From NCBI GenBank assembly GCA_949300145.1, contig CASGDA010000012.1:1-61075 (forward strand): 61,075 nucleotides of DNA. The letters are read 5' to 3'. Both the position numbers and the translations under genes were made by a program. Positions 1 to 61,075 of this stretch are shown in pieces. The notes beneath the pieces were generated by a model. That model saw only the letters and a program-made list of their open reading frames with translations, searched no databases and had not been told where the DNA came from. Source of the DNA: an uncultured Treponema sp. GTDB taxonomy: Bacteria; Spirochaetota; Spirochaetia; Treponematales; Treponemataceae. Position 1 is the stretch's first letter; each line of letters starts with the position of its first letter.

Positions 1-339
1 AGCGGCATTTTCAGAAAACACGGATTCACGGATAAAAACGAAATACAAGAAGTGGCTGGGGTTACGATATATCCGGCGGAATATTTCTGTCCGAAGGATT
101 TACGAACCCGACAAATCCGTATAACCGAAAATACCCATACGATACATCATTATGATGGAAGCTGGGGAACAAAACTGTTCAAATATTATGACAGAATGAC
201 GGAAAAACTTTACAAAAGATTTCCAGAAAGAATAGCGAAAGCAATTTTATTACCCCTCTATTGTATCTGCATAATCAACAGTGAAGGAGTTTTTATTTTA
301 TTCTGTAAAATATCAGGTAAATTCAGGAGGAAGAAATAA
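1..339 (+). CDS. C-terminal part of a GT32-type glycosyltransferase (5' end outside window)
   Basis: The frame is open from base 1, so the gene begins upstream of the window. The visible 112 residues hold the end of a capsular GT32/OCH1-like sugar transferase: an IYPxEYFCPK stretch followed by an NTxxIHHYDGSW block. The same arrangement (CPFDYF, then SVHHFNSAW) ends the complete GT32 gene at 3293, so the two look like paralogues. Family knowledge: these enzymes add sugars from nucleotide-sugar donors to growing surface polysaccharide at the inner membrane. The stop lies two bases before the next start, and the AGGAGG serving that gene (325-330) lies inside this one. Base composition is AT-rich like the four genes that follow. 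The catalytic DxD motif would lie outside the window. Confidence 0.8.
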   Translation, partial: SGIFRKHGFTDKNEIQEVAGVTIYPAEYFCPKDLRTRQIRITENTHTIHHYDGSWGTKLFKYYDRMTEKLYKRFPERIAKAILLPLYCICIINSEGVFILFCKISGKFRRKK

Positions 340-341
340 TT

Positions 342-1355
342 ATGAAGAAAATAATAATAGTTTCGTTGATAGGAACCAAGCCTGTCGGCGGAGTAGAGCG
401 TGTTGTAAACAATTTAAAAGAAATCCTTTCTGATACAGATAGTGTAAAAATAATACAGTCTCATATAAATTTGTGGAAATTTCAAATTATTTTCTATCCG
501 CTCTGGTTTTCATTCAAACTCCTGTTTGCTCGTAAAAAGATTGTAATCTCAAATTCGTGGCAGGCTTTTTTGTATCCTTCTGATTTTTCGATACATCATG
601 GTACAACGGCAGGTTATATCAATAATTTCCCCGAATCGAAGAGTCTTGGAGCCTGTTATATCTCATGGATGGAAAAAGTAAGTGCAAGAAGAGCGAAACG
701 TGTTATTGCGGTAAGCGAAAATTGTCGAAAGGAGCTTGTCAATCTTTACAAAATTTCTCCTGATAAAATCTTTGTATTGAACAATTTTGTCGATGAAGAA
801 CATTTCCATCCGCTCGTTTTTGAGAATAAAAATGAAAAATCATCCTTAACGCTTCTATTTTCAGGTTCCGCGGGAAAAAGAAAAGGTGTTGAGCATCTTT
901 TAAATCTTGCTGCTTATATCGAGGGAAAGAAAAATGTATTTCTGAAGATAGCAAGTCCTTCGGATACAAATGCAGGTCTGTTCTCAAATTTTTCTCACAA
1001 CACAACATTTCTTTCCGGATTAAGATTTGACCAGATGAATGATTTTTATAATTCAGGAGATGTGCTTTTCTTTCCCACTAAATATGAAGGGTTTTCAATG
1101 GCTACACTTGAAGCCTTGTGTTCTGGCATTCCGATTTTAGGATCAAACTATGCGGTTCCAGTTGAATTACAGAAATATGACTTTGCAAAACGTATTGAGG
1201 ATTTTTCTCCTGAAAAGGTCATTGAGGAAGCGTTGAAGCTAAAGAAGAAATATTCGTCATGCCGTTATGAAATCCATGATATTGTGAAAAAAGAATTCGG
1301 GAAGGAACAGTATGTCCGTAAACTTTACGGACTTATCGGTGAAACTGAAAAATGA
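342..1355 (+). CDS. GT4-family glycosyltransferase
   Basis: This 337-residue protein has the GT-B layout of family 4 retaining glycosyltransferases. An N-terminal half begins IIIVSLIGTKPVGGVERV (glycine-rich acceptor side). The C-terminal Glycos_transf_1 half carries the nucleotide-sugar-binding E-x7-E signature in KYEGFSMATLEAL (E249 and E257). A hydrophobic patch near residues 45-63 may dock it on the membrane. The ATG is preceded by AGGAGG with 11-base spacing, a little long. The end overlaps the next start by four bases (ATGA), so translation is probably coupled. Role inferred from neighbours: adding one sugar of a surface or exopolysaccharide repeat unit. The sugar cannot be told from sequence. 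Confidence 0.87.
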   Translation: MKKIIIVSLIGTKPVGGVERVVNNLKEILSDTDSVKIIQSHINLWKFQIIFYPLWFSFKLLFARKKIVISNSWQAFLYPSDFSIHHGTTAGYINNFPESKSLGACYISWMEKVSARRAKRVIAVSENCRKELVNLYKISPDKIFVLNNFVDEEHFHPLVFENKNEKSSLTLLFSGSAGKRKGVEHLLNLAAYIEGKKNVFLKIASPSDTNAGLFSNFSHNTTFLSGLRFDQMNDFYNSGDVLFFPTKYEGFSMATLEALCSGIPILGSNYAVPVELQKYDFAKRIEDFSPEKVIEEALKLKKKYSSCRYEIHDIVKKEFGKEQYVRKLYGLIGETEK

Positions 1356-2404
1356 ATTTCTATCTTACAATAATGTTTGTCTTTGCATTCTGCGCTTTAT
1401 GCTCTTATGACCGTGGATATATGAAACTATGCGGAAATAGTATAAATCTATTTCTTTTTGGAATTCTGCTTATCTTACTTGCGGGATTCCGCTATGGTAT
1501 CGAAACCGACTATTGGAGTTACGCCAGAATATTCAAATCCAGTAAAAATCCAGGGATAGAACCATTTTTTTACTGGATTATAAATTTCACAAAATATTTC
1601 CTTGCAGACAACTATAATGTCTTTGTGTTCGTTCTTGCCATTATCTCTATTCCGGTAAAACTGCTTTTCTTTTCAAAACTCAAACATCCTCTCACAGCGG
1701 TTTTCATTTATCTTTGTTTTTTTTACATCATGTGTGAATGGAACACTGTACGGCAGGGCATTTCGGTTTCATTTTTGCTATGGTCTTCAAAATATGTAAA
1801 AGAACGGAAACTCTTACCTTTCTTTATACTTGTCGTACTGGCAACAGGATTTCATATTTCATCTATTATGTTTCTTCCGGTGTATTTTCTTTGCACCGGG
1901 AGTATATCCGTACGGAAAGTCGCCGTATATTCTATTTGTTTTTTAGTGCTGAAATATTTTCTCTTCGGATTTATTCGCATACAGCTCATATCATTTTCGG
2001 CTTCTTTTTTAGACAGTACATTATCGGAATTCACACAGCGGCTTTTAGTTTATTTGAACGATGATTCTGCAGGTATTATCACTATCGGTTTTCTGCGCCG
2101 CATTATGATACTGCTTGCTTTCATAATCCTTAATAATAAAAGAATATTTACAAATGTGTATTTCAACATATATTTCACAGGATTTTTGATATATGTGCTG
2201 TTTATGGGAAACACAGTTTTATCATCCCGGATTTCGCTGGCATTTGAATTCTTTATGATACCACTTTTTGCGGATATGAATATAAAAGTTACGCGGAAGA
2301 ACATGTATATACTTTTGTGTCTCTTTGCACTTTCATGCATGATTTTTATATACACACTCATGAGCGGAAATGCTGTTCCCTACCGAACATATCTGATGCT
2401 TTAG
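1352..2404 (+). CDS. EpsG-like polytopic polysaccharide polymerase
   Basis: A 350-residue protein made almost wholly of hydrophobic helices (about nine to ten), with an FRYGIETDYWSY motif after the second helix, a TVRQGISVS motif mid-protein and a GFHISSI motif. These are typical of the EpsG family (Wzy-like polymerases of exopolysaccharide). The family is thought to polymerise lipid-linked repeat units at the outer face of the inner membrane; specificity is unknown. It overlaps the preceding glycosyltransferase by four bases and is followed ten bases on by a GT2 gene with its own AGGAG. Its presence among transferases is the best argument that the cluster makes a polymer rather than a simple glycan decoration. 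It is strongly AT-rich. Confidence 0.8.
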   Translation: MNFYLTIMFVFAFCALCSYDRGYMKLCGNSINLFLFGILLILLAGFRYGIETDYWSYARIFKSSKNPGIEPFFYWIINFTKYFLADNYNVFVFVLAIISIPVKLLFFSKLKHPLTAVFIYLCFFYIMCEWNTVRQGISVSFLLWSSKYVKERKLLPFFILVVLATGFHISSIMFLPVYFLCTGSISVRKVAVYSICFLVLKYFLFGFIRIQLISFSASFLDSTLSEFTQRLLVYLNDDSAGIITIGFLRRIMILLAFIILNNKRIFTNVYFNIYFTGFLIYVLFMGNTVLSSRISLAFEFFMIPLFADMNIKVTRKNMYILLCLFALSCMIFIYTLMSGNAVPYRTYLML

Positions 2405-2414
2405 GAGAAATAGT

Positions 2415-3266
2415 ATGATAAAACAGGAGCCATTTTTATTTTCATTGGTTATGGCCACGATCAACCGGAAAGATGAAGTGGATATGTTTTGCAGGAGATT
2501 GAACGAACAGACGTACAGAAATTTTGAACTCATTATTGTGGATCAAAACTTGGACGGTAGGCTTGACGAAATAATTTCCCAAAACTCTTATTTATTTAAA
2601 ATAAAACACATAAAATCCTCCGAAAAAGGTTTAAGTCGTAACCGAAATATCGGACTGGAATATACAGAAGGAAATGTGACCGCTTTCCCTGATGATGACT
2701 GCGAATATCAAAAAGATACATTACAGAAAATCGCAGAAAGTTTTCTTGAAAGTGAAAAGGATTTTGTTGCGTGTAATTCAATCGACAAGAAATGCAATGT
2801 TAATCATTTTATTCCTTCTGTGCATGATATCACTTTTAAAAATATATACAGATCAGCCATATCCTATACGGTATTTATACAATCTTCATGTATAGAAGAT
2901 TTCCGTTTTGACGAGCAACTTGGTGTGGGAGCTGCTTTCGGGGCAGGAGAAGAGACGGATTTGATTGCATGGCTTTTGTCAAGAAACAGAACGGGAAGAT
3001 TCTTCGGAAATATTTATATCGAGCATCCATATAAAGGGAATGACTATAATCTAATCCGATGCAGTAGTTACGCGCTGGGATTCGGCGCTTTATATAAAAA
3101 GCTTATCACGTATTATAAAGCACCATATGCAAAAAAACAGTTTTTCATTGCAGTGGTAAAAAATATCATCGCTTTAATTATCAGCAGACATAAAAAATAT
3201 TATTTTACCGGTCTAAAATACAAGCTTAAAGGACTTGTTTCATACAAATATGTCATTGAAGAATGA
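2415..3266 (+). CDS. GT2-family glycosyltransferase
   Basis: 283 residues with a GT-A fold of family 2. It opens with SLVMATINRKDEVDMF, continues to the nucleotide-binding ELIIVDQNLDG strand, the GLSRNRNIGLEY helix typical of GT2 enzymes, and an FPDDDCEY box (D93-D95) as metal-binding DxD equivalent. A later ED pair in GAGEETDLIAWLL resembles the catalytic-base region. There is no transmembrane segment, so it probably works at the cytoplasmic membrane face on an undecaprenyl-linked acceptor. A TAGGAG sits eight bases upstream of the ATG. It is flanked by EpsG-like and GT32 genes in the same direction. Sugar specificity cannot be inferred. Confidence 0.87.
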   Translation: MIKQEPFLFSLVMATINRKDEVDMFCRRLNEQTYRNFELIIVDQNLDGRLDEIISQNSYLFKIKHIKSSEKGLSRNRNIGLEYTEGNVTAFPDDDCEYQKDTLQKIAESFLESEKDFVACNSIDKKCNVNHFIPSVHDITFKNIYRSAISYTVFIQSSCIEDFRFDEQLGVGAAFGAGEETDLIAWLLSRNRTGRFFGNIYIEHPYKGNDYNLIRCSSYALGFGALYKKLITYYKAPYAKKQFFIAVVKNIIALIISRHKKYYFTGLKYKLKGLVSYKYVIEE

Positions 3267-3292
3267 TATACCGATATAGGATGGAAAAATAA

Positions 3293-4039
3293 ATGATTCC
3301 TAAAATTATACATTATTGTTGGCTTTCAGGAGAACCGTATCCTGAAAAAATCAAAAGATGTATCGACTCTTGGAAAAAATATCTCCAGGACTATGAATTA
3401 CGTCTTTGGACCGCAGACAGTTTTGAGATAAATGAAATTCCATGGACAAAAGAAGCATTCGAGCTGAAGCAATATGCATTTGTATCAGATTATGTAAGAT
3501 TTTTTGCCCTTTATAATTACGGTGGAATATATCTTGATTCAGATGTGGAAATCTTAAAATCCTTTGACAGTTTACTGCATCATAGGTTTTTTTTCGGTTA
3601 TGAATATACTGCATTACCTGAAGCCGCCTGTGTGGGAAGTGAAAAATATTCTACATGGATAAAAGCATGCCTTAACTGGTATAGAGAGAAAAATTTTGTA
3701 AATTCTGACAAATCATTAAACAGAATAATCGCTCCGCTTATCATGAAACAAGGATTTGAAACTATTGAACGATATAAACTCATTGATGACGGAGAAATTC
3801 ATGAGATCAACGGAGGCTTGATTTGTCCATTTGATTATTTTTCTGTAAAAAACGGATTCAACGGAAAAGTATCTCCAACAGAAAATTCATTTTCTGTGCA
3901 TCATTTTAATTCAGCTTGGCTCAAAAACAGTTTTACAGTAAAAATAAAAAAGATGTTACATATTTTTCTAATAAACATTCTAGGAAAAATTAAATATAAC
4001 AAGTATATATATAAAATCAGATTAAAAAAGACTTTGTAA
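3293..4039 (+). CDS. GT32 (OCH1/capsular-type) glycosyltransferase
   Basis: 248 residues beginning IPKIIHYCWLSGEPYP, the hallmark of bacterial GT32 sugar transferases. VSDYVRFFALYNYGGIYLD leads to the DxD metal-binding motif (D82-S-D84). The C-terminal HHFNSAW block matches the partial gene at the left edge of the window, so the cluster holds two GT32 paralogues. Expected role: transfer of a hexose or amino sugar to a polysaccharide intermediate in the cytoplasm. The start is supported by the family's characteristic N-terminus and by a GGATGG sequence about eight bases upstream. It is AT-rich and collinear with its neighbours. Confidence 0.87.
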   Translation: MIPKIIHYCWLSGEPYPEKIKRCIDSWKKYLQDYELRLWTADSFEINEIPWTKEAFELKQYAFVSDYVRFFALYNYGGIYLDSDVEILKSFDSLLHHRFFFGYEYTALPEAACVGSEKYSTWIKACLNWYREKNFVNSDKSLNRIIAPLIMKQGFETIERYKLIDDGEIHEINGGLICPFDYFSVKNGFNGKVSPTENSFSVHHFNSAWLKNSFTVKIKKMLHIFLINILGKIKYNKYIYKIRLKKTL

Positions 4040-4073
4040 AACAAAAAGAATGAGAAGAAAGGATCGGTAAATA

Positions 4074-5061
4074 ATGAAAGATATTATATATAATATAAGA
4101 TTTAAACTAGGACGTATAAATATTTTACGACAGGGTTTAATGCAATTCGGTCTGTAAAACTCTTTTACAAATATTATAGAAACCAAAAAGTGAATTCTAT
4201 CTTTTCCGGGGTAGTATTTTGTATTGACGGACATATTCATCACGGAGGTTTTGCGGATAGATTTTTGGCTTGTTACAGACTTATGCCTTATGCAAGATAT
4301 ATGGAATACCATTTAAAATAAATTTTTCTTATCCATTTGATTTATCTTATTTTTTGGAATCGAAAACATATAACTGGAAAATAAATTCCGAAGCAATCAG
4401 CTATGACAAAGCACAATCAAAACCATTGGTATTGTCGGGAGATTATTTATGGTATAAAAATTTTAAAATTATAAATTACATACAGAAAACACAGGTTCAT
4501 GTCTATGCGAATATGGATTGTCTTGATAAAATCAATAATTTTTACAAAACGAATTTTAATTATGCAACGTTATACAACGAACTTTTTAGACCGTCTAATC
4601 ATTTAGAAAAATCACTTTATTCAGTTAAAAGCTTTCTTCCTAAGGCATATATATCAATTTGCTTTAGACATAGGAATCTATTTGGAGATTTTAAAGAGAA
4701 ACACTTCGAACCACTTAATGCGGTACGGCAAAAAATATTTTTGGAACATTGTATATCCAAAATAAAAGAGATTATCAACTGTTATGACACTGAGGTTGTT
4801 GTCACATCGGATTCACTTTCATTTTTAATGGAAATAAATAAAATATCGAGAGTACATATCGTAAATCAAGCAAAGGAACTTATTCATATGGATTATACTT
4901 TTTCCACTGTAGAAGACAGTTTCAAACAATCCTTTATAGATTTTTATTGCTTAGGTGGCGGGGATAAAATATTTCTTTTCGGAGCGTATTCGTCAGGATT
5001 CCCCATTCTTAGAGCAAAGTGTTTTTCAAAAGAATTAGAATCTAATTTAGAAAATCCATAA
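4074..5061 (+). pseudogene. Frameshifted fucosyltransferase-like (NodZ-type) gene
   Basis: One reading unit is spread over three frames. It starts at ATG 4074 (GAAAGGA upstream) as MKDIIYNIRFKLGRINILRQ. One base is missing near 4131-4136, after which the frame reads FNAIRSVKLF through IDGHIHHGGFADR. A second missing base in the T-run 4262-4266 moves it to the frame LLQTYALCKIYGIPFKINF, which is open to 5061. Joined, HHGGFADR followed by a CKIYGIPFKINF stretch is the N-terminal pattern I associate with fucosyltransferase/NodZ-like polysaccharide enzymes. The end (VVVTSDS, HMDYT, FIDFYCLGGGDK, SSGF) fits a GT-B fold binding GDP-sugar. The family call is moderate; the broken state is read directly from the sequence. 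Genuine decay, phase variation at the T-run and sequence error are all possible. Confidence 0.68.
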
Positions 5062-5078
5062 AATAATTTCAAATTGCC

Positions 5079-5245
5079 TATTCTGAAAAGTCCCCGTCGG
5101 TTATCCAAAAACTCCCCCTTGCTTATTCTGGAAGTCTGGAGTCGCCTGTTCTGGAAGTCTGGAGTCGCCTGTTCTGGAAGTCTGGAGCCGTCTATTCTGG
5201 AACTCAGTTGTAGTCTGTTCTGGAAGCCTGGAGTCACCTGTTCTG
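5079..5245. repeat. 23-bp imperfect tandem repeat (about seven units)
   Basis: Units begin at 5079, 5101/5102, 5124, 5147, 5170, 5193 and 5216, with a fragment at 5239. The core is T(A/G)TTCTGGAAGTCTGGAG followed by TCGCC. The middle copies at 5124, 5147 and 5170 are nearly identical; outer copies have drifted. The array lies between the AT-rich polysaccharide genes and the more GC-rich chromosome, just before a terminator from the opposite strand. The period is not a multiple of three, so the open frames crossing it are not credible proteins. There are no unique spacers, so it is not a CRISPR array. It is a minisatellite-like array of unknown role. It fills most of 5062-5335, which otherwise holds no gene. 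Confidence 0.9.
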
Positions 5246-5266
5246 TAAAACGTAAGGCACACTGAC

Positions 5267-5303
5267 AAAAAAAAGCGCCCGGCGCCTTTCCCGCACCGGA
5301 CGC
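5267..5303 (-). terminator. Rho-independent terminator of the DUF4469 gene
   Basis: On the minus strand an 11-bp stem (GCGTCCGGTGC with GCGCCGGGCGC, two G-U pairs) closes a GGGAAAG loop and runs into eight T residues. A second strong hairpin (GGCCGG/CCGGCC, 5305-5321) lies just upstream of it, directly after the stop at 5336. Confidence 0.85.
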
Positions 5304-5335
5304 AGGCCGGTTTCGCCGGCCATAAACATAACGGG

Positions 5336-6061
5336 TTACTCTACGGAAAAATTCCCGAAAGTATATTCCTGAGGCTCTTTTCTGAGAGTCCCGCCGCCCA
5401 TGAACCGGGTCACGACTTTGATGCTGTATGTTCCGCTCTCAAGGTCCGCAGGAACAACACAGGCGATGCATGAGGACTTATTTATGCCGAGTTCCCCGGC
5501 GGAAAGCTTCACCGTATTCGACTCGTCCTGGATGTTGACAAAGTAAAGCCCGTTTTCCTCTTCATCGCCGCAGATGCGGATGTTCTCACCACGGATTTCA
5601 AGGAAACCGCCCTTTGTCAGCGTTCCGCCGCTTTTTGACGCCGCGTCATACACCCCGGTGATGAATGGCTTTATGGAATTCCCCTGCCGTCGACGAAATG
5701 CTGACCGAATGCCGCTCGCGGGAGAACGTGTCCGATTCCGACTCGAAGCTCCCCTTGATTTTCAGCTGGCATTTGCAGATTCCGTCGTCAACAGCATAAC
5801 CGTCGGCAAGCCGGGCGAGCCTTGCATTGCGGGCGGTCTCCATCACCGAAAGAATCTGCTCCTTCGACATGTTTTCCAGCAGACCGGAAATGACAATATC
5901 GTTCGCGATGTCTTCATCGGTGCATACGCCCCGCGAAATCGTCATCGCGTAGTATTGGTTCTTTCCGTCTGCGGCGGAAACCAGTGTATTTTTTAGAGTG
6001 CGACCGGCAGATTACCAGATTTATACTTTGCCTCTTTTTTAGCTAAGGTTCTAATATTCAT
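5336..6061 (-). pseudogene. HU-like/DUF4469 Ig-fold protein, two frameshifts
   Basis: Read on the minus strand, ATG 6061 (AAGGAGGT five bases upstream) gives MNIRTLAKKEAKYKSGNLPV, then stops at a one-base deletion near 5996. The next frame continues KNTLVSAADGKNQYYAMTIS to an HU-like part (KGSFESESDTFSRERHSV). A one-base insertion in the C4 run 5681-5684 shifts it to a third frame, SIKPFITGVYDAASKSGG, ending in an Ig-like domain (GGFLEIRGENIRI, VVPADLESGTYSIKVVT). The order HU-like DNA-binding domain plus DUF4469 matches proteins common in Bacteroidetes and treponemes, whose function is unknown. A strong Shine-Dalgarno and terminator remain, so loss is probably recent. Upstream 6062-6249 holds no gene that I can support. 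Confidence 0.75.
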
Positions 6062-6249
6062 TTTTTACCTCCTTGGTGAATATTAATCCCTTACGATCCA
6101 AGAACTTACTGTAACCTGTACAGCCGTCTTGCCTGATATTTCCTTTGAACGAAGAAAACTCCTGTAAAAACATACAGTATTTCCTTCACAGCCTGTGCCG
6201 TCTTCCCGCGGCATCCGGGGATCTTTAAAAGCCCATTTTGTTTTCCTCC

Positions 6250-7236
6250 TTAATCATCAGGGACGCCCTCCTGCTCGGACGGTATCCGGCTTTCCGTGAG
6301 CCGCACGCTGTAGGCGGGCAGCTCCTTTGTCTCAAAATCCTGCGCGTGCCGCGTCAGGATATCCTTCAGTTTTATTCCAAAGGGAAGAACCTTCCCAGTT
6401 TTATGCTCAAGGTATGTTCCGAGCTGCGCTACCAGAACGTATCCCTCCCCGTCTTTTCTGGGGATTTCCCGTATGGCTTCCGCGATTTCCCCGGGCGTGT
6501 ACAGCGCGTAAACAGGTGCGGGGAACGTCCGCGCGGTTTCGGCGGCGGATCCGGGAAACCTTTTCGCCGCGACGCGGACGGTCGGCCTCCTCACCGCATA
6601 TACCTCCGGCTCCTCAAGTTTCCTGAAAATGTCAATGATGTTCCTGTCCACCCGCTCCGTCAGGAAAGCGCCGAAGTTTATCACCTTGTCAGCCGATTCC
6701 AGCAGCTTCTGCGAGGCGCGGGTTGTTGAAAACGGCGTCTTAAAGTCGTAGTAGACGACGGTGACGGTCACGCCCTCCGCGCGCAGTCCCTGCACAAGCG
6801 GCGTCAGGTCGCCGTCCCCCGCGAACAGGACGAACATGTCAAAGCGGTTGTCGGTGCCCGCGGAGAAGAATTCTTTCGCGGTGTTGTACACAATGGTGGT
6901 GTCGCAGGCCTCTTCCTTCAGGGCGGGATATCCTGACTCCTCATCCCGCTCGCGCAGCGGGAATGTATGCCGCTGCACCCCGGCGTCATCGAGCGAACGG
7001 TAGAACGTCCGGTTCTGGAAATCAATCTCGGAGTTGGTGCCCATGTAGAGCTTTTTCGCCGTGAACACACAGCGCCTGCCGGAATCCTTTTCGATGAGCG
7101 CGCCGATATGCCTGATCAGATGGCCGAAGTTTATTGAATAAAAATTGCCTTCAATACCGTCTCCGGCAAGGTGTTTGTACCAGGTGCGGACGTAACCTCC
7201 GTCCATGACAAGCAGCGCGCGTGTTATGTCTTCCAT
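6250..7236 (-). CDS. NYN-domain protein with C-terminal LOTUS/OST-HTH domain
   Basis: A 328-residue protein. The N-terminal NYN (PIN-like nuclease) fold is seen in ALLVMDGGYVRTWY (first acidic strand, D12), the central DTTIVYNT strand and the FVLFAGDGDLTPLVQGLRAE motif with the paired acidic residues. The C-terminal third (LYTPGEIAEAIREIP through YVLVAQLGTYLE, FGIKLKDIL) resembles a LOTUS/OST-HTH RNA-binding domain. Family knowledge: NYN-LOTUS proteins are presumed RNases or RNA-handling proteins; bacterial members are largely uncharacterised. The frame is open for 81 more codons upstream, but ATG 7236 is chosen because AGGAG lies six bases before it and the NYN domain begins there. It lies downstream of parC but appears to have its own promoter. 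Confidence 0.8.
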   Translation of the reverse strand: MEDITRALLVMDGGYVRTWYKHLAGDGIEGNFYSINFGHLIRHIGALIEKDSGRRCVFTAKKLYMGTNSEIDFQNRTFYRSLDDAGVQRHTFPLRERDEESGYPALKEEACDTTIVYNTAKEFFSAGTDNRFDMFVLFAGDGDLTPLVQGLRAEGVTVTVVYYDFKTPFSTTRASQKLLESADKVINFGAFLTERVDRNIIDIFRKLEEPEVYAVRRPTVRVAAKRFPGSAAETARTFPAPVYALYTPGEIAEAIREIPRKDGEGYVLVAQLGTYLEHKTGKVLPFGIKLKDILTRHAQDFETKELPAYSVRLTESRIPSEQEGVPDD

Positions 7237-7353
7237 AACCGACTCCTGTTGCGTAAGGCTGGAAAAAGCCTTATCTGTGATATAGATATATGACCGATGC
7301 ATATATCTCCCGCCGGAAACGGCATACAGCACGGTATGGTTCCGGCATTTATC

Positions 7354-7382
7354 AATATAATAATACGCGCGCCGGACGGCAA
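7354..7382 (-). promoter_or_regulatory. Possible sigma70 promoter for the NYN-LOTUS gene
   Basis: The minus strand reads TTGCCG, a 17-base spacer, then TATATT, about 118 bases before the start codon. It lies in the 239-base gap 7237-7475, which has no other gene. The match is moderate. Confidence 0.4.
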
Positions 7383-7475
7383 GTTTTTTTTGCGGAAAAT
7401 GCGGAAAAATATGCGTTTTTTGTTGTGCGGGATAAAACCGCGGGCACGGGGCGCTGCCGCCGTATCCGTGCGGCG

Positions 7476-9626
7476 TCATCTGCCCCCGCTTTTTTTCCTG
7501 TCGGCTTCTTTTATTTTGGATGCGGCCGCTTTCAGCCCTTTCCCGGAAGACCGGGATGCCGCCGCGGATTTTTTCCCGGCGGATTTTGCCGTGCCCGCCG
7601 TGCCGGCTGTTTTTGAAGCGGACGCGGCCTTTCCGGAGGCGGAAGGGCTTTCCTTTTCCGCTTTTGGGGCGGAAACCTTTTTCGCGGCGCTTTTCTTTTC
7701 ATCTGAAGAAGAGTCCCCCGGCACAACAGAGACGGCTTTCCTGACGGCAAGCCTTACCCCGAGGGTTTTCAAACCCTTCTCGGCATAATCCTGGGCCTTG
7801 AAAACCTGGGAATCTTTTTTCACTCGGGCTTTAGGCTCATAGTTGACGGTGAAAGAGAACTTAGGCTTTGTATCCACATACAGAACCTCCGCGGAATCAG
7901 GAACAATCAGATAATCCCTGTTAAGGATATATCCTTCGATTCTGCAGCGTTTTATGTAAGGGTATCCCGTTTTTGCATCCCGGTACACGACGGTGAACAG
8001 AACCTTTGAAAGAACCTCTTTCTCGCTGAAACCGGCATACCACATCCCCCGGTCAACGAAAAGCTTGTCCGGGACATCGGTCACCGTATAAACCCCGTTA
8101 CGGCGCATCACCAGAATCCTGTCATAGGGGGAAACCTTCATGATTTCCTGTCCGGTGGAGACAGAGGTTCCGAGGTAGCCGCTGTTGTTGTCATAGCGCA
8201 GCGGCATATCGCGGGAAACGGCTTCCTTCACATCGACTTTTGAGAACCGCGCAATCTTCGTTTTGCGGGCGGTCAGCTCCTCCGGAAGCATGGCGAGGAT
8301 GTCATCCAGAACAGAGACAGCGTATGCGGTCAGATTCTTCAGCAGCCTGTTTATCTCTTTTATGCGGTTCTTTATATCCTCCACTTCCTGGCGGTTCTTG
8401 TTTATATCATAAAGTGAAATGCGCCGTATCGGTATTTTCAAAAGACGGTCAACATCATCTTCGGTCACAGGACGGATGAGCTCATCCTTGAAAGGTTCAA
8501 AACCTTTGAGGACGGCTTTAATGACACCTTCCGCGGTTTTCATCGTCTCGATTTTCTTGTAGATGCGTTCCTCGATAAAAATACGCTCAAGGGTCCGCAT
8601 ATGCAGTCTGTCAAAAAGACCCTTCTTCTCATCCTCAAGCTCGTCCTTCAGGATTTTCAGGAGGCGCTTCGAGCTGTCCCTGATTACATCCGAAACCGTC
8701 ATGAGGGACGGCATATTGTCTTTTATGACGAGAAGATTACAGGAGACGGACTGCTCGCATTCCGTAAAGGCGTACAAAGCGTCCACAACATCCTGGGCAT
8801 AAACGCCGCGCTGGAGCTTTATCTCGATGTTCGCTTTGTCCTTCGTGTAATCGTTTATGCCTCCGTCCGAGATTTTTATACGGCCGGACTTCGCGGCATT
8901 CTCAATTGAAGCGAGGACACTTTCAGAAGTACATCCGAACGGGATTTCCTTTATGATGATTTTTTTCGGATCGCTCAAATCAAGTCTTGCCCGGACAACG
9001 ACCTTCCCCATTCCGTCCTCATATCCGGAAACATCCATTTCCCCTCCCGTGGGGAAGTCCGGATAAAGCTGGAAAGGCTTGCCGGCAAGGCAGGCTTTCT
9101 CCGCCTCGATAACCTCTTTTATGTTGTGCGGCAGAATTTTCGTTGACATCCCGACAGCGATTCCCTCCGCGCCCATAATCAGAACAAGGGGAAGCTTTGC
9201 CCGGAAAGTCACCGGCTCTTTTTTCCTTCCGTCGTAGGAAGGTACATAATTCGTGATGGAGGGATTTAAAAGTATTTTCTTCGCGAACGGACGTATGCGG
9301 CATTCGATGTAACGCGACGCGGCGGCGCTGTCACCGGTGAGAATGTTGCCGAAGTTCCCCTGCTTTTCCATGAAGATTTCCTTGTTGGCCAGAACCACAA
9401 GGGCGCTTGCAATCGACTGATCGCCGTGCGGATGAATCTTCATGCACTCGCCGACAACGCTCGCAACCTTGTGCATCCTGCCGTCATCCATTTCAAAAAG
9501 GGTGTGGAGGATACGGCGCTGCACGGGCTTGAGGCCGTCTTCCACATCGGGAATCGCACGGTCCCTGATAACGTAGCTTGCATACTCAAGGAAGTTATTA
9601 TTGAAAAGGCTTTCTATGTAATCCAT
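7476..9626 (-). CDS. parC: Type IIA topoisomerase subunit A, ParC-like, with K/A/S-rich tail
   Basis: 716 residues of the GyrA/ParC family: DNA breakage-reunion subunit that decatenates or relaxes DNA as a heterotetramer with ParE. Visible marks are VEDGLKPVQRRIL (residues 28-40), the HPHGD motif (65-69) and the active-site tyrosine Y106 in AAASRYIECR. The C-terminal DNA-wrapping part is short and lacks a clear GyrA-box. The protein ends in an 80-residue low-complexity tail (about 637-716) of lysine, alanine and serine that resembles histone H1 tails. The ATG shares its A with the parE stop (TGATG), so translation is coupled. It is more like the divergent second type IIA enzymes than a canonical gyrase, so ParC is preferred over GyrA. 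Confidence 0.85.
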   Translation of the reverse strand: MDYIESLFNNNFLEYASYVIRDRAIPDVEDGLKPVQRRILHTLFEMDDGRMHKVASVVGECMKIHPHGDQSIASALVVLANKEIFMEKQGNFGNILTGDSAAASRYIECRIRPFAKKILLNPSITNYVPSYDGRKKEPVTFRAKLPLVLIMGAEGIAVGMSTKILPHNIKEVIEAEKACLAGKPFQLYPDFPTGGEMDVSGYEDGMGKVVVRARLDLSDPKKIIIKEIPFGCTSESVLASIENAAKSGRIKISDGGINDYTKDKANIEIKLQRGVYAQDVVDALYAFTECEQSVSCNLLVIKDNMPSLMTVSDVIRDSSKRLLKILKDELEDEKKGLFDRLHMRTLERIFIEERIYKKIETMKTAEGVIKAVLKGFEPFKDELIRPVTEDDVDRLLKIPIRRISLYDINKNRQEVEDIKNRIKEINRLLKNLTAYAVSVLDDILAMLPEELTARKTKIARFSKVDVKEAVSRDMPLRYDNNSGYLGTSVSTGQEIMKVSPYDRILVMRRNGVYTVTDVPDKLFVDRGMWYAGFSEKEVLSKVLFTVVYRDAKTGYPYIKRCRIEGYILNRDYLIVPDSAEVLYVDTKPKFSFTVNYEPKARVKKDSQVFKAQDYAEKGLKTLGVRLAVRKAVSVVPGDSSSDEKKSAAKKVSAPKAEKESPSASGKAASASKTAGTAGTAKSAGKKSAAASRSSGKGLKAAASKIKEADRKKSGGR

Positions 9627-11440
9627 CAGGCGTCAATCTCCGCAAGCAGGTTTTTCATAATAAAATCACGGCGGGCGGGGGTGTTCTTTCCCATGTAAAA
9701 TTCAAGTATGCCGGGAATCTTTTTCAAGCTTTGGACGGAAACAGGAAGAAGCCTTATGTCCGGTCCTATGAACTGGGCGAATTCCTTCTGGCTTATTTCA
9801 CCAAGCCCTTTGAAGCGCGTCACCTCGCTCTGCGCGCCGAGTTTTGCAACGGCGGCATCCCTCTCCTTCTCGGAATAACAATACTCGGTTTCCTTTTTTG
9901 TACGCACCCTGAAAAGCGGAGTCTCAAGGATATAAATATGCCCGGCCACCACAAGCTCCTCAAAGTAATTCAAGAAGAAGGTGAGCAGCAGATTCCTGAT
10001 ATGGAATCCGTCATTGTCAGCGTCGGTCGCAATCACTATTTTTTCATAGCGCAGGCCGTTCACATCGTTCTCGATGCCCAGCGCCATCATCATGTTGTAC
10101 AGTTCCGCGTTCCGGTAAATGTCCGCGCGTTTTTTGCCGTACATATTCTCCGGTTTGCCGCGGAGACTGAAAACAGCCTGGGTGTCCACATTCCTGCTCG
10201 GCTTTATCGAACCGGCCGCGGAATCGCCTTCGGTCAAGAAAATCATCGTGTTCTCGCCCCTGGGTCCGTCCCCGAAATGATACCTGCATTCAGTCAGCTT
10301 CGGAATACGGAGTGCGACCTTTTTCGCAGCTTCCTTCGCCTCTTTCTTTACGGAATTCAACTCCGTGCGCAGCCGTTCGTTGGCGATTATTTTATCTTCA
10401 AGTTTTCGAGCGGCCTCAGTATTCTTGTGAAGCCAGGATACAACGGCCGCCTTTGTCTCGTTCACAATCCATGAGCGGACTTCGGTGTTCCCCAGTTTGT
10501 TTTTTGTCTGGCTTTCAAAAACGGGGGCCTGAATCTTTACGGCGACGGCGGCGGCTGTTCCCTCGCGGACGTCCTCGCTCTTGTAATTCTTGCGGAAGTA
10601 TTCGTTGACGCCTTTCAGAAGGCCTTCCTTGAAAGAAGAAAGATGCGTCCCGCCGTCGGAGGTGTACTGTCCGTTGACAAACGAAAAATAAGTTTCCCCG
10701 TAATTGTTCGTATGCGAAAAAGCGAATTCCAGCTGTTTGCCTTTATAGTGGCAGACAGGATACAAAGTGTTGTTCGTCTCCGCACCAAGAAGATCCAGAA
10801 GACCGTTCTCGGAAAAATATTTCTTTCCGTTAAAATTAATCACAAGACCTGCGTTCAGGCAGGCGTAATTCCAGAAGCGTTTCTCCAGAAAATCAATATT
10901 GAATTTATAATTCTGAAAAAGCTCTTCATCGGGTTCGAATTCAACAAGGGTGCCGTTTTTTATGCCCGGCTTGGTGTTTCCGGTTTTCTGGCTTTTTAAA
11001 ACCCCGCGCTCAAAAACAGCCTCCGAAAACTTTCCGTCCCTGACGGAGACAACCCGGAAGTAAGTGGATAATGCGTTGACGGCTTTTGTTCCCACCCCGT
11101 TGAGCCCCACTGAAAACTGGAAAACCTCGTCATTATATTTTGCACCGGTGTTAATCACGGAAACACATTCAACGACCTTCCCCAGCGGAATGCCCCGCCC
11201 GAAATCCCTGACGGTCACTTTATTCCCGTTGAGCAGGATATCCACCTGCCTGCCGTTGCCCATTATAAATTCATCGATGGAATTATCAACAACTTCCTTG
11301 ACAAGAATATAAATCCCGTCATCGGGATTGGAGCCGTCCCCCAGCCTTCCGATGTACATACCGGTTCTGAGCCTTATATGTTCCAGGGAGCTGAGAGTCT
11401 TTATTTTCGACTCGTCATATGAAACAGCTTTTTTTGCCAT
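9626..11440 (-). CDS. parE: Type IIA topoisomerase subunit B, ParE-like
   Basis: 604 residues with the order expected of ParE/GyrB. The GHKL ATPase has EVVDNSIDE (E49, N53) and the glycine-rich lids GRGIPLG and VGLNGVGTKAVNAL; a transducer domain follows. The TOPRIM domain has LTEGDSAAG and the metal-binding DADNDG, and FKGLGEISQKEF lies near the end. It supplies ATP hydrolysis and strand passage for the ParC partner just downstream. The length is slightly below E. coli ParE and there is no GyrB-type insertion. The start is the ATG at 11440; upstream comes a 127-base gap from lon that contains a perfect inverted repeat. Confidence 0.88.
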   Translation of the reverse strand: MAKKAVSYDESKIKTLSSLEHIRLRTGMYIGRLGDGSNPDDGIYILVKEVVDNSIDEFIMGNGRQVDILLNGNKVTVRDFGRGIPLGKVVECVSVINTGAKYNDEVFQFSVGLNGVGTKAVNALSTYFRVVSVRDGKFSEAVFERGVLKSQKTGNTKPGIKNGTLVEFEPDEELFQNYKFNIDFLEKRFWNYACLNAGLVINFNGKKYFSENGLLDLLGAETNNTLYPVCHYKGKQLEFAFSHTNNYGETYFSFVNGQYTSDGGTHLSSFKEGLLKGVNEYFRKNYKSEDVREGTAAAVAVKIQAPVFESQTKNKLGNTEVRSWIVNETKAAVVSWLHKNTEAARKLEDKIIANERLRTELNSVKKEAKEAAKKVALRIPKLTECRYHFGDGPRGENTMIFLTEGDSAAGSIKPSRNVDTQAVFSLRGKPENMYGKKRADIYRNAELYNMMMALGIENDVNGLRYEKIVIATDADNDGFHIRNLLLTFFLNYFEELVVAGHIYILETPLFRVRTKKETEYCYSEKERDAAVAKLGAQSEVTRFKGLGEISQKEFAQFIGPDIRLLPVSVQSLKKIPGILEFYMGKNTPARRDFIMKNLLAEIDA

Positions 11441-11518
11441 GAAAAAAGTATATCAAAAAAACAGGAAAACAGTCCAGAGCATTGAATCCAAGACAAATAA
11501 AGGGAAAGCCACGTTTCA

Positions 11519-11558
11519 GAAACCGGAACATACCATAACCCCTGTATGTTCCGGTTTC
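11519..11558. repeat. Perfect 15-bp inverted repeat between lon and parE
   Basis: GAAACCGGAACATAC (11519-11533) is repeated inverted at 11544-11558 around a 10-base loop. It directly follows the lon stop on the minus strand and precedes parE. Neither side has a T-run, so it is not a standard terminator. It may act as an RNA-processing or 3'-protective hairpin, or as a weak terminator. Confidence 0.75.
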
Positions 11559-11567
11559 ACGGCGGAA

Positions 11568-13955
11568 TCAGGACGCCCTCACCTTCTTCGGCTTGGACTG
11601 CGGTGTATTCAGCAGGACAAAACCGGCGACCTCCTCCATCCTTGTCACCGGGTGGAAGCGGATGCCCTTACGGATATATTCCGGAATTTCATCCAGATCC
11701 CTCACATTGGCGGAGGGGATTATAATATCCTTCACACCGTTCCGGCGGGCGGCTATTGTCTTTTCCTTGAGTCCGCCGATAGGAAGCACCTGTCCGGTAA
11801 GGGACAGCTCCCCGGTCATCGCGACGGAAGGCCTTATTGGTTTCTGCATCACAAGCGAAAGCAGGGCCGTCGCCATGGTTATACCCGCGCTCGGGCCGTC
11901 CTTAGGCGTGGCACCTTCCGGAACATGGAGGTGCACGGCACGCTTGTCAAACCAGTCGGAATCAGCGAGTTTGTTCGCCGCCACATAATGCCTGACCCAT
12001 GAAAAAGCGATGGAAGCGGATTCCTTCATCACGTCACCCAGCTGCCCGGTAAGGTTAAGCTGGCCCTTGCCGGGATTGGACAGGGCTTCGATAAGCAGGG
12101 TGTCGCCGCCCATGCTCGTCCACGCAAGCCCCACCGCCGTACCGGGGGAAGAGGCGACCTTAATATCATCCTCGCGGAAAAGCGGCTTGCCCAAAAATTT
12201 TTTTATCATGTCAACATCAACAGAAATTTTTTCATCAGCGCCTCTTTCACCGAGAACAATTTCCGTAGCAAGCTTCCTGTTTATCTTATCCAGGCTTTTT
12301 TCCAGGTTACGGACACCGGCTTCCCTTGCGTATCCGTCCGCTATAAAAAGAATTTCCTTTGAGCCTGCGGTCACCTGCTTTTTCTTCAAGCCGTTCCTTT
12401 CAAGACTCCGCGGCATAAGGTATTTTTTCGCTATCTCAAGCTTTTCGGAATTTATATACCCCGAAAGATGGATAACCTCCGCCCTGTCGCGCAGAGGACC
12501 CGGAATAGAATCCAATGTGTTCGCAGTCAGGATGAAAAGAATGTTTGAAAGGTCAAAAGGCAGATCCAGATAATGATCCCTGAATGAAACATTCTGCTCC
12601 GGATCCAGAACCTCAAGGAGGGCGCTCGAAGGATCACCCTGATAGCTCGCGCCCATTTTGTCAACCTCGTCAATCATAAAAACAGGCGCGCGGGTTTTCA
12701 CGATTTTCAAACCCTGAAGGATTTTTCCGGGCATGGCTCCGACGTAAGTACGCCGGTGCCCTTTGATTTCAGCCTCGTCCCTCATACCGCCGACAGAAAA
12801 CCTGAAAAAGGGTTTATTCATTGCACGGGCAACGGAACGCCCCACGCTGGTCTTACCCACTCCGGGAGGCCCAACAAGAAGGATTATCGAACCCTTGGTA
12901 TCCTGACGCAGCTGCCTTACCGCAAGATATTCCACAATCCGCTTTTTAACATCCTCCAGACCGAAATGGTCTTCATCCAGAATTTTCCTGGAAGCCTGTA
13001 TATCGTAATCCTCTTTTTCCGGCTCGCCCCACGGCAGGTTGCATATTGTCTCAAGATAATTGCGCGTGACAATATATTCCCCCGAATTGGGTTCCATCAA
13101 AGAGAATTTCTCAAGCTCGCTTTCCACCGTTTCCTTTATTTCGCCGGTGAAATTGAATGCATCAAGTTTTTCCTTGAATTTCTGGTAATCGGAAGAGCGG
13201 ACGTCGGTCGTCATGCCCAGCTCTTCTTTTATCGCCTTCAATTCCTCACGGAGGAAATATTCGCGCTGGTTCTTTTCTATGCTCTTGTTTATTTCATTCT
13301 GAATCTTTTTTTGAACCTGAAGGAGTTCCTGTTCCTTTTTTATGAACACAAGAACCTTCTCCATGCGCAACCGCACATTCGCAGTTTCAAGGATACGCTG
13401 CTGGTCGATTTTATCTATGTTGAGGATGCTGGCGATAAAATCCGCGATTTTTCCCGGCTGGTCTATATTCACCATATTCAGCCGCATTTCCTCCGAGAAA
13501 AGAGGATTGTTCTCCGAAAGCTCCTTCATCTCGCTTAAAAGGGCGCGTGTAAGAGCCTTCACTTCAAAAGAGTCATATTCTTCGTCATCTATATAATCCA
13601 CAATGGCGACCATCGGAAGGCGTGAATTAACAGCCTTCCTTATCCTGAAACGCTTCAACGTGGATACAAAGACATTTATACCGCCGTCAGGCAGATTTAT
13701 TTTTTTCACTATCCGGGCGACAGTCCCGACCTCATATAAATCATCGATGGAAGGAGTTTCAGATTCTTTTTTTACCAATGATATACCCACAAATCCTGAA
13801 TCAGCATACGCCTCTTCCACAGACTTCACGTCATCAGGATTGTTTACCATGATGGGCATAAAAACGCCGGGGAAAATAGGTCTGCCGGAAAGAGGTATTA
13901 CAAGAAGCTTGTTCGGGAGAAGTTGCTCAATGGGTACAATATTACGTTCACTCAT
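11568..13955 (-). CDS. lon: ATP-dependent protease Lon
   Basis: 795 residues with the full LonA architecture. The N-terminal substrate-binding domain (about 1-210) begins LLPNKLLVIPLSGRPIFPG and is followed by a coiled helical segment. The AAA+ module has Walker A GPPGVGKTS (362-370) and Walker B VFMIDEVDKMG. The C-terminal serine protease domain has the Ser-Lys dyad (S689 in GPSAG, K732 in GGLKEK). It degrades misfolded and regulatory proteins in the cytoplasm. The ATG at 13955 has GGAG about ten bases upstream. The upstream gap holds the secF terminator, so lon has its own promoter, although I see no confident heat-shock element. Motifs are intact. Confidence 0.95.
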   Translation of the reverse strand: MSERNIVPIEQLLPNKLLVIPLSGRPIFPGVFMPIMVNNPDDVKSVEEAYADSGFVGISLVKKESETPSIDDLYEVGTVARIVKKINLPDGGINVFVSTLKRFRIRKAVNSRLPMVAIVDYIDDEEYDSFEVKALTRALLSEMKELSENNPLFSEEMRLNMVNIDQPGKIADFIASILNIDKIDQQRILETANVRLRMEKVLVFIKKEQELLQVQKKIQNEINKSIEKNQREYFLREELKAIKEELGMTTDVRSSDYQKFKEKLDAFNFTGEIKETVESELEKFSLMEPNSGEYIVTRNYLETICNLPWGEPEKEDYDIQASRKILDEDHFGLEDVKKRIVEYLAVRQLRQDTKGSIILLVGPPGVGKTSVGRSVARAMNKPFFRFSVGGMRDEAEIKGHRRTYVGAMPGKILQGLKIVKTRAPVFMIDEVDKMGASYQGDPSSALLEVLDPEQNVSFRDHYLDLPFDLSNILFILTANTLDSIPGPLRDRAEVIHLSGYINSEKLEIAKKYLMPRSLERNGLKKKQVTAGSKEILFIADGYAREAGVRNLEKSLDKINRKLATEIVLGERGADEKISVDVDMIKKFLGKPLFREDDIKVASSPGTAVGLAWTSMGGDTLLIEALSNPGKGQLNLTGQLGDVMKESASIAFSWVRHYVAANKLADSDWFDKRAVHLHVPEGATPKDGPSAGITMATALLSLVMQKPIRPSVAMTGELSLTGQVLPIGGLKEKTIAARRNGVKDIIIPSANVRDLDEIPEYIRKGIRFHPVTRMEEVAGFVLLNTPQSKPKKVRAS

Positions 13956-14002
13956 GTTTTAAATATCTCCATAAACGGATTAAAAGTCAAACATACGGAT
14001 AT

Positions 14003-14029
14003 AAAAAAACGGCGCGGGAAACGCGCCGT
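14003..14029 (-). terminator. Rho-independent terminator after secF
   Basis: On the minus strand ACGGCGCG and CGCGCCGT pair around TTTCC and are followed by seven T residues. It ends the yajC-secD-secF unit. Confidence 0.88.
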
Positions 14030-14052
14030 AATTGCAGAAACCTTGAAAGCGG

Positions 14053-15291
14053 TCAGAAACTTTCACCAAGATGGACGGTCTTTTTCTGGTCCTGCCTGAT
14101 AAGCCCCTTATCCTTGCGGAAACGGCCGACGAAGTTAATAAACGCGCTCGCGATGTATATCGTGGAATAAACGCCGCTTATGAGGCCGACAATGAGGGCC
14201 AGGGCAAAATTCTTTATATCCCCGGAGGTGAAGAAGTAAAGGGCGAAAACCGCCAGCATTGTAGTTGCTGTCGTGATAAGGGTTCTTCCGAGACATTCAC
14301 TCTGGGAAAGGTTGAGGATTTCCGTCAAATTCTTATCCGGATGCAGCCTCATGTTCTCCCTGATTCTGTCAAAAATAACAACAGTGTCATTTATCGAATA
14401 TCCGATTATTGTAAGAATAGCGGCCAGGGTGGTCGAATTGAACTGCATCTGTGTCCAGACAATGAAGGTAATCATTATCAAAGCATCGTGGACAATCGCA
14501 ATAACCGCACCCACAGCGAAATCCCACCGGAAACGGATGGAGGCGTAAACAAGAATCAGCAGGAGGGCTCCGGCGACAAGCAAAACAGCCTGTCTTGCAA
14601 GGGAATCCGAAAAACGGGCCCCGACAAAATCAGAAGAAACGACGGCCACGGAATCCTCTCCGAAATGTTCCGCGAGGGCATCCTCCATCTTGGAAGCGAG
14701 GACAGAACCCGCCTGATCAATTGAACCGTCATCGCTCAAGCGTATTTGAAAGGCACGGTCCGAAGGATCCCCGACAACCTGAACTGAAACTTCTTCGAAT
14801 TCCGAAAGGGCTTCACGCACCTCATCCACGGAAATTTGTTCCATGCTCATGGAAACATAATGGAAAAGATACGGGGTTGCGGAAAGACGGGTGAGCTTGG
14901 AGGAGTCAACAAAAACAGAATCCATCGGAACACTCGCAGGCGCCATGGAATTAACCGTCACACCCGGAACTTCCGCCACAGCCTCGGTGAAAAGACCTGC
15001 GGAAGGATACCGGTCAAACGGGAAGGAATAAGTCCTGTTGTCCCCGCCCAAGCCGGTGACAACCAGGTCGATTCCAGTCCTGGAAAGGGAGACGCTGACA
15101 GACTGGCTGCCCTCATATGAAAGCGAAAAAGCCGCGGGCGCTATCCTGACCTGTTCTATCAAACCGGCCTGGAAATCGATGCCCAGGTTTATTCCCTTTA
15201 TGAAAAGACCCGCTATTCCGAAAACGATTACGACAACACTCAAAACAACCATCGGAAGAAAAAATTTACTGAACTGGATAACACGTTTCAT
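14053..15291 (-). CDS. secF: Protein translocase subunit SecF
   Basis: 412 residues. Residues 12-35 form the first membrane helix, followed by the SecF signature GINLGIDFQAG, a periplasmic domain of about 190 residues that is longer than in E. coli, and five C-terminal helices with SIRFRWDFAVGA, IGYSINDTVVIFDRIRENM and the TTATTM stretch. SecF and SecD use the proton or sodium gradient to pull exported proteins across the membrane after SecA. The ATG directly abuts the secD stop, so the two are co-translated. The C-terminus is short and basic. Confidence 0.93.
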   Translation of the reverse strand: MKRVIQFSKFFLPMVVLSVVVIVFGIAGLFIKGINLGIDFQAGLIEQVRIAPAAFSLSYEGSQSVSVSLSRTGIDLVVTGLGGDNRTYSFPFDRYPSAGLFTEAVAEVPGVTVNSMAPASVPMDSVFVDSSKLTRLSATPYLFHYVSMSMEQISVDEVREALSEFEEVSVQVVGDPSDRAFQIRLSDDGSIDQAGSVLASKMEDALAEHFGEDSVAVVSSDFVGARFSDSLARQAVLLVAGALLLILVYASIRFRWDFAVGAVIAIVHDALIMITFIVWTQMQFNSTTLAAILTIIGYSINDTVVIFDRIRENMRLHPDKNLTEILNLSQSECLGRTLITTATTMLAVFALYFFTSGDIKNFALALIVGLISGVYSTIYIASAFINFVGRFRKDKGLIRQDQKKTVHLGESF

Positions 15292-17025
15292 TTATTTAAT
15301 CCTCCAACTGATACTGATTTTTTCTTTTTTCATCACATCCGTTCCGAAATCAAACATGAGGCGTGACACAAAGAGTGCTGTAAACACGGAAGAAACAACA
15401 CCGATGGCAAGGGTCACAGCGAAACCTTTGATGGGACCGGTTCCGAGCTGCGAAAGGAAAATCGCCGCAATAAAGGTCGTTATGTTGGAGTCCATAATGG
15501 CCCAGAAAGCGTGGTCAAAACCTGCCGCTATGGCGGCGGCCCTCGATTTGTTCAGCCGCAGCTCTTCCTTGATACGCTCAAAAATAACTACGTTGGCATC
15601 AACCGCCATACCTATGGTCAGAATCATACCGGCTATGGACGGCAGTGTCAGGGTCAGATTGAATGCGGAAAGAACACTGAACATGATGAACATATTCAGG
15701 AACTGCGCGACAAAGGCGTTGAACCCGGCACCTTTGTAAAATATAAGAAGGAAGATAAGGACCGCTCCGAGACCGGCTTCAAGGGCATAAAGACCCTGCC
15801 GGATTAAGGTTCCTCCCATACTGGCCCCCAGAACCTGCTGGTTTTCAAGCTCAAGGGGAACATCAAGCAGGGCGGTGCGCAGGACAGTCTGCAGATTCTC
15901 AGCCTCCTCCGCGGAAAAGCCTGAAATCTGAACGGAACCGTCGGTAATGGGTTCACGTATGGTGGCGATGGATTTTATTTTCCCGTCCGAAACAATGGCC
16001 AGCATTTTCCCCCTGTTTTCAGTGGTCAGCTTGCCGAAAATATCCGTACCTTCCGAATCGAGGCGGAAAACAACAGTGGGACGGCCGACTTCATCCCGGC
16101 TTACCTGGGCGCTCTGGATATGCCTGCCCTCAAGCGCCGTTTCCTTTTTTATTGCGGAGAAGTCAATCCTTTCGTCAATGCCGTAATCATCCTTCGTGTA
16201 AACGCCGAGAACCTGGCAGTCCTCCGGGATTATTGACTGGTCAACGAGATTGTATTCCGCGTCAAAAGTCGTTGCCGGATGAAGCGCGTAATAAGACTTG
16301 AAGAGCGTGGTGGCGTCCTGGTCAACCATATGGAAGGACAGCATACCCTTTCCGGAAATAATCGAGTTTATCCTGTCGGAATCAGCCGTACCGGGAATTT
16401 CTATGTAAATGCGGTCCTCCCCCTGGCGGCGGACAACAGGCTCTGACAAACCGAAACGGTCAATCCTGTCTGAAAGGGTTTCCAAAGCCTGATTCATGGC
16501 GCTGTCCTTGAAGGACTGGACATCCTGGACGGCTTCCCCCGCGGAGGCGATTGCGGCGTCCAAATCGGCCTTAATGATGACACTCATACCGCCGGAAAGA
16601 TCCAGACCGAGCTTAACGGCGCTTTCCTGGGTGCTCTTTATTTTAAGAATATCCTGCCGGTAATTCTCCTCGGCGACAGACATCACATCGGCTTCATTTC
16701 CGAATGCGGACAGGACGGCGGATGCTGTCCAGGTGTCCGGCAATTCACGTCCGGCCGACTTGTACCTTTTTTCGGCTGTCTTTACAACGGCGTCAAATTT
16801 TTCCGGCAGGGATTCCGTGGAGGAATTTTTCGCCTGGTCAATCAGATAGCGGACATCATCTGCGGCCATGTTCCTGGCATAATCCTTGATTCTCTCCCTT
16901 GAGCCAAGCGCAAGCGCCTGATCCTCTTTCGGGGTCAGGAAATACCACTTCACTGTAGGCCACAAAAAGGCGAAACAAACAGCCAAAACAACAATGATGA
17001 GCGCAAAACGGCTTCGTTTATTCAT
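15292..17025 (-). CDS. secD: Protein translocase subunit SecD
   Basis: 577 residues: one N-terminal helix (RFALIIVVLAVCFAFLWP), then the SecD motif LGLDLSGGMSVII, a periplasmic P1 region, and a C-terminal six-helix RND-like half with GMAVDANVVIFERIKEEL. It partners SecF in late protein translocation at the inner membrane. A TTG four codons upstream is also in frame, but ATG 17025 is preferred because GGAG lies six bases upstream. It sits between yajC (45-base gap) and secF (no gap), the classic order. Confidence 0.93.
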   Translation of the reverse strand: MNKRSRFALIIVVLAVCFAFLWPTVKWYFLTPKEDQALALGSRERIKDYARNMAADDVRYLIDQAKNSSTESLPEKFDAVVKTAEKRYKSAGRELPDTWTASAVLSAFGNEADVMSVAEENYRQDILKIKSTQESAVKLGLDLSGGMSVIIKADLDAAIASAGEAVQDVQSFKDSAMNQALETLSDRIDRFGLSEPVVRRQGEDRIYIEIPGTADSDRINSIISGKGMLSFHMVDQDATTLFKSYYALHPATTFDAEYNLVDQSIIPEDCQVLGVYTKDDYGIDERIDFSAIKKETALEGRHIQSAQVSRDEVGRPTVVFRLDSEGTDIFGKLTTENRGKMLAIVSDGKIKSIATIREPITDGSVQISGFSAEEAENLQTVLRTALLDVPLELENQQVLGASMGGTLIRQGLYALEAGLGAVLIFLLIFYKGAGFNAFVAQFLNMFIMFSVLSAFNLTLTLPSIAGMILTIGMAVDANVVIFERIKEELRLNKSRAAAIAAGFDHAFWAIMDSNITTFIAAIFLSQLGTGPIKGFAVTLAIGVVSSVFTALFVSRLMFDFGTDVMKKEKISISWRIK

Positions 17026-17070
17026 TTTTTGCTCCAACTAGTTTTATTATCTTGTTTTACCGTTATTTTT

Positions 17071-17523
17071 TTATTTTTCTTCGGTTGCGGCGGCGTTTTC
17101 CGGTTTTTCGCCGCTGTTTTCAGTATTGCCGGAAGCAGGAACTTCCGCTGTTTGGGTGTCTTCGGCGGAATCCTTCGCCTTTTTATCGGCCTTGGACTTC
17201 TTTGAAGTTTTCTCAGGCTCATCCACCACAACGGAGGATATGGCGCTCCGGCTGAATTCGATTTTGGTTCCGTCTTCAACTTTAATGACTATTGTCTTCT
17301 CGTTTTCACGCACCGCGGAAACCTCTCCGTGGATTCCGCCGATTGTGATGACTTTATCGCCTTTTTTCAGGGCGTTGATCATCTTTTCGGTTTCTTTTTG
17401 CTTTTTGTTCTGGGGACGGATAATAAAAAAGTAAAAAATCACAAAAATCAGGACAAACATAAGTATCGTCATGTATGACGAACCGGGCTGGGGCTGGGCT
17501 TGTAAAAGCGGGATAAAATTCAT
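17071..17523 (-). CDS. yajC: Preprotein translocase subunit YajC
   Basis: 150 residues: one membrane helix (MTILMFVLIFVIFYFFIIRP), the RPQNKKQKE motif after it, and the SH3-like YajC domain (ALKKGDKVITIGGIHGEV, VIKVEDGTKIEF). A lysine/glutamate/alanine-rich tail of about 45 residues extends past the usual family length and looks disordered. It associates with SecDF. It is the first gene of the unit. A TATAAT at 17550-17555 on the minus strand lies about 27 bases upstream of the start, but I find no good -35, so the promoter is uncertain. Confidence 0.92.
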   Translation of the reverse strand: MNFIPLLQAQPQPGSSYMTILMFVLIFVIFYFFIIRPQNKKQKETEKMINALKKGDKVITIGGIHGEVSAVRENEKTIVIKVEDGTKIEFSRSAISSVVVDEPEKTSKKSKADKKAKDSAEDTQTAEVPASGNTENSGEKPENAAATEEK

Positions 17524-17689
17524 TGGACTTCACTTCCTTAAAGAAAAATATTATATCCAATACACTACCATGTAGGGCACGGCACAGTCAAGATTGCTGG
17601 AAAGGCATAATAATCAAAAGACCCTCTGTATCAATAAAAGGAAGTGTGATATATTGGAAGTATAACCGAATAAATTCCGGAGGAAACAT

Positions 17690-18958
17690 ATGATTAAAAC
17701 GGTAAAAGATGTGGATTTGAAAGGAAAACGCATCATAATGCGGGTTGACTTCAATGTTCCGATGAAAGACGGGGAAGTCCAGGATGACACCCGTATCCGT
17801 GCGGCTCTTCCCACGATTGAGTATATCTTATCACAGGCCCCCCGCTCCCTCGTTTTGATGAGCCACCTCGGCGATCCGAAAAAAGACGTGAAAAAAGCCC
17901 AGGAAAAGGCTGAAAAAGCCGGAAAAGCTTTCACGGAAGAAGACAAGGAGAAATTCATCAACGGGAAAAACAAAATGAAGCCCGTCGCGGAATACCTTTC
18001 AAAACTTATCGGCAAACCGGTGGCGTTCACCGGCGGATGCCTCGGACAGAAAGCCGCGGTTGACGCGCTCCCCGAAGGCGGAATCCTCATGCTCGAAAAC
18101 ACCCGGTTTGAGGAAGGCGAAACCGCAAAGGACACCGCCGCACAGGAACCCATGGCGAAAGAACTCGCCTCTTACGGCGACATTTACGTGAACGATGCGT
18201 TCGGAACGGCGCACCGCGCGCACGCATCCACAGCGACAATCGCCAAATTCATGGATGTGAAGGTCGGCGGTTTCCTTATGGAAAAAGAAGTGAAATACCT
18301 TGAGCCGATGCTGAACAACCCGCCGAAACCGATGACAGCCATAATCGGCGGGGCAAAGGTTTCCTCAAAAATAGCCGTTCTGGAAAGCCTTCTGAAAAGC
18401 GCGTCCTCCCTTATCATCGGAGGGGGAATGGCTTACACCTTCCTCAAGGCGCAGGGACACACAATCGGCAAATCCCTTGTTGAGGATGACTTTATCGACA
18501 CAGCGAAGAGCCTTCTTTCCAAGGCCGCCGAAAAAGGCGTGAAAATCCTGCTGCCGGTGGATCATCTCGGAGCGGAGGAATTCAGCGCGGACGCTAAGGC
18601 TGTTCCCGTGGACGGAATCGACATTCCCGACAATCTGATGGGTATGGACGTTGGACCGAAAACCCTGGCGCTGTACAAGGATGTAATCCTCGCCTCCAAA
18701 TCCATCGTATGGAACGGTCCTGTGGGGGTTTTTGAATTCGAAGCGTTCTCCAAAGGAACAGCGGAAGTGGCGCATCTCGTCGCCGAGGCTACCGGAAAAG
18801 GCGCTGTAAGCGTTGTCGGCGGAGGAGATTCCGTGGCGGCGGTCAACAAATTCAACCTGGCATCAAAGATGAGCCATGTTTCCACAGGCGGCGGCGCCTC
18901 CCTTGAATTCCTTGAAGGCAAAACCCTTCCCGGAATCGCTGTCCTCGAGACAAAATAA
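17690..18958 (+). CDS. pgk: Phosphoglycerate kinase
   Basis: 422 residues. [19 protein letters not shown] is the N-terminal substrate-binding signature; [19 protein letters not shown], the nucleotide-binding WNGPVGVFE and the C-terminal GGGDSVAAV and [14 protein letters not shown] are all present. It catalyses ATP formation from 1,3-bisphosphoglycerate in glycolysis. The length matches the family, with a small lysine-rich insertion near residues 65-95 ([12 protein letters not shown]) as in spirochaete enzymes. CCGGAGGAA sits just before the ATG. It is a single-gene unit diverging from yajC, and the purine-rich, codon-biased sequence suggests high expression. Confidence 0.96.
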
Positions 18959-18981
18959 GGAGCGCACGCATCCCAGCCACA

Positions 18982-19038
18982 ACCACCCGCCGGACGGGTG
19001 GTTTACCGGGCTGTCCGGAAACCGGACAGCCCTTTTTT
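18982..19038 (+). terminator. Double-hairpin terminator after pgk
   Basis: A first hairpin (ACCACCCG/CGGGTGGT, 18982-19002) is followed by an 11-bp perfect stem GGGCTGTCCGG/CCGGACAGCCC with an AAA loop (19008-19032) and six T residues. Confidence 0.92.
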
Positions 19039-19050
19039 CACCTTATTTTT

Positions 19051-19758
19051 TCACCTGACAATGGAAATGTATCCGTCCGCATCCAGAAAAAGACTGTATT
19101 CAACACCAGGCTCAAAGGAACGGATTTTAAGCCGCCGGCTTGAGAAGCCGTTCAGTAAGCCGGGGAAAATGCGCTCCAGCTTCACCATCGTGAAAACATC
19201 CTTCAGGGAGGCCCTCTCTTTTTCGGAAATTTCAGGCAGCATGTAAATCAGAGGATATCCGTCCAAATCGTAATAAGGCAGAAGATTGATGGCGGAACGG
19301 CTTCCGGAATCATCGGAATAAAGAAGCAGTGGGAAAACCAGCATGGAAGCGGAGTCCACCGGGTTATCCTGCGTGCCCCGCTTTCCAATCCATTTCAAAA
19401 ATTCAAAAAACGAAAACGGTTCGGTCGGAAGGGTCAGAACGAGACAGTCAAGATTCAGGGACCATCCGCTCCAGGAGCGTTCGATGACACCCACAGGATT
19501 TCCGCCGGGAGTTGAAAACCTGAATCTGGCGCTTATTGTATCGGAACCGCGTCCGAAAATAGTGACGGAAACAGGCAGCCGGATTCCTCCGCTTTCCATC
19601 CGCATAATCTGCAGGATTCTTGAAGATGAAATTGTGTTATAGACAAAATAAACATGGATCACACAAAAAACACAGACACACAGACAGACCAAAAACGGAG
19701 GAATCAAAATAAGACGCAGGAATCTTTTTTTATATCCCGGGGGAAAATGCCCTTTCAT
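19051..19758 (-). CDS. Membrane-anchored hypothetical protein
   Basis: 235 residues of no family I recognise. One strongly hydrophobic segment near residues 13-38 (LRLILIPPFLVCLCVCVFCV) follows a basic N-terminus, so it is probably a single-pass inner-membrane protein with its bulk outside the cytoplasm. The rest is a mixed alpha/beta domain without recognisable catalytic residues. The ATG overlaps the ligA stop by four bases (ATGA), so it is translated with ligA. It is the last gene of a five-gene minus-strand unit and converges on pgk across the pgk terminator. Confidence 0.7.
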   Translation of the reverse strand: MKGHFPPGYKKRFLRLILIPPFLVCLCVCVFCVIHVYFVYNTISSSRILQIMRMESGGIRLPVSVTIFGRGSDTISARFRFSTPGGNPVGVIERSWSGWSLNLDCLVLTLPTEPFSFFEFLKWIGKRGTQDNPVDSASMLVFPLLLYSDDSGSRSAINLLPYYDLDGYPLIYMLPEISEKERASLKDVFTMVKLERIFPGLLNGFSSRRLKIRSFEPGVEYSLFLDADGYISIVR

Positions 19759-21824
19759 GTGTCGATTCCCAGCTCTATCTGGAGGCTGTCCCCGGTCTTT
19801 TTCCCCCGGGCCGGTTCTTTTTTTCCGGCGCCTGCTTTACCGCCTGAACCGGCTTTCCCGGCTTCTTCGACAAGTTTCAAAAAACCGTCCTCGCTTAAAA
19901 CAGGGATACCCAGCTCGGCGGCCCGCCTGTTTTTTGAAGAACCGGATTCAGGGTCATTTGTGACAAGGTAAGAAAGATCCTTCGTGACGGAACTTTTCGC
20001 CTGTCCCCCCAAACTCCGGATTAAATTCTCCGCCTCCTGTCTTTTCATGGAAGAAAGCTCGCCCGTAAAACAAAAGCTTTTTCCGGAGAACGGCGCGCCG
20101 GAGACGGCGGGAGACGTGAGGGTTATGCCTGAAACCCCGACAACCTTTTCCATTTCAGGCCTCAGCTTTTTTAAAGCGGCGGATAATTCGCCCGCAAGCA
20201 CGGGGCCGAACTGGTAGACAGCGGCGAAGTCTTCAGCGGAAGCCGCGAAGAATTTTTCAAGACTGGTGAAGCCTGACTGCACAAGTTTCTCAGTCATTGT
20301 CTCGCCTATTCCTTCTATATCGAAACCGGCGATAAAGGCTGACAGGGATATCTTCTTCTTTGAATGGAGGGAACGGAGAACCTTCGCGGCGCTGATTTTC
20401 CCCATTCTGTCTATGTCCTCAAGCTGCTTAACCGTCAGCAAATATAAATCACTTATGGAATGAACAAGCCCTTTTTCAAAAAGGCGGCGCAGAAGGTTTT
20501 CGCCGAAATCACGGACAGACAAAACCGCAATCCATTTTTCAAGTCTGTGCAGAATCCGCTTGGGGCACTCCTCATTCGGACAATAAAGGCGCGTGCCCTC
20601 ATTACACAATTCGGTCCGGCACACGGAGCATTCATGCGGCACGGGAACATCGGCGGAGCCGGGAGGAGTTTCCACAAGGCCTATTATTTTCGGAATGATT
20701 TCACCCCGCTTCGTGACAAGTACATGGCTTCCGATTTTCAAATTAAGCTCAGAAATCACATTGGGATTCGCAAGGCTCGCACGGCGGACGGTGGTTCCCG
20801 CAAGGCGCACGGGATCTATCTTGGCGACAGGAGTATAAGTCGCCCCGGACTCGCTCCATTCCACTTCCCGCAGAACGCTCACAGCTTCTTCCAGACTGAA
20901 CTTAAAGGCAATCTGTTTCTCCGGCCTTGACCGCGCCAAATCAGAGGGATCGATTTTTCTTCCCTTTACAACAAGACCGTCAATGTCATAGTCAAGGGAC
21001 GCCCTGCTTTCCATGACACGGGAACGGTAATTCACAACCTCGTCGGCTCCGCTGCATATTTTCCAGGGTACGGTCGTAAAACCGCACATTGAAAGCCAGT
21101 TTATTTTTTCTATCTCGTCCGAAAAAGGGGCATAGCCTGAAAAGGGGCTTCCCGGCATTCCGGAGGCGGCGTCATAACAGATGACGGAAAGTCTGGAACA
21201 CCCTTCCCCGTCCTTTCTTTTCATTATGCCGTTCGCCGCGTTCCTGCAGTTCGCCTTGTCGCTGAAAAACCTGCGGTGGACGGACCGGAACATCACAACT
21301 TCACCGCGGACACCGCCGCTGAAAGGATGAGCGCCCTCCGGTCCGTATTCTCCCGGCAGGGTCTTTACAACCCCGCCCATTTTTGAAACGTTGGGGGTGA
21401 TATCATCCCCTATCCTTCCGTCCCCGCGGGTCACGCCTTTCACGAATTCCCCTTTTTCATACTGAAGTTCTATGCTGGCACCGTCCAGCTTATATTCCAC
21501 AATGAATTCAGAGAAATCCTGCTTTCCGGCCCAGGCATAAAATTCACCTGGATCCGCGGCCTTGTCCTGGCTCCCCATGGGGATAAGATGATATTCCTTG
21601 GGGAATCCGTCAGCTGTTTCGGAATTGATTTTGGAAAACACAGGGTTCTCGGGATCAACTTCCTTCAGTTTGTCCCACAACAAATCAAATTCCGAATCCG
21701 ATATTTCAGGCTCACCGTTATAATAAAGCTGCTGATGGTGTTTAATAAGCTTTTCCAAAGCACGGACATCGTCCGGAACATGAAAAGCCGCTTTTTTTTC
21801 GTCACCCGTTTTTCTGCCGGCCAA
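19755..21824 (-). CDS. ligA: NAD-dependent DNA ligase
   Basis: 689 residues in LigA order: Ia/NTase domain with the adenylation lysine K112 in YKLDG and later VTRGDGRIGDDITPN; OB fold; four-cysteine zinc finger (CSVC and CPNEEC, around residue 400); helix-hairpin-helix repeats (IEGIGETMTEKL); and a BRCT domain (SGKSFCFTGELSSMKR to about residue 660) followed by a basic tail. It seals nicks in replication and repair using NAD+. The usual SLDN/SLDK site reads GSQDK, and the adenylation motif starts EYKLDGAS, so it is divergent. The only plausible start is TTG 21824, with GGGAGAGG upstream and no in-frame ATG before residue 83. Confidence 0.93.
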   Translation of the reverse strand: MAGRKTGDEKKAAFHVPDDVRALEKLIKHHQQLYYNGEPEISDSEFDLLWDKLKEVDPENPVFSKINSETADGFPKEYHLIPMGSQDKAADPGEFYAWAGKQDFSEFIVEYKLDGASIELQYEKGEFVKGVTRGDGRIGDDITPNVSKMGGVVKTLPGEYGPEGAHPFSGGVRGEVVMFRSVHRRFFSDKANCRNAANGIMKRKDGEGCSRLSVICYDAASGMPGSPFSGYAPFSDEIEKINWLSMCGFTTVPWKICSGADEVVNYRSRVMESRASLDYDIDGLVVKGRKIDPSDLARSRPEKQIAFKFSLEEAVSVLREVEWSESGATYTPVAKIDPVRLAGTTVRRASLANPNVISELNLKIGSHVLVTKRGEIIPKIIGLVETPPGSADVPVPHECSVCRTELCNEGTRLYCPNEECPKRILHRLEKWIAVLSVRDFGENLLRRLFEKGLVHSISDLYLLTVKQLEDIDRMGKISAAKVLRSLHSKKKISLSAFIAGFDIEGIGETMTEKLVQSGFTSLEKFFAASAEDFAAVYQFGPVLAGELSAALKKLRPEMEKVVGVSGITLTSPAVSGAPFSGKSFCFTGELSSMKRQEAENLIRSLGGQAKSSVTKDLSYLVTNDPESGSSKNRRAAELGIPVLSEDGFLKLVEEAGKAGSGGKAGAGKKEPARGKKTGDSLQIELGIDT

Positions 21825-21839
21825 AGGTTCCTCTCCCAG

Positions 21840-22550
21840 TCAGTCCCCGTTTTCTTCCTGACGTTTTTTTCTAAAAACCAGTTCGTATATACCGTGGCTT
21901 TGAGCCTTTCCTTTTTTTTCAAAAGCGGTTTCAGGACGCCATGCCTGCACGGGGGCGAAACCGTTATAAAGATTTTCCAGCGCCGGAGTCGCGGCGAGTT
22001 CCGAACAGGCTTCCTCCCCGTAAGGCTGCCAGTCTGTAGCCATAAAAATACAGCCGCCCGGTGCCAGTTTCCGCGCGATTAAATCCGTCCGGGGACGCCT
22101 CATAAGCCGTCTTTTATGATGGCGTTTTTTAGGCCAGGGGTCGGGGAAAAAAACATGGAAAGCGGAGACGGAATCATCGGGAATCATATTCTCGAGTATC
22201 TCTATGGCGTCATATTCAATGATTCTGAGGTTTGACAGACCCCTCTGCTCTATCTCAACAAGAAGCTTTCCGATTCCCGGCTTATGAACCTCAATCCCTA
22301 TATAATTTTTATCCGGATTTTCAGCTGCGATTATCGCCGTGGCCCGGCCCATTCCGAAACCTATCTCAATCACAACGGGATTAACATTCTCAAAAACATC
22401 CGTAAAGTTGATTATTGAATTTTGATACGGAATACACCAGCGCGCGGAATGAATGGAATAGGCTTTTTTCTGCGCCTCTGTCATCCTTCCGGTACGCAGC
22501 ACATATGTGTGTATACCGCGCATATTATTTTCATTCATCTCCATCATCAT
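21840..22550 (-). CDS. trmB: tRNA (guanine-N7)-methyltransferase
   Basis: 236 residues. It has the SAM-binding [13 protein letters not shown] motif, an [10 protein letters not shown] strand, and the TrmB signature [15 protein letters not shown]. The N-terminal [17 protein letters not shown] matches the RxGRxTxxQ region of the family. It methylates G46 of tRNAs. The start is uncertain: several in-frame ATGs lie between 22550 and 22521, all close to or overlapping the end of the upstream lipoprotein gene. Only 15 bases separate its stop from ligA. Confidence 0.92.
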
Positions 22551-23346
22551 AACCTAAAGAAACCGGAAACAACAATACCCCGGCGGTTCCGGAGGCATTG
22601 CCGGCGAAACACTGCACGCTTCCAAACCCGGAAACAACCTCTTCTCCAAGAGGCTGAATCTTTTCCTCCAAAACGGAAACGGGAATTTCCGCGGAGCCGC
22701 CGGTGAACATTTCAGAACCGACCGGAAAGGTGTAAAAAGGATTTCCATCCTTATCCAGAAAAATAAGCGTGATTTTTGAAAATTCCGGGGAATTTTCCTC
22801 GGACCTGATAAAAAGCCGGCTCCCGGACTTTTTTCTTTCAGAAACCTCCAGTTCCACGGAAACCGGAGAAGTTTCCGGAAAAATGCGGCTTTCAAGTGAA
22901 AAAGAAGAAATCTCCTCGTTTCCGGCTAAATCACGTACACACACGGAATACACCCCCTCCGGAAAAGACGCGCCGTCACCGGAATAAACGGGGGAGAAAA
23001 CGGGGCTGCCAATCCAAAGGGAATCCCCGCTTTTTCCGGGAGGGGAAATTACCGCGGCGTTTTCAGCGGTCAGGTTCCATTCGATTCCGGTGTCATCATG
23101 GATCACGGTCATGGAGCCGAAATTCTCCGGGTCTGAACCGCTTTTGAATAAAACAAAAACGGAAAGCCTTTCCGCGAAATTCCCTGAAGAATCCTGAACC
23201 CAAAGCCGCCGCGCATCGGAACGGAGAATCACCGGATTATCCGCCGAGCATGACGGCAGCAGCAGCGGAAGAGGCAGAAAAAAAGCGGACAACAAAAGAC
23301 CCGCCCGGACACATTTTTTCAATATATTCAATATATAAGGATGCAT
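22531..23346 (-). CDS. Predicted lipoprotein of unknown function
   Basis: 271 residues from ATG 23346. A type II signal peptide ([20 protein letters not shown]) ends in the lipobox LLPSC with the lipidated cysteine at position 33. The mature part looks like two beta-rich repeats: each has a charged strand, an [14 protein letters not shown] or [12 protein letters not shown] core and a [11 protein letters not shown] or IPVSVLEE strand, suggesting Ig-like folding. A TTG six codons upstream is in frame but places the signal peptide further in. The stop overlaps the first possible trmB starts. Placement as a lipoprotein is from the lipobox; function is unknown. Confidence 0.75.
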
Positions 23347-23353
23347 AAACAGA

Positions 23354-24520
23354 TTAGAATACAAAGGAAAGGTTTATAACCGTTAAATCCGAATCCCTGA
23401 ACTGGTTGGCGTTGGATTCAAAGCGTACATTCACCTTTTCACAGGCTTCGCTCAGGTAGGAAAGATAATACATACCGAGACCTGTGTCGTCTTCCCCCTC
23501 AGGAATTTCCCTGTAAAAATCAATAAGGGACTTTTTCTTCAGGTCTGCGTTTTTCTTGTCGTTTATGGATTCCTTGACGGCTTCGCTCTGTTCCTCTTTG
23601 TTATAAAGGGTTATCTGCAGTTTCCCCTGCGTACCGATGGAAGTACTCCCGCCGCCCAGTTTCCAGGACAGGAATACAAGCTCATGCTTGCGCTCCAGCT
23701 CGCTTACGACTTTTTTCCGGATATTGGGATCAAACATAATCGTATTCATATCCACGGAGCCTTTATACATATTTTTGGCTTCTTTCCTTATGTTTGAGTT
23801 CTCGGCATTTATGACAAGTTCCATCAACATCAGCGAAATATATTCCGCTATCTTTGCCTTATCCATATATTCCGTCAGACTCGAACGGATTGTTTTCAGG
23901 ATGCTGTCAAAATTCGGGGCGTCCTTGAATTTCGTGATTATGAACCAGACGAAAGGCCTCAGATTCATCAGAAACTTTTCGCTCAGCAAAAGCTGGATGT
24001 TCTTCTCCTCCGGCAGGAGAGACGTGTTTTTGTTGATGAAATTGTAAAGGGGGGCAAGAATTTCCCTGCGGGTTTCATATATAAACTGCTCGTTTTTCAC
24101 AAGAACCGAACGGAGGAAATTTTCTTTTATATGTGTTTTTTCATCGATTATGTTGGCTGGATTAAGACGGTTCCACTTTTTTATAACATCGCTGGCCAAA
24201 ACCTGGTGGAAAATATAATTGTCATACTGCCTGTACAGAACGGAATAAACTATCAGCTTTGACAAATCCATGATTTCCTGGCGGGAAGAGACGAATTCAG
24301 GCTTGGAAATCTCAATTTTGGAGATATAATCTATCATCAAAAGTCTCTGGATTGAAGCCGGGGAAAATTCATCAATGGAAATACCGTATTCCTCGACATT
24401 ATCCGCAAGCTTGAACCGGAGCAATTTTTTATTCTGACGGATAAAAAAAGTAGAGCCCTCCTGAGTAAGGATTATTTTCAGCGGCAGACTTAAAATGCTT
24501 TTCTTCTCCCAGAACGACAT
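23354..24520 (-). CDS. Conserved-looking cytoplasmic protein, possible GHKL-like end
   Basis: 388 residues, soluble and rich in charged helices, with a GGAGGG Shine-Dalgarno. The C-terminal part (TGLGMYYLSYLSEACEKVNVRFES) resembles the ATP-lid and last strand of GHKL ATPases such as histidine kinases, and LMLMELVINAEN resembles an N-box. I see no H-box and no clear G1 motif, so catalytic function is not supported. It heads the five-gene minus-strand unit with trmB and ligA, spaced seven bases from the lipoprotein gene. It diverges from the large membrane protein at 24651. Confidence 0.7.
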   Translation of the reverse strand: MSFWEKKSILSLPLKIILTQEGSTFFIRQNKKLLRFKLADNVEEYGISIDEFSPASIQRLLMIDYISKIEISKPEFVSSRQEIMDLSKLIVYSVLYRQYDNYIFHQVLASDVIKKWNRLNPANIIDEKTHIKENFLRSVLVKNEQFIYETRREILAPLYNFINKNTSLLPEEKNIQLLLSEKFLMNLRPFVWFIITKFKDAPNFDSILKTIRSSLTEYMDKAKIAEYISLMLMELVINAENSNIRKEAKNMYKGSVDMNTIMFDPNIRKKVVSELERKHELVFLSWKLGGGSTSIGTQGKLQITLYNKEEQSEAVKESINDKKNADLKKKSLIDFYREIPEGEDDTGLGMYYLSYLSEACEKVNVRFESNANQFRDSDLTVINLSFVF

Positions 24521-24582
24521 TATCCCTCCAGATTATTAGGTTATATAATAAAAAAGCAATTTATGCAACGTTTTCTTTTTGC

Positions 24583-24611
24583 TTGACAATAACTATTTAT
24601 CGGCATATTTT
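24583..24611 (+). promoter_or_regulatory. Sigma70-type promoter for the 24651 gene
   Basis: A perfect -35 TTGACA (24583-24588), a 17-base spacer and TATTTT (24606-24611) lie 39 bases upstream of the ATG, in the 130-base divergent gap. Confidence 0.55.
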
Positions 24612-24650
24612 AAACCTGTTTGGAAAATTTTCTTATACTAAGCCGTAACA

Positions 24651-26834
24651 ATGTTCTTTTTAGTGATTTTATCCTTTCTACTGCCGTTATTTTCTCCGCA
24701 GGCTTACGGTGCGGAAAATGAAGTCATAACCTTCGGGAAACAGGAAGGCTTCAATTTCATCATTGCGGTTCCTGAAACACCGGGGACCTTGAATTCCATC
24801 CAGTTTTCGCGGATTGTCTCTTTTTTCAGTGAGGCCGGAAAAAAAGGAACCCTGCCTGACGCGCGGATTTCCGTCATTTCAACAAAAAACGACTATTCCC
24901 GCCTTCCTGAGAACCTGCGCCCGGAGGTACCTGAAGGAACCGCGGGGGTAATTTCCATGCTGGAACAGGAATCCTCCGGAATTGTAATCCTTGTCCTGCC
25001 GGAGGAGGAGACGGGAATTACAACCGTGAAATACGGTGTCAAATACGAAACCTCCCCGCCTGAGCTTTTGACCGCGGTGACGAAGGCTTTTGATGAAAGC
25101 AGGGGCATATGGAAGCTTGAAGAAACAAAAATAGAGTTGTACAGAATCGGCTGGGTGACCGAAAACCACATCCTGGCAGCCTACCTTAATGCGGGGGTTC
25201 CCGCGCTTGCGGTTTGCACAGGACAGAATATATCCTCGGTACTGATGAGAACCATGGAAATACTTTCGGAAACAGACCCTCCCCCGATGGTTTCAGACCG
25301 GCATTATATACTTCTGACTGTTCCTGACCTTCTGTATAAAGCCGCATCCGGAATCTCACGCTTTTTTTATGAAAACAGGAATTTCCTGCCGAAAAGCATA
25401 CGGACGGATATCGAGGACATTGAAAGCGGCTCCCAATTCACGGACCGGATTTTCTCCGAAGAACGCTTCTTTATTCTCAGTGAAAGGCTTATGGTTGCAG
25501 CCGTCATATTGTGTCTGGCGGTTTTCCTGTTTTATCTGTGCCTCTTCACATTCCTGCATCCGGTGACAAGGAGAAGGAGGAGGAGGGAACTTGTACGGGT
25601 TCTTCCGTATCCTTTTTTGTATTCAGTACTTAATATAATCGCCCTTTACGCAGGGGGGCATATAACAGCCCTTCTTTTCTCCGCAAGATTCGGGAAACCC
25701 GATGCATGGATTCTCCTCCCCAAACTGGCCTTTTTAACAAAGCTGAGCATAACCTTTCTTTTTGTGACTTCTTTCAGCGTAATAAAAAATTCACTGCTTT
25801 TTCCGAGGAATCCGCAAATACTCGGATATATTGCGGCGCTGTCAAGCTTTATGAATATTTTCATTTTTCTGGTCATAGAATTTTCGCTGGCTCCGTATTT
25901 TATAACCTGCTTTTTACTCGCGTCAGTGTGTTTCTACTCAAAAAACAAAATCCTTCAAATTATATTTACAGTCATGTACGTACTGGTTTTCCTCCCGTTT
26001 TACCGCCAGATTTTAACCGGAAATACCGCGGCACTGTCCATGTTGTACAACGGCGACAACGGATGGAATGTCTGGGCCGCTTTTTTCGCGGTTCCGGTCC
26101 AGCTTATGATTTCACGCATAATCGTCAGCTGGAAACACGATGCAGGTAAAACAGGGAAAGCCGGATTGTCCGTAATCAGAATGGAAATAAATCCTCCTAA
26201 AATATTCAAACGGGATAAAAAGGTTAAAATATACATTCCGGTTTTACCGGCGGCCGCTTTTATTTTGGTACTTGTTTCGGTTTCAACGGTTCTTTTCACA
26301 AAAGCCTGGAGTGACGGGAACCCGCTTAAAATAAGGCTGAACCAAAACATAACGGATGAAGGTCTCGATATCACGATGGAAGGCCCCGCGGATCCCGGAA
26401 AAGTTGATTTGAAAAGAACAGGCGGAGAAGCTCTGCCGCCTTTCTCCGATATCACCCCTGAAAACTTCCTCGACGTGTCATTCTCATCCCGGATGTTTCT
26501 GGACAGAACGGTTTATGAGCTTGTGATTGAACCGGCTATTCCCGCCAGCAGGATTGACGTGCAGATTTCCACATCGGAAGGAATAGCAGTCCAGACAGCC
26601 TCCCAACCCTTTGAATTTGAAGAAGGAGGTTCTTCCGCTGTCTTCGCATCAGGAGAAAATCCGGACACACCCCTGCATGTTAATTTCATAACAGGAAGCA
26701 CAGGAACCCTCTGCGCGGATATTTCTTTCTGGAGTGTTGAAAACCCCTTCGGATTCGTAATAGATAAAAGCGACATAAAAACAGAACCTCTTTTATTTGT
26801 GCGCCATAAAACAACGCTTAAAGACGGAGAGTAA
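24651..26834 (+). CDS. Large polytopic membrane protein, signal peptide, unknown function
   Basis: 727 residues. An N-terminal signal peptide (LVILSFLLPLFSPQAYGA) leads to an exported domain of about 250 residues, then about eight membrane helices (roughly 280-560), then a C-terminal extracytoplasmic beta-rich domain (about 570-727) after a further helix (IPVLPAAAFILVLVSVSTVLF). The exported N-terminal domain has alternating strands and helices but no signature I can assign. There is no Shine-Dalgarno in front of the ATG. The dinB start lies two bases after the stop with no separate promoter. I do not recognise the family; the layout would suit a surface-sensing or transport-associated protein, which is only a guess. 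Confidence 0.75.
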   Translation: MFFLVILSFLLPLFSPQAYGAENEVITFGKQEGFNFIIAVPETPGTLNSIQFSRIVSFFSEAGKKGTLPDARISVISTKNDYSRLPENLRPEVPEGTAGVISMLEQESSGIVILVLPEEETGITTVKYGVKYETSPPELLTAVTKAFDESRGIWKLEETKIELYRIGWVTENHILAAYLNAGVPALAVCTGQNISSVLMRTMEILSETDPPPMVSDRHYILLTVPDLLYKAASGISRFFYENRNFLPKSIRTDIEDIESGSQFTDRIFSEERFFILSERLMVAAVILCLAVFLFYLCLFTFLHPVTRRRRRRELVRVLPYPFLYSVLNIIALYAGGHITALLFSARFGKPDAWILLPKLAFLTKLSITFLFVTSFSVIKNSLLFPRNPQILGYIAALSSFMNIFIFLVIEFSLAPYFITCFLLASVCFYSKNKILQIIFTVMYVLVFLPFYRQILTGNTAALSMLYNGDNGWNVWAAFFAVPVQLMISRIIVSWKHDAGKTGKAGLSVIRMEINPPKIFKRDKKVKIYIPVLPAAAFILVLVSVSTVLFTKAWSDGNPLKIRLNQNITDEGLDITMEGPADPGKVDLKRTGGEALPPFSDITPENFLDVSFSSRMFLDRTVYELVIEPAIPASRIDVQISTSEGIAVQTASQPFEFEEGGSSAVFASGENPDTPLHVNFITGSTGTLCADISFWSVENPFGFVIDKSDIKTEPLLFVRHKTTLKDGE

Positions 26835-26836
26835 GG

Positions 26837-28027
26837 ATGGCTCTTCCATGTTATTTTTTCCATGTTGACCTGGACGCTTTTTTTTCCTCCGTTGAACAGC
26901 TGGATCATCCGGAGTACAGGGGGAAACCGGTCATTGTTTCCGGACAGGGGAAACGCGGGGTTGTCTCAACCTGTTCCTACGAAGCGCGCAGGTTCGGGGT
27001 GCATTCCGCGATGCCTAAGGCAAAGGCGCAGCAGCTGTGTCCACATGGTATTTTCCTTCCGCCGGATATGCACCGTTACCATGAGAAATCAAAGGAAGTG
27101 ATGGAGGTATTTCACCGGTATTCAGCCGATGTTCAGAGACTGTCCATAGACGAGGCCTTCCTTGATATGACGGGAACGGAAAAACTGTTCGGCCCGATAG
27201 AAGAAACCGCGAAAAGACTAAAGAAGGAAATCCTTTCAGAAACGGGTCTCTCTGTTTCTGTAGGTGTAGCGCAGAACAAATACATTGCAAAAATCGCGTC
27301 GGGATTCATGAAGCCGGACGGTCTGACAATTGTCCTGGATAAAGACGCAAAGGCTTTCATGGAATCACTGCCGTTAAAAGACGTCTGGGGAGTAGGAAAA
27401 AAAACGAGGGAGAGGCTGGAAGGCGCCGGACTTAAGACCACAAAAAGCATACTTTCCGTATCGGAAAATCTATTGAAAAGCATCTTAGGGGACGCGGCGG
27501 GACATTTTTTATATTCGGCTGTCCGGGGGATAGATCCGGGGTTTTTCTCAACACAGCCCGCGGAAAAATCCATAAGCAACGAAAAAACCTTTGAGCATGA
27601 CATACAGGATTTTAACATTCTGGAAACAATTCTTTTTGATTTGTCCCAGGAGCTGACATACAGAATGTTTGAAGAAAATGTAACCTCCCGGACGGTCAGC
27701 ATAAAAATACGCTACGGGGATTTCAGGACCACAACAGCGCAGTCAACGGCGGAAGAGTCCGTAAATGATTCCCAGGACCTCTTCCAAAGATTGAAAACAC
27801 TTTTTGCAAAAAAATATGAGAAGGGAATGCCGGTGAGGCTTTTGGGGGCCGGGCTGCAGAATATAACCGATGGCAGACTTCCGGCGCAAAAAGAACTGTT
27901 TGAATCCGGCAGGGAAAAGAAACGGTCCGTGGAAGAGGCTGTTTACAAACTGAGCAAAAAAATGGGAAAAAAAATAGTAACCAGGGCAAGGTTAATAAAC
28001 AACAGCGGAAAAGACATCAGAAAATGA
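26837..28027 (+). CDS. dinB: DNA polymerase IV (Y-family)
   Basis: 396 residues of the Y family. The palm carries FHVDLDAFFSSVEQ (D11, D13) and SIDEAFLDMT (D105, E106). The fingers hold CSYEARRFGVHSAMP. HhH motifs occur in KDVWGVGKKTRERLEGAGL, and the little-finger domain follows (SISNEKTF, RTVSIKIRYGDF). It performs translesion synthesis and lacks proofreading. No LexA-type box is seen: the gene starts two bases after the upstream membrane-protein gene and is probably expressed with it. The C-terminus lacks an obvious QLxLF clamp-binding motif, although QKELFESGR near residue 355 is a candidate. Confidence 0.93.
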   Translation: MALPCYFFHVDLDAFFSSVEQLDHPEYRGKPVIVSGQGKRGVVSTCSYEARRFGVHSAMPKAKAQQLCPHGIFLPPDMHRYHEKSKEVMEVFHRYSADVQRLSIDEAFLDMTGTEKLFGPIEETAKRLKKEILSETGLSVSVGVAQNKYIAKIASGFMKPDGLTIVLDKDAKAFMESLPLKDVWGVGKKTRERLEGAGLKTTKSILSVSENLLKSILGDAAGHFLYSAVRGIDPGFFSTQPAEKSISNEKTFEHDIQDFNILETILFDLSQELTYRMFEENVTSRTVSIKIRYGDFRTTTAQSTAEESVNDSQDLFQRLKTLFAKKYEKGMPVRLLGAGLQNITDGRLPAQKELFESGREKKRSVEEAVYKLSKKMGKKIVTRARLINNSGKDIRK

Positions 28028-28041
28028 ACCGTCTTGCCCTG
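27982..28041. repeat. Inverted repeat at the dinB/NHL convergence
   Basis: CAGGGCAAG (27982-27990) pairs with CTTGCCCTG (28033-28041) around a 42-base loop that spans the dinB stop. No T-run follows on either strand, so a bidirectional terminator is possible but weak. Confidence 0.4.
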
Positions 28042-28057
28042 ACGCAGAAAATCATTG

Positions 28058-30121
28058 TCACTGCAACGGAGCGAAATACCCGATTTCATCCCTTCCGGAT
28101 CTATTCATAAGGTAAACCTCAACCTCCACAGGAAGGTAAGCTTCTCCGAAATTTGAAGACCTCAAAGATTCAAAAGAAAGGGAATAAAACCCGTTCGGGC
28201 CTTCCAGGATATCCTCAACCATCCGGGACAACCCCTGCTCCCGGTAAACATACCAGGTTTTGCCGCCGGTAAAATCAGCGATGTAAGTATATTCATCCGG
28301 AAGGGAACCTTTCCTCAAATTGACAGCGGAAAAAACAATGCCGTTGTTCTGCAGATAAGCCGTAAGGGAATCAAGTCCGTAATGGGCGAAACCCTCCGGT
28401 GAAACCTCCCCGGAAGAAAGGTAAATAACAGCCCTTCTGGGAGAGGCATTCACAAGCCCGTTAGCGGCGAGGCGCAATCCCAAATCAAAGCGCCAGCCGG
28501 AAGAAGCTTCCGCGGCGGGGGTGAATTCCTCCCACCAGGAATCACGGGGGTTACCTGATCCCTCCAAAACGGGAACCTCCCCCGCGGAAACAACGGTCAA
28601 TGTCCCCCGTCCTGCGACAGCCTCGGAAATCTCTTTAAGGGCTGAACGTACAGCGGGAAGATAAGCGTCCGAACCGGCGCTGCGGTCTATTAGAACACTG
28701 ATGTCACAGTTATCGTTGGAGAATCCCGCCCCTACCAGCTTGAAATCGGACGCCGGATATTTGTCTTCCGTCAGAATAAAATTATTGTCTTTAAGCCCGG
28801 TTATGGGCCGCCTGTTCCTGTCCTCAACCCGGACATCAACCGTCACAAGGGGAAACCTGTCCGCGTTTATCCTTTCAATCTGGACAAAAAGACCGCCCGC
28901 AAGATCACTCATTTTTGAAGCGACCTGGATGCAGTTACCTTCATAGTCCGCAAGAAGGATATTCCCGTTTACGTCAGGAACCGCTGTTATAATGCGGACG
29001 GGAACATTCCCGAGGTTCGCGAGATCCGAAACAGCCCCGGAAACAGGATCTATGGCTACAGCCCTGTTTTTCACGGCGGCAATCAAAGAGCCTTTCCAAG
29101 CCCGCAGGGACTCGATCCCGGGAAGGGAACCGGATGGAAGCAGGGTTGAAATGTAGTTGCCGGAGGTATCGAAAACATAAACGGAACCGGCGACAGAATC
29201 CGCGGCGTAAATCATTCCATCGATGCAGGCGACTCCCGACGGGGCCGAAAATCCGGGCGTTTCAGAAGAACCCTTCCCGAAAGAAAACAGAGGCTCAAAA
29301 GCACTGTTGAAAACACAAATACGGGCGTTACCGAAATCAGAAACGTATATATTACCGGAGCCGTCTTCAGTCATATATTGCGGACCGAGAAACCGGCCTT
29401 CACCCCTTCCCTTTTCCCCGAAGGACGAAACATAAAAGCCGTTTTTATCCAGAACGGAAATTCTGTCGGCGGCCACTTCCGAAACAAGGATATTTCCGCC
29501 TGATGTGTACAAGATGTCAAACGGCCGGTCAAAGCCGCTGACGGGGCCCCGGACCCTGGCGGAAATTTTCCCGTTTACGTCAAAACGGATAAGCTCATTG
29601 GAACCGTAAGCGGCGGCCCAGAATGTACCGTCAGCGGACGGCAGCAGGGAAACAGGCTGGGAAAACAGGGTGTTTTCCCCCTGCACCGCGGATATAAGTC
29701 CGGTTTCAACATATCTGTCGGAAAAATCAGGAGAAGGACGGATGGTCCGCCTTTCCCTCACGATTTCAATTCTGTTTTGAAGAAGCTCCGCCCCGTAACC
29801 CGATTCAGCGGCAAATTCCCAGTGCTGCAGGGCGGTTCCTTCCGCTCCGGTACGGAAATAAGCCCTGCCCAGCCAGTCCAGAATCAGGGGATTGCCCGGA
29901 ACATACGAAAGCGCCTTTTCAAAAACCATCAGCGAATCATTGAAGGAACCGCGGTAATAAGCCTGCACGCCTCTGCGGAATTCCTCTTCCGCTATCAGTT
30001 TGTCTGCGGAAGAAGGTTCCGTGGATGAAACCTGCGACTGCGGGAAAACCGTCATCGTTAAAAACAGCGCAAAGCCTAAAAGAAATATTTTCGGGAAATT
30101 CCCTGTAAAACCGCCTTTCAT
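28058..30121 (-). CDS. Exported TPR-NHL beta-propeller protein with degenerate vWA-like end
   Basis: 687 residues. A signal peptide (NFPKIFLLGFALFLTMTVFPQ) precedes two TPR-like helices (about 40-110), then NHL-type propeller blades of about 45 residues (FDVNGKISARVRG, GNIYVSDFGNARICVF, GMIYAADSVAGSVYVF). The C-terminal third resembles a von Willebrand A fold: DISVLIDRSAGSDAYLP stands where DxSxS is expected, but the last serine is missing. It probably works as an extracytoplasmic scaffold; treponemes are known to carry TPR/NHL proteins of this type, without a settled function. A TTG further upstream (30175) overlaps the TPR gene, so ATG 30121 is chosen. Confidence 0.78.
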   Translation of the reverse strand: MKGGFTGNFPKIFLLGFALFLTMTVFPQSQVSSTEPSSADKLIAEEEFRRGVQAYYRGSFNDSLMVFEKALSYVPGNPLILDWLGRAYFRTGAEGTALQHWEFAAESGYGAELLQNRIEIVRERRTIRPSPDFSDRYVETGLISAVQGENTLFSQPVSLLPSADGTFWAAAYGSNELIRFDVNGKISARVRGPVSGFDRPFDILYTSGGNILVSEVAADRISVLDKNGFYVSSFGEKGRGEGRFLGPQYMTEDGSGNIYVSDFGNARICVFNSAFEPLFSFGKGSSETPGFSAPSGVACIDGMIYAADSVAGSVYVFDTSGNYISTLLPSGSLPGIESLRAWKGSLIAAVKNRAVAIDPVSGAVSDLANLGNVPVRIITAVPDVNGNILLADYEGNCIQVASKMSDLAGGLFVQIERINADRFPLVTVDVRVEDRNRRPITGLKDNNFILTEDKYPASDFKLVGAGFSNDNCDISVLIDRSAGSDAYLPAVRSALKEISEAVAGRGTLTVVSAGEVPVLEGSGNPRDSWWEEFTPAAEASSGWRFDLGLRLAANGLVNASPRRAVIYLSSGEVSPEGFAHYGLDSLTAYLQNNGIVFSAVNLRKGSLPDEYTYIADFTGGKTWYVYREQGLSRMVEDILEGPNGFYSLSFESLRSSNFGEAYLPVEVEVYLMNRSGRDEIGYFAPLQ

Positions 30122-30140
30122 ATTTTCCGCAGACACTCCG

Positions 30141-30809
30141 TCATCCCCGTGAAATTTCTTCAAAATGTTCTTCAATAATTTTATTACCGGGGAGCTTCTC
30201 CCGGGCGCGCTTCAAATACGTGCGGGCTTCCTTGTCCAACCCCAGCTTGTAGTAAACCCAGCCCAGGGAATCAAGGTAAGCCGGATTCTCCGGATTTTCG
30301 CCGAACGCCTTTTTGCAGAGTGAAAGAGCCCTGGTCAAATCCCTGCCGACATCCGCAAGTATATATCCAAGTCCGTTGAGGGCGGTGCTGTTGGAGTCAT
30401 CCAGCTCCAGGGCTTTTTCGTACCAATCCAAAGACTCCTCGACTTTTCCGAAACTGTACGCGATAAATCCGAGGGAGGAAAAAACCTGCGGGGATTCGTA
30501 CCCGGATTCTATCAGTTTTTTCAACTCAAAATCGGCGAGCCTTGTCCTTCCAGTAAAAACATACAAAACGGCAAGGGTCAGCCTGCATTGATAAACACGG
30601 GCCAGATCCGTATCAACGGTAACAACCTGCTCCAGATAAACGAGCGCGTCTTCATGTTTTCCCAGTCTGGCGAAACACAAACCTATAAAATAGGCTAATT
30701 CGGAATTTCCGCCCGCTTCTGAAGAAGGAATCCCCAGAAAAACGGACAAAGCATCGCTGTATTCACCCTTTTTATACAGGCGCACACCCTCTTTCATTGA
30801 CTCCGTCAT
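30141..30809 (-). CDS. Tetratricopeptide-repeat protein
   Basis: 222 residues built of about six TPR units: LYKKGEYSDALSVFLG, CFARLGKHEDALVYLEQ, IAYSFGKVEESLDWYEKALE, ILADVGRDLTRALSLCKKA, GWVYYKLGLDKEARTYLKRA. No signal peptide, so probably a cytoplasmic protein-interaction scaffold. The ATG overlaps the surE stop (ATGA) with GGGAGG upstream, so the two are coupled. An ATG ten codons earlier would overlap surE further and lacks a Shine-Dalgarno. It is followed 20 bases on by the TPR-NHL gene, suggesting they work together. Confidence 0.82.
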   Translation of the reverse strand: MTESMKEGVRLYKKGEYSDALSVFLGIPSSEAGGNSELAYFIGLCFARLGKHEDALVYLEQVVTVDTDLARVYQCRLTLAVLYVFTGRTRLADFELKKLIESGYESPQVFSSLGFIAYSFGKVEESLDWYEKALELDDSNSTALNGLGYILADVGRDLTRALSLCKKAFGENPENPAYLDSLGWVYYKLGLDKEARTYLKRAREKLPGNKIIEEHFEEISRG

Positions 30810-31672
30810 TTTCCCTCCCCGGTCAAAACGGTTCCGCACAAAGCGCAGGAATCAGGCATAAACAAAGTATTCTCATCCCGCAAAAATGATACTGGCTGGA
30901 CAGAAACGGCGGACACGGAAATAAATCCATCCCTGACCGCCTCCCAGTCATCTTCAGGAACAGAAACAGTATTTATGAATCCGCCTTCAAAAACACATTC
31001 AAGAGGAGACCTGCATTCTCCGTATGCACCGGCTGTTTTATCCCGGTCGGAAATCCTCATTGAATCATGGTACACCCTCCGGCACAGGGTTGTCATTTTA
31101 AAACCCCGGTACTTCCCGGAAGACACGGCGTTTATGTTTATAAAAACATCCTCGCTGCACATATTCATCAGGGACTCAAGATTGAGGACGGAAAAATCCG
31201 CAAGGGAATCCCAGTAAACAGGGTTTTCATCCCTGGAATTTCCGGGAAAAGGATTTTCGGAAGGCCCGCCGGAAGAACCGCAGGTTTCCTCCGTCACAAG
31301 GCTCACAGCTATCCCCGGAATCCCGTAAATAGCGGCCTGCCTCGCGGCGGCACATGTTCCGGAGAACAGAACGTCCGTCCCCAAATTGGCCCCGAGATTT
31401 ATGCCGGACAAAACCGCGTCAGGCATAGCGGGAAGAATTCCGCTTACAGCGGCTATGACACAATCCGCGGGTTTCCCGGAACAGGCGAAAGTCTGACGGG
31501 CGGTTTCAACAATTTTGAGGGGTTTTGAAAGGGAAATTCCATGGGAAACCCCCGACCGGTTTTCCGACGGGGCGACAACCCATACGTCATGATTCCTTTT
31601 TTTCAGCGAAAGAACAAGGGCTTTCAATCCGGAGGCATCAACCCCGTCATCATTTGTAACTAAAACAAGCAT
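30806..31672 (-). CDS. surE: 5'/3'-nucleotidase SurE
   Basis: 288 residues. LVTNDDGVDASGLKAL carries the metal-binding Asp pair of SurE; APSENRSGVSHGIS and SGINLGANLGTDVLFSGTCAAAR are the other family signatures. It dephosphorylates nucleoside monophosphates and some other phosphates in the cytoplasm. The C-terminal half, with DVFININ and LRDENTLFMPDSCALCG, is longer than in E. coli SurE. In-frame alternatives extend eight codons upstream, but ATG 31672 begins just before the conserved strand. It lies 49 bases after the galK-like gene and overlaps the TPR gene. Confidence 0.9.
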   Translation of the reverse strand: MLVLVTNDDGVDASGLKALVLSLKKRNHDVWVVAPSENRSGVSHGISLSKPLKIVETARQTFACSGKPADCVIAAVSGILPAMPDAVLSGINLGANLGTDVLFSGTCAAARQAAIYGIPGIAVSLVTEETCGSSGGPSENPFPGNSRDENPVYWDSLADFSVLNLESLMNMCSEDVFININAVSSGKYRGFKMTTLCRRVYHDSMRISDRDKTAGAYGECRSPLECVFEGGFINTVSVPEDDWEAVRDGFISVSAVSVQPVSFLRDENTLFMPDSCALCGTVLTGEGK

Positions 31673-31721
31673 ATCCCACCATACTACCAATAACAATATT
31701 ATACTACATTATACTACACCA

Positions 31722-32891
31722 TTATAATATAACCGCAGCCGAAGAAGGGGTTACAGTATAAAAAGACGGTTTAAATCCGAAAATCCGCTCATAATCCTCC
31801 AGCTTTGAGACAAAGGCGGGAAAATCATCGGATTTCATCACCGCATAGGCGCATCCTCCGAACCCCCTGCCGGTCAGCCTCGAACAGACGAGGGCGGGTT
31901 TTTCAGGCACAATGAATTCCTGAACCCTTTTGACAATCCAGTCAATTTCAGGGCAGGAAATTTCAAAATAGTCGCGCAGGCCTTCATGGGAACGGATAAC
32001 CGCCTTTGAAAATTCGGCGTAATCCTTCTTTTTAAGAAGCCGCACGGCATCGTCCACCCTGGCGGCCTCATTCAAAATAAAAGCGGCCCGCCTGCGCACA
32101 GACTCCGGAATTCCGGGAATTTCATTAAGGGTCGCTTCATCCATGGAAGAAAAATCAGCGGGAACATCCTTTGAAGCACGGACAATTTCGTAAGCGCGGA
32201 TACATTCCTTGATGCGTAAATCCAGCTCCTCCCTTGCGAAGATTCTGGGAACCTTGGAATCAACCAAAACCACCGAATAACCCTTTGCCGGGAAAGAACT
32301 CAGCTCGAAGGAATTCCCGCGGTAATCTGTTTTTATGCAATATCCCTTCCTGGCGTAAAGAGCGCAGAAAATATCAGCCCGGTGGGAGTGGGTGTTTAAA
32401 AAACAGGTGTTCGCCCTCTCAATAATTGAAATAAGGGTCTTGTCCTGCATTTTTCCGCGTCTGCCGGAATACAGGAAGCGTCTCAAAACAAGAGCAAGCC
32501 CGACCTTCATGGCGTTGGGGTTACCGAACCCCGAGTCAGGAGGAATGTCAGACAGAATGGTGATATTCAACCCAGGAACGTCCTTACCGGCTTCCATAAA
32601 CGAGGAAATAACCGCCTTCAGGGAGTTCACCCAGCGGTCTTCCTTCCTGTATTTCAAATTGGAAGGGGATATTTTCTTTCTTTCCCCTGTTTTTACAGAA
32701 TAAATCCTGTATCCTGCGTCTTCCCTGGGGGAAATTGAAATAAAAAGCCTGAAATCAATGGCCATGGAAAGAGTGTTCCCCCCGGCAAACCAGGTATGCT
32801 CTCCCAACAGGTGAAATCGTCCGGGAACAGATGCCGCCGCCGCGGGTTCGCAACCATATTCCGCTTTATGGCATTCTCCAATTCTTTCCAT
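31722..32891 (-). CDS. Galactokinase-like GHMP kinase with altered motif 2
   Basis: 389 residues. GRFHLLGEHTWFAGG matches the galactokinase N-terminal signature (GRxNLIGEHTDY), and SRLTGRGFGGCAY is a normal GHMP motif 3. THSHRADIFCAL holds an Asp where the catalytic base of GalK is expected. However motif 2, normally GxGLSSSA, reads DSGFGNPNAMKV: all three phosphate-binding serines are gone. It may have lost or changed kinase activity, or it may be a regulatory homologue (compare Gal3-type proteins). No Shine-Dalgarno precedes ATG 32891, and a promoter ends only about eight bases upstream, so the mRNA may be leaderless. Because of the altered motif I give no gene symbol. Confidence 0.78.
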   Translation of the reverse strand: MERIGECHKAEYGCEPAAAASVPGRFHLLGEHTWFAGGNTLSMAIDFRLFISISPREDAGYRIYSVKTGERKKISPSNLKYRKEDRWVNSLKAVISSFMEAGKDVPGLNITILSDIPPDSGFGNPNAMKVGLALVLRRFLYSGRRGKMQDKTLISIIERANTCFLNTHSHRADIFCALYARKGYCIKTDYRGNSFELSSFPAKGYSVVLVDSKVPRIFAREELDLRIKECIRAYEIVRASKDVPADFSSMDEATLNEIPGIPESVRRRAAFILNEAARVDDAVRLLKKKDYAEFSKAVIRSHEGLRDYFEISCPEIDWIVKRVQEFIVPEKPALVCSRLTGRGFGGCAYAVMKSDDFPAFVSKLEDYERIFGFKPSFYTVTPSSAAVIL

Positions 32892-32899
32892 ATTAAGAT

Positions 32900-32928
32900 A
32901 TAATAGATGTTATATTGAAACAATTCAA
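32900..32928 (-). promoter_or_regulatory. Promoter of the galK-like operon; divergent AT-rich region
   Basis: The minus strand reads TTGAAT, 17 bases, TATTAT, ending eight bases before the galK-like ATG. On the plus strand TATAAT (32899-32904) faces lnt without a convincing -35. The whole divergent gap is only 42 bases. Confidence 0.5.
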
Positions 32929-32933
32929 GAAAA

Positions 32934-34592
32934 ATGAGTAAAATGATGGAAATTATGTCGGTTTTTTCCCTGTTTTTTTGTACAGTTCTGTCTTCTGTCA
33001 TGCTCTCCCTTGGGATTCCGAATGAATTCCTTCTGGAAGGATCCGCCCTTATGGGGATTTTTTCACTCGCCCCCCTTTATATTTCCCTGAAGGAAGCGCC
33101 TTCCTTTAAAACCGCGGGGATTTTATGCGGGACGCATATTGCGCTGGTCCATCTTTTTTCAAGCTTCTGGCTGGCGAACTTCAAGGATTTTGCGGTTTTC
33201 ACACTAGGCGCCTCCAGTATCGCGTATTTTATCCTCGGAATTCCGGTCGGCTGGGTTTTATTCACGGTGCTGCGCTCCAAAAATCCGGCAAGACCCTTCG
33301 CCTTCGCCGCCTGCTGGGTATGCTGGGAATGGCTTAAATCAACAGGTTTTCTGGCCTATCCCTGGGGAATCCTCCCCATGACAAGCCGTCAGATGGATTT
33401 GTTCATCCAGACAGCCGATATCACAGGTATATGGGGAATTTCCTTCATGTTTTCGGCGGTCTCCGCCTTTGCCGCGGAATTTTTGTACCAGCGGAAACCG
33501 GAAACTGAAACATTTTCTTCCGGTTCCGGCACGGGGAAAAAAGAGATGTTCCCTGGTCTCCTTCTGCTGTTTTTTTTATTCACCGCAGGCTGCGGATACG
33601 GGTTGTACACCATTCACACCCTTCCCGCTCCGGAAACAAGTTTCACCGCCTCGGTTATCCAGCAGAATTCCGATCCCTGGGGAAATGACGGCGGCGTCGC
33701 AAAATCACTCACGGACATACAGAACCTGACAAGAAAGGCCGTCGCAGAGCTTAAGAAAACCACGGGCCGGAAACCGGACATAGTGCTTTGGAGCGAAAGC
33801 TCCCTGCCCTACGCCTATAACATAAACAGAAACCGCTACAAACGTTTCCCGCCCGGAGACGATTTCAGTTCCTTCATGAAAGAAATAAACACGCCTCTTT
33901 TCACCGGCTCCCCATACATTGAGACCGGAAACGGAAAGGAAAAGGCTTACAATGCCGTCATTCTGGTGAACCCCGACGGAACGATAGAGGACTGGTACGC
34001 GAAAATGCAGCTTGTTCCCTTCGCAGAGTACATTCCTTTCACGGAATACAAACCGGTGTCCATGTTTTTCGACGCCCTGATAGGTTTCTCTTCAGGATGG
34101 GAGCCGGGATCAAAAAAAACCCTCTTCAATATAATGGTGAAAGATGAAACCGGGGCAACCGCAGCCATCCCTTTCACAGCCCCCATTTGCTTTGAGGACG
34201 CCTTTCCCCGGATTACAGCCGGCCTCCACAAGGAAGGCGGAAAAGTCCTCATAAATTTGACGAACGACTCCTGGTCAAAAACAGCGAGCGCGGAATACCA
34301 GCACTTTACCACAGCCTTTTTCAGGGCCATAGAACTCAGGACAACACTCATACGCAGCACTAACGGAGGCTTTACCTCCGTAATCTCCCCGTCGGGGGAA
34401 ATCCTTTATTCCCTGCCGATTTTTGAAGAAGCTTTTTTGAATGCGGAAATTCCTGTTTACCCGCATTTCGTAACTTTTTACGCCGCCTTCGGAGACTGGT
34501 TTGTCCTGATGGCCGCGGTATGCGCTGTTTCAGCTGTAATTTCCGTTTTTAAAACCGCTGGAAAAAACTTCGCCGGGAGGAGGCGCTTATGA
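32934..34592 (+). CDS. lnt: Apolipoprotein N-acyltransferase
   Basis: 552 residues. Six or so membrane helices (about 10-220) precede a nitrilase-fold periplasmic domain with the catalytic triad: E288 in LWSESSLPY, K357 in WYAKMQLVPF and C419 in APICFEDAF; a final helix lies near 525-545. It transfers the third acyl chain to the N-terminal cysteine of lipoproteins. AWVCWEWLKSTGF and YPWGILPMTSRQ are typical of Lnt. The N-terminus is ambiguous (several Met codons in the first eight). It overlaps bioY by four bases. Confidence 0.92.
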   Translation: MSKMMEIMSVFSLFFCTVLSSVMLSLGIPNEFLLEGSALMGIFSLAPLYISLKEAPSFKTAGILCGTHIALVHLFSSFWLANFKDFAVFTLGASSIAYFILGIPVGWVLFTVLRSKNPARPFAFAACWVCWEWLKSTGFLAYPWGILPMTSRQMDLFIQTADITGIWGISFMFSAVSAFAAEFLYQRKPETETFSSGSGTGKKEMFPGLLLLFFLFTAGCGYGLYTIHTLPAPETSFTASVIQQNSDPWGNDGGVAKSLTDIQNLTRKAVAELKKTTGRKPDIVLWSESSLPYAYNINRNRYKRFPPGDDFSSFMKEINTPLFTGSPYIETGNGKEKAYNAVILVNPDGTIEDWYAKMQLVPFAEYIPFTEYKPVSMFFDALIGFSSGWEPGSKKTLFNIMVKDETGATAAIPFTAPICFEDAFPRITAGLHKEGGKVLINLTNDSWSKTASAEYQHFTTAFFRAIELRTTLIRSTNGGFTSVISPSGEILYSLPIFEEAFLNAEIPVYPHFVTFYAAFGDWFVLMAAVCAVSAVISVFKTAGKNFAGRRRL

Positions 34593-35176
34593 CAACAAAT
34601 TCGCGGAAGTCCTGCGCTGTAATCGCGGGAGCCCTCATTCTCTGCTTATGTTCAGCCCTTCAAATAGAGATATCAAACGGCCCGGTTCCCCTGACCTTCC
34701 ACAACGCGGCGGCTGTTTTACTCGGAATCCTCCTGGGGCCGTCAGGAGGGGCGGCTTCAGCAGGCATCTTTTTTCTGGCGGGGGCGGCAGGGCTTCCGCT
34801 CTTTCCCGGAACGGTATCAGGGTTTCCGGCCTTCACAACTGTCGCCGGAGGGTATATGACCGGATATTTTATCGGGGCGACCGTCGCAGGATTGTGCGTG
34901 TTGAAATTAAATGACTCCGACAGCGGAATAAAGGCCTTTCCCGCCGTGCTCCACGGCTGTATAAGCGGAATCCTGTCCTCGTATATACCGGCCGTCCTGG
35001 CCTGTAAAAATATCATGGGAATATCCATAGGACAGGCCCTTTTATATGCCTTTGTCCCGTATATCCCGGCGGAGGCTGTGAAACTTGCGGTAATCACCGC
35101 TGCGGCTGGCGTATTAAGACAGAAAGTTTCCTCTTACATTGCAGGCGGAGCCCCTTCCGCGGAGGGAGAATCCTGA
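34589..35176 (+). CDS. bioY: Biotin ECF-transporter substrate-binding protein BioY
   Basis: 195 residues, six helices. The family marks are the early QIEISNGPVPLTFHNAA stretch, GILLGPSGGAASAGIFFLAGAAGLPLF and the GGYMTGYFIGA segment. BioY binds biotin and works with shared EcfA/EcfT energisers elsewhere in the genome, or alone with low efficiency. It overlaps the lnt stop (ATGA). Biotin import fits the biotin-dependent OadA encoded at 58405-60462. After the stop a T-rich stretch (35221-35242) may help end transcription. Confidence 0.92.
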   Translation: MTTNSRKSCAVIAGALILCLCSALQIEISNGPVPLTFHNAAAVLLGILLGPSGGAASAGIFFLAGAAGLPLFPGTVSGFPAFTTVAGGYMTGYFIGATVAGLCVLKLNDSDSGIKAFPAVLHGCISGILSSYIPAVLACKNIMGISIGQALLYAFVPYIPAEAVKLAVITAAAGVLRQKVSSYIAGGAPSAEGES

Positions 35177-35260
35177 CTCTTCCCGAGGCGGATGGGGGAA
35201 ACACAAAAAAGCAGAAAAAATTTCCTTTTTTTTATTTTTTTTCACTGTTTTTGTTGCATA

Positions 35261-35333
35261 ACACTATAAATAGTGATACGATAAACACCGAAATAAATAA
35301 TAACCCTATATACAGTGACACTGTATATAGTAG
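35261..35333 (+). promoter_or_regulatory. NrdR-box-like operators and promoter of nrdR-nrdD
   Basis: Box 1 ACACTATAAATAGTGA (35261-35276) lies between a possible -35 TTGCAT (35254-35259) and -10 TACGAT (35277-35282). Box 2 ACACTGTATATAGTAG (35318-35333) is part of a perfect 25-bp palindrome: arms CTATATACAGTG (35306-35317) and CACTGTATATAG (35319-35330) around one A. All resemble the ACACwATATATwGTGT consensus of NrdR. The gene directly downstream is nrdR, which fits autoregulation. The boxes are about 57 bases apart centre to centre, more than the usual paired spacing, so the palindrome may bring its own pair. Confidence 0.72.
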
Positions 35334-35350
35334 CTCAAGTGAGGTGTCCT

Positions 35351-35827
35351 GTGAGATGTCCCTATTGCGGAGGCTTTAACGACAAGGTTCTTGAGTCCAG
35401 AACTCTGGCGAACGGCGCGACAATCCGCAGAAGGAGGGAATGCATTGACTGCGGATACAGATTCACGAGCTATGAGAAAATCGAAGACCGCCAGCTGATG
35501 GTTGTAAAAAAAGACGGCCGGAGGGAGCCCTTTGACAGGGGCAAACTCGGACGGGGAATAAGCCGGGCGCTTGAAAAAAGGCCTTTTTCAAGCGACATGA
35601 TAGAAAACCTTCTTAACGAAATAGAAGATTTGGCTGTCATGGAAGGCAAAAAAAACGGGGAAATATCAAGTCCCCGGTTGGGCGAAATCGTTCTCAGGAA
35701 ACTTTATTCCATGGATAAGGTTGCCTATATAAGGTTCGCCTCGGTATACAAACATTTTGAAAATCTGGAAGAATTTATTTCGGAAGTGAAAAAAGCGGAG
35801 GGAGAAAAAAATGGCGGAGAATACTGA
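35351..35827 (+). CDS. nrdR: Transcriptional regulator NrdR
   Basis: 158 residues from GTG 35351. The zinc ribbon has CPYC close to the N-terminus and CIDC about 28 residues later; the following ATP-cone reads MVVKKDGRREPFDRGKLGRG, and YIRFASVYKHFENLEEF near the end is typical. NrdR represses ribonucleotide-reductase genes when bound to (d)ATP. The frame is open twelve codons further upstream, but those would lie in the operator, and NrdR proteins begin with MxCPYC. GAGGTG lies six bases before the GTG. The stop overlaps nrdD by 17 bases, so the two are coupled. Confidence 0.93.
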   Translation: MRCPYCGGFNDKVLESRTLANGATIRRRRECIDCGYRFTSYEKIEDRQLMVVKKDGRREPFDRGKLGRGISRALEKRPFSSDMIENLLNEIEDLAVMEGKKNGEISSPRLGEIVLRKLYSMDKVAYIRFASVYKHFENLEEFISEVKKAEGEKNGGEY

Positions 35828-37943
35828 TTCAAACACATCCCAGAGTGTGTTTCCCGAATGGAAGTATTTTCTCGGGACATCAAAGGATCCGGAAACGGCT
35901 TCGTTCATCAGGAATATTGTAAAACGGTCTGGGGAAATAACGGGATACGACCGTACAAAAATCGAAAAAGCCATCAACAAAGCCATTGAGGCGGTTGACG
36001 GCGAAGGGGACATGGAGAAGGCAAAAAAACTCACAGACAATGTGGAGGAAGATTTGCGTCTCCTGATGGCAGGCCGTCACGCCCATTCAATACCTGCAAT
36101 CGAGGAAATACAGGATATAGTCGAAAACGTCCTCATAAAAGCACAGCTTGTAAATGTTGCGAAGGCTTACATCCTTTACAGGGCGAAACATGAAGCCATC
36201 CGCGACACCCAGAAGCTTTTGCTGGACATCGACGAAACCATGAATGGTTATCTGAGCCAGTCAGACTGGCGTGTAAAAGAGAACGCGAACGTAAACTTTT
36301 CCCTGGGCGGATTGATTCTCCATAATTCCGGCACAATAACAGCCAATTACTGGCTTAAAAATATTTATCCTGAAGAGGTTGCGGAAGCCCACCGCAGCGC
36401 AGCCTTCCATATACACGATTTGTCCATGTTCTCCGGTTATTGTGCAGGCTGGTCCATCAGACAGCTGGTGACGGAGGGACTCGGAGGCGTTCCCGACAAA
36501 ATCACTTCAAAACCGGCGAGACACCTTTCAACGCTTATACAGCAGATTGTGAATTTTCTCGGCATTATGCAGAATGAATGGGCCGGAGCCCAGGCTTTCA
36601 GCTCATTTGACACCTACCTTGCCCCCTTTGTCAAAAAAGACAATCTGACGGAAAAGGAAGTCAAACAGTGCCTGCAAAGCTTTATTTACGGTGTCAACAC
36701 ACCCAGCCGCTGGGGTTCCCAGGCTCCGTTTACAAATATAACGCTGGACTGGAACTGTCCCAAGGATCTGGCAGGGAAACCTGCCGTTGTAGGCGGAGAG
36801 GAAATGTCCTTCACATACGGTGACTGCCAGCCGGAGATGGATTTAATAAACAGGCTGTTCATTGATCTGATGATTGAAGGGGATGCGGCCGGCAGGGGCT
36901 TCCAATATCCTATCCCCACATACAACATCACCAGGGACTTTGACTGGTCAAGCCCGAATGCCAGACTTTTGTTCGAGATGACAGCCAGATACGGAACCCC
37001 GTATTTCCAGAATTTCATTAATTCCGACCTGAACCCCAATGATGTCCGTTCAATGTGCTGCAGGCTCCAGCTTGATAAAAGGGAGCTGCGCAAACGCGGA
37101 GGCGGTCTGTTCGGTTCTGATGAATTCACCGGTTCAATAGGCGTTGTAACAATCAATATGCCGCAGATAGGATATCTGGCCAAAACAGAAGCCCAGTATT
37201 TCGCCAGGCTGGACTTCCTGATGGAGCAGGCTAAAATAAGCCTCGAACTGAAACGCAAGGTCATAAACCATCTTTTGGAAGGCGGTCTTTTCCCCTACAC
37301 AAAGCGTTATCTTTCCCATCTGAACAACCATTTCTCCACAATAGGAATCTGCGGTATGAATGAATCATGCCTTAACTTCCTTGGAGTGGATATAGTTGAC
37401 CCCAGAGGCAAGGCCTTCGCTGAAAAAGTCCTGCTGCATATGCGCCAGAAACTGGCGGATTTCCAGGAAGAAACCGGTTCACTGTTCAACCTGGAAGCCA
37501 CCCCGGCGGAAAGCACTTCATACAGGCTTGCCCGCCATGACAAGAAACATTATCCGGATATAATCACATCCGGAGTGGAGGATCCGTTCTACACTAATTC
37601 AAGCCAGCTTCCCGTGAATTTCACGACCGATGTGTTTGAAGCCCTTGACCACCAGGACGCCCTTCAGACAAAATACACGGGAGGAACCGTCTTCCATGTA
37701 TTCCTGGGTGAAGCGATAAAAAACTGGGAGGCTTGCCGCGATTTGGTAAAAGCAATCGCATACAATTACAGGCTTCCGTATTTCTCGATTTCACCAACAT
37801 TCTCCGTATGTCCCGTCCACGGATACTTGAACGGGGAACAGTTTGAATGTCCGCAGTGCAGGGAGGAAAGAAAAGCCGCCCTCATGAAAAAACTTGCGGA
37901 ACTCGAAGAAGAAAAGGCGGAAGCTGTTAAAGCCGGTTTATAA
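35811..37943 (+). CDS. nrdD: Anaerobic ribonucleoside-triphosphate reductase, large part (no glycyl-radical tail)
   Basis: 710 residues. An N-terminal ATP-cone-like segment (about 30-110) precedes the NrdD barrel: AAFHIHDLSMFSGYCAGW, NWAGAQAFSS-type region, QGxG-like GVNTPSRWGSQAPFTN and the finger-loop GICGMNESCLNF that should hold the thiyl cysteine. It ends with a Zn-ribbon remnant SVCPVHGY and CPQC. It makes dNTPs in the absence of oxygen with NrdG. The expected C-terminal RxxGY glycyl-radical block is missing; it is found on the next gene. The gap of 42 bases and the second gene's own ribosome site show the split is real. Confidence 0.92.
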   Translation: MAENTDSNTSQSVFPEWKYFLGTSKDPETASFIRNIVKRSGEITGYDRTKIEKAINKAIEAVDGEGDMEKAKKLTDNVEEDLRLLMAGRHAHSIPAIEEIQDIVENVLIKAQLVNVAKAYILYRAKHEAIRDTQKLLLDIDETMNGYLSQSDWRVKENANVNFSLGGLILHNSGTITANYWLKNIYPEEVAEAHRSAAFHIHDLSMFSGYCAGWSIRQLVTEGLGGVPDKITSKPARHLSTLIQQIVNFLGIMQNEWAGAQAFSSFDTYLAPFVKKDNLTEKEVKQCLQSFIYGVNTPSRWGSQAPFTNITLDWNCPKDLAGKPAVVGGEEMSFTYGDCQPEMDLINRLFIDLMIEGDAAGRGFQYPIPTYNITRDFDWSSPNARLLFEMTARYGTPYFQNFINSDLNPNDVRSMCCRLQLDKRELRKRGGGLFGSDEFTGSIGVVTINMPQIGYLAKTEAQYFARLDFLMEQAKISLELKRKVINHLLEGGLFPYTKRYLSHLNNHFSTIGICGMNESCLNFLGVDIVDPRGKAFAEKVLLHMRQKLADFQEETGSLFNLEATPAESTSYRLARHDKKHYPDIITSGVEDPFYTNSSQLPVNFTTDVFEALDHQDALQTKYTGGTVFHVFLGEAIKNWEACRDLVKAIAYNYRLPYFSISPTFSVCPVHGYLNGEQFECPQCREERKAALMKKLAELEEEKAEAVKAGL

Positions 37944-37985
37944 GTTTATAAAATAAATTTTCATAAATAAATTTGGGAGGATTTT

Positions 37986-38549
37986 ATGAGAACAGTAGAA
38001 GAAATCAATGCGGAAATCGAACGCACGAAAGAAGAGATTGAAAACGTGCACGGAACACAGACGGAAGTGTACGCCAGGATTGTCGGTTATTACAGGTCTG
38101 TGCGCAACTGGAACAAGGGAAAACGGGAAGAGTACAACCACAGAAAACTCTTTGAACCGGACGCCGGGGAAACATCCGGGCACCTGACAGGCAGGGGCAA
38201 CTGCATTATCGAAGAAAGGGACACATGCTGCGGCGGAAACGCGGCGGCTCCCGGCGCTTTTTCTTCTAAAGAAGGAAACAATCCGGTACGGTACGAGCTT
38301 TATTCCAGGACCGCCTGTCCCAACTGCCCGCCGGTAAAGGATTTCTGCGAGAACTCTTTCGAGAACGGAAAAATCATAGATGTGGATACAGAAACAGGAT
38401 TTGACGAAGCGAAGAAGAAAAACATCCTTTCCACACCGACTGTGATTTTCTATTCTGAAAACGGAAATGAAATCTTCAGGGCCCATTCAGTACAGGACAT
38501 AAAGAACGCCCCTGTGAAACTGGATATACGCGCATCTGTATCAGCCTGA
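37986..38549 (+). CDS. Glycyl-radical domain of NrdD fused to a glutaredoxin-like domain
   Basis: 187 residues. Residues 1-60 hold the C-terminal block of NrdD: VYARIVGYYRSVRNWNKGKR with the predicted radical glycine G34. A short linker with CIIEE and a CC pair (about 60-100) follows. Residues 102-187 look like a glutaredoxin: YELYSRTACPNCPPVK with a CPNC redox pair and the cis-proline STPTVIF. This suggests a trans-acting radical subunit with its own reductant. GGGAGG lies six bases upstream of the ATG. Small separate glycyl-radical proteins are known in some anaerobes; I have not seen the redoxin fusion described, but cannot check. A non-fused alternative would require a missed stop, which I do not see. 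Confidence 0.85.
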   Translation: MRTVEEINAEIERTKEEIENVHGTQTEVYARIVGYYRSVRNWNKGKREEYNHRKLFEPDAGETSGHLTGRGNCIIEERDTCCGGNAAAPGAFSSKEGNNPVRYELYSRTACPNCPPVKDFCENSFENGKIIDVDTETGFDEAKKKNILSTPTVIFYSENGNEIFRAHSVQDIKNAPVKLDIRASVSA

Positions 38550-38569
38550 AAATCACAGACAGTAAGTCC

Positions 38570-39331
38570 ATGGTGCGGTTACGTGCGGGGCTTCAAAAAA
38601 CTTCACTGGTAAATTACCCCGGCCGCATTGCTGCGGCCGTGTTTTTACCGGGATGCAATCTCAGATGCCCTTACTGCTATAACAAAGAACTGGCCGAAGC
38701 CGATGCCGCGGCAGGACCGGGGGAAAACGCGGTTCAGGAATATTTTTCCCTGGAGGAAATAACAGCCCATCTGGAAAAACGTGCCGGGGTGCTCGGCGCC
38801 GTCGCTGTTTCCGGAGGAGAACCGCTGCTCTCCCCTGCCCTGGAGCCGCTGATTCTGAAGGCGAAGGAACTGGGACTTGCTGTAAAAATAGACACAAACG
38901 GAACCCTGCCGGACAAGCTTGAAGCCCTCATAAACCGGGAGGAAATCCGGCCCGACATGATCGCCATGGACATAAAAACAAAACCGCGGAACTATTATCT
39001 GCTTTGTCCGGGATATTCCGGCTGTATACCGGATACAGACGCAACCGCAGGAAAAATCGAGCGCTCAATCAGCATACTGGCAAAAGCCGCCGCGGAAAAA
39101 CTTATAGAGGTGGAATACAGGACGGTTCTTGTCCCAGGACTGACTGAAGAAGAGGACATCGAGGCCATATCCCTCCTGCTGCCCCATGACGCCGAATGGA
39201 AATTCGCGGCGTTTTCTCCCGGCGGCTGCATAAATCCGGAATGGGACAATATACAACCTTTCAGCCGGGAAAAAACCGACAAACTGCTGGAAATCGCCCG
39301 CAGGAATGTGCCCGCGGCTTCACTACGTTGA
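38570..39331 (+). CDS. nrdG: Anaerobic ribonucleotide-reductase activating protein (radical SAM)
   Basis: 253 residues. FLPGCNLRCPYCYNKEL has the CxxxCxxC that binds the 4Fe-4S cluster, and AVSGGEPLL is the SAM-binding GGE motif; VKIDTNGT and MDIKT follow. It generates the glycyl radical, here presumably on G34 of the protein encoded just upstream. It is longer than E. coli NrdG (about 154 residues) and resembles the larger activase type. The start ATG 38570 has no strong Shine-Dalgarno; GTG 38573 is an alternative. It is 20 bases after the redoxin-fusion gene. Confidence 0.9.
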   Translation: MVRLRAGLQKTSLVNYPGRIAAAVFLPGCNLRCPYCYNKELAEADAAAGPGENAVQEYFSLEEITAHLEKRAGVLGAVAVSGGEPLLSPALEPLILKAKELGLAVKIDTNGTLPDKLEALINREEIRPDMIAMDIKTKPRNYYLLCPGYSGCIPDTDATAGKIERSISILAKAAAEKLIEVEYRTVLVPGLTEEEDIEAISLLLPHDAEWKFAAFSPGGCINPEWDNIQPFSREKTDKLLEIARRNVPAASLR

Positions 39332-39511
39332 AGCGCCGCTTTATATATTCATCAACCCTGCCTATAATTTTCCTGACATCGGTAATATCCGCGACATACA
39401 CAATTTCAGCGGCGCGGCCCCGGCCTCATTTATCATTCTCTGTTTTTCACCCCCGCTTAAATTCACACATTTTTCATAGGCGGCCTGCGACAGGTTTATC
39501 CTGGTTTCCAT
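39261..39511 (-). pseudogene. Small frameshifted gene after ruvC
   Basis: On the minus strand ATG 39511 (inside the ruvC end) reads METRINLSQAAYEKCVNLSG and EKQRMINEAG until about 39413. A missing base there moves the reading to AAEIVYVADITDVRKIIGRV and DEYIKRRFNVVK, open until 39261 where it would run antisense into the end of nrdG. Joined, it forms a coherent, charged helical polypeptide of roughly 60-80 residues. I do not recognise a family. It explains the otherwise empty 164 bases 39332-39495. It could be a real small gene with a sequence error, a decayed gene, or chance; the last residues past 39330 probably do not belong to the original protein. Confidence 0.4.
39317..39345 (+). terminator. 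Weak terminator after nrdG
   Basis: GCTTCA and TGAAGC (39317-39334) pair around CTACGT across the stop, with flanking GCG/CGC that may extend the stem, followed by CTTTATATA. The T-run is short. Confidence 0.3.
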
Positions 39512-40056
39512 GCATTCTGAAACACAGGATGCACAGCAGAATGAAAATGGGTAAGGGCGACGGCCAAAGCATCCGCCGCATGATCCGGTCTGGGAATTTC
39601 CTCCAGTCCCAGAAGGAATTTCACCGCTTCCTGCACAGACCGTTTGTCGGCGCGTGCCAAGCCGGAAACAGTCTGCTTAATGGTGTTCGGGGCGTATTCC
39701 GCGGGAACAATGCCATAAGAAGCGAGGCACATGGAAACAACCCCCCTGGCTTCAGCGACGCCCAAAGCGCTGGTTACATTTCTGGCGAAATAAAGGGTTT
39801 CAAGCCCGGCTTCCGTCGGGGAAAAAGCTTCCACAATACGGGAAAGCTCTTTATGTATAAAAAGAAGTCGTAAGGAATGGGGGGTGTCGGGGGAGGTTTC
39901 TATAACCCCGAAATCAACAAGCCTGCCGCGGTTTCCGGAAAAATCAATTATGCCGAAACCGCAGGAAGCCAAACCGGGATCTATACCCAGAACCCTGCGG
40001 ACAGGGATCCGGGCGGAAGAATTTCCAAAGACGGCTGAAAAACCTGTTTCCCGCAT
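39496..40056 (-). CDS. ruvC: Holliday junction resolvase RuvC
   Basis: 186 residues. The catalytic acidic residues are visible in LGIDPGLASCGFG (D26), AGLETLYFARN (E) and PRPDHAADALAVALTH (two D). It cuts Holliday junctions with RuvAB. The N-terminus carries about 20 extra residues before the first strand relative to most RuvC proteins. AAGGA seven bases upstream supports ATG 40056; a TTG just before it is also in frame. It is 23 bases after yebC, the standard yebC-ruvC pairing. Confidence 0.92.
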   Translation of the reverse strand: MRETGFSAVFGNSSARIPVRRVLGIDPGLASCGFGIIDFSGNRGRLVDFGVIETSPDTPHSLRLLFIHKELSRIVEAFSPTEAGLETLYFARNVTSALGVAEARGVVSMCLASYGIVPAEYAPNTIKQTVSGLARADKRSVQEAVKFLLGLEEIPRPDHAADALAVALTHFHSAVHPVFQNAWKPG

Positions 40057-40079
40057 CAATCTATCCTTGACACGGAGAA

Positions 40080-40820
40080 TTATTCAGCTTCAAAGCCTTC
40101 CGGAATATCAATGTTGGAATAGACATTCTGAACATCATCGTCTTCTTCCAGTTTATCAATCAATTTCAATACTTTGCGGGTTGTATCCGCATCCAGGGTC
40201 GAATAAGTGTCGGGAACCATCTCAATTCCGGCGGAAACAGACTCGTACCCCTTGGCCTGCAGGGCTTCAAGCGCGGCTTCAAAGGCGGAAGGATCCGTCG
40301 TAACGGTGATGATACCGTCTTCATTGGCCACGTCATCAGCACCGGCTTCGAGGGCGGCTTCCATGATTTCATCTTCGCTTACGGAGGAAGCGTCGTATTC
40401 AATCACACCTTTCCGGCTGAACATATATGAAACGGAACCGGTCGCCCCCAGGTTTCCGCCGTTTTTACCGAAAAGATTACGGACGTTTGCCGCGGCCCTG
40501 TTTTTGTTGTCGGTGAGAACGTCAACAAGGATGGCGACTCCGCCCGGACCGTATCCCTCGTAGGTAAGTTCCTCGTAGGTTGTGGCGCCGAGTTCCCCGG
40601 TACCCTTCTTTATGGCTCTTTCAATATTGTCTTTCGGCATATTGGCCGCACGGGCTTTCAGAATAGCTGTACGCAGGCGGGGGTTGGCATTAGGATCCCC
40701 GCCGCCCATACGGGCCGCAATAGAAATTTCCTTGATAAATTTGGTGAACATCTGGCCGCGTTTTGCGTCGGCCGCACCCTTGGCATGTTTAATGGTTGCC
40801 CATTTACTATGTCCTGACAT
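40080..40820 (-). CDS. yebC: YebC/PmpR-family regulator
   Basis: 246 residues: [20 protein letters not shown] at the N-terminus, the [19 protein letters not shown] and [14 protein letters not shown] blocks, and [15 protein letters not shown]. The family is described as DNA-binding regulators, and more recently as ribosome-associated factors helping at stalling motifs. The length is standard. It has a strong promoter of its own (40845-40873) and AAGGAG before the ATG. It is followed by ruvC. Confidence 0.94.
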
Positions 40821-40844
40821 ATTAACTCCTTGAATTATTGTCCC

Positions 40845-40873
40845 ATACTACAAAATACGTCAAAAACTGTCAA
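40845..40873 (-). promoter_or_regulatory. Sigma70 promoter of yebC, overlapped by an inverted repeat
   Basis: On the minus strand TTGACA, 17 bases, TAGTAT. An inverted repeat with arms CTGTCACCGG and CCGGTTGACAG (40867-40896) covers the -35, so it may be an operator or a leftover terminator of the gene at 40947. Confidence 0.65.
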
Positions 40874-40946
40874 CCGGCGCGAAACACCGGTGACAGTCCG
40901 TAGCATTCAGAGGAAATCCGTCTAATAAAAAAGAGACATGAACAAC

Positions 40947-41171
40947 TCAGGGACGGCCGGCTGCACAACCCTTTTCCAAAAAGGAAATCACTTCCTGTTC
41001 ATACCATTCGGTTGAAAAGGGAAAATGCCCGCGAAGAACAGGACGCAGCTTGGCATCAATGGCATCCTTGCATTCTTCACATATATCGAATTCACGAATA
41101 TGGAAATAGGTTCTGTTTTTTATGGGCTTAACCAACTCTTTTTTGCATACGTCACAATATAAAGCTTTCAT
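40947..41171 (-). CDS. Small zinc-ribbon protein
   Basis: 74 residues. MKALYCDVCKKEL and DICEECKDAID give two CxxC pairs about 27 residues apart, a typical zinc ribbon, followed by a helical, hydrophobic tail with WYEQEVISFLEKG. AGGAG lies eight bases upstream of ATG 41171; the in-frame extension to 41243 has no ribosome site. Function is unknown; such small proteins can bind nucleic acid or act as adaptors. It diverges from the neuB-like gene. Confidence 0.7.
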   Translation of the reverse strand: MKALYCDVCKKELVKPIKNRTYFHIREFDICEECKDAIDAKLRPVLRGHFPFSTEWYEQEVISFLEKGCAAGRP

Positions 41172-41296
41172 CCAACATCTCCTGTTTTTCAAACATAAAT
41201 TAAAAGCTGACTCCCTCCGGGAACCGCTTCCAGATGGAATCATATCCCATCATAAATAATTTGTCGAGCATTTTTTTTTGTGATAAACTTCAGTCT

Positions 41297-42439
41297 ATGA
41301 AAAAAAAACAGGAAGATCTGATTTCATTTGAAATCGGTGGAACCGCCTTCAGCAGAAAGAAAATGCTGGTTATAGCCGAAATAGGAACCGCCCACGGCGG
41401 GAATCCGGAAAAAGCGGAGGAACTTATAGCGGCGGCGGCGGAATCAGGGGCGGACTGCGCGAAATTCCAGATGGTTTTTGCGGACGAAATACTCCACCCC
41501 CTTTCAGGACCGGTGGAGTTGCCGGGCGGGCGGATACCTCTGTATGAAAGATTCAAGGCGTTGGAAAAGGAGGAAGGCTTTTTTGCCGGACTGAAGGAAG
41601 CCTGCGAGCGGCGCGGGTTGATTTTCCTCTGCTCCCCTTTCGGACTGAAAAGCGCGCGGATACTGAAAAACCTTGCACCATCAGTCATAAAAATCGCGTC
41701 CCCTGAATTAAACCATTTTCCGCTCCTGAAAGAATGCGCCGGATACAACATCCCCATGATTTTATCCACCGGAGTATCCGAATTCAGGGACATAAAACTC
41801 GCGCTGGAAACCGTGAAGAATGTCCGGCACAAGCTGGTTTTACATTGCGTGACCTCATATCCGGCCCCGCCGGAAGACTACAACCTGAGAACCCTCGAAT
41901 TCCTGCAGGAAAAAACCCGCCTTCCCTGCGGAGTAAGCGACCATTCACTGGATCCGGTCCTGGTTCCGGCGGCGGCATGCGTCTGCGGGGCATGCGCTGT
42001 GGAAAAACACATATGCCTGTCAAAGCAGGACGGGGGTCTGGACGATCCCGTCGCGCTGACTCCGGAACAATTTTCCGGAATGGTGAAAATCCTGCGCCGA
42101 TGTGAAAAAGAGGACAGGGAGGAAATACGGGCAGACCTCGAAAGGGAATACGGAAAAGATGTCATAAGGAAGGTCCTCGGAAAAAAGCGGAAAGCCCTGG
42201 CGGATTCAGAAAAAATGAATTACGGAAGGACAAACCGTTCCCTCCACTACATGAGGGATTTGAGGAAAGGGGCTCTTGTCCAGCCCGGAGACATCGCGGT
42301 TTTGAGGACGGAAAAGGTACTGTCGCCCGGAATTTCCCCGATGTTTCTTCCCCGGCTTGAGGGAGCCGTGATGGCGAAGGATGTGCGGAACGGCGACGGC
42401 GTCCGCATCAAGGATTTCAAGAGGATTTTGAAAAAATAA
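41297..42439 (+). CDS. N-acetylneuraminate synthase-family enzyme (NeuB/SpsE-like) with SAF domain
   Basis: 380 residues. The TIM-barrel begins VIAEIGTAHGGNPEKA (family IAEIGxNHxG) and continues CAKFQ, SPFGLKSA, KIASPELNHFPLL, STGVSEF, CVTSYPAPPEDYNL, GVSDHS and the metal-binding AVEKHICL. A C-terminal SAF antifreeze-like domain follows (RSLHYMRDLRKGALVQPGDI). The family condenses phosphoenolpyruvate with ManNAc or related sugars to make nine-carbon acids such as sialic, legionaminic or pseudaminic acid. HGG instead of HNG in the first motif is unusual. No sugar-activation genes are adjacent, so the product is unknown; spirochaete flagellin or surface glycans are possible users. No Shine-Dalgarno is seen. 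Confidence 0.85.
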   Translation: MKKKQEDLISFEIGGTAFSRKKMLVIAEIGTAHGGNPEKAEELIAAAAESGADCAKFQMVFADEILHPLSGPVELPGGRIPLYERFKALEKEEGFFAGLKEACERRGLIFLCSPFGLKSARILKNLAPSVIKIASPELNHFPLLKECAGYNIPMILSTGVSEFRDIKLALETVKNVRHKLVLHCVTSYPAPPEDYNLRTLEFLQEKTRLPCGVSDHSLDPVLVPAAACVCGACAVEKHICLSKQDGGLDDPVALTPEQFSGMVKILRRCEKEDREEIRADLEREYGKDVIRKVLGKKRKALADSEKMNYGRTNRSLHYMRDLRKGALVQPGDIAVLRTEKVLSPGISPMFLPRLEGAVMAKDVRNGDGVRIKDFKRILKK

Positions 42440-42442
42440 AGC

Positions 42443-43240
42443 TCACCTGGTTCCGAGAAGACGGGCTATCCGCCTCAAGCCGTACAGGGTGAGTTTTTCA
42501 TCATAATCCTGGAATTCCGAAGTTATCGGTTTCAGGACACTGTTCAAGCCTCCGGTGGCGACCACATGGATGTCCCCGGGGCTGATTCCCTCTTTCCCGG
42601 CGATTTCCTTTCTCATCCTGGCGACAAGGCCTTCGACAAGGCCGGAATAGCCCAGAACAATCCCTGACTGGATGGAGTGGATTGTATTCGTACCCAAAGC
42701 GGACGGAGGCGTTTCCAACGGAACGGACGGAAGCTGCGCGGTATTGCTGAAAAGGGATTTCACGGCCGTTCCAAGACCCGGTGCTATCGCGACGCCCAGA
42801 ACATCTCCCTTCGATCCCACGGCGATAAAAGAAAGGGCCGTTCCAAAATCAACCGCAATGCAGGCGCTTTTATAGCGGGCATAAGCCTCGGAAGCGTTGC
42901 ACACAAGATCCGTACCGATTTCATGTACAGAAACCTCCGGGATTTTTATTTCCAGCTTGTCAAAAACCTGGTAATTCAACAGCAGCGGTTTCTGTCCGGT
43001 AATATTCTGGATGGTCCGTATAAACGGTCCTATGAGGGACGGCACAACGGAACTTATTATTGAAGAATCAACGGCGGAACCTTTCAGCCCGGAATCACGG
43101 AAAAGGGAAAGAAGGATGGAAGTATATTCATCAGCGGTTCTGCGCACATCGCTGAAAATACGCCAGGAATGGACTATAGCCTCTCCTTCAAAAACCGCGA
43201 CCACAGCATTTGTATTTCCGATATCAACAGCAAGAAGCAC
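42443..43240 (-). CDS. coaX: Type III pantothenate kinase
   Basis: 265 residues. MLLAVDIGNTNAVVAVFEG is the phosphate-binding loop, ISSVVPSL and the substrate region HEIGTDLVCNASEAYARY follow, and IAVDFGTALSFIAV is the second acidic motif. It makes 4'-phosphopantothenate, the first step of CoA synthesis. Family members are not inhibited by CoA. It converges with the neuB-like gene (three bases apart) and diverges from hisS over a 47-base gap. Confidence 0.93.
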   Translation of the reverse strand: MLLAVDIGNTNAVVAVFEGEAIVHSWRIFSDVRRTADEYTSILLSLFRDSGLKGSAVDSSIISSVVPSLIGPFIRTIQNITGQKPLLLNYQVFDKLEIKIPEVSVHEIGTDLVCNASEAYARYKSACIAVDFGTALSFIAVGSKGDVLGVAIAPGLGTAVKSLFSNTAQLPSVPLETPPSALGTNTIHSIQSGIVLGYSGLVEGLVARMRKEIAGKEGISPGDIHVVATGGLNSVLKPITSEFQDYDEKLTLYGLRRIARLLGTR

Positions 43241-43287
43241 AGAAACCTCCTATTGAAAAAAAACTTTCCCGCAGGTATGATAACAGT

Positions 43288-44607
43288 ATGCCGCAGATTA
43301 TACAACCCAGAATTTTGAAGGGCTTCCGGGACTTCCTTCCGGAACAGGAAATACCGAGAGCTGTTTTAATTGAGAAACTCACAAAAACATTCAGGAAATA
43401 CGGTTTTGTCCCCATAGATACGCCGGTTCTGGAATATTCCGAAGTGCTTTTGCGTAAAAGCGGGGGAGAAACAGAAAAGCAGGTTTTCCGTTTCAACGAC
43501 AACGGGGGAAGGGATGTGGCCCTGCGCTTTGACCTGACTGTTCCCTTCGCCCGTTTTGTGGCGGAACACAAGGATGAAATTTATTTTCCGTTCAAACGGT
43601 ATCACATAGCAAAAGTATGGAGGGGGGAAAAGCCGCAGGCCGGAAGATACAGGGAATTCATTCAATGTGACTTCGACACAGTGGGAGCGGATTCCGCCGG
43701 CAGCGATTTTGAAATCCTCAGCCTGATAAAAGCCGCCTTTGATGAAATAGGGGTTCCCGACATAACAATCAAAATCTCGCACAGGGGGATTTTCAACAGG
43801 TTTCTGGAGAAACTTTCCCTGTCGGATAAAAGCGAGGAAATCCTCAGGCTTACCGATAAATCCCTGAAAATAAGCGGGGAAGAGCTTTCATCCCAAATGG
43901 AGGAGCTTACAAATTCAAAGCAAAAAGCCGAAGCCGTCCTCGACTATATCGGTTCAGCACGGTCCGCTTCCCCAGGGGATTTTGAAAAAGTCCTCGCAAA
44001 AATAGAGGAAGCGGCGGGGGGCCCCGCGGAGGATACGGAACGGTTGAGGGAGATTTACAGCTGTATTAAAGCCGAGGGCATCGGGGATTATTTTGTCCTT
44101 GACCCTTCAATCGCACGGGGACTTGATTATTATACAGGTATAGTTTACGAGACGTTCCTGAACGAGCTTCCTTCCATAGGTTCCGTTTGTTCAGGAGGCC
44201 GCTATGACAACCTTACAGGTTTGTACATGAAAGGCGAAATTTCCGGGGTCGGTGCATCCATAGGACTGGACCGCCTTATTGCCGGCTTGGAACAAACCGG
44301 CAGGAAACAGGAACAGCCGGGATTCACGGAAGCGGTTGTGTTCTGGACCGAAGACAGCACAACCGCTGAAAGATACAGGGCGGCGGATATACTCCGGAAA
44401 AACAACATATGCTGCGAGGTTTTCCCGGAACAAAAAAAGCAGGGATTCCAGTATACGTGGGCTGAAAAAAAGGGAATCCAGTGGGGACTGTTTTCCACCG
44501 GTGACTCAAAATGCACTTTGAAAAATCTGGCAACCAGAGAAACCCATGAAAACATTTCTCTGAACGAAGCCGCTGAAATCATCAACGGACAAAAATCCTG
44601 TCAATGA
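43288..44607 (+). CDS. hisS: Histidyl-tRNA synthetase
   Basis: 439 residues. Class II motifs: FRKYGFVPIDTPVLEYSEVL and RFDLTVPFARFVA (motif 1-2 region), RYHIAKVWRGEKPQAGRYREF (motif 2), the histidine-A loop LDYYTGIVYE, and SGGRYDNL with GIGxSIGLDRL (motif 3), then the anticodon-binding domain. It charges tRNA-His. An in-frame extension to 43210 overlaps coaX and lacks a ribosome site, so ATG 43288 is chosen. It converges with the NtrC-like gene. Confidence 0.94.
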   Translation: MPQIIQPRILKGFRDFLPEQEIPRAVLIEKLTKTFRKYGFVPIDTPVLEYSEVLLRKSGGETEKQVFRFNDNGGRDVALRFDLTVPFARFVAEHKDEIYFPFKRYHIAKVWRGEKPQAGRYREFIQCDFDTVGADSAGSDFEILSLIKAAFDEIGVPDITIKISHRGIFNRFLEKLSLSDKSEEILRLTDKSLKISGEELSSQMEELTNSKQKAEAVLDYIGSARSASPGDFEKVLAKIEEAAGGPAEDTERLREIYSCIKAEGIGDYFVLDPSIARGLDYYTGIVYETFLNELPSIGSVCSGGRYDNLTGLYMKGEISGVGASIGLDRLIAGLEQTGRKQEQPGFTEAVVFWTEDSTTAERYRAADILRKNNICCEVFPEQKKQGFQYTWAEKKGIQWGLFSTGDSKCTLKNLATRETHENISLNEAAEIINGQKSCQ

Positions 44608-44610
44608 TTT

Positions 44611-45978
44611 TTACACGGCGTCCGTATCGTCTCCCGCAACACCGTACTCGTTGAGCTTACGGTGCAGGGTTTTCCGCCCTATTCCCAGCATATCGGCGGT
44701 TTTGGACTTATTCCCGTTATTAGCGGCCAGCGTCTGGAGAATGATTTCTTTTTCCGCCTCGGATACAGTCGTTCCCAACGGGATTTTTATACACTGGCCT
44801 TCGTGTCCGGGCATAATTCCCGGGGGAAGATCTTCAGCGGTGATTACGTTTTTTTCAGCCATTACAACGGCGCTTTCAATGCAGTTTCTGAGCTGTCTCA
44901 CATTTCCGGGCCAATCATAGGAATACAGGATATTCCTGGCCTTCAAGTCCACCCCTTCTATTTTTTTCTGGTTTTCATTCGAGAACTCTTTTATAAATGA
45001 CGCCACCATCATGGGAATATCATCTTTACGCTCCCGCAGCGGAGGTACATGTATGCGCACTACATTAAGTCTGTAAAACAAGTCTTCGCGGAACCTTCCC
45101 TCCTCAACCTCTTTCTCCAGATCCCTGTTCGTCGCCGCGATAATCCTGACATCCACTTCTATTGTTTCTTCACCGCCGACACGCTCAAATTTTTTCTCCT
45201 GCAGCACCCTCAGAATCTTTATCTGCACCTGCTGGTTGATTTCCCCGATTTCATCCAGAAAAATTGAACCGCCGTCAGCCAATTCAAAGCGCCCGCGCTT
45301 CCGGCCCACAGCGCCTGTGAAAGAACCCTTTTCATGACCGAAAAGCTCGCTCTCCAAAAGCGATTCCGCCAGAGAAGCGCAGTGAACTTTCACAAAAGGC
45401 CCGTCTTTGCGGGGAGAAAGATTATGGATGGCGTTGGCTATAAGCTCTTTACCTACACCACTTTCCCCTGTAATCAAAACAGAAGCCTTTGTCGGCGCGA
45501 CTTTCCTGCATACATCGAAGTTTTTCATCATGGCAGGGGATTTTCCGATAATATGCTCAAAAGTTTTTTTGCTGGCCAATTCAGCCTCAAGTTCTCTTTG
45601 CTGGAGAATCATTTCACGGCTGCGCAAAGCCCTTTTCACAAGGAGAGAAAGCCTGTCAAGATTCAAGGGTTTTGTCAGGAAATCGTAGGCTCCTGCCCGC
45701 ATCGCATCAACAGCGGTTTCCACCGAACCATGGCCTGTTAAAACTATAACCGGAACACCGGGATAATCAGCGACAACCTTGGAGAGAACCTCCTCGCCGC
45801 TCAACACCGGCATACGCAGATCTGTTATGATCAGATCAACCTCATGTGCGGCGGCATAATCCAGTCCGGCTTTTCCGTCGGAAGCTGTAGCCACATTATA
45901 TCCGTCCATTTCGAGGGCGGTCGCAAGACCTTCCCGGATATTCTGCTCGTCATCAATAACCAGAATATTGAATTTCAC
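44611..45978 (-). CDS. NtrC-family sigma54-dependent response regulator (AtoC-like)
   Basis: 455 residues. The receiver (1-115) has the phosphoacceptor D53 in LIITDLRMP and K103. The AAA+ domain has Walker A GESGVGKE (171-178), a sigma54-contact loop that reads GSFTGA (218-223) instead of GAFTGA, and Walker B IFLDEIGE. The Fis-type HTH is at 430-452 (KSKTADMLGIGRKTLHRKL). It should activate RpoN promoters on signal from the kinase just upstream (15-base gap). The targets are unknown. This kinase-regulator pair is conserved in treponemes next to holB, cvpA and murG, as far as I recall. Confidence 0.88.
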   Translation of the reverse strand: MKFNILVIDDEQNIREGLATALEMDGYNVATASDGKAGLDYAAAHEVDLIITDLRMPVLSGEEVLSKVVADYPGVPVIVLTGHGSVETAVDAMRAGAYDFLTKPLNLDRLSLLVKRALRSREMILQQRELEAELASKKTFEHIIGKSPAMMKNFDVCRKVAPTKASVLITGESGVGKELIANAIHNLSPRKDGPFVKVHCASLAESLLESELFGHEKGSFTGAVGRKRGRFELADGGSIFLDEIGEINQQVQIKILRVLQEKKFERVGGEETIEVDVRIIAATNRDLEKEVEEGRFREDLFYRLNVVRIHVPPLRERKDDIPMMVASFIKEFSNENQKKIEGVDLKARNILYSYDWPGNVRQLRNCIESAVVMAEKNVITAEDLPPGIMPGHEGQCIKIPLGTTVSEAEKEIILQTLAANNGNKSKTADMLGIGRKTLHRKLNEYGVAGDDTDAV

Positions 45979-45993
45979 ACAAGGCCTCCTTAA

Positions 45994-47181
45994 TTATTCT
46001 CCGGAAGATTTCACCGAATCGTAGGGCAGCAGTTTTTTTGCCTCACGGATAACAGGCAGGGCTATACTGAAACACACACCTTCACCCTGAAGAGAGCAAA
46101 CCTGAATGTCCCCCCTGTGTTCCTTTATTATTTTATAAGCCACAGGAAGCCCGAGCCCGGTTCCGTCAATCTTGGTGGTGTAATAAGGTTCAAAAATATG
46201 CGCCATATTTTCAGGGGAAATACCGGGCCCGTCATCCTGAATCTGGATAATAACAGCGTCATCCTTGACCCTGCTACGCATGATTATGGAACCGGATCTC
46301 CCTTCCCCTATGGCTTCCTGGGAATTCTTTATAAAATTGAGGAAGACCTGCCTGAGTTTTTCTTCATCACCGAGAATCATCGGAATTGATTCATCCAGCT
46401 CCAGGGAAAGGTTTATTTTTTTCGACTTTAATTCTTCGGATACGAAATCAGCGACATCCTTTATCACGGAATTGATTGACAGCGGCGAAGCGACGAGCTT
46501 TATCGGCCGTACCGCCGTCAGAAAATTCACAATCGTTTTATTCAGCCTGTTTATTTCCTCGGAAATTACATCCAGGGATTTTTTTACATTGTTGTCTCCG
46601 GCTAAATCAGACACCGCTATTTTTTTCTGTAAAAGCTGGACATAAATACTTATGGAAGCAAGGGGATTTTTTATTTCATGGGCGACGGAAGCGGCAAGAT
46701 TCGTAAGGCTTGCAAGGCTTTCAACACGTCTGTTTTTTATTTCCTCTTTTTTCGCCTCCGTGACATTTTGGATTGTTATTATATTCCCGCGGATTTTCTT
46801 TTCCGACACCAGAGGCATAATTGAAAAACTGAGATAAACAGACATATTCCCGTGGGTTATGCAGAAAACCCTGTCGGAGGCGTTTTCCTCATTCAATATA
46901 GTTCTTTTTATAAAATCGGATATTTCCTCGTTTTTTATATAATCCCAAACAGGCTTCTCAGACGATGTGTCGGAAAAAAAACCGGTAAAATGGTGAACAA
47001 CGGCTTTATTGTAAAGGATAAGGTTTCCAGGAACGTCACAGATAATAATCCCGGTTGACAAGGAATCCAGGGCGCCCGCGAGTATTTCATACTCTTCCTC
47101 GAAAGCGGAAAGGAATTCCCTCAGCTGCAGAAAAGTCATTTTATCGGTTTTTTTTAACGCCCGTTTTATAAAATCCCGCAA
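45994..47181 (-). CDS. PAS-domain sensor histidine kinase (NtrB/AtoS-like)
   Basis: About 395 residues. No membrane helix, so it is a cytoplasmic kinase. A PAS domain (STGIIICDVPGNLILYNKAV) precedes the H-box ASVAHEIKNPLASISIY, the N-box FLNFIKNSQEAIGEG, G1 IQDDGPGISPENM and G2 GTGLGLPVAYKIIKEH. It phosphorylates the NtrC-like regulator downstream. The start is unclear: TTG 47181 has AGGAG seven bases before it; TTG 47214 is an alternative without a good ribosome site; the first ATG is about 14 codons later. It is 52 bases after the holB stop. Confidence 0.87.
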   Translation of the reverse strand: MRDFIKRALKKTDKMTFLQLREFLSAFEEEYEILAGALDSLSTGIIICDVPGNLILYNKAVVHHFTGFFSDTSSEKPVWDYIKNEEISDFIKRTILNEENASDRVFCITHGNMSVYLSFSIMPLVSEKKIRGNIITIQNVTEAKKEEIKNRRVESLASLTNLAASVAHEIKNPLASISIYVQLLQKKIAVSDLAGDNNVKKSLDVISEEINRLNKTIVNFLTAVRPIKLVASPLSINSVIKDVADFVSEELKSKKINLSLELDESIPMILGDEEKLRQVFLNFIKNSQEAIGEGRSGSIIMRSRVKDDAVIIQIQDDGPGISPENMAHIFEPYYTTKIDGTGLGLPVAYKIIKEHRGDIQVCSLQGEGVCFSIALPVIREAKKLLPYDSVKSSGE

Positions 47182-47233
47182 GATTTTCTCCTCAGGTACT
47201 TTATCAGCCGGCAATCATAAAACTGCCGGTCTC

Positions 47234-48514
47234 TTATTTCAAACATGAACGCAATTCATATTCCAACCGGGAAAGGGAAGCGGCGGGAGTCAAATTAAAA
47301 ACAGAGGTCGCATCATAAGCTTTTCTGATTGCAGCAATCCATTTACGGCAAAGTTCTGTTTCCAAAGGGGTTAAAGAAGGCTCCCTCAAGGCTTTCCTTA
47401 TCAAATCCATTATACATGATAAAAACATTTTCCATACCGCATCCGGCTTAAATTTATTCATCAGGGAAGATATTTCCTGAACGGAAATTTCCTGCAGGGA
47501 TTCCCCCGCGGAAACAACCGGATCCAGGGACGGAAAAATCATATTCCTGCGTCCGGGGTTCTGGCTTTCCCCTGAATTCCGCAGAACAGAGAAAAGGAAA
47601 CGCCTGGCACACAAAAGTGATTCGGCAGGATTTACAGGAAGAAACTTATCCATAAACGCGGACAGACTCTCACCAGGCTCCGGAATTGTTTTAAAAACAC
47701 GCCGGATAATTTCCTCTTCAGAGGAAGGGGATCTCTGCACAAAAGGATAATTCCTGACACGGGAGAGAATGGTCGGAATAACCGCTCCCCTTTTAACCGC
47801 GGTTAAAACGAAACGGACATTTTCAGGAGGTTCTTCCAGAATCTTCAAAAACGCATTGCGGGAAGCATCCTGCATGGTCTCCACATTCTCGACTATCAAC
47901 ACCTTCACTTTTCCGGCAGGCTTTACGCGGAGCCATGAGGAAACATTACGCACATAACTTACGGGAACAGCTGAATACAAAAAATTATCCTCAAGCTTTA
48001 CCGCCGCATCCACGATGGAATCCGTAAGTTTTTCAAGGGCCTCTCTTTCAGGAAGAGGATAGGAAGGGGATATTTCTTCCAGAGCATCATTCAGGGATGC
48101 AAGAAGCGGGGAAGCTTTTGAAAAACGTCCGTCATCGGCATCAGCAAAAACAGGATGGAATCTCAAAGTCAACTTGCGGACCGAACGGATGAAAAGATAA
48201 CGGGAAGCGATGCCGGGGGAATCGGTTGAGAGAAAAGCGGATGCGGCCGCCTTTATTTCCAGCACACAGGAACGGGCGCCCATTATCAGGGTATCAACGG
48301 AATTCAATTCCCTGTGTTTCAGACAGGAGGCACAGGTACATACCCAACCCCCCGTTCCTTCTTCACAAGAAAGGATGCGGGCAAGTTCAAGGGCGGCGGT
48401 AAGTTTTCCGGAATACGCCGGCCCGGAAAACAAAATGGAAGGAGGAAGCCGGTTGGCTTTGATGTCGGAAATCAAAGTACCAGCGGAAGGCTGGGCAATA
48501 AGGTTCTCAAACAT
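47234..48514 (-). CDS. holB: DNA polymerase III clamp-loader subunit (delta'-like)
   Basis: 426 residues, AAA+ clamp-loader type. Walker A GPAYSGKLT (31-39); a zinc module C50-x8-C59-x-C61-x2-C64 (the family norm is Cx8Cx2Cx2C); the NAFLKILEEPPENVRFVLTA block; and ILSRVRNY in place of the SRC motif. It helps load the beta clamp. It is longer than E. coli delta' with a divergent C-terminal half. It is 22 bases downstream of cvpA. Confidence 0.8.
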   Translation of the reverse strand: MFENLIAQPSAGTLISDIKANRLPPSILFSGPAYSGKLTAALELARILSCEEGTGGWVCTCASCLKHRELNSVDTLIMGARSCVLEIKAAASAFLSTDSPGIASRYLFIRSVRKLTLRFHPVFADADDGRFSKASPLLASLNDALEEISPSYPLPEREALEKLTDSIVDAAVKLEDNFLYSAVPVSYVRNVSSWLRVKPAGKVKVLIVENVETMQDASRNAFLKILEEPPENVRFVLTAVKRGAVIPTILSRVRNYPFVQRSPSSEEEIIRRVFKTIPEPGESLSAFMDKFLPVNPAESLLCARRFLFSVLRNSGESQNPGRRNMIFPSLDPVVSAGESLQEISVQEISSLMNKFKPDAVWKMFLSCIMDLIRKALREPSLTPLETELCRKWIAAIRKAYDATSVFNLTPAASLSRLEYELRSCLK

Positions 48515-48536
48515 AAATCAATACAAACCTTCCGTT

Positions 48537-49025
48537 TTATAAAAAATTCTGCAGAACATCTGGAGTCCTCATTGTAAAAGGTTTAAAGACAGCCGCGAAA
48601 AAACTGTCGGAAAGCAAAAAAGAAACATCAAAAAAAGGCTGCAAAGTCAGGACAACAATTATGACCGCACAGAACAAAAGTCCTTCTCCAACTCCGAGAA
48701 AAAATCCCAGAGCCCTGTCAAAATTACGCATGGACTCATTTTCAAAAGCCCTGTTCACAATACGCTGTATAATTTTTATCACGAAATACACAGCGATGAA
48801 AATCAACAGGAAAGAAATAATCCCGGACAGGGGATTCGCATCCGTAACTTTCTCCACAAAAGGCGAAAGAGACCTGAAAAAAAGAACCGCGGCGATTCCC
48901 CCTCCTATAACAGCGGTTTTAGAAAAGAATTCATCGACAAAACCTTTGATGGTGCAGCGCACTATGAAAAATAAAATGACAACAAGCAGGAAGATATCGA
49001 AATTAGAAAATGAAAAAGTCGCCAT
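48537..49025 (-). CDS. cvpA: CvpA-family membrane protein
   Basis: 162 residues, four membrane helices (LLVVILFFIVRCTIKGFVDE, FISFLLIFIAVYFVIKI and others). The order GFVDEFF then LDRALGFFLGVGEG (here FDRALGFFLG) is the CvpA pattern. The role is poorly known (cell-envelope or colicin-related). The ATG overlaps the murG stop by one base (TAATG). Confidence 0.85.
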   Translation of the reverse strand: MATFSFSNFDIFLLVVILFFIVRCTIKGFVDEFFSKTAVIGGGIAAVLFFRSLSPFVEKVTDANPLSGIISFLLIFIAVYFVIKIIQRIVNRAFENESMRNFDRALGFFLGVGEGLLFCAVIIVVLTLQPFFDVSFLLSDSFFAAVFKPFTMRTPDVLQNFL

Positions 49026-50173
49026 TACTTTTTCCCTTCCGCAATATCCATAAGGATCCCGGCGATTTTTTCCGAACTGCGCATACCGCCGCAGGCAGCA
49101 GGTCCTCCCGCATCAGAAGCCGCCGCCGACATAGAATTAAACACATCCATACCGCCGTTTCCGGGGAGAATTGTCTCCACCGCCTCCTTCAGTTTTTCAG
49201 GAGTAACATTTTCCCCGGAAAGCACCAGCGCGGCGCCGCGCTTCTCAAACCAGGCGGCGTTTTCAAGCTGATCCCCGCGGGAAGAGCCCTTCTCAAGGGG
49301 AACAAGAATCATCGGCTTTCCGGCGGCGGCACATTCCCAGACAGCGCCGGCTCCCGAACGTGAAACAACAATTGTGGCGGCGACGAGAACATCCGCCATT
49401 TCCCTGGAAATAAAATCAACAGGAAAATATCTCTTTCCGGATTTCAAATAATCAGCCTTACCCGGATTTTCCCGCTGAAGCTTTGGAATTTTTCCTCCTG
49501 TTTGATGCACGACGACAAACCTGCCGCATAAATCCTCAAGGCAGGAATAAACAAGCTCATTCAGGCTCTCAGCGCCGGAACTTCCACCCAGAACGAGAAG
49601 GACAGGATCAGAGGAATCAATCCCGATAAACGCCCTGCCCTTTTCCCCGGAAGCGGAAAAAAAACCGTCACGGACAGGATTTCCGGTTACCATGCACCTG
49701 GCTTTCACCCCTTCAGGAAAAAATCCGGCGGTTTCACTGTATGAAAGAAGAATTCTGGAAGCGACGCGAGTATTGAGCTTTGTCGCCAACCCGGGTGAAA
49801 AATCACATTCATGGGTGACCACGGGAATACCCAGAACTCTGGCGGCGAAGCACGGGGGAACGCTCACAAATCCGCCTTTTGAAAAAAGCACATCGGGTTT
49901 TAATTTTTTCAAAAGACCCAGCGAAGAAAAAAAGCCCGCCGCAATTTTAAAAATGTCAACAACATTCTGAAAACTGAAATACCTCCGCAATTTTCCGGAG
50001 GGAACACTGTAAAATTTTATTCCGGCGGTTTCAACGATTTCCCTGTCCCTTCCTCCCGGCGAGCCTATCCAGGAAACGGCGGCAAGATTTTTTTTAATAA
50101 GAACCTCGGCAACGGCTATGCCGGGAAAAATATGTCCTCCGGTCCCTCCACCGGTAAAAACCATGTTTTTCAT
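49025..50173 (-). CDS. murG: UDP-GlcNAc:lipid-I transferase MurG
   Basis: 382 residues, GT28. MVFTGGGTGGHIFPGIAVAE is the first glycine-rich loop; GSPGGRDREIV, SKGGFVSVPP (G-loop), ILVLGGSSGAESLN and the UDP-GlcNAc-binding SRSGAGAVWECAAAGKPMILVP are present. It makes lipid II on the inner membrane face. A C-terminal extension of about 20 residues is alanine/glycine-rich. It opens the murG-cvpA-holB-kinase-regulator series. Confidence 0.94.
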   Translation of the reverse strand: MKNMVFTGGGTGGHIFPGIAVAEVLIKKNLAAVSWIGSPGGRDREIVETAGIKFYSVPSGKLRRYFSFQNVVDIFKIAAGFFSSLGLLKKLKPDVLFSKGGFVSVPPCFAARVLGIPVVTHECDFSPGLATKLNTRVASRILLSYSETAGFFPEGVKARCMVTGNPVRDGFFSASGEKGRAFIGIDSSDPVLLVLGGSSGAESLNELVYSCLEDLCGRFVVVHQTGGKIPKLQRENPGKADYLKSGKRYFPVDFISREMADVLVAATIVVSRSGAGAVWECAAAGKPMILVPLEKGSSRGDQLENAAWFEKRGAALVLSGENVTPEKLKEAVETILPGNGGMDVFNSMSAAASDAGGPAACGGMRSSEKIAGILMDIAEGKK

Positions 50174-50235
50174 GGCGTTATTCTACCATGTTTGGAAGGA
50201 ACTTGAAAAGTCGGCGGAAACGGCGGAAGCAAAGG

Positions 50236-51138
50236 CTAAACATTGAATAAGCGGCAGAGCTCATCGTTATGGAAAAGTTTCGCATAACCAGCCGCGGACA
50301 TTCCCAAAGCATCAGGAATTGAAGGATCCGCATTGTATTTCATGAGCAGACGGCATGTTCCCACATCTCCCCGGCCGGCGGCGATACAGACAGCAGTCTG
50401 GGAATCCATTCCCTTCACATTTGGATCCGCACCGTTCTCAAGAAGGAATTCAGCGATATCCGGTCTTTTTGTATGAACCGCGTCCATAAGAGGGGAATAA
50501 CCCCGGTCTCCGGAAACGGCATTTATATCGGCGCCGGCTTTAAGAAGGATTTCAACCACTTCCAGGCTTCCACCCCTAACAGCAAGGGTAAGGACGGAAT
50601 TCCCGCGCATATCACGCATATTCACATCGAAACCGGCTTGAAGGAAAAGGGTTGTCTCGCAGGAATTGCCGTCCTCAACGCATTTGAAAAAATTCTCGGC
50701 AAAACAGGACACGCCCATGGACAGCAGCTTTGTTTTCGCCGCCGACATATCCTCCTCTTTCTTCAGTCTTTCAGTTTCAGTTCTTAAAAAAGATGAAAAA
50801 TCTCCTGCGTCCACAAAAGTAGCCGAAGACCTGAACTGCTCCGGAACGGAAAGCTGGATCCCGGCGTTTATGACAACGGCACGCAGATTCCTTCCGAGGC
50901 AATAACCGGAAAAAAATATGAAAACACACAGTTGTTCCAGACCGCAGGAATTTTCGGAAAAAATAAAAACCAAGTGGGACGTATCTTCCGGAAACGGCAG
51001 GAACTCTTCCTGGATTGTCTTTTTCGTCTCCGGCGATATTTTTTTCAGAGTATAAAGACAGGAGGCGCTGTCCAATTCATTGCAAACAGCCTCGAGGGAA
51101 GCTTCACATTCAGAAGTATAAAAAACTACGGCTTTCAA
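50236..51138 (-). CDS. Ankyrin-repeat protein
   Basis: 300 residues. The first 130 residues (AVVFYTSECEASLEAVC, HLVFIFSENSCGLEQL) look like an alpha/beta Rossmann-type domain I cannot name, followed by a short helical linker and four to five ankyrin repeats (GNSVLTLAVRGGSLEVVEIL, GYSPLMDAVHTKRPDIAEFL, TAVCIAAGRGDVGTCRLLM). It has no signal peptide, so it is probably a cytoplasmic interaction protein. It lies downstream of tRNA-Phe, separated by the tRNA terminator. Confidence 0.78.
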   Translation of the reverse strand: MKAVVFYTSECEASLEAVCNELDSASCLYTLKKISPETKKTIQEEFLPFPEDTSHLVFIFSENSCGLEQLCVFIFFSGYCLGRNLRAVVINAGIQLSVPEQFRSSATFVDAGDFSSFLRTETERLKKEEDMSAAKTKLLSMGVSCFAENFFKCVEDGNSCETTLFLQAGFDVNMRDMRGNSVLTLAVRGGSLEVVEILLKAGADINAVSGDRGYSPLMDAVHTKRPDIAEFLLENGADPNVKGMDSQTAVCIAAGRGDVGTCRLLMKYNADPSIPDALGMSAAGYAKLFHNDELCRLFNV

Positions 51139-51185
51139 AGCAAACTACCGGGCACATCCGGAAAAGCTGCATACTCCGGATACAA

Positions 51186-51215
51186 ATAAAAAGGGAATCC
51201 ATGAACCGGATTCCC
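51186..51215 (-). terminator. Terminator of tRNA-Phe
   Basis: The minus strand GGGAATCC and GGATTCCC pair around a seven-base loop and run into TTTTTATTTG, directly after the tRNA. Confidence 0.85.
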
Positions 51216-51219
51216 GTAG

Positions 51220-51292
51220 TGCCGTCGGACAGAATCGAACTGTCGACACAAGGATTTTCAGTCCTTTGCTCTACCAACTGAGCTACAACGGC
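51220..51292 (-). tRNA. tRNA-Phe (GAA)
   Basis: 73 bases fold as a full cloverleaf: acceptor GCCGTTG/CGACGGC, D-arm TAGCTCAGTTGGTAGAGCA, anticodon loop CTGAAAA with GAA, and T-arm GTTCGATTC. The discriminator base is A. The CCA end is not encoded (the next bases are CTA), so CCA must be added by the nucleotidyltransferase. Confidence 0.97.
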
Positions 51293-51304
51293 TGAAGCTC
51301 GTTT

Positions 51305-51333
51305 AATATATCTTTCCGGGGAAAAAATGTCAA
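51305..51333 (-). promoter_or_regulatory. Strong promoter of tRNA-Phe
   Basis: On the minus strand a perfect TTGACA, 17-base spacer and TATATT end 12 bases before the tRNA. Confidence 0.85.
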
Positions 51334-51347
51334 TACCTTGATAAATA

Positions 51348-51375
51348 TTGTAATTTAAAAAATAATTGTTATACT
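51348..51375 (+). promoter_or_regulatory. Promoter of the outer-membrane-type gene
   Basis: TTGTAA, 16 bases, TATACT lie 29 bases upstream of the ATG at 51405, before an AGGAGGAGA ribosome site. Confidence 0.55.
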
Positions 51376-51404
51376 AGAGTTATCAAGACAGGAGGAGAGT
51401 CAGT

Positions 51405-52310
51405 ATGAAAAAATTATTTCTTATAATTTTAACAGCGGGTTTACTTTTCACGGTTCATGCCCAGACAAGTCCATCTGATTTAAAATCAAAATTCACGGGG
51501 AATCTTGAGGATTTCCTCGGCGATATAAACAAAAACCTTCCGGACAGCGCGGTATCCGGCGGCACATGGTCGGACGCTTATATCGGACAGCTCATAGGGC
51601 TTCCGCCTCATTTCGGCATAGGGCTTTCCTGCGGTTTCTCACGCTTTCCCATAGATGGTCTTATGGATGCGGCGGAACAGGTCGGAGCATCACTGGATAC
51701 AGCGGACTGGCTCGGAGGCGACAGCATTCCGATTATCAATCCTGCGATTGAACTGCGCATAGGAGGATTCGCCCTTCCGTTTGACGCAGGAATACGTTTC
51801 AGCATGTTGTCTTCAAATGATTTTTTCGGGCTTGACATAGAATACCTTTCGTTTTCAGTGGATGCCAGATACGCCATTATCGAGGAAAATCTTGTCCTCC
51901 CTGATTTAAGCGTTGGACTTGGCTGGTACCACATTTCGGGAAACATCGGTTATGAATTCAACGCATCGGATCTGGCAGATAGCGCAGGATTTACTATTCC
52001 CTCCACAGCAGACCAAACGGAGAATTTGAGCATAGACTTCAAGACAAACGTATTCGAGGCAAGGGTACAGGTTTCAAAGAGTCTGCTGATTTTCACCCCA
52101 TATTTGGGATTGACGGGTTATTACGCCATGTCTGAAAGCTCCTACGACATCGTAGATGAAAGCAAAACATTGACTGATTCCTATTTCGGTTCCAGAATTT
52201 ACGGGGGACTGTCATTCAACATCGCTTTTGTAAAACTTGATTTGTCAGGAAATTACAGCTTTACAACCGGAAACTGGGGAGGCAACCTGGGCGCAAGATT
52301 CCAGTTGTAA
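51405..52310 (+). CDS. Predicted outer-membrane beta-barrel protein
   Basis: 301 residues. A type I signal peptide (MKKLFLIILTAGLLFTVHAQ) precedes a mature domain with alternating hydrophobic strands (PAIELRIGGFALPFDAGIRF, FGLDIEYLSFSVDARY, YGGLSFNIAFVKLDLSGNYS) and ends in GARFQL, an OMP-like C-terminus. I do not recognise the family. Treponemes have several such proteins with few sequence similarities. AGGAGGAGA and its own promoter suggest good expression. It is flanked by a divergent tRNA and converges on the motility-linked operon with no clear terminator in 52311-52371. Confidence 0.78.
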   Translation: MKKLFLIILTAGLLFTVHAQTSPSDLKSKFTGNLEDFLGDINKNLPDSAVSGGTWSDAYIGQLIGLPPHFGIGLSCGFSRFPIDGLMDAAEQVGASLDTADWLGGDSIPIINPAIELRIGGFALPFDAGIRFSMLSSNDFFGLDIEYLSFSVDARYAIIEENLVLPDLSVGLGWYHISGNIGYEFNASDLADSAGFTIPSTADQTENLSIDFKTNVFEARVQVSKSLLIFTPYLGLTGYYAMSESSYDIVDESKTLTDSYFGSRIYGGLSFNIAFVKLDLSGNYSFTTGNWGGNLGARFQL

Positions 52311-52371
52311 ACGCAGCCACAGCGGATCCGGCAAACCGGAAGGGGAGCCGGACACCGCATTGGATTTCCAT

Positions 52372-52911
52372 TCAGAGATCCAGAGCAAGAATGAAATCGA
52401 CCTCGCTGCGTGGAAGGGAAAGGATTTTTGCGATTTCTTCCGGGGAGATGTCCTTCCTTGCAAGATTCACGACCTGTTCCCGCACGGGGATTTCCGGCGT
52501 GATGGTCCGCGGAGAGGAAGCGCCCTGCCTTGCTTTTTCCGCGGCGGCTGCATTCTCTGAAATTTGCCGCCGGGTGTAAACCGTCTTTCCTTCCGGAACA
52601 GGCTGTTCCTCCACGGATGATGGGGGCGAGACAGCCGCAGAAACAGTTTTTTTCCGCTTTTCTATTTCCGAAGCAGCCAGAAGAATCCGTTTGTCAGCCT
52701 TTGCAATCATATCGCGTAAAAACGCGGTTCTGTCTTCTATAAGGGAAACATCCATGTCTATTTTATGCTGCAAATCCTTATAAAGAAGATTCAATTCATC
52801 CTCAATATCACGGAGAAGGCGTTTCGGTGAAAACCGTATTTTGAGCAGAATGAAAAAAAATATAAAAAGAAAAATATTTATAACAAGAAGAAATACTGCG
52901 ATTTTCAGCAT
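52372..52911 (-). CDS. Membrane-anchored coiled-coil protein with DUF6115-like end
   Basis: 179 residues. An N-terminal membrane helix (VFLLVINIFLFIFFFILLK) is followed by a coiled-coil (about 35-90), a flexible linker and a C-terminal helix-turn-helix-like part (VVNLARKDISPEEIAKIL, SLPRSEVDFIL) resembling the DUF6115 end seen in motility-linked proteins. It ends the fliA-fapA operon. Function is unknown; membrane placement is inferred from the first helix. Confidence 0.72.
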   Translation of the reverse strand: MLKIAVFLLVINIFLFIFFFILLKIRFSPKRLLRDIEDELNLLYKDLQHKIDMDVSLIEDRTAFLRDMIAKADKRILLAASEIEKRKKTVSAAVSPPSSVEEQPVPEGKTVYTRRQISENAAAAEKARQGASSPRTITPEIPVREQVVNLARKDISPEEIAKILSLPRSEVDFILALDL

Positions 52912-52925
52912 GGCAATTCATTCAA

Positions 52926-53279
52926 TTATATTGAAATATCAATTTTATTCCCGACTCCGGAGGCAAGCAAATCACTGTTTTTACCATCCGTATTTTCCTG
53001 CACACCGTCCTCCTGATTACCGGCGTCCGTCTCCTGTTTACCTTTTTGCCGCTCCTCCGCATCATGAGCCGAACCGTTCCTGTCGGAAACTTTTGCGGTA
53101 AATTCATTTTCCGTCTCAGGCCCCTGAACCGTCTTGGCTTTTGCCTCGGCGGTTTTCCTCACATCAGCGTCCGATACGGCCTTCGCCTGCTGCATGGCGG
53201 CCTGCTGGGATAAAACGGATTTTCCGACCTTATCCATCTGTGTGTATAAAGTCTGTAAATCAATTGGAAGTATAGCCAT
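52926..53279 (-). CDS. Small protein of the fliA-fapA operon
   Basis: 117 residues; a helical N-terminus (LPIDLQTLYTQMDKVGKSV) followed by a charged, glutamine- and lysine-rich low-complexity middle. The start overlaps the fapA stop by 20 bases, so it is translated after it. No family recognised. Position suggests a motility-linked role. Confidence 0.65.
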   Translation of the reverse strand: MAILPIDLQTLYTQMDKVGKSVLSQQAAMQQAKAVSDADVRKTAEAKAKTVQGPETENEFTAKVSDRNGSAHDAEERQKGKQETDAGNQEDGVQENTDGKNSDLLASGVGNKIDISI

Positions 53280-55227
53280 TGGGAACCCTCTTCATATCTT
53301 CATCCGGACCCTGATACTTTCCGTACCTGATTAATCCGTTCTCAAGATAGAACGTGGTTGCCTTACAGTCAGAACGGACTTCCTCAACAACATCCCTTAT
53401 AATGATTTTCACCCCGGCATAAACCTTCGCAGAAGCGGAGACCTTTCCGCGCATCTTCAGATTACTCAAATAGTCCTGAATCTTGTCTATTTCACAAGAG
53501 AATTCTTCAATTTCATCCTGAAGGGTATATTTACGTTCACCCAGCTTTTTAAGGCTTTCTTCCTTTTCCTCTGAAAATTCAGCCTTCTGTTTTTTCTGGT
53601 TCACGAGGGTTGTATAATTTAACTGGACTTCGCCCAATTCTTTTTCAGCCTTCTGTTTTTCCAGCATGAGTTCATCAAGTCTTTCCTTGCTGTGGGGATC
53701 AAAACCGACCGAAAAAACAGTCTCGCTTCCGCCGCCGAGACTGCCGAGTGTCTTCGCGTGAATTTCCTCAGAGGCAGTCAGCGTTCCTCCGATTATGGCG
53801 GCCCGTTTTCCGTTGCACAGGATTTTTTTGTTTGCCGACACCTGGGAATTGATAATCCCGTCAGAAACAATCACGAATTCGCCCGCTTCAATTTTTGTAT
53901 TCTCAATAAAACGGGCCCATATTGATTTTCCGGCATGGACAATACCCTCCCCCTTGCCGACAATTCCCTGGCCTACAACGATATCACCCTCGGCATCCAG
54001 ATTGGATTTACCAACGGACCCGCGCACTTCAATATTTCCTGTGGCTTTTACGGTAAAGCCGTCTTCCACGCTTCCGTTTATATACACTGTTCCGAGGAAC
54101 ATAATGTTTCCTGTTTTAAGAGAGACATCCCCTTCAATATTCAGGATGGGTTCGACATTGATTTTATTGTTGAGAATCAGAACCTGACCATTCAGAGAAG
54201 CCAGGATTGTCACGCCGTCCTCAGCCAGCCGGGTGTTTTTCCCGAGAGGAAGGGGAATATCCTTGCCGTTTTTAGCCTCAAGGTATTTTCCGGTGACAGT
54301 CTTACCGCCCTGACCTCTTTTAGCTGGAATCTTTTTTGCGAGGACCTGCCCGGCGACAACATTTTGAATTATATTCAGCTCTTTGAAGTCAACCTTTCCG
54401 CCCTCGGTTTCCTTTAATTTAACCTTCGTCCTGTCAACCTCAAAGTTGTATTCGATATATGCGTTGTCCCCGTCTTTGGGCTTAACCCCTTCCGCCACAA
54501 GATACTGCTGCTTATAAACGGGTGAATCCACAAACGCGTTTATGCGTTCCTCATCGACACCTTCCGTAACCCTGTTGTTCTGTAAAAACGCTATAATCAT
54601 GGCGGCGGACAAATCAGCGCCGCCGGGCCCTGGAGGAGTGACATAAAGCCAGGCCTTCATCTCCTGATCGGTTATATCCACCGACATGACAGGATTATTA
54701 GCGGGATTATAATCATAATGGGCTACCCTGATATAATTGCCGGACTGTTTCTCCACCGCGGTCTTTACAGTATCATCGTCCGCATCATGCACATTCCTAT
54801 CCCGCAAACGGCTTTTAACTTCCTTCAAAGTTACGGGAGAACCGTTCCCCGAAGGCGGGACAACCTTGAGATAAACCCCGTCCGTTCCAAAAAACACAAA
54901 GGCCGCACCGTCCCTGTCGGGAATAACGTCTTCGACTTCCTGCTCTCCCGCATCTTCTTTTTCAACAGCGGCCTGCTCTTCCGGGGAAAGCTTTTTCACA
55001 CTTTGATAGGCACGTATTATCCACGGTTTTTTCGTCAACGCAAAAAAACCGTTCACACCTCTCTGAATCACCTCATAATCAATATTTCTTACGGAAACAT
55101 CCAGTTCAACCGCGGCATTGGCTATGGCTTCATCAAGGGTATCAGCGGAAACTTCCACAAAAACCCTGGCTTTATCATCTTCATAAAGCTTTTCCATTTC
55201 CCGCCGGATTTTCTCCAAAGTAACCAT
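53260..55227 (-). CDS. FapA/DUF342-family protein with long beta-helix
   Basis: 655 residues. The N-terminal part (about 1-110) includes a Jag_N-like segment (ADTLDEAIANAAVELDVSV). The DUF342 core has GQVLAKKIPAKRGQGGKTVTG and LAEDGVTILASLNGQVLI, followed by a right-handed beta-helix (NIMFLGTVYINGSVEDGFTV, GNIEVRGSVG, GDIVVGQG). A coiled-coil (about 520-590) and a final beta part follow. FapA proteins are polymer-forming and often linked to motility operons in spirochaetes and Firmicutes; the exact function is unknown. The ATG is three bases after the fliA stop. Confidence 0.82.
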   Translation of the reverse strand: MVTLEKIRREMEKLYEDDKARVFVEVSADTLDEAIANAAVELDVSVRNIDYEVIQRGVNGFFALTKKPWIIRAYQSVKKLSPEEQAAVEKEDAGEQEVEDVIPDRDGAAFVFFGTDGVYLKVVPPSGNGSPVTLKEVKSRLRDRNVHDADDDTVKTAVEKQSGNYIRVAHYDYNPANNPVMSVDITDQEMKAWLYVTPPGPGGADLSAAMIIAFLQNNRVTEGVDEERINAFVDSPVYKQQYLVAEGVKPKDGDNAYIEYNFEVDRTKVKLKETEGGKVDFKELNIIQNVVAGQVLAKKIPAKRGQGGKTVTGKYLEAKNGKDIPLPLGKNTRLAEDGVTILASLNGQVLILNNKINVEPILNIEGDVSLKTGNIMFLGTVYINGSVEDGFTVKATGNIEVRGSVGKSNLDAEGDIVVGQGIVGKGEGIVHAGKSIWARFIENTKIEAGEFVIVSDGIINSQVSANKKILCNGKRAAIIGGTLTASEEIHAKTLGSLGGGSETVFSVGFDPHSKERLDELMLEKQKAEKELGEVQLNYTTLVNQKKQKAEFSEEKEESLKKLGERKYTLQDEIEEFSCEIDKIQDYLSNLKMRGKVSASAKVYAGVKIIIRDVVEEVRSDCKATTFYLENGLIRYGKYQGPDEDMKRVPNGYTSN

Positions 55228-55230
55228 AAG

Positions 55231-56019
55231 CTAAATGATACCTCTTTTTATATTTGTAAGCTTGGAACGCAGCCTCTCATTGGCTTTTGAATGCAGCTGG
55301 GACACACGTGATTCAGTAACCTTCAGAACCTGTCCGATTTCACGGAGCGTAAGGTCTTCATAATAGTAAAGAACCAGCACCATTTTCTCTTTCTCAGGGA
55401 GTTCGTTTATGGCTTCCGCAATCACACGTTTCATCTCATTCCGTTCAACGATAACATCCGGCTTCATGGAAGCAGGAGACTCCAGACTGTCGGCGATGGA
55501 AATATGCTCGGAGTCATCCCCCGTCCGGCGGGCGTCGTCTATCGACACAATGCTGGAAACGGATGTTTTAAAACGCATCTGCTGGTATTCCTCCTCGCTC
55601 ACACCCAGAGCGGAGGCAATTTCAGAATCCGCGGCGGCCCTTCCCAAATTGGACTCGAGACGGGCGACGGTATCCTCAATCTCGCGTGTTTTCTGCCGGA
55701 CAGATCTTGGAACCCAGTCTATCGAACGCAGTTCATCAAAAATCGCCCCACGGATTCTGGTTACGGCATAGGTTTTGAATTTCACGTTTTTTTCGGCATC
55801 GAATTTATCTATGGCATCCAGGAGCCCGAAAACACCAAAACCGACAAGATCATCAAATTCCACCGATTCCGGCATTCCGACAGCAAGTTTTCCGGCGACA
55901 TATTTTACCAAAGGAGCATACTGCTTTATGAAAAATTCACGAATCGAGGGAGACCTGGTCTTTTTATACTCTATCCACAATTCGTCTTCTGTTTTCTGCT
56001 CCAAAAAAGCATTCCCCAT
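55231..56019 (-). CDS. fliA: Sigma factor FliA/WhiG (sigma28 family)
   Basis: 262 residues. Region 2: EFDDLVGFGVFGLLDAIDKFD and VKFKTYAVTRIRGAIFDELR; the FliA-specific DWVPRSVRQKTREIE; region 4: LPEKEKMVLVLYYYEDLTLR and ESRVSQLHSKANERLR. It directs RNA polymerase to motility-gene promoters. The in-frame GTG 56028 overlaps the ribosome site; GGGTGG six bases before ATG 56019 supports the chosen start. In treponemes it is usually downstream of flhF-fleN; here the upstream neighbour is only one small membrane protein. Confidence 0.93.
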   Translation of the reverse strand: MGNAFLEQKTEDELWIEYKKTRSPSIREFFIKQYAPLVKYVAGKLAVGMPESVEFDDLVGFGVFGLLDAIDKFDAEKNVKFKTYAVTRIRGAIFDELRSIDWVPRSVRQKTREIEDTVARLESNLGRAAADSEIASALGVSEEEYQQMRFKTSVSSIVSIDDARRTGDDSEHISIADSLESPASMKPDVIVERNEMKRVIAEAINELPEKEKMVLVLYYYEDLTLREIGQVLKVTESRVSQLHSKANERLRSKLTNIKRGII

Positions 56020-56040
56020 TAAATCCACCCTATATTTTAT

Positions 56041-56853
56041 TTACTCTTTCGAGAGCACAGACCTAATCGCTTTTGCCATTGTCTCCGCCTCAATTTCAGG
56101 TTTTTCCCCGAAACCGGAAGCTCCGGAACTAAAACCAGACGCAAAATCCGGTTTAGCATAGGAAGAACCGTCAATATCCGTATCTTCATCCACCACCCCG
56201 GCCTCGGCAAAATCCGAAACATCAGGCAGAACATCCAGTCCGTCCTGGGAAGAAGGAGGAGGCGCATCCAGATTATCCGGAGATATAGGTGTTGAAACCG
56301 CGGCGGGACTTACGCTTTCAGGAACTGTTTCTGAAAACACAATATCCTCGGCGTCTTTTTCCGCCCCTTCATCACCGCTCTCTTCCCTTTCAGTCTCTTC
56401 CACATCCTCAGCGGAAAAATCAGGCACGGCATTACCCGAAAACACCGCATCCGCAGGCAGCGATTCCTCTCCGGATGCCGGTTCGGATTCCACCGGCCCG
56501 GAAACGCCGGCATTTACAGACAGATCCAGATTATCCCTGACAAAACCCGCGTCAGTTTCTCCTGAGACATCCCCGGCCGCTTCATCGTGATCCCCGACAG
56601 TAACATCAAGAGAAACCCCTACTCCTGGTTCCGGAGCACCTTTTCCTGGAGGGGGCGGGATGTCATCGAAAATTTCCGGCAAAAACCGGTGGAAAACAGC
56701 ATTGAAAGCCGCGGCCAAACCAGCAAAAACAACACCGAAAACAAGCGCCCTGATTAAAACAAGAGGAAAACCTGCTCCGCAGAACAAGCCCACAAGGAAA
56801 GACAGTCCGAACCCCGCCGCGCCGCAAGCTGCATAAATTTTAGGTCCGAACAT
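56041..56853 (-). CDS. Membrane protein with acidic low-complexity domain, upstream of fliA
   Basis: 270 residues. Two hydrophobic helices (AACGAAGFGLSFLVGLFCGA and LVFGVVFAGLAAAFNAVF) are followed by a long acidic, serine- and proline-rich region (about 65-240), probably disordered, and a short helix (IEAETMAKAIRSVLSKE) that may bind a partner. GGGAGG lies five bases upstream of ATG 56853. A gene at this place, ahead of fliA, is usual in treponemes as far as I recall; function is unknown. Confidence 0.72.
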   Translation of the reverse strand: MFGPKIYAACGAAGFGLSFLVGLFCGAGFPLVLIRALVFGVVFAGLAAAFNAVFHRFLPEIFDDIPPPPGKGAPEPGVGVSLDVTVGDHDEAAGDVSGETDAGFVRDNLDLSVNAGVSGPVESEPASGEESLPADAVFSGNAVPDFSAEDVEETEREESGDEGAEKDAEDIVFSETVPESVSPAAVSTPISPDNLDAPPPSSQDGLDVLPDVSDFAEAGVVDEDTDIDGSSYAKPDFASGFSSGASGFGEKPEIEAETMAKAIRSVLSKE

Positions 56854-56872
56854 TAACACCTCCCACCCTTAC

Positions 56873-56901
56873 AGACTATGCTAAAAAAGCACTATAGTCA
56901 A
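56873..56901 (-). promoter_or_regulatory. Possible promoter of the fliA-fapA operon
   Basis: On the minus strand TTGACT, 17 bases, TAGTCT (-10 weak) ends 20 bases before the start at 56853. No sigma28-type TAAA-N15-GCCGATAA is seen. Confidence 0.35.
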
Positions 56902-56950
56902 GTTTTTTCGCCTTATCTACAATTATAGCGTCATTTTTTAAAATAACCAT

Positions 56951-56987
56951 AAAAAAAGCATCTGCCCCTCCAAACAGGAACAGATGC
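56951..56987 (-). terminator. Terminator of the oadGAB operon
   Basis: On the minus strand an 11-bp stem (GCATCTGTTCC with GGGGCAGATGC, two G-U pairs) and seven T residues follow the oadB stop by about 30 bases. Confidence 0.87.
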
Positions 56988-57017
56988 CGTTTTCAAACCC
57001 TAAAACCAGATTAAAAA

Positions 57018-58394
57018 TCAGGTGGCATAGGTCGCTATGAACACACCTGCGGCGACCGCCGTTCCGATAACACCGGAAACATTCGGACCCATGGCATGCA
57101 TCAAAAGAAAGTTGGAAGGATCATATTCCTGTCCGACTTTGTTGGAAACGCGCGCGGCCATCGGGACGGCGGAAACACCGGCGGAACCGATGAGCGGGTT
57201 GATCTTCTCTTTGAGAAAGATATTCATAATCTTTGCCATGATGACACCGGCCGCAGTAGCAATCGCAAAGGCAAAGAGACCGAGAACGATTATACCGACC
57301 GCATTCGGATTCATGATTTTCTCCGGGGTCATCTGTGAGCCGACACCGAGCGAAAGGAGAATCGAGACAATGTTCAGGAGCTCATTCTCCATTGTCTTGG
57401 AAAGACGGTCCACGACACCGCACTCCTTCACAAAATTGCCGAAGGCCAGCATACCGATAAGGGGAGCCGCCGCCGGAATGAGCAGAATCGAAAGAATCAG
57501 GAGCGAGACGGGGAAAAGGATTCTCTCCACCTTCGACACGTGGCGCAGCTGCTTCATCTTGATTTTCCGCTCTTTATCGGAAGTCAACAGCTTCATAATC
57601 GGCGGCTGAATCATCGGGACGAGGGCCATGTACGAATAGGCGGCGACAGCGATTACCGCCATCATGTGGGGCGCCAGCTTTGACGACACGTAAATCGAAG
57701 TCGGACCGTCGGCACCGCCGATGATGGCGATGGCGCACGCCTCAAAGAGGTTGTACTGGATACCGGGAAGGAGGTTCATCACCGCGACACCGAACAGTGT
57801 GCAGAAGACACCGAACTGCGCGGCGGCGCCGAGGATAGCCGTCTTGGGATTGGCGATAAGCGGACCGAAGTCGGTCATCGCACCGATTCCCATGAAAATC
57901 AGCATCGGGAAGAATTCATTGCCGACACCGGCATCGTAGATGATACGCAGCATCCCGTGCTCCCCGTACATACCGCCTCCGGGTATATTGACGAACACCG
58001 TTCCGAACCCAATCGGGATGAGGAGGAGCGGCTCAAAGCCCTTCGCAGCCCCGAGGTAAATGATGAGGAAACCGATGGCTATCATTATCAGCCTCGCCCA
58101 ACCGGAAACAGTCGTGTTTTTCGTCGGGTCAACCAGGTCAGGAACTTCTTCGCTTCCATTGATAATGGAATTAAGCCCTGTAGTCTCACCGATGTTCCGG
58201 AGGAATTCAAGAACCGAAATTCTCGGCACATTCTCGGAACCCTTGATTGGCACATCAAGGTGGAATATCGACGGAACGGGAGTGTCATCGCCGGAAGCGA
58301 AAATATTACCAGCGAGGGAATACACAAACGCTATGGCAAGGATAGCAACTGTAATCGTCAGAATTTTTTTACTGGATTTCTCTTTACCTAACAT
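57018..58394 (-). CDS. oadB: Na+-translocating decarboxylase, beta subunit
   Basis: 458 residues, mostly membrane helices. [21 protein letters not shown] and [18 protein letters not shown] are the Na+-binding signatures of OadB/GcdB. The N-terminal 80 residues, with an extra helix ([20 protein letters not shown]) and a periplasmic loop, make it longer than the usual ~380-430. It couples decarboxylation of the biotin-bound carboxyl group to Na+ export. It is 10 bases after oadA. Confidence 0.92.
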
Positions 58395-58404
58395 TTAATC
58401 CGCC

Positions 58405-60462
58405 TTATTTGATTTCAGCTAAAACCTGTCCGGCTGTTATAGCAGAACCGGTCGGTACAAGAAAATGAATCTTTCCGGCGGAAGCTGCTTTAATCTCAAG
58501 TTCCATCTTCATAGACTCAATTATAATTACAGTCTGACCTGAGGTCACCTGTGAACCATCCGCAACAGCGTGTTTGAGGAGGGTACCGGCGACAGGAGCA
58601 GGTACAGGAGCACCGCCTGTTGCAGCAGCTGCCTGGGGAGCAGGCGCGGCCTGAGGCGCGGGAGCTGCCTGGGGAGCCGGCTGAGGGGCGGGGGCGCCGC
58701 CGCCGATTTTTCCAAGAAGCTGGCCCGCTGTTATTGCTGTTCCAGGTGCGACAGTGTAAGAAACAGGACCGTCTGCGGTAGCTTTGATTTCAAGCTCCAT
58801 TTTCATTGATTCAATCATGATTACAGTGTCGCCGTTTTTAACGACCGACCCCGCAGGAGCCACAATCTTGAGGACAGTTCCGGCCACCGGCGCGGTGATA
58901 TCGGCGCCGCCCGAAGAAGCGGAGGCTGCGGCGGGAGCCGCGCCTGCGGGAGCAGCGGATGCATCCTTGAAAGCAACAGCATAGGACACACCGTCAACAG
59001 TAACGGAACCTTCGGAAGAAGTAACTGAATAGTCCCTGCCGTTGACAGAAACCACATAGGAGCCGCCCTTGGACACAGGGGCAGACTTCACAACGAAGGA
59101 ATCGGAGGAGACCGGACCGTCCGCCCTTTCCTTGAAGAACTTGGGCGCTACTTTCGGGAACATGGCATATGTAAGAACATCTTCCTCGCTTCCATCACCG
59201 CCGGCGGCCTTGGCTTCCTCAACCATCTTGTCCCATTCGTTGGGGATCAAATCGGCGGGCCTGCATGTGACGGCGACGTCCATGTTATTCTGCTTCAAAG
59301 CCTCCTTGAGAAGCTCTTCGTTGACAGGAGCCGGAGTTTTGCCGTATTTGCCGGTGACAAGGTCACGGGTTTCCTGGGTAAGGCGGGCATAACGGCCGAA
59401 CAGGACATTGAATACAGCCTGCGTTCCAACAATCTGGCTCGTGGGGGTCACGAGAGGAATGTATCCGCAGTCTTTCTGGACGACCTGGATTTCCTTGAGA
59501 ACGTCATCAATCTTGTCTGAAGCGCCCTGCTCCTTGAGCTGGTTCTCCAGATTGGACAGCATTCCGCCTGGAACCTGCGAGGCGAGGATGCGGGTATCCG
59601 CACCGAGGAAGCTCGATTCAAATTTGGCGTATTTTTTGCGTACATCGCGGAAGTAGGCGGCGACCTCAAGAAGGGTCTTCAAATCAAGACCGGTGTCCAT
59701 GTCCGTGCCTTTCAGCATCTCGACGACGGTTTCGGTCGGGCTGTGGGAAGTTCCCATTGACATGGAGGAAATCGCCGTGTCAAGGATGTCCGCACCGGCT
59801 TCGGCGGCTTTCAGGAGGGTGGCGACAGAAAGACCTGTCGTGGCGTGGGTGTGGATTTCCACGGGGATGTCCACCTTGGCCTTGATTGCCTTCACCAGAT
59901 CATATACTTCAAAGGGCTTGAGCAAGCCTGACATATCTTTTATACAGATGGAATCGGCACCAAAATCCGCATAAGATTTGGCGAGATCCGCGTAAATTTC
60001 TTTTGTGTGATAAGGAGTGGTGGCGTAAGAAATAGCCATCTGGACATGTTTACCGGTCTTCTTGGCCGCGTCCGTAGCCCTCTTCAGGTTACGGGGATCA
60101 TTACAGGCGTCAAAAATCCTGAAAACACCGATACCGTTTCTGGCGGCGGCTTCCACGAAATGGTCAACGACATCATCAGCGTAATGGCGGTAACCGAGCA
60201 GGTTCTGGCCGCGCAAAAGCATCATGATGGGAGTTTTAGGCAGAGCCTTGTGAAGGGAGCGGAGACGTTCCCACGGATCTTCATTCAAAAAACGGATGCA
60301 GGAATCAAAGGTGGCTCCACCCCATCCTTCCAGACTCCAATAGCCGATGGAATCAAGTTTGTCGCAAATAGGAAGCATATCAGCGGTGGTCATGCGGGTC
60401 GCATGAAGACTCTGATGCGCATCACGTAAAACAAGATCTGAAATTTTAACACTCTTTCCCAT
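58405..60462 (-). CDS. oadA: Decarboxylase alpha subunit with two tandem biotinyl domains
   Basis: 685 residues. The carboxyltransferase TIM-barrel begins LVLRDAHQSLHATRM and has SICIKDMSGLL and PVEIHTHATTGL (metal His-x-His). A conserved carboxylase domain follows (about 300-470), then two biotinyl domains, each with ESMKMELEIKA: biotin lysines K554 and K652. An alanine/proline/glutamine linker joins them (PAPQAA repeats). It transfers the carboxyl from oxaloacetate (or possibly another acid) to biotin for OadB. Most family members have one biotinyl domain and AMKM; the second copy and the ESMKM form are unusual. BioY at 34589 could supply biotin. It is 13 bases after oadG. Confidence 0.92.
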   Translation of the reverse strand: MGKSVKISDLVLRDAHQSLHATRMTTADMLPICDKLDSIGYWSLEGWGGATFDSCIRFLNEDPWERLRSLHKALPKTPIMMLLRGQNLLGYRHYADDVVDHFVEAAARNGIGVFRIFDACNDPRNLKRATDAAKKTGKHVQMAISYATTPYHTKEIYADLAKSYADFGADSICIKDMSGLLKPFEVYDLVKAIKAKVDIPVEIHTHATTGLSVATLLKAAEAGADILDTAISSMSMGTSHSPTETVVEMLKGTDMDTGLDLKTLLEVAAYFRDVRKKYAKFESSFLGADTRILASQVPGGMLSNLENQLKEQGASDKIDDVLKEIQVVQKDCGYIPLVTPTSQIVGTQAVFNVLFGRYARLTQETRDLVTGKYGKTPAPVNEELLKEALKQNNMDVAVTCRPADLIPNEWDKMVEEAKAAGGDGSEEDVLTYAMFPKVAPKFFKERADGPVSSDSFVVKSAPVSKGGSYVVSVNGRDYSVTSSEGSVTVDGVSYAVAFKDASAAPAGAAPAAASASSGGADITAPVAGTVLKIVAPAGSVVKNGDTVIMIESMKMELEIKATADGPVSYTVAPGTAITAGQLLGKIGGGAPAPQPAPQAAPAPQAAPAPQAAAATGGAPVPAPVAGTLLKHAVADGSQVTSGQTVIIIESMKMELEIKAASAGKIHFLVPTGSAITAGQVLAEIK

Positions 60463-60475
60463 AATAAAGAACTCC

Positions 60476-60712
60476 TTAGTCTCTATCGTTAACAGCAGCA
60501 GCGATAGCCGCTATAACCGCCTGATCCTGTCCGGATCCCACCGTGGGAGCAGCAGGATTTTCGACAGCCTCTTCTTTATCCCATCCGAAAGCTTTTACCA
60601 TAAAGGCAACGAGCTTCATGAATACGATGAGGATAATAAGGAATGAAAAAACGACTCCCATTCCCAAGATAGTCAGAATTCCGCTCTGACTAAGCATTTC
60701 AGGTATTGTCAT
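60476..60712 (-). CDS. oadG: Decarboxylase gamma subunit
   Basis: 78 residues. One membrane helix (LTILGMGVVFSFLIILIVFM) and a short cytoplasmic tail with an alanine/proline linker (ENPAAPTVGS) ending AVIAAIAAAVNDRD, typical of OadG. It anchors alpha to beta. GGAGG five bases upstream fixes ATG 60712; five further in-frame codons lack support. It opens oadGAB. Confidence 0.88.
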   Translation of the reverse strand: MTIPEMLSQSGILTILGMGVVFSFLIILIVFMKLVAFMVKAFGWDKEEAVENPAAPTVGSGQDQAVIAAIAAAVNDRD

Positions 60713-60727
60713 AAAACCTCCAAACAA

Positions 60728-61075
60728 TCAGTCCCACTGCATTGTAACGGAATTCCATTTATTATTCAACGGGGGAAATCCGATTATGATTATCAACAGT
60801 TCGTGATATTTTCGCCTTAAGTGCGACTCGTGTACTGCAACATTGGAGTTCATCACATCAGGATTGAGGTAGATTTTACCCTCGTAGGTAAAGCCGTATG
60901 TCGTGCCGTCGTGCACAAGGAATTGAGTTTTGTCCTGCCCAAAGTGAACTTGGACTTTTTTAGGAAAGCTTATAAGGTGGATTATTCGTGCTCTTGCTTC
61001 CGGATACTTTTCCTTTACTCTTGCAACCAGAAGCTCAATGTTTATACCCTCCATGTTTTCGCATAAGGACATATT
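60728..61075 (-). pseudogene. Truncated zincin-like domain of a mobile-element polyvalent-type protein (runs past window end)
   Basis: The open frame enters from the right edge. VKEKYPEARARIIHLISF, VHDGTTYGFTYEGKIYLNP and NSNVAVHE resemble the zincin-like peptidase region of large polyvalent proteins carried by mobile elements, in which VxVHExTH follows. Here the reading breaks off after VAVHE (about 60830) into unrelated residues (SHLRRKYHELLIIIIGF) and a stop. The rest of the metal site (HExxH) is absent. The tail coincides with oadGAB promoter DNA, which suggests a recombination junction near 60830. The family call rests on my memory of the motif. Confidence 0.5.
60741..60769 (-). promoter_or_regulatory. 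Promoter of oadGAB
   Basis: On the minus strand TTGAAT, 17 bases, TACAAT, 28 bases before the oadG ATG. It lies inside the tail of the truncated gene at 60728-61075. Confidence 0.75.

Follow-up and report, generated by a model that had tools for sequence, protein, structure and literature searches.

The window, the whole stretch of DNA analysed here, comprises 61,075 nucleotides of contig CASGDA010000012.1 from an uncultured Treponema sp. On its forward strand, nrdR, an nrdD gene without a glycyl-radical tail, a small gene encoding such a tail together with a redoxin domain, and an nrdG-type activase gene follow one another (Table 1). The nrdD and small genes are in the same frame and are separated by 42 bases (37944-37985); the TAA of nrdD is followed by a second in-frame TAA inside this gap. 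A first-pass annotation, made from the sequence alone, gave the same coordinates, gap, GGGAGG, Gly34 and CPNC motif.

Table 1. Features of the nrdR-nrdD-nrdG locus, in window coordinates
Feature	Position	Strand	Basis
nrdR, ribonucleotide reductase (RNR) repressor gene; end overlaps nrdD start	35315..35827	+	PF22811 and ATP-cone PF03477
nrdD without glycyl-radical tail, 710 aa	35811..37943	+	PF13597 profile 1-532 of 562, E 4.9e-175
NrdD ATP-cone, residues 35-128	35913..36194	+	PF03477, 5e-20
NrdD Cys211, strand-A cysteine by position in GYC motif	36441..36443	+	96/96 distinct relatives
NrdD finger loop MCCR, residues 415-418	37053..37064	+	96/96 distinct relatives
NrdD Glu562, aligned with the NIEQ glutamate of T. 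maritima NrdD	37494..37496	+	Alignment; 95/96
NrdD Zn site C667, H670, C680, C683	37809..37859	+	Invariant, 40 aligned proteins
NrdD C-terminal extension, predicted to be helical, probably for docking	37860..37940	+	Median 27 residues, 100 loci; model helix 681-707
GGGAGG, ribosome-site-like, serving small gene	37975..37980	+	Sequence
Small gene: glycyl-radical tail and redoxin, 187 aa	37986..38549	+	PF13597 profile 532-562
Small-protein N-terminal extension, predicted to be helical, probably for docking	37986..38057	+	Joined-model helix 729-744; conserved hydrophobic pattern
Glycyl-radical tail; Gly34 at 38085-38087	38058..38153	+	RIVGY in 101/101 distinct tail-redoxin proteins
Thioredoxin-fold domain; CPNC (C111-C114) at 38316-38327	38280..38510	+	CxxC in 101/101; predicted fold
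NrdG2-type activase, gene next to small gene	38570..39331	+	TIGR02495, 134.5 bits, cut-off 131.15

The NRDD profile (PF13597) is shared out between the two proteins: NrdD covers positions 1-532 and the small protein supplies the missing end, 532-562, with nothing lost. The first-pass annotation had claimed that NrdD lacks the RxxGY tail and had named a glycyl motif in NrdD itself as evidence to the contrary; no R..GY motif was present anywhere in the window's NrdD chain, and none in the last 120 residues of 96 distinct tail-less NrdDs. The NRDD-type glycyl loop is instead encoded in trans by the adjoining gene, at the N terminus of its product as the annotation had it, and is the sole such tail in this genome. 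The other class III features are present by sequence: the NRDD barrel, the ATP-cone, the MCCR finger loop, the strand-A cysteine, the Zn residues and an nrdG gene. Among the distinct tail-less NrdDs, MCCR and Cys211 are each retained in 96/96 and the glutamate in 95/96. The Zn-ribbon had been described as a remnant, which has to be corrected: all four residues are intact, so the Zn site is complete and the glycyl loop alone is missing. A loop carried on the catalytic polypeptide is usual in characterised NrdDs and is not itself required for catalysis; its absence from the same polypeptide is what makes this enzyme a variant.

Tail-less NRDD cores were found in 56 of the 69 genomes of the family, and 55 of these 56 encode a separate tail. 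Such conservation of the split, judged from sequence, excludes chance. One of the 55 split genomes (G206) has another kind of NrdD. A phylum-wide figure of 218/392 genomes was rejected as a count of the arrangement, many of the matches being ordinary NrdD tails. The frame offset between the two genes was 0, 1 and 2 in 44, 27 and 29 of 100 loci, respectively, with gaps from -4 to 306 bases; this variation argues against both a frameshift and a constant read-through signal. In 12 of the 55 split genomes, all from two genera, the small gene and nrdD are at least 95 kb apart, and the parts there can therefore meet only as proteins. A single chain made by stop-codon read-through, or a stop that is a sequencing or assembly error, would fit the shared frame of the window genes and the existence of single-chain orthologues, but has next to no chance of being correct given the two in-frame stops and the small gene's own ribosome site in the window, the other frames in 56/100 loci, the distant genes in 12 genomes, and the extra residues that flank the break on either side and that single chains lack. 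Orthologues in one continuous frame, which the first-pass annotation had taken to speak against its reading, were indeed found (L111-L118 and P0138). The arrangement in two genes stands despite them, because the split is conserved (55/69), the small genes have their own starts, extra sequence is present at the break and the genes are unlinked in 12 genomes. In an 81-row quick tree the two forms are intermixed, with P0138 a one-chain form inside the Treponema split clade; the 7 changes between split and single that it needs come from a short search with no mixture model and with long branches meeting, and could reflect a single split followed by re-fusions or several splits.

The split NrdD is the only RNR found in the window's genome (94.65% complete), in which neither a second NrdD nor a class I/II RNR was detected; PF02867 (Ribonuc_red_lgC) gave 0 matches there, with the control positive in 11/14. 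PF02867 was missing in G206, G116, G287, G111 and G232 (19 genomes searched), of which G116 and G111 were rejected as sole-RNR genomes on account of a full-length second NrdD, and G206 on account of its different NrdD. Across the split genomes, 21/55, the window's genome included, have no class I/II large subunit and no full-length NrdD. A class I/II RNR is also encoded in each of the 12 genomes in which the two genes are unlinked, so those organisms may not depend on the split enzyme. We considered the possibility that NrdD is a decaying relic and that the small protein has been recruited to another job. In two family genomes (G410 and G418) the NrdD matches are fragmented and a class I/II RNR is also present, as this would predict; conservation of the catalytic residues and the sole-RNR status of the enzyme in 21 genomes make it very improbable.

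Sequence added at the break does not figure in the first-pass annotation. Past its last Zn cysteine NrdD continues for another 27 residues, and in the small protein about 24 residues precede the tail; extensions flank the break on both sides in 100/100 split loci. In single chains, the radical motif is separated from the last Zn cysteine by exactly 8 residues in 125/130 cases (115/120 from the database and 10/10 loci). The extensions that the split form adds on the two sides of the break, and that its single-chain relatives lack, are new here. Both window extensions are predicted to be helical (block pLDDT 83-96), and in the extension of NrdD a conserved hydrophobic pattern spans three positions only. 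We read the two extensions as likely docking helices.

The fold was predicted on a read-through chain in which both stops were read as Gly, and the input alignment includes one-chain relatives; for these two reasons the placement of the tail in the model is no independent evidence of assembly in trans. Of alignments A1 and A3-A6, the prediction was run on A5 and A1; A3 was misaligned in the tail, and A4 appeared misaligned in its summary. Model residue 759 (Gly34) superposes on T. maritima Gly621 in 4/5 entries that extend as far as the tail and on T4 Gly580 in 5/5 entries, and for 4u3e_B and three P. copri entries the superposition is off by one residue; pLDDT is <50 at model residues 757-759 and close to 50 in the region of the finger loop. 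By sequence, 4coi and 4u3e are the closest relatives of known structure.

At E<=1, the small protein matched in Pfam the NRDD end, three thioredoxin families and, under its cut-off, one transposase family. Family matches for the redoxin domain are weak (Thioredoxin_3, 0.0031, under its cut-off; GlrX_YruB, 0.062), and the predicted fold is thioredoxin-like. Some split forms lack the domain, which is thus not obligatory: five stretches of genus g2 (L119-L123), together with L128 and L155. NrdD, tail and redoxin also occur in one chain, in L111-L118 and in database proteins from P0121 onwards, whose source names include Margulisiibacteriota, Bacilli, Lachnotalea and Spirochaeta. P0128 and P0135 carry the CxxC domain although labelled otherwise in the quick tree, whose redoxin labels are therefore not used for any count. 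Because of these one-chain relatives, the redoxin fusion extends beyond the split form. The first-pass annotation had suggested that the fusion may be new; a grx::nrdD fusion was already mentioned for Lachnospiraceae bacterium TWA4 in 2018 in the accessible part of PMC6187632. A class III RNR split so that its tail acts in trans was not found in open-licence literature, at the level of titles and abstract starts among the matches listed.

We take Glu562, from the alignment and from T. maritima Glu495, to be the glutamate meant in published work on reductant use by NrdDs. The double cysteine and this glutamate, traits of the thioredoxin-using NrdD subgroup, are both present in the window's NrdD, and the available text of PMC9669993 links the set to thioredoxin use. 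The trait of thioredoxin-only enzymes, a motif without the methionine, was not found: MCCR, in 96/96, retains the methionine of formate users, and PMC9669993, in the same excerpt, reads such enzymes as using formate or thioredoxin. Formate use is thus possible, and the enzyme could be as described here while the redoxin serves otherwise, for example in protecting or regulating the radical subunit. Retention of the methionine and the absence of the redoxin from the split forms listed above agree with this alternative. It is rendered doubtful, rather than remote, by the thioredoxin-linked residues, by the CxxC motif in 101/101 proteins and the joining of a redoxin to NrdD in one-chain relatives as well, and by the Facklamia Grx::NrdB fusion, which reduces its own RNR according to the portion of PMC6187632 consulted. 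A thioredoxin reductase is encoded elsewhere in the window's genome (match above cut-off); ferredoxin-thioredoxin reductase was rejected as an electron source, its single match being borderline with a stop inside.

The split, the extensions with their hydrophobic pattern, the conserved motifs and the lack of another detected RNR in the genome are established at the level of sequence. We propose that the locus encodes a two-gene class III RNR whose chains likely dock via the added helices, with NrdG probably placing the radical on Gly34 in trans and the redoxin probably re-reducing the active site, a reading to which we assign a probability of about 0.82. The central claim of the first-pass annotation, a glycyl-radical domain in trans fused to a redoxin beside nrdG, is supported; the activase match to TIGR02495 is above cut-off. 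The C-terminal helix of NrdD and the N-terminal helix of the small protein would pair at the break, and the tail would thread into the barrel next to the finger loop (MCCR), just as it does in NrdDs made as one chain. The hydrogen of Gly34 would be taken by NrdG, from the adjoining gene. After each turnover, a disulfide between Cys211 and one of the finger-loop cysteines may be reduced by C111/C114, which the thioredoxin reductase would recharge. Oxygen cleaves glycyl-radical enzymes at the radical glycine; a likely benefit of the two-chain form is that oxygen would destroy only the 187-residue subunit.

Lone NrdD-type tails also occur on 13 viral contigs that have no NrdD, as well as in a stretch of genome G066 that resembles a prophage. 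Two lone-tail probes gave 2 and 1 matches among annotated phage records, none covering 80% of the query, and one viral-contig tail has 12 database relatives, of which one carries a source name. We tentatively suggest that the small protein could be a cartridge, that is, an exchangeable docking subunit with radical site and reductant, swappable after oxygen damage, encoded far from nrdD in some spirochaetes and carried by phages for host or phage NrdD. A different possibility is that it is a YfiD-like spare part that replaces an oxygen-cleaved tail and not a standing subunit. YfiD and Y06I play this role for pyruvate formate-lyase (PFL) in the available part of PMC8683613, and the viral and prophage-like tails would suit it. 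A spare part makes sense only for a partner normally equipped with a tail, which is found in 0/96 NrdDs, and in 21/55 split genomes there is no other detected RNR, so the tail would be needed constantly; we regard this role as unlikely, and replaceability may remain the benefit of a standing subunit. The 191-residue relative from T. berlinense, called 'anaerobic ribonucleoside-triphosphate reductase' in its NCBI source, is the radical and redoxin arm only, and its annotation is corrected here to the arm rather than the whole reductase.

The standing two-chain enzyme that we favour shares the barrel, Zn site, finger loop, RxxGY tail and activase with the single-chain NrdDs of T. maritima, P. 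copri and T4, and the ATP-cone with that of P. copri. It differs from them in that the tail is on a second polypeptide with a redoxin and that an extension lies on each side of the break. In the parts of the class III literature consulted, the radical glycine belongs to the catalytic chain; the two-chain form lets the installation and use of a glycyl radical in trans be asked directly in an RNR, as well as whether oxygen damage leads to replacement of the radical part and whether turnover is driven by a redoxin carried on that arm. Single-chain NrdD-tail-redoxin proteins have the same domain order, with a C-terminal CxxC redoxin, but are one chain with the 8-residue joint and no added helices. 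The split class II NrdJa/NrdJb of Pseudomonas aeruginosa is likewise an RNR of two polypeptides, the smaller of which mediates dithiol exchange, but is B12-dependent and has no glycyl radical; the accessible text of PMC4520616 describes NrdJab as a unique split RNR in a free-living organism. In Facklamia ignava, Grx::NrdB also joins a redoxin to the radical-bearing subunit, and there the redoxin was shown to reduce the enzyme, but the subunit is of the class I metal-radical type and the Grx is N-terminal (PMC6187632, in part). YfiD (GrcA) and T4 Y06I are small glycyl-radical domain proteins that likewise act in trans; in the excerpt of PMC8683613 they differ in acting on PFL, in having a partner that normally carries its own tail and in their repair role. 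No PFL-type glycyl family was matched in the small protein (Pfam, E<=1), and the window's genome has no other NRDD match that could be a partner with its own tail. The authors of PMC8683613, in the same excerpt, left open whether spare radical parts exist beyond PFL, and the separate NrdD-type tails of bacteria and viral contigs are concrete candidates for such parts.

The two-chain class III ribonucleotide reductase (RNR) variant in the window is real and conserved. The Pfam NRDD profile is shared out between two neighboring genes with none of it missing: positions 1–532 lie on NrdD and 532–562 on the small protein. NrdD retains the ATP-cone, MCCR (415–418), Cys211, Glu562, and the Zn site (C667/H670/C680/C683), and a motif search of this chain found no R..GY. 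In the small protein, Gly34 sits within RIVGYYR and is followed by a linker and a thioredoxin-fold domain with CPNC. The first-pass annotation had placed the missing glycyl-radical tail on this next protein, reported the gap and GGGAGG ahead of its gene, and put nrdG beside it; all of this was upheld.

Features of the window and of related stretches (L), with coordinates where available
Feature	Location	Coordinates	Remark
NrdD, tail-less, 710 aa	window	35811-37943	start overlaps nrdR end
Small gene, 187 aa	window	37986-38549	42 bases beyond NrdD; own GGGAGG
NrdG2-type activase gene	window		directly after small gene
Tail and redoxin	L032	4932-5586	two overlapping frames
Ferredoxin-thioredoxin reductase beta-chain match	G000:C11	24311-24502	TGA inside
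Lone tail, 61 aa	L126 (genome G066)	1106-1291 (-)	prophage-like stretch
NrdD with ~320-aa insertion	L182, viral contig	1910-4984	
NrdD with ~320-aa insertion	L222, viral contig	1592-4447	
NrdD-tail-redoxin chain, 1384 aa	L194, viral contig	1281-5435	intein splicing domain and HNH endonuclease matches
Lone tails	L180, L181, L183, L188, L189, L190, L193, L195, L199, L209, L221, L223		IMG/VR contigs
Tail-redoxin protein	L179		IMG/VR contig; counted within the 13 lone tails

We compared 121 stretches (L031–L150 and the window), all selected because they resemble the small protein or its tail. In 100, a tail-less NrdD is accompanied by a tail encoded on the same strand but in a reading frame of its own; 10 carry single chains (eight with the redoxin and two without), and 11 have a tail but no NrdD within the stretch. 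Across the 100 split loci, the NrdD-to-tail gap spans −4 to 306 bases, and a ribosome-site match of at least four bases occurs in 87, by a simple rule that also picked the start codons. The frame offset is 0, 1, or 2 in 44, 27, and 29 loci, respectively, and these separate frames confirm the earlier claim of an arrangement rather than a frameshift. Among the named carriers are Treponema berlinense, T. bryantii, T. porcinum, T. socranskii, and Brucepastera parasyntrophica. The genes, motifs, and distribution of the split form were directly observed, and the arrangement is more than an accident of a single assembly. Motif counts were restricted to distinct sequences because at least two genomes were sampled twice (L032/L146 and L090/L145). 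L032 comes from the window's nearest relative; its tail and redoxin occupy overlapping frames, which may reflect a truncated redoxin or an assembly error.

In single chains, the last Zn cysteine and R[IV][VT]GY are exactly eight residues apart in 115 of 120 database proteins (the other five have spacings of 13 and 14 or, in three cases, no pattern match) and in 10/10 single-chain loci. At the 100 split loci, NrdD continues for a median of 27 residues (20–34) past that cysteine, and the start of the small protein lies a median of 35 residues (32–47) ahead of its glycine. The NrdD extension has conserved hydrophobic residues at positions 8, 12, and 15 (0.99–1.0 of 88 distinct sequences). Within the 30 residues ahead of the small protein's motif, they are conserved at positions 4, 7, 11, 18, and 21 (0.91–1.0 of 100) and more weakly at position 14 (0.46). 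Heptad spacing covers 18 residues on the small-protein side and just 8 on the NrdD side. An AlphaFold2 model of the joined chain, with both stops read as glycine, predicts the extensions as helices (681–707 and 729–744; block pLDDT 83–96), and the placement of the tail is likewise predicted. The simplest reading is that a coiled-coil handshake of both extensions would substitute for the lost covalent link; chain assembly, radical transfer, and replacement of the small protein are putative. P0138 (885 aa, one database cluster) is a single NrdD-tail-redoxin chain with the eight-residue joint and neither extension, as expected if the helices serve solely to keep two chains together. It falls within the Treponema split clade in a quick 81-row tree and is likely to be a re-fusion; the tree leaves the number and direction of split and fusion events in the main group unsettled.

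Class III RNRs fall into single-cysteine MGCR and double-cysteine types; the double cysteine with an active-site Glu is linked to thioredoxin use, and methionine permits formate (PMC9669993). Tail-less NrdDs have MCCR and Cys211 in 96/96 distinct sequences and the Glu in 95/96, a combination with which thioredoxin and formate could both be eligible as reductant. A reductant role for the redoxin is putative: the constant CxxC (101/101 tail-redoxin proteins) on the same arm argues for it, and the tested Grx::NrdB fusion of Facklamia ignava, described in an excerpt of PMC6187632, counts in the same direction. Split forms that have no redoxin (five genus g2 stretches, L119–L123, as well as L128 and L155) speak against it.

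The window's own genome (2.24 Mb, 94.65% complete) gave no second NRDD match genome-wide and no class I/II large subunit, in a search that was positive in 11 of 14 control genomes; the split enzyme is apparently the organism's sole RNR. Its thioredoxin reductase exceeds the cut-off; the ferredoxin-thioredoxin reductase match is borderline (22.4 bits, cut-off 22). Among 69 sampled genomes of the family, at least 95% complete except the window's own, 56 have an NRDD core ending without the tail, 55 of these with a separate tail match (including G206, where the split affects another NrdD kind); full-length NrdD alone occurs in 12, and one (1.1 Mb) has neither. A class I/II large subunit is also present in 22 of the 55 and a second, full-length NrdD in another 11; G206 is counted apart, and 21, the window's genome among them, have neither. 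In 12 of the 55, all from genera g2 and g3, the tail lies at least 95 kb from NrdD (in G165, the tail is at 1,883 kb and NrdD at 1,366 kb). All 12 carry a class I/II large subunit, which makes them weaker evidence of need, yet they prove no less that NrdD and tail are encoded by distinct genes. In G410 and G418, which also have class I/II RNR, NrdD matches are in pieces, possibly through decay of the split enzyme.

The redoxin fusion, which the first-pass annotation suggested may be new, is broader than the split form: one-chain NrdD-tail-redoxin proteins occur in other spirochaete families and on viral contigs. Source names among the best 120 of 562 listed proteins add Margulisiibacteriota, Bacilli, Lachnotalea, and a partial protein from Fibrobacterota, and a single grx::nrdD is mentioned in the PMC6187632 excerpt. 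Tail separation is not confined to one NrdD kind, because G066 has a split form (701 aa + 55 aa) with neither helix pattern nor redoxin, and G206 (L153) pairs a 775-aa MGCR-type NrdD with a separate 54-aa tail gene ahead of an activase-like gene.

Two viral-contig scans yielded 46 loci: 31 single chains or fragments of these, two with NrdD and a separate tail, and 13 with a tail and no NrdD in the stretch. A search of 15 whole IMG/VR records found no NrdD match anywhere on the 13 lone-tail contigs (8.9–83.8 kb, possibly incomplete); one tail match is below the family cut-off, and the L188 and L189 tails are identical. A helix-like N-terminal extension is present on some lone tails and missing from others. 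Twenty neighboring proteins at eight loci included terminase and portal (L180), terminase (L223), tail-collar and methyltransferase (L193), minor tail and DNA methyltransferase (L126), transposition proteins (L199), and helicase or primase (L179, L183), with no telling match at L188. G066, host of the L126 tail, has its own NrdD split. The L182 and L222 insertions end ...THNC-RL, at the second finger-loop cysteine, and are intein-like by this end; a Pfam search of L182 found no intein match. NrdD at L182 lacks the tail, bears a C-terminal extension, and is followed by a separate tail.

None of the titles listed in literature searches concerned a split class III RNR with the tail in trans. In the excerpts retrieved, the tail or its glycine is handled as part of NrdD (PMC9531940, PMC11226230, PMC4390871, PMC4493059), split class II NrdJab is termed unique among free-living organisms (PMC4520616), and phage nrdD genes are split by inteins, introns, or fragmentation (PMC3653736). 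Neither the putative docking extensions nor the lone tails on viral contigs were part of the first-pass annotation. Phage T4 Y06I is described, in an excerpt of PMC8683613, as a spare part for PFL; by analogy, the lone viral-contig tails would be the counterpart of Y06I for NrdD instead of PFL.
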